From positions 1 to 23,546 of IMG/VR virus record IMGVR_UViG_3300009094_000472: a stretch of DNA of 23,546 bases. One strand, given 5' to 3'. Under the pieces are notes generated by a model. That model made no database searches. It was not told the origin of the DNA and worked only from the letters and a program-made list of their open reading frames with translations. Shown here piece by piece: positions 1 to 23,546 of the stretch (position 1 is the stretch's first letter; each line of letters opens with the position of its first letter). The position numbers and the translations under genes are program-made. Source of the DNA: a virus.

Positions 1-1
1 C

Positions 2-58
2 CTGGTGCTGATTATCTTCCTGATCTTGTGGCTGACCGGCCATCTCGGAGGCGTCTGA
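2..58 (+). CDS. C-terminal end of a small membrane protein, holin-like (partial)
   Basis: Only the last 18 codons are in the window. They read as a run of Leu, Ile, Val, Phe and Trp followed by a short tail ending in TGA at 56-58, which looks like a transmembrane helix with a short C-terminal tail. The endolysin start codon follows 3 bases after the stop. Holins and spanins are commonly encoded directly before endolysins, so a holin or other lysis membrane protein is the natural inference. The 5' part is missing, so neither the family nor the number of membrane spans can be checked. Confidence 0.55.
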   Translation: MVLIIFLILWLTGHLGGV

Positions 59-61
59 ACC

Positions 62-511
62 ATGGCCGAGGAAATGCTGACCGAACATTTTTCCCTGGAC
101 GGGTTCGTCGCCAGCGACACGGCGGCGATGATGGGCATCGACAACACGCCGCCGGACGACAAGAAAGCCTGCCTGCAGATCCTCGCCGAGACCATGGAGC
201 TGGTGCGCACCATCCTGGAGGACAAGCCGATCGTCATCACCTCGGGCTACCGCTGTTATGACCTCAACGTCGCCTGCGGCGGGGCCAGCGACAGCGCCCA
301 CCTGCAGGGCCTGGCTTGCGATTTCGTCTGTCCCGAGTTCGGCACGCCGCTGGACATCTGCGCCACCCTGGAGCCCTACATGGACGTGCTGGCCATCGAC
401 CAATTGATCTGGGAATACGAGGGCTGGGTCCATCTCGGCCTGTGCGCAGGCGACCCGCGCAACCAGGCCCTGACCATCAACGAGAGCGGCACATCGGAAG
501 GTTTTGCCTGA
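62..511 (+). CDS. M15-family peptidase, phage endolysin
   Basis: A 149-aa protein of the peptidase M15 (D-Ala-D-Ala carboxypeptidase-like) family, which cleaves peptide cross-links in peptidoglycan using zinc. Visible signatures are SGYR at residues 61-64, His80 in the SAHLQG motif, Asp87 in CDF, and His124 in WVHLG. These are the expected zinc ligands, and the length suits a single-domain endolysin. There is no signal peptide, so export would depend on a holin, and the upstream partial gene has holin character. The ATG at 62 is preceded by GGAGG about 10 bases upstream, inside the end of the previous gene. It could act in virion entry instead, but its place next to a hydrophobic gene favours lysis. 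Confidence 0.88.
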   Translation: MAEEMLTEHFSLDGFVASDTAAMMGIDNTPPDDKKACLQILAETMELVRTILEDKPIVITSGYRCYDLNVACGGASDSAHLQGLACDFVCPEFGTPLDICATLEPYMDVLAIDQLIWEYEGWVHLGLCAGDPRNQALTINESGTSEGFA

Positions 512-980
512 AATCCTGTGCTAGATTGACCGCTTCCGGGGGTGCCCCTCCCGGAAGGGATCGACCAGGTCCGTCTCTCAAGGAGCGTCACACCTCTCGA
601 TGGCGATTGACCTGGCCGGTTTCCTCGGTGAAGGCGTTGTCCCCCGCACCGAGATGTCATCGCCCTCGGTTCGCACACACGCCACGGACCTTTGCCGAGC
701 GAGAGGCCCCACCCTGGAACGTTCCCTCGCGGCCAGGGTGGGGCTTGTCGACAGCCGTGATGTCCGACGAGGCATAGCGTTTGCCCAGCCGGCACGTTGC
801 GCCTCCGGATCACTTTTTCTAAGGTCGTCCGGCGACTACAGAGTTGCGAACAGCAGCCTTTGGCTGGGCGGGGATCGCTTCCCCGCCCAGCCTTTTTTGC
901 TTATGGTGCAGGTTTCCCGGAGGACACTACCCCTTTGGAGGTAGTCTTCGGCTTCCATTTCCCTCGATGGAGCCGCCCGC
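512..980 (+). other. Gene-free, hairpin-rich intergenic region
   Basis: This 469-bp stretch contains no convincing coding sequence; the open frames in it cross a strong terminator. It holds a 10-bp hairpin (533-542 with 548-557, one G-T pair), a 7-bp inverted pair (565-571 with 608-614), a perfect 12-bp inverted repeat (706-717 with 733-744) whose loop side carries the 10-bp palindrome GGAACGTTCC at 716-725, the intrinsic terminator at 862-898, and a small 6-bp hairpin (926-931 with 940-945). Several helices ending in an intrinsic terminator resemble a small RNA or a long structured 3' UTR of the lysis genes. I see no clear sigma70 promoter, tRNA or known riboswitch. Confidence 0.5.
862..898 (+). 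terminator. Rho-independent terminator
   Basis: A perfect 12-bp GC-rich stem (862-873 with 881-892), a 7-nt loop, and six T residues at 893-898. It lies after the lysis genes and before the tail-collar gene, so transcription from the left should largely stop here. Confidence 0.93.
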
Positions 981-1868
981 GTGCCCACCACCTTCACGCC
1001 CACCCTCAACCTGACCAAGCCCCTGGTCGGCGGCGACAAGGACATCTGGGGCCAATATTGGAACGACAATGCCGACAAGACCGACGCGGTGTTCCGCTCG
1101 GCCAGCCGCACCGAGGTCAGTCTCACCGTAGGCGCGTCCCAGACCCTTGAGGTCAAGGGCGACATGCTCGTCAAGGACAGCACCGACCCGACCAAGGTCT
1201 TCCGGCTGCGCGTCGACAACCTGCCGACGGCGACCACGCGCACCGTCCGGGTGCCCTACAACGACGGCACCCTGGTCACCGAGGAGCAAGTCCTGGCGCG
1301 GATGCCGACCGGCACCGTGCTCTCGGGTTATTATGGCAACACCGCCCCGATAGGCTTCGTCCTTGCCGACGGCCGGACCATCGGCGACGCCAGCTCGACG
1401 GCGACCAACCGCGCCAACGCCGATTGCGAGCGTTTGTTCAAGCAACTATGGGCCTTGAACTTTACGGTTGTCGGCGGACGCGGTGCGACCGCCCAGCTCG
1501 ACTGGGACGGCCACAAGCAGCTCACTCTGCCCAACCACTCCGGTCGCGTGATGGCCGGTCGCGACAACCTGAGCGGCACGGCGGCGGGCGTTCTTCCAGG
1601 CTACACGGCGGTGGGCACTGTCGGTGGCGCACAGTCCACGTCGACTACTGTCAGTGCGACCGGGAACGCCTCGGTCAATGGCACTACAGGTGCCGTAACT
1701 GCGGGTCAGAGTACGCTTGTGGCGGCTGGCACCAATGCCGGGCCGGTGGGTCTTGAGTTTCACAGTCACTCCATGAGTTTCAATGCTCCGGTTTCGGTGA
1801 ACGGCGGCACTGCGGCGTTCGGCATCGTGCAGCCGACCATCGCGGTCGACGTGATCATCGCGCTCTGA
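981..1868 (+). CDS. Tail fiber/tip protein with phage tail collar domain
   Basis: A 295-aa virion protein. Residues about 109-195 match the phage tail collar pattern: a Pro-x-Gly-Phe-Val-Leu-Ala-Asp-Gly-Arg-Thr-Ile type segment near 123-134, then a Leu-Phe-x-x-Leu segment (152-157) and an Asn-His-Ser-Gly-Arg-Val turn (185-190). The C-terminal 95 residues are low-complexity Ser/Thr/Gly/Ala, as in fibrous tail tips. The N-terminal ~100 residues probably anchor the fiber to the particle. The start is GTG at 981 with GATGGAG about 8 bases upstream. It is the first gene after the terminator, so it is probably led by a promoter between 899 and 980 that I could not identify. The exact position in the tail is inferred. 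Confidence 0.78.
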   Translation: MPTTFTPTLNLTKPLVGGDKDIWGQYWNDNADKTDAVFRSASRTEVSLTVGASQTLEVKGDMLVKDSTDPTKVFRLRVDNLPTATTRTVRVPYNDGTLVTEEQVLARMPTGTVLSGYYGNTAPIGFVLADGRTIGDASSTATNRANADCERLFKQLWALNFTVVGGRGATAQLDWDGHKQLTLPNHSGRVMAGRDNLSGTAAGVLPGYTAVGTVGGAQSTSTTVSATGNASVNGTTGAVTAGQSTLVAAGTNAGPVGLEFHSHSMSFNAPVSVNGGTAAFGIVQPTIAVDVIIAL

Positions 1869-1871
1869 CCG

Positions 1872-3434
1872 ATGCCCGCCTCGCACAAGCTGATCGCCCT
1901 GCAACTGCCGCCCGGCATGGCGCGGGCGGCGACGCCCTACGACACGACCAACCGCTGGTACGACCTCAACCTGATGCGCTGGGTGGCCGGCAGCCTGCGG
2001 CCGATCGGCGGCTGGGAGCGCATGACCCCTGCGCCGTTCAGTGCTCCGGCGCGCAAGCTGTTCTCGTGGCGCTCCAACGAAGCCGACCGCTCGCTGATGA
2101 TCGGCACCGACCACCAGTTGATCGTCGACAAGGGCGGTGCCGGGACCTACGTCGACATCACGCCGTCCGGCTTCGTCCTGCCGGTCGCCAGCAACACGGG
2201 CGGCTACAGCACCGGCCCGTTCGGCATGGATTTCTACGGCACGCCGCGCGATCCCGCGGTGACCACCGGCGCCTATTCCAACTTCGCCCACTGGTCGATG
2301 GACAATTGGGGCGAAGATGTGTTGGTCACCGCCAACACCGACGGCCGGATCTGGCACTTCGTCCATGACGACCTGACGCCCTTGCCGCCCGTCCTGGTCG
2401 CCGGCACCAAGCCGGTCGGCTCGCCGCAGGCACCACCCAACTCGATCAGCTCCCTGATCGTCACCGCCGAGCGTCACGTCATGGCGATCGGCGGGGCGAT
2501 TGGCGGGACCTATTACCCGTATCGCATCTACTGGTCGTCGCGCGAGGACATGACCGACTGGGATTTCGCTTCGATCACCAACTCGGCGGGATTTCTCGAT
2601 CTTCAAGCCACCAGTCCCTTGATGACCGCCGTGCATGTCCGCGAAGGCATCCTGGTGTTCTCGCACACCGAGGTGTTCCTGATCTCCTATGTCGGAGGGC
2701 CGTACTATTACGGCGCGACCAAGATCGGCGAGATGAAGATGATGAACCCCTACGGCATCGCCACCTTCATGGGTGGTGCCTTCTGGGCGACCGACCGCGG
2801 CTTTCATCTCTACACCGCAGGCTACGTCTCGCCGCTCAACTGCGAGTTCTTCGACGATGTCGTCGCCGAGGTCGACGAGACCTGGGGGCCGCTGCGCGTC
2901 ACCGCCGCGTGGAACGGCATCTACAACGAAGTGTGGTGGAGCTATCCGACGCACGACAACAGCGAGAACGACAAGTACGTCATCTTTCATCTCAACGAGG
3001 GCTGGTTCGCCTGGGGCTATATCGGCCGCAGCGCCATGCTGCCGGCGGGGACCTGGCAACAGCCGATCATGGGCGGCACCAACGGCCATCTCTACCTGCA
3101 CGAGCGCGGCTGGTCGGCCGCCGGCGAGCCCATCCTGTTCGACCGCTACGTCGAGACCGGCGCGCTCGGCCTGGCCGACGGCACCAACATCGTCGAGGTC
3201 CACCAGGCGCTGATCGCCGCCAGCCTGCCGGGGACCTGGCGCATCGAGTTCTTCTCGCGGTTCACGCCGCACGGCGCCGAGAAACACTATGGGCCTTACA
3301 GCGAGCGCCCCGACGGCTACACCGACACCCGTGTCTCGGGACGCGAGGCGCGTGTCCGCCTGACCTGCGCCGTCGACGCCAACGTCGCCCTGGGCAAGAC
3401 ACGCCTGGCTGTCCGGGCGGCAGGCACGCGATGA
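1872..3434 (+). CDS. Virion structural protein, probable beta-propeller fold
   Basis: A 520-aa protein of a family common in podovirus-like phages. The N-terminus has a Gly-Met followed by Trp-Tyr-Asp-x-Asn-x-x-Arg-Trp and a Pro-Ile-Gly-Gly-Trp segment near residues 44-48, then a Leu-Phe-Ser-Trp-Arg segment and repeated Trp- and Gly-rich strands, consistent with a beta-propeller. I recognise the family pattern but know no established enzymatic role; tail hub or tube association is inference. The ATG at 1872 follows the previous stop by 3 bases and lacks a clear Shine-Dalgarno sequence, suggesting translational coupling. Its stop overlaps the next start in an ATGA. Confidence 0.65.
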   Translation: MPASHKLIALQLPPGMARAATPYDTTNRWYDLNLMRWVAGSLRPIGGWERMTPAPFSAPARKLFSWRSNEADRSLMIGTDHQLIVDKGGAGTYVDITPSGFVLPVASNTGGYSTGPFGMDFYGTPRDPAVTTGAYSNFAHWSMDNWGEDVLVTANTDGRIWHFVHDDLTPLPPVLVAGTKPVGSPQAPPNSISSLIVTAERHVMAIGGAIGGTYYPYRIYWSSREDMTDWDFASITNSAGFLDLQATSPLMTAVHVREGILVFSHTEVFLISYVGGPYYYGATKIGEMKMMNPYGIATFMGGAFWATDRGFHLYTAGYVSPLNCEFFDDVVAEVDETWGPLRVTAAWNGIYNEVWWSYPTHDNSENDKYVIFHLNEGWFAWGYIGRSAMLPAGTWQQPIMGGTNGHLYLHERGWSAAGEPILFDRYVETGALGLADGTNIVEVHQALIAASLPGTWRIEFFSRFTPHGAEKHYGPYSERPDGYTDTRVSGREARVRLTCAVDANVALGKTRLAVRAAGTR

Positions 3435-3670
3435 AAGTCACACCGTTCGGCCAGGCGCCGTCCAGCTATTCCGGGCTGTTCTTCAATCAGTTGTTCGCCC
3501 GGCTGACCCTGATGTTCGGCCAGGTCGTGTCGCATCAGCAGGAAACGCCGCGCATCATGCTGCGCGCCCCCGGCGGAAAGATCTATGCCGTGACGGTCGA
3601 CGATGCCGGCGTCCTGGTCGTCACCGACGCCGCCACCCTGCCGTCCGAACCCTCACCGGCCCCGCCATGA
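3431..3670 (+). CDS. Small conserved phage protein, unknown function
   Basis: A 79-aa protein starting at an ATG that overlaps the previous stop (ATGA) and ending in a second ATGA shared with the next gene, so it sits in a tightly coupled row of three. The sequence has an aromatic and amphipathic N-terminal half (Phe-Phe-Asn-Gln-Leu-Phe near 18-23) and a short beta-rich C-terminal half ending in Pro/Ser. There is no signal peptide or clear membrane segment. The position between virion genes suggests a minor structural or assembly protein. I do not recognise a named family. Confidence 0.7.
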   Translation: MKVTPFGQAPSSYSGLFFNQLFARLTLMFGQVVSHQQETPRIMLRAPGGKIYAVTVDDAGVLVVTDAATLPSEPSPAPP

Positions 3671-4077
3671 AAAACATCCTGACGCCGCACAGCGAAGAAG
3701 AAAATTCCAAGCCGCTCAGCGGCCAGCAGATCGTGCGCAAGATCGAGCGCGCCCTGCGGCACTCGCAGGACACCCACTCGTGGGAGGACATCCGTCGCGG
3801 CCTGCTCCAGGGCAACTACCAGATCTTCCAGAACGACCATGGCGCGGTCATCACCGAGATCGTCCAGGCGCCCAACAAGCGATACCTCAACTGCTTCATC
3901 GTGGTCGGCCGGCTGCCCGGCGTGATGAGCCTGCAGAAGATCGTCACCGACCATGCGCGGGACAACGGCTGCGAGTTCATGCTGGCGACCTCGCGCCTGG
4001 GCTGGCGCAAGGTCCTGCCGCTCTATGGCTGGCGCGAGGACGGCGTGATCTTCCGGAAGGACGTGCCCTATGCGTAA
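3667..4077 (+). CDS. Small phage protein, possible GNAT-like fold
   Basis: A 136-aa cytoplasmic-type protein with no signal or membrane segment. The pattern Trp-Glu-Asp-Ile-Arg-x-Gly-Leu-Leu near residues 38-46, then alternating beta and alpha segments, and a C-terminal Gly-Trp-Arg-Lys-Val-Leu-Pro-Leu-Tyr-Gly-Trp stretch resembles small GNAT-like proteins found among podovirus structural genes. That assignment rests on pattern memory and is weak; a classic acetyl-CoA-binding R/Q-x-x-G-x-G/A motif is not evident. It starts in an ATGA overlap with the preceding gene and overlaps the next gene by 8 bases. A virion or assembly role is inferred only from position. Confidence 0.6.
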   Translation: MKNILTPHSEEENSKPLSGQQIVRKIERALRHSQDTHSWEDIRRGLLQGNYQIFQNDHGAVITEIVQAPNKRYLNCFIVVGRLPGVMSLQKIVTDHARDNGCEFMLATSRLGWRKVLPLYGWREDGVIFRKDVPYA

Positions 4078-5362
4078 TCCCGTCACCATGATGCCGGAGT
4101 GGGATTTTCATAAGGTCCCGCAGAAGCCCAGCTCCAACGGCGGCGCCACCCAGCAGACCGTCAACAAGACCGAGCTGCCCGGCTGGGTCTCCCAGGCCGG
4201 CCAGAAGAACCTCGACCAGGCCTACAACGTCAGCCAGAACCTGATGGGGCCTTACGGCGGACAGCGCGTCGCCGACATGACGCCGGCCCAGATGGCCAAC
4301 ATCAACTCGCTGCAGAGCCTGGTCGGTGGCACCAACCCGGCCTACGGCGTCGCCCAGAACGCCGCCGCCGACGTCAGCGGTTATCAGTCCCAGGGCATCA
4401 CGCCCAGTTTCCTGGGCGGCATGGACCTGTCCGGGTACATGAACCCGTTTACCTCGTCGGTGATCGGCACCGGCCTGGCCGGGCTCGATGTCCAGCGTCA
4501 GCAGGCGATCCGCGGCATCGGCGACCAGGCGCTTCAGGCCAAGGCGTTCGGCGGCTCGCGCCAGGGCATCGCCGAAGGGATCACCAATACGGGCGCCGCA
4601 ACCCAGGCCGGGAACCTGGCGGCGCAGCTCGGCTACCAGAACTTCGCGCAGGCCCAGCAGGCGGCGACCGGCGACATCTCGCGCGACCTCGCCGCCCAGC
4701 AGTTCAACGAGCAGGCGCGCGCCAACGCCGCCGGCATCCGGCTGCAGGGTGCGAGCACACTCGGCAATCTCGCCTCAAGCGGGCAGCAAGCTCAGATCCA
4801 ATCTTTGATGGCGGCGATGCAGGGCCAGCAGATGGCGCAGACCCAGAACCAGTCCGTGCTCGACGCCCTGCGCCAGTACTACCAGGAGCAACAGCAGTTC
4901 CCGATCCAGCAATTGCAGATCCCCTTGCAGGCCTTGGGCATGACGCCCTACGGCCAGACCCAGACACAGACCTCGCCGGCGCCGACGAGCAATCCGACCA
5001 TGTCCGCCCTGGGCGGGATCTCGACCGGCATCGGCATCCTGGGGACGCTGCTCGCGCCGATGTCCGGCGGCACCTCGCTGCTCGGCACGATTGCCTCGGG
5101 GGCAAGCGCGCTGTCCGACGAGCGCCTCAAGACCGACATCACGCCGATTGGCCATGACCCCAACCTCGACCTGCCGCTCTACGCCTATCGCTACAAGGGC
5201 GATCCCAAGACCTATCCCAAGCTCGTCGGGCCGATGGCCCAGGAAGTCGAGAAGAAATATCCCTCGGCGGTGCATCAGACGGCCGAGGGCATCCGCATGG
5301 TCGACTTCGATTTCCTCAACGACGTCGCGGGGATCAACGCTTTCCTGAAGAAGGCTGCCTGA
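4070..5362 (+). CDS. Internal virion-like protein with C-terminal peptidase S74 domain
   Basis: A 430-aa protein in two parts. Residues 1-310 are rich in Gln, Ala, Gly and Asn with long predicted helices, like podovirus internal or DNA-ejection proteins. Residues 311-347 are Gly-rich and hydrophobic. Residues 348-412 form an S74 intramolecular chaperone/autoprotease domain: Ser349-Asp-Glu-Arg-Leu-Lys354, then a Tyr-Ala-Tyr-Arg-Tyr strand and Gly-Pro-Met-Ala-Gln-Glu-Val. S74 domains normally cap tail fibers and cut themselves off at the Ser of a Ser-Lys dyad. Here cleavage would leave about 348 residues. The ATG at 4070 has AAGGA 8 bases upstream. Either an ejection protein or a tail fiber is possible; neighbours favour ejection. 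Confidence 0.75.
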   Translation: MRNPVTMMPEWDFHKVPQKPSSNGGATQQTVNKTELPGWVSQAGQKNLDQAYNVSQNLMGPYGGQRVADMTPAQMANINSLQSLVGGTNPAYGVAQNAAADVSGYQSQGITPSFLGGMDLSGYMNPFTSSVIGTGLAGLDVQRQQAIRGIGDQALQAKAFGGSRQGIAEGITNTGAATQAGNLAAQLGYQNFAQAQQAATGDISRDLAAQQFNEQARANAAGIRLQGASTLGNLASSGQQAQIQSLMAAMQGQQMAQTQNQSVLDALRQYYQEQQQFPIQQLQIPLQALGMTPYGQTQTQTSPAPTSNPTMSALGGISTGIGILGTLLAPMSGGTSLLGTIASGASALSDERLKTDITPIGHDPNLDLPLYAYRYKGDPKTYPKLVGPMAQEVEKKYPSAVHQTAEGIRMVDFDFLNDVAGINAFLKKAA

Positions 5363-5363
5363 C

Positions 5364-6317
5364 ATGGCCGAGAAAGGATTTAGCAAAGAGCAGCTCGCGA
5401 TCATGCAACAGCTCCGCGAAGCGGCGCTGAAGTATGGCCTCGACCCCAATCACGTCCTGACCGTGGCCTCGATCGAAAGTTCGTTCAACCCGAGCGCCAA
5501 GAACGGCCTGCACACCGGCCTGTTTCAGTTCGGACCATCTGAGTGGAAGACCTACGGCACCGGCCAGGGCGACGCCATGGCCGGCCAGTCGGTCGACGAC
5601 CAGGTGCTCGGCTTCAAGAACTACCAGGACGTGCTGCGCAAGCAGCTCGCCGCCAGCCTGGGTCGCGAGCCGACCCTCAATGAGCTTTATCTGGCCCATC
5701 AGCAGGGCGGCGCCGGCGCGCTCAGCCTGATCCACAACAACCAGCGCCCGGCGACGTCGGTGGTGCCGAGCGGCAACATCGTCGCCAACGCCGGGACCGA
5801 CGCCGACACCGGGCAACAGTTTATCGATCGCTGGAACCAGAAGTACGGCGCGCACGCGGCGCTTGTCGGAGGTCAGCCGCTGGACACCGGCGGCGGCGGA
5901 CAGGTGTCCACGCAGGCCCTGTCCACGCCGCCTTCGCTGGCCCAGGCCGGTGCCCAGGCCGGTGCCGATTATCTGAACTCACAGGCCCCGGACAAAACCA
6001 AAGACAAAGGCCTGGGCATGGCCGACTTCGCCAAGATGGCGAGTGGCGGTGCCCAGGCGATAGCCCAGCAGGATGCCGCGGCCAACAAAGGCCCGCCGCC
6101 GATGCCCAACCTGCCGGCCCATCGGCCGGACATGGCCAATGTCGGCCTGCTCAATCCGTTCAGCCAGCAGGGCGCTCCGGTCCAGGGACCGCAGGCACCG
6201 GGCCCGCAGATGGCCGGACTGGAGGGCGGCATGAGCCTGCTGTCGCCGATGGGACCAAACCCCAACAACGACCCGCGACTGCGCAAGCTGATGAGCGGTC
6301 TTCTGAGTGGAGCCTGA
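5364..6317 (+). CDS. Lytic transglycosylase-like virion protein
   Basis: A 317-aa protein whose first ~130 residues form a soluble-lytic-transglycosylase (lysozyme-like) domain: catalytic Glu38 in Ile-Glu-Ser-Ser-Phe-Asn-Pro, Gly-Leu-Phe-Gln-Phe-Gly at 52-57, and Leu-Tyr-Leu-Ala-His-Gln-Gln-Gly-Gly at 108-116. Such domains cleave the peptidoglycan glycan strand. Residues about 140-317 are low-complexity Pro/Gly/Gln/Ala, typical of a structural tail rather than a lysis enzyme. Placed among internal-protein genes, it most likely opens the wall during DNA entry, like other podovirus virion-borne transglycosylases. It starts 1 base after the previous stop with a weak AAGG upstream. Confidence 0.82.
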   Translation: MAEKGFSKEQLAIMQQLREAALKYGLDPNHVLTVASIESSFNPSAKNGLHTGLFQFGPSEWKTYGTGQGDAMAGQSVDDQVLGFKNYQDVLRKQLAASLGREPTLNELYLAHQQGGAGALSLIHNNQRPATSVVPSGNIVANAGTDADTGQQFIDRWNQKYGAHAALVGGQPLDTGGGGQVSTQALSTPPSLAQAGAQAGADYLNSQAPDKTKDKGLGMADFAKMASGGAQAIAQQDAAANKGPPPMPNLPAHRPDMANVGLLNPFSQQGAPVQGPQAPGPQMAGLEGGMSLLSPMGPNPNNDPRLRKLMSGLLSGA

Positions 6318-6318
6318 G

Positions 6319-6870
6319 ATGGCAGCCAACTGGCCCTACGACGTCAACCCGGCGACCTACATCCAGCAGGCGACGCAGACGCCATTGCATCAGTTGCCGT
6401 GGTTCCGCACGCGCTACGCCGCGCCGCCGCCGCAGGAGACGCCACTTAGGCAACAACTCATGCAGGTCTTCGGCAACGCCCTGATGAGCCAGCAGCAGTT
6501 TCCCCAGCTCGTGCAGTCGCTGATGCAGAACCCGGCCTACAGCCGGGGACAGCTCGGCCTGCTGGCCTCGCCGACCTCGTACAGTCCCGATCAGAGCTTC
6601 TGGCGCATCAACTGGAACATCAATCCCTCGACCGGGGCGTCGGCCAACACCAGCTCGGCGAGCGGCGGCAACGAGGTCTACGGCACCGTGGGGCGGCCGA
6701 TGAACACCGGCGGCAGCTTCGACGGCGGCTCGGCCAACGGCGCGACCGGCGCGGCCGGTGCCGGATCGAGCCAGGGCGGCGAGGCCGGCTCGGTCGGCGC
6801 GTCGGTCGGCGGCAACAGCGATGCCGGCGGCGCGGCGTCGGGGGTCGGCGGCGACAGCGGCACTTACTAG
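6319..6870 (+). CDS. Gly/Ala/Ser-rich virion-associated protein, unknown
   Basis: A 183-aa protein. Residues 1-110 carry Pro, Gln, Trp and Tyr and look folded; residues 115-183 are almost only Gly, Ala, Ser and Asn. I chose the ATG at 6319 (GGAG six bases upstream) over the in-frame GTG at 6307, which lies inside the preceding gene. No known domain is recognised. It is wedged between the transglycosylase and two large internal-virion-like genes, so it is probably a particle component. The flexible glycine-rich tail could be a linker or an assembly segment. Confidence 0.7.
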   Translation: MAANWPYDVNPATYIQQATQTPLHQLPWFRTRYAAPPPQETPLRQQLMQVFGNALMSQQQFPQLVQSLMQNPAYSRGQLGLLASPTSYSPDQSFWRINWNINPSTGASANTSSASGGNEVYGTVGRPMNTGGSFDGGSANGATGAAGAGSSQGGEAGSVGASVGGNSDAGGAASGVGGDSGTY

Positions 6871-6879
6871 GAGACGATC

Positions 6880-9126
6880 ATGGCGGGGCTGCTCGACGAC
6901 ATCACCGAGTTCATCGGCGGGTCTCCAGATCCCAAGACGATGGACGCCTCCGGCCTGACCCAGGCCGACCGCCGGCAGTCGCTCTATGCCGGCCTGACCG
7001 ACATCGGGTCCAAGCTCTGGGCGGCCGGCGAGCCGATGTTCGGCAACGAGCGCGCCCGCTACCTGGCGTCGATCGGCAGCGTCCCGGCCAACATGGCGCA
7101 GATGCGCACGACCATCGCCCAGCAACGTATCCTCGGCATGAAGTCGGCCGAGGCGACGCGCCAGATGCAGACCCAGGCCCAGCTCGACGCCATGCTGAAG
7201 GACCCCGCCAAGGCCCAGCAACTGGTCGCGAGCCTGCCGGCGGACATGCGCGAACTGGCCATCGTCGCCATGCGCCAGAACGGCGCTAAGGGTCTGCTGG
7301 AGTTCCTCGGCCACGCCGACCAGCGCGCCCTGCAAAGGGCGCAGGCCAACAAGGCGACCATCGAGGCCGGTGTCCTCCAGCAACAATCGGAAAACCTCAA
7401 GAACCTGCTGGGTGGCGGTGGCGCTGCGCCAGCCGCGCCTGGCCAACCGCCAGCCGCCGTTCCCGGTCAGCCGCCAGCCGCCGCGCCCAGCCAACCACCG
7501 GCTGCCGTTCCGAGCCAGCCGCCGCCCGTGCTTACGCCCCAACAGCAGGTCATCGCCGCCCCGCCGCCGCCGTCGGCCGTGCCGCAGATGCCGCAGCCGG
7601 TGATCCCGCAGGGCGCCGGCGAAGGTCCCGATACCCCGGTGATGCCCGAGATCGTGGCTGGCCGTCCGGCCGGTACGGAAGGCCCCCGGATGATGCCGGA
7701 CATCACGCGGCTGCCTGTCCCCGGTACGCCGACACAAACCCCGCCGACACAAACGCCGCCGACACAAACGCCGACCGTCACGCCACCCGTTCTTGGTGGA
7801 CCGCGCACCCAGGTCGAGCTGCCGCCGACCCACCGGCCGCCGCGCACGGTGCAGGATCTTCCCCTGCAACAGCGCCAGGCCATCGCCGCCATGCCGATGA
7901 GCGAGCAGGGCAAGGCCATCGCCGCGGCGCTGACGCCCAAGACCAAGACGATGTTCCATGTCCCGACCGGACAGTTCGTCGACGTCGTCGAGCACGCGCC
8001 GCCGCATCCCGACTTCGCGCCCAAGGAGCACGCCGAAATGCTCCAGAAACAGCGCGAGTTCGCTCAGAAAGCTCTCAACGACAGCGTCATCCTGGGTCCC
8101 GACGGCAAGCCGCAGATCAACGAGGACCTGGCGCGCGCCAAGTACGTCGAAGAAACGATGAAATACAACGTCACCCAGGGTCCGGAGAAGTTCAAGCAAG
8201 CCACGGCGCGGCTGATCCAGGACCTCGCCAAGACCGGCTATGTCCTCGACGAAAACGGCAAGCCGGTGTTCGACGAGGCGACGGCCAAGCGCAACATGGA
8301 ATGGGCAGTCGCCGAGAAAGCCGCCGAGGCCATGGCCCAGGCCCAGGCCCAGCAGGTCGATCGTCAACGCACCCGCGAGGAGCGCGACGCCGCAACCCGC
8401 GAGCGCGCCCAGGCCAGCGAAGCCGCCAGCCGTGGACAGACGACGGAAGGCAAGCCCGATCCCGACGCCCAGCGCCGCCTGGCCGAGGCCGAGGCCGAGA
8501 AACAACGCCTGATCGCCGAAGGCAAGATGGCCACCCAGCTCGCCGAAAAGGCCTTCGACAAGTACAACGACACCACCGGCCCGGTGGCGCGCGCCTCGGG
8601 AGCCAAGAACCTCCTGCCGCTGATCTACGAGGCCCAGGACCTGGTTAACAAGGGTGTCATCGACGGGCCGTTGCCCGAACTCCGGCAAACCGTCGGTCGC
8701 TACCTGGAGAGCGCCGGCTTCGGCAAGCAGTCGCTGGAGAGCCTCAACCGCACCAGCCTGAACAACCTGCTGGGCCGCACCGTGATCGACAGCCTGACCA
8801 GCGGCCGGCCGCTCGGCTCACAGGTGTCCGACGCCGACCGCAAGTTCATGGAGAACATCTCGGGCCAGGGCAGCTTCACCCAGGCCGAACTCAAGCGCCT
8901 GCTCAGCATCGCCGAAGGCGAGGCGCGCAAGGCGTTTGCCGATCACAAGGGGGCCCAGGACCGGCTGGTCAGGAACTTCCCGCAGCTCGCCCCGCACGTG
9001 AAGGGCAACGACGACCTGGTGCCGCCTGATCGCGACGAAATCCTCAAGGAGATCCGTGCGCGCGATGCCGAGCGCATAGAGCGCGAAAAGAAAGACAATC
9101 AGCGCGGCGTCATCAATCCTCGCTAG
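6880..9126 (+). CDS. Large internal virion-like protein with Pro-rich repeat linker
   Basis: A 748-aa protein. The first ~165 residues are helical (Gln, Ala, Met, Leu), a Pro-rich linker spans roughly residues 180-330, and a long, charged, mostly helical region with coiled-coil character (Glu/Lys/Arg/Ala/Gln, about 370-560) leads into a C-terminal domain. The linker contains two tandem repeats at DNA level. The size, composition and gene order after a transglycosylase suggest an internal or ejection protein of a podovirus-like particle; this is inference because no diagnostic motif is seen. A strong AGGAG lies 6 bases before the ATG. Confidence 0.65.
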   Translation: MAGLLDDITEFIGGSPDPKTMDASGLTQADRRQSLYAGLTDIGSKLWAAGEPMFGNERARYLASIGSVPANMAQMRTTIAQQRILGMKSAEATRQMQTQAQLDAMLKDPAKAQQLVASLPADMRELAIVAMRQNGAKGLLEFLGHADQRALQRAQANKATIEAGVLQQQSENLKNLLGGGGAAPAAPGQPPAAVPGQPPAAAPSQPPAAVPSQPPPVLTPQQQVIAAPPPPSAVPQMPQPVIPQGAGEGPDTPVMPEIVAGRPAGTEGPRMMPDITRLPVPGTPTQTPPTQTPPTQTPTVTPPVLGGPRTQVELPPTHRPPRTVQDLPLQQRQAIAAMPMSEQGKAIAAALTPKTKTMFHVPTGQFVDVVEHAPPHPDFAPKEHAEMLQKQREFAQKALNDSVILGPDGKPQINEDLARAKYVEETMKYNVTQGPEKFKQATARLIQDLAKTGYVLDENGKPVFDEATAKRNMEWAVAEKAAEAMAQAQAQQVDRQRTREERDAATRERAQASEAASRGQTTEGKPDPDAQRRLAEAEAEKQRLIAEGKMATQLAEKAFDKYNDTTGPVARASGAKNLLPLIYEAQDLVNKGVIDGPLPELRQTVGRYLESAGFGKQSLESLNRTSLNNLLGRTVIDSLTSGRPLGSQVSDADRKFMENISGQGSFTQAELKRLLSIAEGEARKAFADHKGAQDRLVRNFPQLAPHVKGNDDLVPPDRDEILKEIRARDAERIEREKKDNQRGVINPR
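7441..7512 (+). repeat. 24-bp tandem repeat coding Pro-rich octapeptides
   Basis: Three diverged 24-bp units (7441-7464, 7465-7488, 7489-7512) plus a partial fourth encode repeats of the form Gly/Ser-Gln-Pro-Pro-Ala-Ala-x-Pro in the linker of the 748-aa protein. Confidence 0.85.
7731..7775 (+). repeat. 15-bp tandem repeat coding a Thr-Gln-Thr-Pro-Pro repeat
   Basis: Three 15-bp units (7731-7745, 7746-7760, 7761-7775) that are nearly identical, in frame with the 748-aa protein. Length variation between related phages would be expected here. Confidence 0.88.
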
Positions 9127-9137
9127 GAACCCGACGC

Positions 9138-11393
9138 ATGAACCCCTACGAGCTGCATGAGCAAGTCGCACGCATCCTGGAAAGCGGCGGCCCCAATGCC
9201 AAAGCCGACGCCGAGCGGCTGGTCAAGATGCACGGCTACACCACGGAGCAATGGGATGCGCTGGCGCCGCGCATCGCCAAGGCCGGCGAGGACAAGGGTT
9301 TTCTGGGAAGAGCCATCGAGAACCATCACATCCAGACGATCCACGGCAACGCCGGACGCGGTGCCGATCCGTTGGGCGGCAAGCACATCAGCGACCAGCT
9401 CCGTGTCCTCGCCGACACTGCCGGGTTCGGCATTCCCGATTTCATCAGTGGACAGCTCCCTGGACAGACCACGGCCGACCAGCGCCAGGCGACGCGCGAT
9501 GCGCGCGACCGCCTGACCCCCATCGAGCGTATCGCCCTGGACGTCAGCGGCGCCGTCATCGGTCCCGGCGGGACCGCGCTGAAAGCCGGCGCAGCCACGG
9601 CGACGGCCGGCCTGAGCAAGCTCCAGCAACTCATCGCCGCCGGCAAGGGCTTCGCCAAGCAGACGCCGCGCCTGGCCGGACAGGGCGCGGCCTACGGCAC
9701 AGCCGACTATGCCGGACACACATTGGGCGACAGCACGACGCCTATCGACAAACGGGTCGAGCAGGCCGCCGTGGCGGCAGCGGCCGGCGGGGCCGGCGGC
9801 GTCGTCCTGCCGGCCGCCATCCAGGGTGTCGGATCAGCAGTCGGTGCCGGAGTTCGCGCCGTCACCGGAGCCGCCAAAGAGGGTCTCACCAAGGCCCAGC
9901 AGAAGATCCTCGGCAAGATCGAGGCCGACGCCGAGGGGCGGGCCGCCTTCGAGGGTCGTCCCAAGCCCAGCCCGACCGGCTCGGTGCTGGAGGCCCGCCA
10001 GCAGATCATGGACCCGACCAATCCCGGCGCCGTCGATCCCAATGCCATGCTGGCCGAAACAGGTCCGGGTGCGCTCGCCCTGACCCAGGGCGTCGTCCAG
10101 CAGCCCGGTGCCGGATCGACGGCGACGCGGATGGCGATTGCCGACCGTGCGCGCGGCGAGGAAGGCCGGATGCAGGGCGCGGTCCAGCAGAACCTCGGAC
10201 CCTTCGGGCGCAACGCCCTGGTCCCCGGCAACGCGGCGCAGTCGGTCGAGCATCTGCGCGAGACCCAGGCCCGGCTGCACGAGAACTTCAATCCGATCCT
10301 CAACAACCAGAACACCCAGATCGACCCGGCGCGCGTCGAGGCCTTGGTCAATCATATCGACACCATGCTGGCGAGACTGCCGCCCGGCCCTTCGGTCGAG
10401 CGCGCCAACCTAGAGCGCGCCCGCCAGGGCCTGATCCTCGATCCGGGGACACCAGGGACAGCAGGGATACCGGGCAACGCCTACACCCTGCCGACGCCAC
10501 CGACGCAAGGCACGGCGCCGACCTACAACACCGATCCGCAGCAACTGCACAAGCTCAAGATGATCCATTCGGGCTTTGCCAGTCACATCCCCGGCGAGAC
10601 GGCGGGCGCCCAGGCAGCGGCGAGCGGCGCCAACAAGCAGGTCGCCGGCCGGCTCGACGAGATCCTCGACACGCACGTTCCCGGCTACCAGCAGATCAAC
10701 GAGCGGTCGCGCGCGCTCACCCGCAACATCGAGGACATCACCGAGGTCGGCGAAAAACTCTTCTCGCCGCGGACATCGCCGATCCAGGTCGGCGAGGCGG
10801 TCAACCGGGGACAGGGGCCGGTCTACGCCGGTGCCCAGTCCAAGCTCGGCGAGATCGTCGAGGGCTCGCCGCAGGGCACCCACGCCGCGATCAGCAGGAT
10901 CTTCGATCCGGCGCAGCCCGACACCATGGCCAAGCTGCGCATGATCTACGGCGAAGAGGGCACCCAGCGCCTGATCCAGCAGATCGAGGCCGAGACCCGG
11001 CGCAAGCAGACGACGCAGAGCGTCGTCGGCAACCCGCCGACCGCCGAGCGCATCGCCGCCAAGGAAGACCTCAACGAGGGCGTGGCGATACCCCGTTCGA
11101 CCGGCATCGAGCATTTCGTCGTGTCCATGCTGGCGGCGGGCAAGTCGGCGCTCGATGTCTTCCGCAACAAGGAGGTGCGCGACGAGATCGGCCGGGCGAC
11201 CAGCCTCAGGGGCGACGATCTCGACAGATACCTGGGCGACCTGATCGCCAATATTCAAATACAGCGCGCCAAGGCAGCCGACAGCAAGGTCACGGGCGCC
11301 CCCGGCGGCGTCCTCGGCGTCGGCCTGCTCGGCGATCCCAATGTCCCGCAGCCGCCAGGGCTGACCATCGACATCGACCGGCCGAACCGCTGA
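9138..11393 (+). CDS. Large internal virion-like / DNA ejection protein
   Basis: A 751-aa protein, last gene of the rightward block. Two Ala/Gly-rich hydrophobic stretches lie at residues about 132-160 and 208-246; they could insert into a membrane, as expected for ejection proteins that form a channel across the envelope. The rest is helical, with a short Gly-x-x-Pro-Gly-rich turn near 436-446 and a Thr/Pro patch after it. No enzymatic motif is recognised. AGGA lies 9 bases before the ATG. It ends in TGA at 11391-11393, and the next base already belongs to a gene on the other strand. Confidence 0.65.
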   Translation: MNPYELHEQVARILESGGPNAKADAERLVKMHGYTTEQWDALAPRIAKAGEDKGFLGRAIENHHIQTIHGNAGRGADPLGGKHISDQLRVLADTAGFGIPDFISGQLPGQTTADQRQATRDARDRLTPIERIALDVSGAVIGPGGTALKAGAATATAGLSKLQQLIAAGKGFAKQTPRLAGQGAAYGTADYAGHTLGDSTTPIDKRVEQAAVAAAAGGAGGVVLPAAIQGVGSAVGAGVRAVTGAAKEGLTKAQQKILGKIEADAEGRAAFEGRPKPSPTGSVLEARQQIMDPTNPGAVDPNAMLAETGPGALALTQGVVQQPGAGSTATRMAIADRARGEEGRMQGAVQQNLGPFGRNALVPGNAAQSVEHLRETQARLHENFNPILNNQNTQIDPARVEALVNHIDTMLARLPPGPSVERANLERARQGLILDPGTPGTAGIPGNAYTLPTPPTQGTAPTYNTDPQQLHKLKMIHSGFASHIPGETAGAQAAASGANKQVAGRLDEILDTHVPGYQQINERSRALTRNIEDITEVGEKLFSPRTSPIQVGEAVNRGQGPVYAGAQSKLGEIVEGSPQGTHAAISRIFDPAQPDTMAKLRMIYGEEGTQRLIQQIEAETRRKQTTQSVVGNPPTAERIAAKEDLNEGVAIPRSTGIEHFVVSMLAAGKSALDVFRNKEVRDEIGRATSLRGDDLDRYLGDLIANIQIQRAKAADSKVTGAPGGVLGVGLLGDPNVPQPPGLTIDIDRPNR

Positions 11394-11516
11394 TTACTTG
11401 CGCTTCGGCTTGGCGCGGGGCGGCTGGCGGCCACCAATCGTGACCGGCGTCGTGTCGGACTTGCCGAGCTTACGCAACAGTCCTTGGACGGCTTTGACGG
11501 TCTTGGTCTTGGCCAT
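11394..11516 (-). CDS. Very basic 40-aa protein, unknown function
   Basis: A short leftward gene with a strong AGGAG 6 bases before its ATG and ending in TAA. The 40 residues include 8 Lys and 4 Arg against a single Asp and no Glu, with positive clusters at both ends (Lys3/5/8 and the last seven residues). This charge suggests nucleic-acid or envelope binding, but no family is recognised. It is the last gene of the leftward block, 9 bases after the previous stop, and it directly abuts the convergent late gene. The good ribosome-binding site and operon context are the reasons for calling it. Confidence 0.7.
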   Translation of the reverse strand: MAKTKTVKAVQGLLRKLGKSDTTPVTIGGRQPPRAKPKRK

Positions 11517-11525
11517 GGCGTTCTC

Positions 11526-11942
11526 CTAGTGGCGCGGCGCCGGACGGCGCGGCGCGGCCGGTGCGCCGACGATCATCGCCAGTATTTCGTTCTCGGTCAT
11601 GTCCTCGGTCTGCAAACGGTGACGCTGGTCGGGCGGCAGATGCCCCATCAGCAAGATCTCGCGCAGCTCGTTCGACAGGTCGCCCGTGCCCTGCACCGGC
11701 GAGGCTTCGTCGACCACGGGACAGGGCAACGACAGGGGCGCGTTGTAGGTCGTCGCCGCACGGACAGCAGGACGAGGCACGGTGATCGCCGGCATCGGGA
11801 TGTCGGGCTCGGGCTTGCGCACCGTCGTCAAGTCGGCCTCGACGGCGGCGGCGTAGAGCCGGACCTGCTCCTCGGTCGAGTGCGGGTACTTGCCTCGGAA
11901 GACGACGACAGCGTCGTCGACCTGGCGCTTTACCTGATCCAC
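11526..11942 (-). CDS. Hypothetical protein, 138 aa
   Basis: I place the start at GTG 11942, just inside the end of the preceding gene (13-nt overlap); upstream of that the frame turns Arg/Pro/Gly-rich and is antisense-like. From this start the protein reads as an N-terminal acidic helix (Asp-Gln-Val-Lys-Arg-Gln-Val-Asp-Asp), a Pro-rich centre, and a helical C-terminal part with Leu-Ser-Asn-Glu-Leu-Arg-Glu-Ile-Leu-Leu. No signal, membrane segment or family is recognised. No Shine-Dalgarno sequence is obvious, so translation probably depends on coupling to the gene before it. The exact start is uncertain. Confidence 0.55.
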   Translation of the reverse strand: MDQVKRQVDDAVVVFRGKYPHSTEEQVRLYAAAVEADLTTVRKPEPDIPMPAITVPRPAVRAATTYNAPLSLPCPVVDEASPVQGTGDLSNELREILLMGHLPPDQRHRLQTEDMTENEILAMIVGAPAAPRRPAPRH

Positions 11943-12148
11943 GGCACCGCCGGCGGCCGTTGGACCGGCACCGGATCGCGCGTTGTCGGGGGTGTGTAGA
12001 TCGTGACGTCGCCCACGGTGGTCGACGACGCGCCGTTGTCGCAGATCACCATGTCCTTGACCGTGGTGCACAGCACCGTCTGGGCGTGGACAGGGGCCAT
12101 CGTCCCGACGATGGCGATGGCCCCCAGGCCGAGCAGCACAACTCTCAT
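11930..12148 (-). CDS. Exported small protein with signal peptide, 72 aa
   Basis: The N-terminus is a clear Sec signal peptide: Arg2, a hydrophobic core (residues 3-17), and a Val-His-Ala cleavage site after residue 22. The mature part would be only about 50 residues, with Cys27 and Cys36 that could form a disulfide in the periplasm, then a Thr/Pro-rich tail. There is no lipobox, so it is a soluble or membrane-associated periplasmic protein. The start overlaps the previous stop (ATGA), with GGGAG about 10 bases upstream. In a phage early block, an exported protein could act in superinfection exclusion or envelope remodelling; this is inference. Confidence 0.72.
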   Translation of the reverse strand: MRVVLLGLGAIAIVGTMAPVHAQTVLCTTVKDMVICDNGASSTTVGDVTIYTPPTTRDPVPVQRPPAVPWIR

Positions 12149-12348
12149 GCGATGATCTCTCCCTCGGCCGCCGGCGTATTGGCCGGGACATAGCGCGGTT
12201 TCCGTTGCTCGGCGTCGTTGAGCATGTCGACGACCTGGTAGGCCACGTCGGAACCATAGAACTCGGCGACCACGCCGTCGGCCGAGGTTTCGAGCAGGAA
12301 GACCGGGTGGTGTCCGCGCGAGGCGCGGTTGATGCGGTAGACCGTCAT
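12145..12348 (-). CDS. Hypothetical protein, 67 aa
   Basis: ATG at 12348 overlaps the preceding stop (ATGA), and its own TGA overlaps the start of the exported protein (ATGA). The short, soluble protein has a beta-rich N-terminal half (Val-Phe-Leu-Leu-Glu-Thr, Gly-Val-Val-Ala-Glu-Phe-Tyr) and one helix (Ala-Tyr-Gln-Val-Val-Asp-Met-Leu-Asn), a layout like a small alpha/beta domain. No family is recognised. There is no independent ribosome-binding site, so it is likely translated by coupling. The chain of overlaps on both sides supports it as a real gene. Confidence 0.65.
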   Translation of the reverse strand: MTVYRINRASRGHHPVFLLETSADGVVAEFYGSDVAYQVVDMLNDAEQRKPRYVPANTPAAEGEIIA

Positions 12349-12734
12349 GGCGTGGCCAAGGGTCCGCCGGTGATGACCAGCCGGTCGCGCTCGGCCTGGC
12401 TGTCCTCGAAGGCTGCCGGCGGCGCATCGGTCGGCACCTGGCCGCCGCCCAGCCAGCCGGCCTGTCCAGGGAGCGGCGCTTCCTGCGGGATGACCGGCGG
12501 CACGTAGTCGGCGAGCGCCGTCAGGATCAGCTCGGCGGCGTCCTGGGCGCGGGTCAGGGCGAGGACGCCATGCTGGGGATGATAAATCTCCCACATCATG
12601 CCCTGCGAGGTCGGGGTCTCGCGGACCACCGCTCCGGTGACGTCGGCCTGGGGCGTAAGGTCGAGCAGCGGGTCGCGATCGGGCGGCACGGTGTTGCCAT
12701 AGGCCGGATCGACCGGATCATTAAAGGTAGGCAT
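12345..12734 (-). CDS. Hypothetical Pro-rich protein, 129 aa
   Basis: ATG at 12734 with GGGAG 6 bases upstream. The N-terminal 35 residues and C-terminal 50 residues are Pro/Asp/Ala-rich and probably disordered; the middle (about 45-80) holds a Trp-Glu-Ile-Tyr-His strand and an Ala/Leu-rich helix. No signal peptide, membrane segment or known motif is seen. It overlaps the preceding gene by 14 nt and the next by 4 nt, as expected for a coupled early-phage gene. Function unknown. Confidence 0.68.
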   Translation of the reverse strand: MPTFNDPVDPAYGNTVPPDRDPLLDLTPQADVTGAVVRETPTSQGMMWEIYHPQHGVLALTRAQDAAELILTALADYVPPVIPQEAPLPGQAGWLGGGQVPTDAPPAAFEDSQAERDRLVITGGPLATP

Positions 12735-13017
12735 CGTGTTCTCCCATGCAGGGGTGAGGGGACGAGAACGTCAGCAGACTAAAAGCTCGATCCGGGTTGC
12801 GCAATTCGCGGCGGATCTTCTGGCGCACGAAGTCCTCAAGTCGCCGCTCGTTGATCTGCGGATGATTGCCCAGTTGCTGGACGATCGTGCGGCCGTCGGG
12901 CATCCCGATGATCATGCGGATGTGCCGGGTGCCGGCGTCCCAGGCGATGCTCGTCGCGCCCATCTCGCGAGCGACGCGCTCGGCGATGCGGGCCGACTTG
13001 AACGGTGGTCGGGTCAT
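12721..13017 (-). CDS. Small basic protein, 98 aa, unknown
   Basis: The ATG at 13017 has a near-perfect AGGAGG upstream and overlaps the preceding TGA. Residues 1-75 are basic and look like a compact alpha-beta domain: a first helix with several Arg, then two strands around Arg-His-Ile-Arg-Met-Ile-Ile-Gly-Met and Gly-Arg-Thr-Ile-Val, followed by an Arg-rich helix. This helix-strand-strand-helix pattern is loosely like HicA-type or double-stranded-RNA-binding-like small phage proteins, but the resemblance is weak and I assign no function. Confidence 0.72.
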   Translation of the reverse strand: MTRPPFKSARIAERVAREMGATSIAWDAGTRHIRMIIGMPDGRTIVQQLGNHPQINERRLEDFVRQKIRRELRNPDRAFSLLTFSSPHPCMGEHDAYL

Positions 13018-13184
13018 TTGTCCTCCTTTGCCAAGGCGCGGGTCAGTCGTTCATGTACGTGACGGCTGCCCTCACGACGCAGTCGCGTGTGCTCCTCAAT
13101 CGTGTCCCAGCACCAACCGATGTGGTTGATGGCCAGCAACAGGGCATCACGCAGTTCCTTGTTGTGGTTATCGTTGGTGGTCAT
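13014..13184 (-). CDS. Small helical protein, 56 aa, unknown
   Basis: A short leftward gene with GGGAGGA 6 bases before ATG 13184 and ATGA overlaps at both ends. The protein begins Met-Thr-Thr-Asn-Asp-Asn, then forms a Leu/Ala-rich helix (residues 10-20), a Gly-Trp-Cys-Trp centre (22-26), and an Arg/His/Glu-rich helix. It is charged overall and has no signal peptide. No family is recognised. The first five residues and ~15 bases around the start are shared with the gene just upstream, suggesting the start region was duplicated. Confidence 0.72.
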   Translation of the reverse strand: MTTNDNHNKELRDALLLAINHIGWCWDTIEEHTRLRREGSRHVHERLTRALAKEDK

Positions 13185-13408
13185 GTGTCTTCCTCCCTGG
13201 TGCCTTCGGCATAGGCAAGGGCCTTACGAGCGCAGGTCACGATTGCTGCGTTGCAGTTGGGCGTGCCGGTCTCGGCCAAGACGATGATGGTCTTCAAGGC
13301 GACCACCAGGCCGTCGACGGTGTCCAGCAACGGACCCATTTCCTCGTAGATGCGCTGGATTTGCTTGACCGTGAACTCGACGGGTTCGTCGTTGTCGTTG
13401 GTGGTCAT
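13181..13408 (-). CDS. Small acidic protein, 75 aa, unknown
   Basis: ATG 13408 follows the preceding stop by a single base. The protein opens Met-Thr-Thr-Asn-Asp-Asn-Asp, like its downstream neighbour, then has a helix with Val-Lys-Gln-Ile-Gln-Arg-Ile-Tyr-Glu-Glu and an amphipathic Leu/Val/Ala helix (residues 28-46). It holds two Cys and is acidic. No signal peptide or recognised family. The ribosome-binding site is poor (a GC-rich GGGG), so coupling to the tiny membrane gene before it is likely. Confidence 0.68.
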   Translation of the reverse strand: MTTNDNDEPVEFTVKQIQRIYEEMGPLLDTVDGLVVALKTIIVLAETGTPNCNAAIVTCARKALAYAEGTREEDT

Positions 13409-13409
13409 G

Positions 13410-13523
13410 TCAGCGCCCCGCGTGAACGACGATCATCAGAAGCGCGGCGCACAAACCGATAAATGCGCCCAGCCCGCCGCCGGCGAGAAATCCCAATCCC
13501 GAGAGAAGCAAGATCATTGGCAT
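13410..13523 (-). CDS. Mini membrane protein, 37 aa
   Basis: First gene after the promoter at 13555-13583. Nearly all residues from 3 to 33 are hydrophobic or Gly, forming one or two closely spaced membrane helices (Ile-Leu-Leu-Leu, then Gly-Gly-Gly-Leu-Gly-Ala, then Leu-Met-Ile-Val-Val), with a short positive end. An in-frame ATG at 13517 is an alternative start. Only a weak AGGA lies 10 bases upstream, so the call rests on the clear membrane-protein composition, tight spacing to the next gene and promoter position. Function unknown; small phage membrane proteins often interact with host envelope complexes. Confidence 0.6.
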   Translation of the reverse strand: MPMILLLSGLGFLAGGGLGAFIGLCAALLMIVVHAGR

Positions 13524-13554
13524 GGTTTTATGGTCCTATGGTGTTGCTTCCCCT

Positions 13555-13583
13555 AAGATAGTCAATTATCAGACAAATGTCAA
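13555..13583 (-). promoter_or_regulatory. Sigma70-like promoter for the small-gene cluster
   Basis: Reading leftward: -35 TTGACA (13583-13578), a 17-bp spacer, and -10 TATCTT (13560-13555), giving an expected start near 13548. The -35 is a perfect consensus and overlaps the stop codon of the PAPS-reductase-like gene. The -35/spacer includes the small dyad GACATTTGTC. The region is AT-rich in an otherwise GC-rich window. Confidence 0.72.
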
Positions 13584-14320
13584 GCCTGGCAAAGCACGCC
13601 GCACTCTATGGCAGCTTCGTTATCGTAGCGTCCCTGGCCGGGCTCCAATTGGTCAAGATAGAGCCGCACGCGCTTGCCGCCACGGCGGTCGCTCAAAATG
13701 GTAATGCCCATCTCGCGCTCCAACTGGGCCATGCGCTTGAAGTCCTCGGGGAAATCGACCCGGATCTTGTTCCAGTAACCCATGCCGCCTTTGACGCAGC
13801 CAATACAGTTGTTGTTGCGATAGCCCAGCTTGTACATCGTCGGCAGCTCGATCCCGGCCGCGGACAGTATTTGGTAGCAATCGGCCTTGGTTACTTTCCT
13901 GTCCAGCAAGGGGAACCATGTCCGGGTGTCCAGGAAAGAAGCGTCGAAGTCGATGATCCGCTTGCGTTCTTCGACGGTAAAGCCAAAGACATGCAGGTCG
14001 TCGGGGCGTTGATAGTCCATGCGGACGTTCTTTTTCAGCTCGATGGTGCAGCGCGCACCCTGATGCCCGATCAGCCAGCCGGTCTTGCGGAAGACGTCAT
14101 AAATATCGCTGTACTCCTTGGAGCGCAGGATCTTGATCTCCTGGCCGATCCAGTTCTCGACATGGGCCATGAAACGCAGATTGTCGGGATGCTCGTAAGC
14201 CAGGGTGTCGCAATACAACACCTCGATGTTGTCGCGCTGCTCGCTGACCGCGAGCTTGGCGGCCACGGCGCTGGCGGCACCGCAGGAAAACCAGACGAGG
14301 GTTCGCGCGTCCATGGTCAT
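13580..14320 (-). CDS. Phosphoadenosine phosphosulfate reductase-like protein
   Basis: A 246-aa protein of the adenine-nucleotide alpha hydrolase (PP-loop ATPase) superfamily in its PAPS-reductase-like phage branch. The PP-loop reads Phe-Ser-Cys-Gly-Ala-Ala-Ser at residues 11-17 instead of the usual Ser-Gly-Gly-Lys-Asp-Ser; further features are Tyr-Cys-Asp-Thr (36-39), Cys91 in Gly-Ala-Arg-Cys-Thr, and a Cys172-x-x-Cys175 pair followed by a Gly-Gly-Met-Gly-Tyr-Trp segment. The family activates nucleotides or transfers sulfur; what this branch does is unknown. Start ATG 14320 overlaps the polymerase stop (ATGA); a longer in-frame start at 14380 would sit inside the polymerase gene and is disfavoured. 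Confidence 0.8.
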   Translation of the reverse strand: MTMDARTLVWFSCGAASAVAAKLAVSEQRDNIEVLYCDTLAYEHPDNLRFMAHVENWIGQEIKILRSKEYSDIYDVFRKTGWLIGHQGARCTIELKKNVRMDYQRPDDLHVFGFTVEERKRIIDFDASFLDTRTWFPLLDRKVTKADCYQILSAAGIELPTMYKLGYRNNNCIGCVKGGMGYWNKIRVDFPEDFKRMAQLEREMGITILSDRRGGKRVRLYLDQLEPGQGRYDNEAAIECGVLCQA

Positions 14321-16308
14321 GCCTTGTGATAGCGCGGGCCATACCAACCAGCAGCCTCCACCGGCAGGCCGGTGGCCCATAGCGGGACCTCTTTCATGAC
14401 GTTGAGCATGACCTTGAGGCCTTCCGCGCCGTCGGCCTCGTCGATCTCGGCAATGATCTCGTCGTGGACCGAGAGCAGCGGATCAAGCCCGACATTGGCC
14501 AGGTAGAACAGGGCCGTAGCCATGATGTCGCGCGCCGACCCTTGAGTGACGTCGGCGGCCAGCTTGGAACCCCAGGTGCGGATCGCGCCCCACTGGTTGG
14601 TGTAGGGATTGATCCCATCGTAGACCAAACTGTCGCGGCCATCGTCGGGATCTACCTCGATACGCGCGTTGCGATAGATCAGCCAACGCGCCGACGGCAG
14701 GATGAGCGCGACACCGCCCGTGGTGCGGGCCGCGCCGATACGCGAACTGATCATGCGCTGTGTCCCCGGTCGGGCCATGACCATGCGGCGGACACCCCTG
14801 TCGAGGTCGGCCCACAGCTCCAGGATCTTCGGGTTGTCGGAACGCCATTTCCAGATGTTGTTCTGGGCTTGGGTCACGCTCAAGGCGACGCCGTAGCCAC
14901 GGGCGATGGCGATGATCTTGGCGACCCCGGTGCCGTAGCCGGCGCCCAGCCTGAAAGTCTTGCCCAACTGGCGGTTGGTCGAGCCGAGCTTGTTCGCGTC
15001 GTAAGTATAGATGTCGTGTCCGTCGGCGAAGATCTTGAGCACGTCGTCCTGGCCGGCCAGCCAGGCGAGCATCCTCGCTTCGATCTGGCTGAAGTCGCCG
15101 GCGACCAGGGTCTTGCCCGGCGAGGCGACGAAGCAGCCGCGCAAGCACGACGAGACGACGTCGAGCAAGCGTCCGTGGAACTTGCGCAGGTAGTCGGGCG
15201 ATTGCCCGTCGATAATGTCCTGACAGGCTTCCAGCGGGTTCTTGAGCGTCCCGCGCGGCAGGTTGTGAAGCTGGACACGCGCCCCGCCGGCGCCGCTCCA
15301 TCGTCCGGTGCGGGTGCCGTAGTAACGCAACGATCCTCTTAGCCGGTTATCGGGCTCGACGGCGGCCAGCATGGCGTCGAGCTTGGCGACCGAGGTCTTG
15401 GCACCGTCCCGTCGCAGGGCAAGCGCCTGCTCGGCGACGTCGCCCTCGGGATCGGCCAGGCTCTCGATGGTCTCCTTGCGCAGGTCCTTAAGTCCCGGCA
15501 TTCCGTGACTTTGCACGAACGGCAGGAGCTTGTTGACCTGGGTGATGCTGGTGACCTGGCCCTGGGTGAGCGTGCGCATCTCGCGGTTGAGATCGAACGT
15601 CGCCGCGGCCGCCAGGGACCGCATGGTCTCGGCAAACTCGATGTCCACGGCGATGCCGCGATGGTTCATGCGCTGATCGAGGAGCCATATGTTTCGCTCG
15701 AAGCCGGGCAAGGCAGACGTCGCGTCATGAATGGCGCGCTCGGCCTCGACGTCTTGTTCGCAGTACTCGACCAGGCGTTGGAGCTTGTCGGGATCGGTCT
15801 TGTGCCACCACACCGGCACGGCGATCACTCCCGCATAGCCAAGTTTTCGTGCCCAGCCGCGTGGCCGGGACATCTGCAGCATCAGCCGATGCGCCGTGGC
15901 GTACTTCTGAAGATTGAACGGAATACCCAGCGCCGGGCCGGCGACCTCCAGCTTGGCCGGCAGGCCCCAGTAGCTCGCCTGCGCCATGGTGCAATGCCAT
16001 TGGTTCGGTGCCGGCAGGGCGATGCCGTAGCGGGGTGCGAGGATATACACCCAGATGTCGTGCTCGAACTTGGCGTTCCAGGCGTGGACCTCGACCGTGT
16101 CCTCGCTGAGCACCGACAGGGCGACCGACATAAGCTCGACCGGCGGCTTGGGGTTCGTCGACGGTATCCAGCGCCGGACGGGACCGTCGTCGACCGCCCA
16201 GCAGACACACGTCACGTCGGTGCTGGGGTCCTGGGCGTAGCGTGACGAGCCGACCTTGCGCAGGTCGATCTGACTATGGGTCTCGACGTCGATGTGCAGC
16301 CTAGTCAT
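14317..16308 (-). CDS. Family A DNA polymerase with 3'-5' exonuclease
   Basis: A 663-aa replicative polymerase of phage type. Exonuclease motifs: Asp7 and Glu9 (Ile-Asp-Val-Glu-Thr), Asp84 (Phe-Glu-His-Asp), Asp186 (Tyr-Cys-Glu-Gln-Asp-Val). Polymerase motifs: A, Gly-Asp405-Phe-Ser-Gln-Ile-Glu-Ala-Arg; B, Arg446-x-x-x-Lys450 followed by Gly-Ala-Gly-Tyr-Gly; C, Val-His-Asp616-Glu617. All key metal-binding and primer-end residues look intact, so it should be active. There is no separate 5'-nuclease domain. Upstream genes encode an SSB-like protein and a nuclease in the same direction; the primase lies on the opposite strand at the far right. The start overlaps the previous gene by 8 bases. Confidence 0.95.
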   Translation of the reverse strand: MTRLHIDVETHSQIDLRKVGSSRYAQDPSTDVTCVCWAVDDGPVRRWIPSTNPKPPVELMSVALSVLSEDTVEVHAWNAKFEHDIWVYILAPRYGIALPAPNQWHCTMAQASYWGLPAKLEVAGPALGIPFNLQKYATAHRLMLQMSRPRGWARKLGYAGVIAVPVWWHKTDPDKLQRLVEYCEQDVEAERAIHDATSALPGFERNIWLLDQRMNHRGIAVDIEFAETMRSLAAAATFDLNREMRTLTQGQVTSITQVNKLLPFVQSHGMPGLKDLRKETIESLADPEGDVAEQALALRRDGAKTSVAKLDAMLAAVEPDNRLRGSLRYYGTRTGRWSGAGGARVQLHNLPRGTLKNPLEACQDIIDGQSPDYLRKFHGRLLDVVSSCLRGCFVASPGKTLVAGDFSQIEARMLAWLAGQDDVLKIFADGHDIYTYDANKLGSTNRQLGKTFRLGAGYGTGVAKIIAIARGYGVALSVTQAQNNIWKWRSDNPKILELWADLDRGVRRMVMARPGTQRMISSRIGAARTTGGVALILPSARWLIYRNARIEVDPDDGRDSLVYDGINPYTNQWGAIRTWGSKLAADVTQGSARDIMATALFYLANVGLDPLLSVHDEIIAEIDEADGAEGLKVMLNVMKEVPLWATGLPVEAAGWYGPRYHKA

Positions 16309-16498
16309 TGCGCAGCCAGAGGCCGTTGCGACCCAACGGCGTGTGGCGATAGTCGCGCTGGCGCAGCCAGTCGCGGGCCAGCTTCATGTCGTCGAAGCTG
16401 GCGACCATGCGGTCGTCGGCGACGTCGCGCAGCTCGATGCGCAGGCCCTGGCCGATGGTGTGAATGAACTCGGGCCGCACGGCCTTGGGCAGCAGCAT
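16301..16498 (-). CDS. Small hypothetical protein, 65 aa
   Basis: I chose ATG 16498 because GGAGGG lies 8-9 bases upstream; extending the frame further upstream would run through a long hairpin and into Arg-rich, antisense-like sequence. The protein is soluble and charged, with a helix-strand pattern (Phe-Ile-His-Thr-Ile, Leu-Arg-Ile-Glu-Leu-Arg, Met-Lys-Leu-Ala-Arg-Asp-Trp-Leu) and a basic end. No family is recognised. It overlaps the start of the DNA polymerase by 8 bases, so polymerase translation is probably coupled to it. Confidence 0.7.
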   Translation of the reverse strand: MLLPKAVRPEFIHTIGQGLRIELRDVADDRMVASFDDMKLARDWLRQRDYRHTPLGRNGLWLRND

Positions 16499-16521
16499 GT
16501 CCAGGACCCTCCAGGCGATCA

Positions 16522-16586
16522 GACCCGACCGGCGGCGTGAAACGATCGACGGGGGAGCCTGTCGTTGCACGCCGCCGGGTCGGGTC
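16522..16586 (-). promoter_or_regulatory. Long hairpin between DUF2815 gene and polymerase segment
   Basis: Arms 16522-16539 and 16568-16586 form an 18-bp GC-rich stem with one extra G; inside the loop a further 5-bp pairing is possible (16541-16545 with 16562-16566). No T tract follows on either strand, so it is not a standard terminator. It sits 21 bases after the DUF2815 stop and just upstream of the next ribosome-binding site. A mRNA-processing or stability element is one option. Confidence 0.7.
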
Positions 16587-16605
16587 GATCCCCTCCCACG
16601 GGAGA

Positions 16606-17217
16606 CTAAAAAGGGTTCTCTTTGGTCGGCGCGTTCTGGCCCTGGCGAGCCTGGATCGCTTGCCCGTCTTCGACGGGCAACTCGCCGAACGTGTCCTCGG
16701 CCGAACGCCGGTTGTCGAAGCGCGGCATGTTGACCTTGGCGATCTGCACGTTGCTGAGCCCGAAGCTCACGCCGACGTTGCCGAGCTGGTCGTAGGCGTA
16801 GGGCTGCACGCTGAACCTGGCCATCTGTCCGGCATAGACGTCGGCCTCCAGCATTGGCTGGCGCTGCGGCCCGACGACGCCGGGCGGGAACTTGCTCCAG
16901 CAATTGATGTAGGTCATGCCGGGCTCGTAGCCCTTGAGGTTGGACTTGACGCCGGCATCGTTGAACGGGGTCTTGATCCGTTGGACGAAGCTCGGGTCGT
17001 TCATGCGCGAGCCGAACTTGGCCTTGCAGGCCTCGAACGCGGCGGCCTTGAGCGCGGCGTACTCGGCCGACGCCTGGGCTGCCGCGTCGAAGATCAGGGT
17101 GGCCGAATAGGCCAGCTCCTGCGAGTTCAGGCGCGGTTTTGGCGTGAATAAATTGGGAAAGCTCATGTAGCCGATCGGCGTGACAAGAGCGGTCGACCCT
17201 GCGGTCTGGGTAGCCAT
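16606..17217 (-). CDS. DUF2815 protein, probable ssDNA-binding protein
   Basis: A 203-aa protein matching the DUF2815 family by its opening (a Ser-Phe-Pro-Asn-Leu-Phe segment, then Tyr-Ser-Ala-Thr-Leu-Ile-Phe), an Ala-rich helix, and a Tyr-Ala-Gly-Gln-Met-Ala-Arg-Phe-Ser-Val-x-Pro segment. Family members are thought to be gp2.5-like single-stranded-DNA-binding proteins and are usually encoded next to DUF2800 and DNA polymerase genes, exactly as here. The last ~20 residues look disordered and carry Asp/Glu, similar to acidic tails of SSBs, although the final residues are Asn-Pro-Phe. AGGA lies 11 bases before the ATG. The DNA-binding role is inferred from family and context. Confidence 0.8.
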   Translation of the reverse strand: MATQTAGSTALVTPIGYMSFPNLFTPKPRLNSQELAYSATLIFDAAAQASAEYAALKAAAFEACKAKFGSRMNDPSFVQRIKTPFNDAGVKSNLKGYEPGMTYINCWSKFPPGVVGPQRQPMLEADVYAGQMARFSVQPYAYDQLGNVGVSFGLSNVQIAKVNMPRFDNRRSAEDTFGELPVEDGQAIQARQGQNAPTKENPF

Positions 17218-17266
17218 GGTGTTTGTGTTCCTTGAAGTTGTTTACGGTGATTGAGGTTCTTGACGA

Positions 17267-18622
17267 CTACAGCAATGATTGTATCCCATTTAAGATCTTC
17301 GCGTCAACAGGCACGTCGCTGAAGATCTCGCTCGCCTCCTTGACGACGACCTCGGGGCGCGGATCGGTGGCCTGGACCAGCGATGTCCCCGAGCTTTCCT
17401 TGGACACGATGGACTTGTTCATCATGGCGACGACCTGGGGCACCAGGAACTTCTCCATCTGGGCGGGCGACTTGAGTTCGGGCCTCGTGTACCAGTCGGG
17501 CTCCTCGGAGCCGTGCTCGCGCAGCCAGATCGCCGCGTCGAGCGGGTCTTTCCACTTACGAACGGCACGTTTTGCTACCAGTTTATGATGCTTTATGCGC
17601 GCCCCCGCCTGCGCCCGCTTCAGGGCCTCGGCGGCGACGGCGTCGATACGCAACTGGATCAGGTTGTTCTCCAGCATCTGCTCGCCCAGCTCGTCGTCGC
17701 TCAGGGCGCCGGCGAATTCGGTGGGCTGCAGGCTGAACTGCTTGACCGCCAGTTGCTGCGCACGAGCCTTCAGGCCGGGACAGTGCGCGGTGGCCGGACA
17801 GAACCGACAGTGTTCCCCGGTGACGAACGGGCTCATGTCCTCGTGTCCACCGGCGATGGCGGACACGGCGGGCTTGAGGACCTGGTCGGTCCAGCGCATG
17901 AGATCCAAATCGGAAATTATCCAGGATCTCTCGAAGTCGCCGTTGGGGGTCCGCGGCTGGACGATCACCAGTTCGATCTCGTCGACGTCTTCGCGCTCCT
18001 TGGGCGTCAGGTCGTAATAGGCGCCGGCGGCGTAGCACAGCAACTGGGCGTTATCCTGCGGATAGACCTCGATGCCGCGACCGTATTTGTAGTCGAACAC
18101 CGAGAGCTTTCGGTCGACCAGCACCGTGGCGTCCAAATTCCCGAACATGCCGGCGGCCTTGCCGACCACGGACGAGAGATCGACCTCGTGCTCGGAGGAG
18201 CAAACCCCGCCGCGGGCTTTGACGATGTCGCGCCACAACCCGGCATACTTGTGCATGTCCTCGGTGATCTCGATGTCGTGGCCGTCGACCGAGACGACCT
18301 TGCCGACCGGGTCCGGGGTCTTGCCCGTGAGGTAGGCGTCGGCGACGAGATGCGCCAACGTGCCCTCGGCGGCGTAGCGCGACGCGACGCGCGGCGACGT
18401 CGGCAGGCTCTTGATGAAGCTGACCGAACGTCGACAGGCCAGCCAACGCTCGGCACTCGACGGCGGGAAATTATGGGAGTGGCGCATCGGGAAGATCCTT
18501 GTGAGGGGGCCGTGCTCCTCGCCGGCCACTTGTGGTGCATCCTTCTCCGTCAATTCGACAATCCTTTCGGCCAATTCGACAGAAAGCATTTCGGCTTCCT
18601 CGAACCACAGCAGGACAGTCAT
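17267..18622 (-). CDS. DUF2800 PD-(D/E)XK nuclease with probable Fe-S site
   Basis: A 451-aa protein of the DUF2800 family, related to Cas4/RecB-type nucleases. Visible: Ser-Ser-Ala-Glu-Arg-Trp-Leu-Ala-Cys63, Ala-Glu-Gly-Thr-Leu-Ala-His91, Glu146, Asp164 (Gly-Asn-Leu-Asp), and Asp177-Tyr-Lys179 of the catalytic core, then Cys272-x2-Cys275-x5-Cys281. Cys63 with the three late cysteines matches the spaced iron-sulfur pattern of AddB/Cas4-type nucleases. It probably processes DNA ends for recombination together with the DUF2815 protein. The start at 18622 overlaps the preceding stop (ATGA); an internal ATG at 18487 with AGGA upstream fits the usual family start, so the first 45 residues are uncertain. 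Confidence 0.82.
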   Translation of the reverse strand: MTVLLWFEEAEMLSVELAERIVELTEKDAPQVAGEEHGPLTRIFPMRHSHNFPPSSAERWLACRRSVSFIKSLPTSPRVASRYAAEGTLAHLVADAYLTGKTPDPVGKVVSVDGHDIEITEDMHKYAGLWRDIVKARGGVCSSEHEVDLSSVVGKAAGMFGNLDATVLVDRKLSVFDYKYGRGIEVYPQDNAQLLCYAAGAYYDLTPKEREDVDEIELVIVQPRTPNGDFERSWIISDLDLMRWTDQVLKPAVSAIAGGHEDMSPFVTGEHCRFCPATAHCPGLKARAQQLAVKQFSLQPTEFAGALSDDELGEQMLENNLIQLRIDAVAAEALKRAQAGARIKHHKLVAKRAVRKWKDPLDAAIWLREHGSEEPDWYTRPELKSPAQMEKFLVPQVVAMMNKSIVSKESSGTSLVQATDPRPEVVVKEASEIFSDVPVDAKILNGIQSLL

Positions 18623-19050
18623 GGCGGCGACGGCTCGAACAAAAGATCGAACACTTCACGCGGAAGTAATAACGCGCGCTTGTCGTCGACCCACACCAGC
18701 CAGTCGCCGGGGCGCGGCTCCTGGCGGGCGATCAGGCGCTTGTTGTCGCCCTCGCCGGGAATGTACGGCCGCATGTGGAGGTTCGAGAGCGTGCCCCTGG
18801 GCTTGCCCTTGACCTGATAAGTCTTGAAGCCTTCGTTGGGGTCGATCATCGGCGGCACCTTCATGGTAAACATCATGTCGTAGATCGCCGGCCGCCACAG
18901 ATGACCACGGGTGAACGTGCTCATCTCGTTCCAGTGCTGCGGCGGCGGCGGCAAGTCGAGACGTTCGGTGTGACGGAACAGCCCGTCGAACAACGCCGCG
19001 CCGAAGCCGTCGGCCTGGATGCGCAGATGCAGCAAGTCGGCGTCGCTCAC
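18619..19050 (-). CDS. Hypothetical protein, 143 aa
   Basis: Start is GTG at 19050, with a strong GGGAGG 6 bases upstream; the frame before it belongs to another gene. The protein is soluble, with a Pro-rich patch near residues 32-37, and its C-terminal part contains Pro-Gly-Asp-Trp-Leu-Val followed by a Leu-Leu-Pro-Arg-Glu-Val-Phe ending. This Pro-Gly-Asp-Trp module is seen at the ends of many unrelated small phage proteins of unknown role. No enzymatic motif is recognised. It lies between the AT-hook protein (2-base gap) and the DUF2800 nuclease. Confidence 0.72.
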   Translation of the reverse strand: MSDADLLHLRIQADGFGAALFDGLFRHTERLDLPPPPQHWNEMSTFTRGHLWRPAIYDMMFTMKVPPMIDPNEGFKTYQVKGKPRGTLSNLHMRPYIPGEGDNKRLIARQEPRPGDWLVWVDDKRALLLPREVFDLLFEPSPP

Positions 19051-19052
19051 GC

Positions 19053-19568
19053 TCAGCCTCCCAATTCGGCCAACGCCGCCGTGCTCATCTGGTAAAGCTC
19101 GTCGGCCTTGTCGAGCGGGACATCGACCAGCTTGGTGACGTTGAAGTGCTTGCACACCTGGTCGACCTTGGCCTGGCCGGCCGGCCCCTTGGTATAGACC
19201 TTTTTGAGCACCAACACCGCGTCGTGGCGGACATCGGAGGCGGTCTTGCCCGGTCCCTGGACGATCGAGGTGTCGGGGCTCGTGACGGGTGGCGGCGTCG
19301 TCGCGACCTCGTCGCTCGGCGGCGCAGTCTCGTTGGCCAATAGCACTGCCTCTTTGCGCGGCCGGCCCGGACCCTTTTTGGCGGCGACGACGGCGGGCTC
19401 GTCGTTGGCAGGCTCTTTGGCTTTGCCGGAACCGTTCACGCCGGGCGGCTTGGTCGCCGCCGTCGGGCCAGGCGCAGGAGCCGGCGGGACCTGGACATTC
19501 AGCACGCTCAGCATCTGGGCGATGATGTCCTGGACGGTCTCGCCGATGAACTCGATCTTGATGGGCAT
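19053..19568 (-). CDS. AT-hook-containing protein, 171 aa
   Basis: The protein has an N-terminal helix (residues 5-25), a disordered Pro/Ala/Lys linker containing Lys-Lys-Gly-Pro-Gly-Arg-Pro-Arg-Lys at 64-72, and a C-terminal helical domain (about 115-171). The Gly-Arg-Pro core flanked by basic residues is a classic AT-hook, which binds the minor groove of AT-rich DNA. The C-terminal domain resembles a small module seen at the ends of other phage proteins but has no known role. AGGAG sits 6 bases before the ATG. In a GC-rich genome the AT-rich targets would mainly be control regions such as those near 13.56 and 22.42 kb; that link is inference. Confidence 0.75.
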   Translation of the reverse strand: MPIKIEFIGETVQDIIAQMLSVLNVQVPPAPAPGPTAATKPPGVNGSGKAKEPANDEPAVVAAKKGPGRPRKEAVLLANETAPPSDEVATTPPPVTSPDTSIVQGPGKTASDVRHDAVLVLKKVYTKGPAGQAKVDQVCKHFNVTKLVDVPLDKADELYQMSTAALAELGG

Positions 19569-19585
19569 GACAAACTCCTGAGGGG

Positions 19586-19822
19586 TTATAGAGGGTAGAC
19601 GATCTTGGCTTTGAGGATGGCGCGACGCACCCGGTCGAGCTGGCTCATGGACAAGCCGGCGTTCAGGAGCGCCACTGCCAACCTGATCTCGGCCATGCTG
19701 TTCAGCAGATGATGTCTGGCGGTGGGGTCGGGGCTTTCTGCCGCCATGTCCTTCAACATGCCGTAAGTCAGGATAAGGGCCGTCGAACGCTGGTCTTCGC
19801 GACCCTTGAAATCGACGGACAT
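19586..19822 (-). CDS. Small helical protein, 78 aa, unknown
   Basis: ATG 19822 shares its A with the helicase stop (TGATG) and has GGGAGG 7 bases upstream, which favours it over the GTG one codon earlier. The protein appears almost fully helical, with Ala/Leu/Arg-rich segments (Met-Ala-Glu-Ile-Arg-Leu-Ala-Val-Ala-Leu-Leu-Asn and Leu-Asp-Arg-Val-Arg-Arg-Ala-Ile-Leu). No family is recognised. It could be an accessory subunit of the neighbouring helicase, but only the tight spacing suggests this. Confidence 0.72.
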   Translation of the reverse strand: MSVDFKGREDQRSTALILTYGMLKDMAAESPDPTARHHLLNSMAEIRLAVALLNAGLSMSQLDRVRRAILKAKIVYPL

Positions 19823-21132
19823 CACGCGACCTCCCGGCTGTCGAACATGCGGCCGATCTCGGACGCTTTACGTGCGACCACCGTGGAGATGATCTCGTCG
19901 AGGGTGCCCGGCGCGTAGGCCATACGCGCCAGCACGGCGTTCTTCTGACCTATCCGGTGCGTCCTCGCGATGGCCTGGGCGACGGTGCCCGGCGTCCAGT
20001 CGGGCTCCAGCACAAGAACATCGTGCGCCGCCGTCAGGGTCAGCGCCGTCCCACACGCCTGGGTCTGGCCGATGAACACACGGGTTCGAGGTTCGTTCTG
20101 GAACAAGTGGACGGCGGCTCCTCTCGTAGCGAGAGGAGTGCTGCCGGTGATCGCCACGGCCTGGCTCTTGAAGTGATTTTGCAAACGGTCGATCACGCCC
20201 AGGTGATGCGCGAACACGACGAGCTTACCCTCGCCGCTGTCGAGGAAATCCTCGATCCAGTCGATGCCGGCCTTGAGCTTGGCGGCGCCGAGCAATCTCC
20301 GGGCGCCAGCCAAGGACGTCGCCCGGTCGTTGAGCCATTTGACGAGTTCGTCGGGAGACATCGTCTGGCCCAGCACAGGGTCGCGGAACTCGGGCGGGAC
20401 GGTGGACATATCGACGTCCAAGGGCATCGGCTCGATCATCAGGTCGGGAAGATCAGGGAGCACGTCGACCTTGCGCAGCCGCCTGAAAAATCCCGCCGTG
20501 CGCTGACGCAGGGCATCGGTGTTCTTCGAGCCGACGACCCTCAAGCCGTAGTTCGACGCCCGCATATGCGAATAAAGCTCCCTGAACTGATGCTCGGCCA
20601 AGGGTCGTTTCGTCGTGTGATGGACGATGGTCTCGGGGGCCAAAGCATTAAGATGGGTCCACAGCTCGGCCGTGAAGTTCGGCGCCGGCGTGCCCGACAA
20701 AGCCAGCACCATGCACGCGCCGTCGATGAAGGCGTCACCCTTGCCGTCGCAGGCAGAGCCGTAGACGCATCTGGTACGCTTGGCCTTGCGGTCCTTGGCG
20801 TAGTGCGCCTCGTCGAGCACGATCATGTCCGGGACGTTGACCGCCAGCCACTGGTGGTAGGGCGACGGGTCGCGCACGAACTCGGCCCAACTCCAGAACG
20901 TCCATTCGCCGGTGGCGCTCCACTTGATCTGCTCGTGGGGCCACACGACGCGGCCGATCGCCGGGCCTATGACTAAAATCTTCCGGAAGCCGCGGCGCTT
21001 GGCGACTTCGATACAGAGCCTGGTCTTGCCAAGCCCCTGCTCCCAGGCGACGAACAGCCTGGCCGGGAGTGGAGCGTTTACCAACTCGTCGAGCTGGGCC
21101 TGCTGAAAGGGAAAAAGAGGTTCGACGCTCAT
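19822..21132 (-). CDS. SNF2-type superfamily 2 DNA helicase/translocase
   Basis: A 436-aa ATP-dependent DNA translocase. Motif I Gly-Leu-Gly-Lys-Thr (33-37), motif II Asp-Glu-Ala-His (107-110), motif III Leu-Ser-Gly-Thr-Pro (near 152), and motif VI Gln-Ala-Ile-Ala-Arg-Thr-His-Arg-Ile-Gly-Gln (386-396), the SNF2 signature. The length corresponds to a helicase core without extra domains, as in phage SMARCAL1-like annealing helicases. It probably acts in replication fork remodelling or recombination with the nuclease and resolvase of the same operon. The start overlaps the previous stop (ATGA). Confidence 0.92.
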   Translation of the reverse strand: MSVEPLFPFQQAQLDELVNAPLPARLFVAWEQGLGKTRLCIEVAKRRGFRKILVIGPAIGRVVWPHEQIKWSATGEWTFWSWAEFVRDPSPYHQWLAVNVPDMIVLDEAHYAKDRKAKRTRCVYGSACDGKGDAFIDGACMVLALSGTPAPNFTAELWTHLNALAPETIVHHTTKRPLAEHQFRELYSHMRASNYGLRVVGSKNTDALRQRTAGFFRRLRKVDVLPDLPDLMIEPMPLDVDMSTVPPEFRDPVLGQTMSPDELVKWLNDRATSLAGARRLLGAAKLKAGIDWIEDFLDSGEGKLVVFAHHLGVIDRLQNHFKSQAVAITGSTPLATRGAAVHLFQNEPRTRVFIGQTQACGTALTLTAAHDVLVLEPDWTPGTVAQAIARTHRIGQKNAVLARMAYAPGTLDEIISTVVARKASEIGRMFDSREVA

Positions 21133-21587
21133 CGACCGACATGGCCCTTGGGGGCATGGTCGCGGACACCGACGACGAAGTGCTGGGGTCGCGGACCTTT
21201 GCCCGTACCCCTTTTTCCGGTCGGCGGATTGCGCACCGGCTTATAATCCAGCCGCTCCGACTTGCCCGGCGCCTTGAGCCGATAGTCGTCGGCGCCGAAA
21301 ATCCCCGTCCGATCGAAGCATACGATCTCGGTGCGCAAGGCCGACGGCGTCGTGTAGCGCAGCCACCTGTCGCTGCGCAGGACATAGGCACGCGACAAAT
21401 AAACCTCGGCCGCCGTCGCCTTGTACTGACGGCAGATCGCCACCGCAGCGGCACAGCCGGCGGCCGAACGCTTGGCGCTATTTTTAATATCGCGATCCTG
21501 GACGGTGACCAGGAGATCGACGACGGCGTCGTCGACCGGCTTGCCCTTGCGCAGGCGGCGCTTGCTATGGGCGCTCTTGGCTTTCAT
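21129..21587 (-). CDS. Conserved phage hypothetical protein, 152 aa
   Basis: Starts at ATG 21587 with GAGGGG 7 bases upstream. The very basic N-terminus (Lys/Arg at about half of residues 2-17) precedes a domain with Val-Thr-Val-x-x-x-Asp-Ile, a Cys-Ala-Ala-Ala-Val-Ala helix and, later, Trp-Leu-Arg-Tyr-Thr-Thr-Pro and Ile-Val-x-Phe-Asp-Arg. That order matches a widespread family of small phage and bacterial proteins whose function is unknown, where Cys-Pro-Ile-Ala-Leu-Ala is common in place of the Cys-Ala-Ala stretch. The C-terminus is basic and disordered. It overlaps the RHH gene by 23 bases. Confidence 0.72.
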   Translation of the reverse strand: MKAKSAHSKRRLRKGKPVDDAVVDLLVTVQDRDIKNSAKRSAAGCAAAVAICRQYKATAAEVYLSRAYVLRSDRWLRYTTPSALRTEIVCFDRTGIFGADDYRLKAPGKSERLDYKPVRNPPTGKRGTGKGPRPQHFVVGVRDHAPKGHVGR

Positions 21588-21882
21588 GTGCGATCCCCTC
21601 GAACGGTGTGATGATGGTTTTGGTTTTACGTTTGGCTTTGGTCTTGGGCTTGATCCGGGGTGGTATCGGCAGAGCAAGGAATGTGTCGTTCGCGGACAGC
21701 CAGTTATCCAGCGCCATCCTGATCACGGCGCTGACGGTGGTGTCGCGCTTCAAGGCGTGACGACGCAAGCCCGCCAAGGTCTGGGTCGAGACATGCAAGG
21801 CCAATCTGGGCGTCGCGGTGACGATGACCTGGCCGTGCGAGCCCCTGGCGCGGCGCGACTTGCGGGTGGTGTGAAAGGCCAT
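21565..21882 (-). CDS. Ribbon-helix-helix DNA-binding protein, 105 aa
   Basis: Residues about 25-62 form a ribbon-helix-helix pattern: a strand with Ala-Leu-His-Val-Ser, a helix with Leu-Ala-Gly-Leu-Arg-Arg-His-Ala, then Thr-Thr-Val-Ser-Ala-Val-Ile-Arg-Met-Ala-Leu-Asp-Asn-Trp-Leu. Such proteins bind DNA as dimers through the strand and often regulate their own operon. The N-terminus (residues 5-15) and the segment after residue 80 are strongly basic. ATG 21882 has AAGGA 9 bases upstream. As the second gene after the divergent control region, it is a good candidate for binding the inverted repeat there; this is inference. Confidence 0.75.
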   Translation of the reverse strand: MAFHTTRKSRRARGSHGQVIVTATPRLALHVSTQTLAGLRRHALKRDTTVSAVIRMALDNWLSANDTFLALPIPPRIKPKTKAKRKTKTIITPFEGIAHESQERP

Positions 21883-21887
21883 GGGTC

Positions 21888-22367
21888 TTAATCCTTGAGC
21901 TTCTCGGACCCCGTCCACGCGATCAGCGCGGCGTCGGATCGTCCGTGTTTGTTTTTGGTGAACCAGTCGGCGCGCTCGGGAAAGATCTCCCTCGCTTTCT
22001 TCAAGGACCCGTCCTTGCCGCCCCTCAACCGCGCCAGCGACTGCCACTTCTGCGGCGTCATGTAGGTGATCGGGATGGCCAGCGCCGCGATCAGGCCTTC
22101 GAGCTGGCCGACGACGCGGCCGAACTGGTAGGTGCTGGACACACCCTGCTGGGGCATCGGCCCGACCAGTTCGATGAAGGCACGGGTGACCAGCGGCCGG
22201 TTTTCGAGAAGAAAACTCGACAATGACTGGAGATCTATCTCGCGCTTGGACCCACCACCGCGCTTGAGGGTGTGGGTCGGCATGTCGAGGATCGAGTGCA
22301 GGGCGCTGACCGAAGGTTCATAGAGCGCAATGGCGCCGGTCAGGCCGGGGTCGAGACCGATAATCAT
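21888..22367 (-). CDS. RuvC-like Holliday junction resolvase
   Basis: A 159-aa RNase H-fold nuclease, the first gene of the leftward operon. The acidic residues expected of RuvC are present: Asp6 in Ile-Gly-Leu-Asp-Pro-Gly-Leu-Thr-Gly, Glu66 in Phe-Ile-Glu-Leu, and His141/Asp145 in Lys-His-Gly-Arg-Ser-Asp-Ala-Ala, with length close to bacterial RuvC. It likely cuts branched replication or recombination intermediates before packaging. No good Shine-Dalgarno sequence precedes ATG 22367; the leader from the proposed promoter would be about 60 nt. Confidence 0.88.
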   Translation of the reverse strand: MIIGLDPGLTGAIALYEPSVSALHSILDMPTHTLKRGGGSKREIDLQSLSSFLLENRPLVTRAFIELVGPMPQQGVSSTYQFGRVVGQLEGLIAALAIPITYMTPQKWQSLARLRGGKDGSLKKAREIFPERADWFTKNKHGRSDAALIAWTGSEKLKD

Positions 22368-22395
22368 AAGGCAGACGCTAGATTTGGTAGGGTAC

Positions 22396-22465
22396 GCATT
22401 CTGTTCCCAAAGATGTTGTAAGCATTATCTGATAGTAAGATAGAGCTTGAACTGACAGAATGCAA
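22396..22465. promoter_or_regulatory. Divergent control region with 9-bp inverted repeat
   Basis: GCATTCTGT at 22396-22404 is repeated inverted at 22455-22463. Leftward, TTGCAT (22465-22460), 17 bp and TATCTT (22442-22437) form a promoter-like pair that mirrors the 13.56-kb promoter. Rightward, ACGCAT (22394-22399), 17 bp and TGTAAG (22417-22422, extended -10) is a weaker counterpart, with the repeat in the same relative place. The stretch is notably AT-rich for this genome. Confidence 0.55.
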
Positions 22466-22476
22466 GGGGGAAGATG

Positions 22477-22598
22477 GCCGTCGAGGGGACGATCCCCTCA
22501 GATCGCCCCTCGACGGCTGCGTCTCCCTAAATGACCAGTCCACCGGGGGTGAACGATCAAAGACGCAATCGGTGCACGGTCCTGCCTGGGCCTGCACC
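22477..22598 (+). promoter_or_regulatory. Structured three-hairpin leader of the primase gene
   Basis: Three consecutive helices. P1: perfect 12-bp stem 22477-22488 with 22506-22517, plus an inner 5-bp stem 22490-22494 with 22501-22505. P2: 22518-22524 with 22561-22567, enclosing a small 4-bp hairpin (22541-22544 with 22548-22551). P3: 22571-22579 with 22591-22598 with one bulge. P1 has a competing 6-bp hairpin (22483-22488 with 22494-22499). No terminator T tract is visible. It ends 25 bases before the primase start. Confidence 0.6.
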
Positions 22599-22623
22599 AC
22601 GGCGACGGATTGGAGTACATCGC

Positions 22624-23546
22624 ATGGACAACGTAACTCCTTCTTTCTCAGTTAACAACCCCCTCGCCAAAGCACTCTCCCTGGCCCAGCGCGGCTTTCA
22701 CGTGTTCCCGTGCCACGACGACAAACGACCGGCGACAAAGCACGGTTTTCACGACGCTTCCGACGATCCGCTCAAGATCAAGATGATGTTCCGCGGCGCC
22801 CCCAAGGCGACCCTGGTGGGCATCGCCTGCCCGCAGTCGCAGATCCACGTGCTCGACATCGACCCCAAGGGCGAGACCTATTTCGCGGCAAACCAATCAC
22901 AGGTGCCCGAGACCCTGGAGATCAGGACGCGGCGCGGCGGCAAGCATTTGATCTACAGCGCCAACGAAACTCTCGCGCTCAAGAACAACGCGCGCAACGG
23001 GATCGATGTCCGGTCGGGCACGCCGGGCCATGGCGGCTACATCATCGCCTGGGGCGACGCCTATCAGTACGACCGACGTAAGATGTCCTCCGACTTTCCC
23101 ACAGGCTTCGTGCAGAACGCGTGGACACAAGCGGCCTCGAACGGGGTAAATCCCGCTTTATCGTCGCCGTTCGGCCTGGGGATCAACAGCCTGGGGATCG
23201 CCGGGACAACCATCGCCGATCGTATCCGGGAACTCGTGTCGACGGCTTCCAGAGTGCCCGACGGCGATTGCGACAACTTTCTCATTCAGGCCTACGGACA
23301 CGTCGCCAAGGCGTACAAGGACGGGGTGATCGGCCTCGAAGAGGCGCTCAAGACCTGCGGCCGCATAAACAATCGCCTAGTCACCAACCTCGACAAGGAC
23401 TTCGCCGGCAAGGTCATCCGGGTCGGGCTGACCGCGGACAGCGCCCTGGCCGGCCAGTACGAAGGCTACGACGACGGCGAGCCGATTGCGCCATTCCCGG
23501 TGAACCCGGTGGCCAAGGCCCAGGCGATCTTTCCTCCGGTCGTCGA
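22624..23546 (+). CDS. Bifunctional primase-polymerase (Prim-Pol), partial at right edge
   Basis: 307 complete codons are in the window and the frame stays open to the end. The N-terminal ~170 residues match the Prim-Pol domain of phage and plasmid primases: an Ala-x-x-Gly-Phe-His-Val-Phe-Pro-Cys opening (21-30), the metal-binding Asp78-Ile-Asp80, Gly-Lys-His108-Leu-Ile-Tyr, and Gly-Ile-Asp128-Val-Arg followed by a Gly-Gly-Tyr-Ile-Ile strand. A helicase domain often follows in this family but would lie outside the window. GGAG lies 8 bases before ATG 22624. It is divergent from the rest of the replication genes and preceded by a long structured leader. Confidence 0.88.
   Translation, partial: MDNVTPSFSVNNPLAKALSLAQRGFHVFPCHDDKRPATKHGFHDASDDPLKIKMMFRGAPKATLVGIACPQSQIHVLDIDPKGETYFAANQSQVPETLEIRTRRGGKHLIYSANETLALKNNARNGIDVRSGTPGHGGYIIAWGDAYQYDRRKMSSDFPTGFVQNAWTQAASNGVNPALSSPFGLGINSLGIAGTTIADRIRELVSTASRVPDGDCDNFLIQAYGHVAKAYKDGVIGLEEALKTCGRINNRLVTNLDKDFAGKVIRVGLTADSALAGQYEGYDDGEPIAPFPVNPVAKAQAIFPPVV

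Follow-up and report, generated by a model that had tools for sequence, protein, structure and literature searches.

The translational operator of gene 32 in phages T4 and RB69 contains a pseudoknot, and this structure and the autogenous repression have been shown by experiment (PMC535899). In RSF1010, the primase RepB' binds 40-nt ssi sites that have a hairpin and a GTG start (PMC4434180). The replication genes of pRN1 and phage BIP-1 also have a stem-loop beside them; its integrity matters in pRN1, and in BIP-1 it has been proposed as the origin. In both cases the stem-loop lies 3' of the gene and the helicase belongs to SF3; that of pRN1 is about 100 nt long with a large unconserved loop (PMC4234260).

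The locus described here lies in a 23.5-kb phage contig, IMG/VR virus record IMGVR_UViG_3300009094_000472; the whole stretch analyzed, 23,546 nt, is called the window. Its genes point to a tailed phage with an internal-virion/ejection module. It also encodes a family A DNA polymerase, an Enc34-type ssDNA-binding protein, a DUF2800/PD-(D/E)XK exonuclease, an SNF2-like helicase, a RuvC-like resolvase and a Prim-Pol primase. The latter two genes diverge from a non-coding gap (Table 1), the A+T-rich left part of which is presumably the site of the promoters. A Shine-Dalgarno-like GGAG precedes the primase ATG by a few bases. Elsewhere in the window, the 470-bp gap between the endolysin-like and tail genes holds a 13-bp intrinsic terminator with TTTTTT (862-892) and a second hairpin of 12 bp (706-744).

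Table 1. Features of the primase locus. Positions refer to the window, except where a locus of the related phage (L004, L009) is named.
Feature	Position	Strand	Remark
Hairpin 1 (outer stem, bulged A22489, GATC stem, CCCTCA hexaloop)	22476..22518	+	kept in the relative (L004 3891-3849)
Loop block GATCCCCTCAGATCGCC	22491..22507	+	17/17 identical in the relative
CCACCGGGGG	22540..22549	+	identical in the relative
Hairpin 2, 7-bp outer stem	22518..22567	+	no conservation in the relative
Hairpin 3, 6+5 bp, bulged C22577	22571..22598	+	sequence conserved in part; pairing in another register in the relative
Non-coding gap between divergent genes, 256 bp	22368..22623		RuvC-like start 22367 (-), primase start 22624 (+)
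RuvC-like Holliday junction resolvase gene, divergent neighbour	21888..22367	-	phrog_1770, E 3.7e-24
Prim-Pol primase gene	22624..23546	+	continues beyond the contig end
Promoter-like pair TTGAAC - 17 nt - GAAGAT	22447..22475	+	weak, tentative; read from sequence
Iteron cluster of the relative, 3' of the Prim-Pol/AAA_25 gene	L009 15833-16011 (contig 25832-26010)

The first hairpin of this gap resembles the gene 32 operator as a structured leader before a phage replication gene, with a structure that is kept while the sequence diverges between two related phages and with a replication protein as candidate ligand. The sequences are unrelated, however, and here a folded structure is predicted before the replication gene, with its transcription presumed. 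As in RSF1010 ssiA/ssiB, a short hairpin is located near genes for an archaeo-eukaryotic-type primase (RepB' in RSF1010) and a RepA-like (AAA_25) helicase (PMC4434180, PMC4234260), but the gap has no iterons and no conserved GTG 3' of the hairpin, and no opposite-strand partner was found. With pRN1 and BIP-1 the locus shares a Prim-Pol replication gene and a nearby stem-loop kept in structure. It differs from them in that hairpin 1 is 5' of the gene, is 43 nt long and has an invariant hexaloop, and in that the relative, where the helicase domain is visible, has one of the AAA_25 type.

Hairpin 1 is built from an outer stem of 12 bp, in which GCCGTCGAGGGG (22477-22488) is paired with CCCCTCGACGGC (22506-22517), and, after the bulge, an inner stem of 5 bp (CGATC 22490-22494 with GATCG 22501-22505) that closes the hexaloop at 22495-22500. 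Its folding energy alone is -34.0 kcal/mol, a stability reached by four out of 5000 versions with a shuffled 5' flank. The length of the stem is unremarkable by itself, since perfect 12-bp stems occurred in two out of 20 shuffles of the whole window. For the whole fold (22470-22610), z is -4.26, and none of 200 shuffles was equally stable. The original prediction of three stems (12+5, 7, and 8 bp) described the first correctly and all three are present, but the third consists of 6+5 rather than 8 bp (GGTGCA 22571-22576 with TGCACC 22593-22598, and GGTCC 22578-22582 with GGGCC 22588-22592). Stem 2 (TGCGTCT 22518-22524 with AGACGCA 22561-22567) encloses a weakly structured loop of 36 nt. Stems 2 and 3 are weaker than stem 1 and together give z = -2.4 (13/500 shuffles, sense strand).

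Using the neighboring helicase and resolvase as queries, we found one relative, IMGVR_UViG_3300026089_000019 (70 and 65% identity, respectively), with the same divergent gene arrangement. Its primase is a 700-aa fusion of Prim-Pol with an AAA_25 (RepA-like) helicase and shares 49% identity with that of the window over the part present in both. The leader of the relative reads GACCGGCGGCAGCGTA-GATC-CCCTCA-GATC-GCCACCGCCGGTC, and the same GATC stem and hexaloop terminate hairpin 1 in both phages. Besides the loop block, the two leaders share CCACCGGGGG, located 27 to 35 nt 3' of the GATC stem, and the remaining leader sequence has diverged. The GGGGG of CCACCGGGGG could pair with the loop CCCUC (22495-22499) or with a C-rich strand 3' of hairpin 1.

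By sequence alignment the outer stem comprises 8 bp in both phages, with the arms GGCCGUCG/CGACGGCU in the window and GACCGGCG/CGCCGGUC in the relative. Two pairs are changed on both sides, 22481-22513 from U-A in the window to G-C in the relative and 22477-22517 from G-C to A-U, while 22476-22518 goes from G.U to G-C; the other five pairs are the same in both phages, and no pair is broken. We roughly estimate the chance of this pattern, given how many changes there are, at ~0.004. We should note that MAFFT positions the single-base gap in the 5' arm differently, which makes the register of this arm a judgement. We did not adopt an ungapped register, in which six out of nine pairs differ on both sides, and preferred the one supported by sequence, which gives the more cautious count of two double changes and one single change. 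The inner stem differs: the window has 5 bp and a bulged A, the relative a mismatched stretch and a bulged GUA. When the arms were swapped between the two phages, the fold became weaker and hairpin 1 was lost. The hairpin of the relative is matched in stability by seven out of 5000 flank shuffles and beats the other 4993. Homologous leaders conserving neither stems nor compensation had been named as evidence that would refute a structured leader; in this relative, hairpin 1 is compensated, in a comparison of two sequences that is too small for a formal covariation test.

Of the three helices, hairpin 1 alone holds up as conserved. Stem 2 has no counterpart in the relative, which carries a different helix of 14-17 bp in that place. 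Stem 3 was favored as a conserved helix in a first hand count and has been dropped, as its pairing is offset by two bases in the relative, where the resulting stem is ordinary for its composition (701/5000).

Further searches left the relative as the sole homologous leader, no third one being found in scans of IMG/VR and genome collections. The loop pattern retrieved the relative and two chance matches in related actinophage-like contigs; combined with CCACCGGGGG, it retrieved the relative alone in one collection scan and nothing in another. A relaxed pattern gave 28 further loci, none with the hairpin, and a covariance model run over 42 sources matched just the two known leaders. Twenty-six more distant Prim-Pol genes are without such a leader motif, and neither protein searches nor DNA searches of INPHARED and PLSDB revealed a further member. 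The Rfam search gave sub-threshold chance matches and nothing at the gathering threshold, in agreement with the earlier statement that no named RNA family fits this leader. Hairpin 1 looks like a small new motif with two members.

Hairpin 1 may act in cis as a leader element of the primase-helicase mRNA, positioned at its 5' end or close to it; we put this reading forward tentatively, as nearly an even call. The paired stem would serve as a scaffold for the invariant CCCUCA hexaloop, displayed on a GAUC stem that has a bulge on its 5' side. The loop would most likely serve as a protein-binding site, perhaps for a replication protein of the phage that acts on its own message in the manner of T4 gp32. 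The hairpin may also shield the 5' end of the message; either protein binding or this cover could set the amount of primase made. The sequences show hairpin 1 itself, that one relative has kept it, and that its loop and CCACCGGGGG are invariant; that it is transcribed, that a protein binds it and in which direction it acts are inferred.

With modest confidence, we favor such an RNA leader element, with the hairpin either bound by a protein or protecting the 5' end, rather than an origin, on several grounds: the stability of hairpin 1 far above that of flank shuffles in both phages; the compensated outer stem; the identity of GATCCCCTCAGATCGCC and CCACCGGGGG in otherwise diverged leaders of primases so far apart; the position on the primase side of the gap, between the promoter-like pair and the ribosome-binding site; and, in the relative, a predicted transcription start at the first bases of the hairpin together with a separate, better origin candidate. 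That start follows from TTGACG - 17 nt - GAAAAT, just 5' of hairpin 1 in the place corresponding to the pair of the window. A promoter scan scored it 9/12 and did not pick up the pair of the window, from which a start is predicted about 5 nt inside the left arm of the hairpin. This start counts against a leader element, as do the sample of two sequences, the distant Prim-Pol genes lacking the motif and the equally good folding of sense and antisense strands. Strand asymmetry had been considered as a test of RNA versus DNA; with both strands folding alike it is uninformative, and the sequence cannot tell the two apart. Hairpin 1 also leaves the Shine-Dalgarno sequence uncovered, so that a translational mechanism requires further steps. 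The GGAGU of this sequence can pair with ACUCC of the first codons (window 22612-22638; weak, about -8 kcal/mol for the region), and a comparable pairing, GAGGAG/CUUCUC, is possible in the relative.

A bolder reading is that hairpin 1 represents a new class of RNA operator in phages. The CCCUCA hexaloop and CCACCGGGGG would make a loop-loop or pseudoknot contact that the Prim-Pol/RepA-like primase-helicase recognizes, one protein then serving its own message and the origin. We consider this a long shot.

Among the rival explanations, a generic hairpin that stabilizes the mRNA at its 5' end without a specific partner is unlikely but deserves weight, as hairpin 1 is close to the presumed transcript 5' end and strong hairpins are frequent in the intergenic gaps of related phages. 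A hairpin as such is therefore nothing unusual; what sets this one apart is its invariant loop and re-matched stem, and a generic stabilizer would need neither the 17-nt invariant block nor the invariant CCACCGGGGG. The idea that leader hairpins are a general trait of the primase genes of related phages was not supported by ranking the gaps in four relatives, where the hairpin of the primase gap came 1/16, 3/19, 9/17, and 11/19. In MW202711 (L012 35744-35778), an 11-bp hairpin takes up much of the 84-nt gap before a repA-like gene, with a loop that bears no relation to that of hairpin 1.

A DNA hairpin used in replication, either an origin or a single-strand priming site for the adjacent Prim-Pol/RepA-like protein in the manner of RSF1010 ssiA/ssiB or the pRN1 stem-loop, is similarly improbable. 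Archaeo-eukaryotic-type primases do use hairpins, the Prim-Pol of the relative is fused to an AAA_25 helicase, and the pRN1 and BIP-1 replicons carry their stem-loop beside a Prim-Pol replication gene (PMC4234260); hairpin 1, moreover, adjoins an A+T-rich stretch and folds on either strand. Against this, the gap of the window contains no direct repeats or iterons of the kind expected of an ssi site in an iteron-bearing oriV, and no GTG start site is conserved near hairpin 1, the GTG at 22549-22551 having no equivalent at the corresponding place in the relative. The GC skew of the window tracks gene direction and is uninformative on the origin.

A further observation comes from the region 3' of the primase gene, which is visible in the relative alone as the window ends within the gene. 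Directly after the primase stop codon (L009 15825), on the same side as in pRN1 and BIP-1, the relative has three tandem GACCGGGAAGA repeats in a cluster that also holds inverted copies and further variants. Beside these iterons lies a 12-bp palindrome, GTGTCCCATGGG-GTA-CCCATGGGACAC, and the G+C content drops to 0.48, the lowest of the region, all within 180 nt. The cluster has the anatomy of an iteron origin and, judged by these features, is probably the replication origin of the relative. It makes a stronger origin candidate than the leader does, and the suggestion that the leader itself is an origin structure is weakened in favor of a leader that controls primase expression. Further downstream, two overlapping long palindromes with stems of 15 and 13 bp and no T run are located between two leftward genes (L009 17101-17170). 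At L009 17177-19772, a CobT-like (VWA) gene adjoins a gene that matches the PHROG 'porphyrin biosynthesis' family and probably encodes a MoxR-type ATPase.

Hairpin 1 could alternatively be a DNA operator, in which a regulator of the divergent operons would bind an inverted repeat lying over the promoter, and its location in the divergent gap, abutting or overlapping the promoter-like pair, would suit this role. Dimer operators conserve their arms, whereas here the spacer is constant and the arms have changed in a paired way, which makes an operator of this kind quite improbable.

A bistable riboswitch or attenuator, as originally proposed, is very hard to credit: the alternative pairing of GAGGGG (22483-22488) with CCCCTC (22494-22499) exists on paper, and the GGGGG of CCACCGGGGG may have two C-rich partners in each phage, but at -11.7 versus -34.0 kcal/mol for the full hairpin the competing structure is 22 kcal/mol weaker, so that the leader RNA is not bistable at equilibrium, the relative lacks GAGGGG, no two exclusive conserved structures and no Rfam match were found, and a terminator scan of the leader found none. 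As a possible expression platform, the Shine-Dalgarno sequence has its weak pairing with early codons.

The finding on hairpin 1 is a modest one at present, with two homologues. To our knowledge, the control of phage Prim-Pol primase-helicases has hardly been studied. If hairpin 1 is a leader operator, it would offer a concrete test case for the autogenous control of these enzymes, and the iteron cluster after the primase gene of the relative provides a testable origin for a little-known group of phages.
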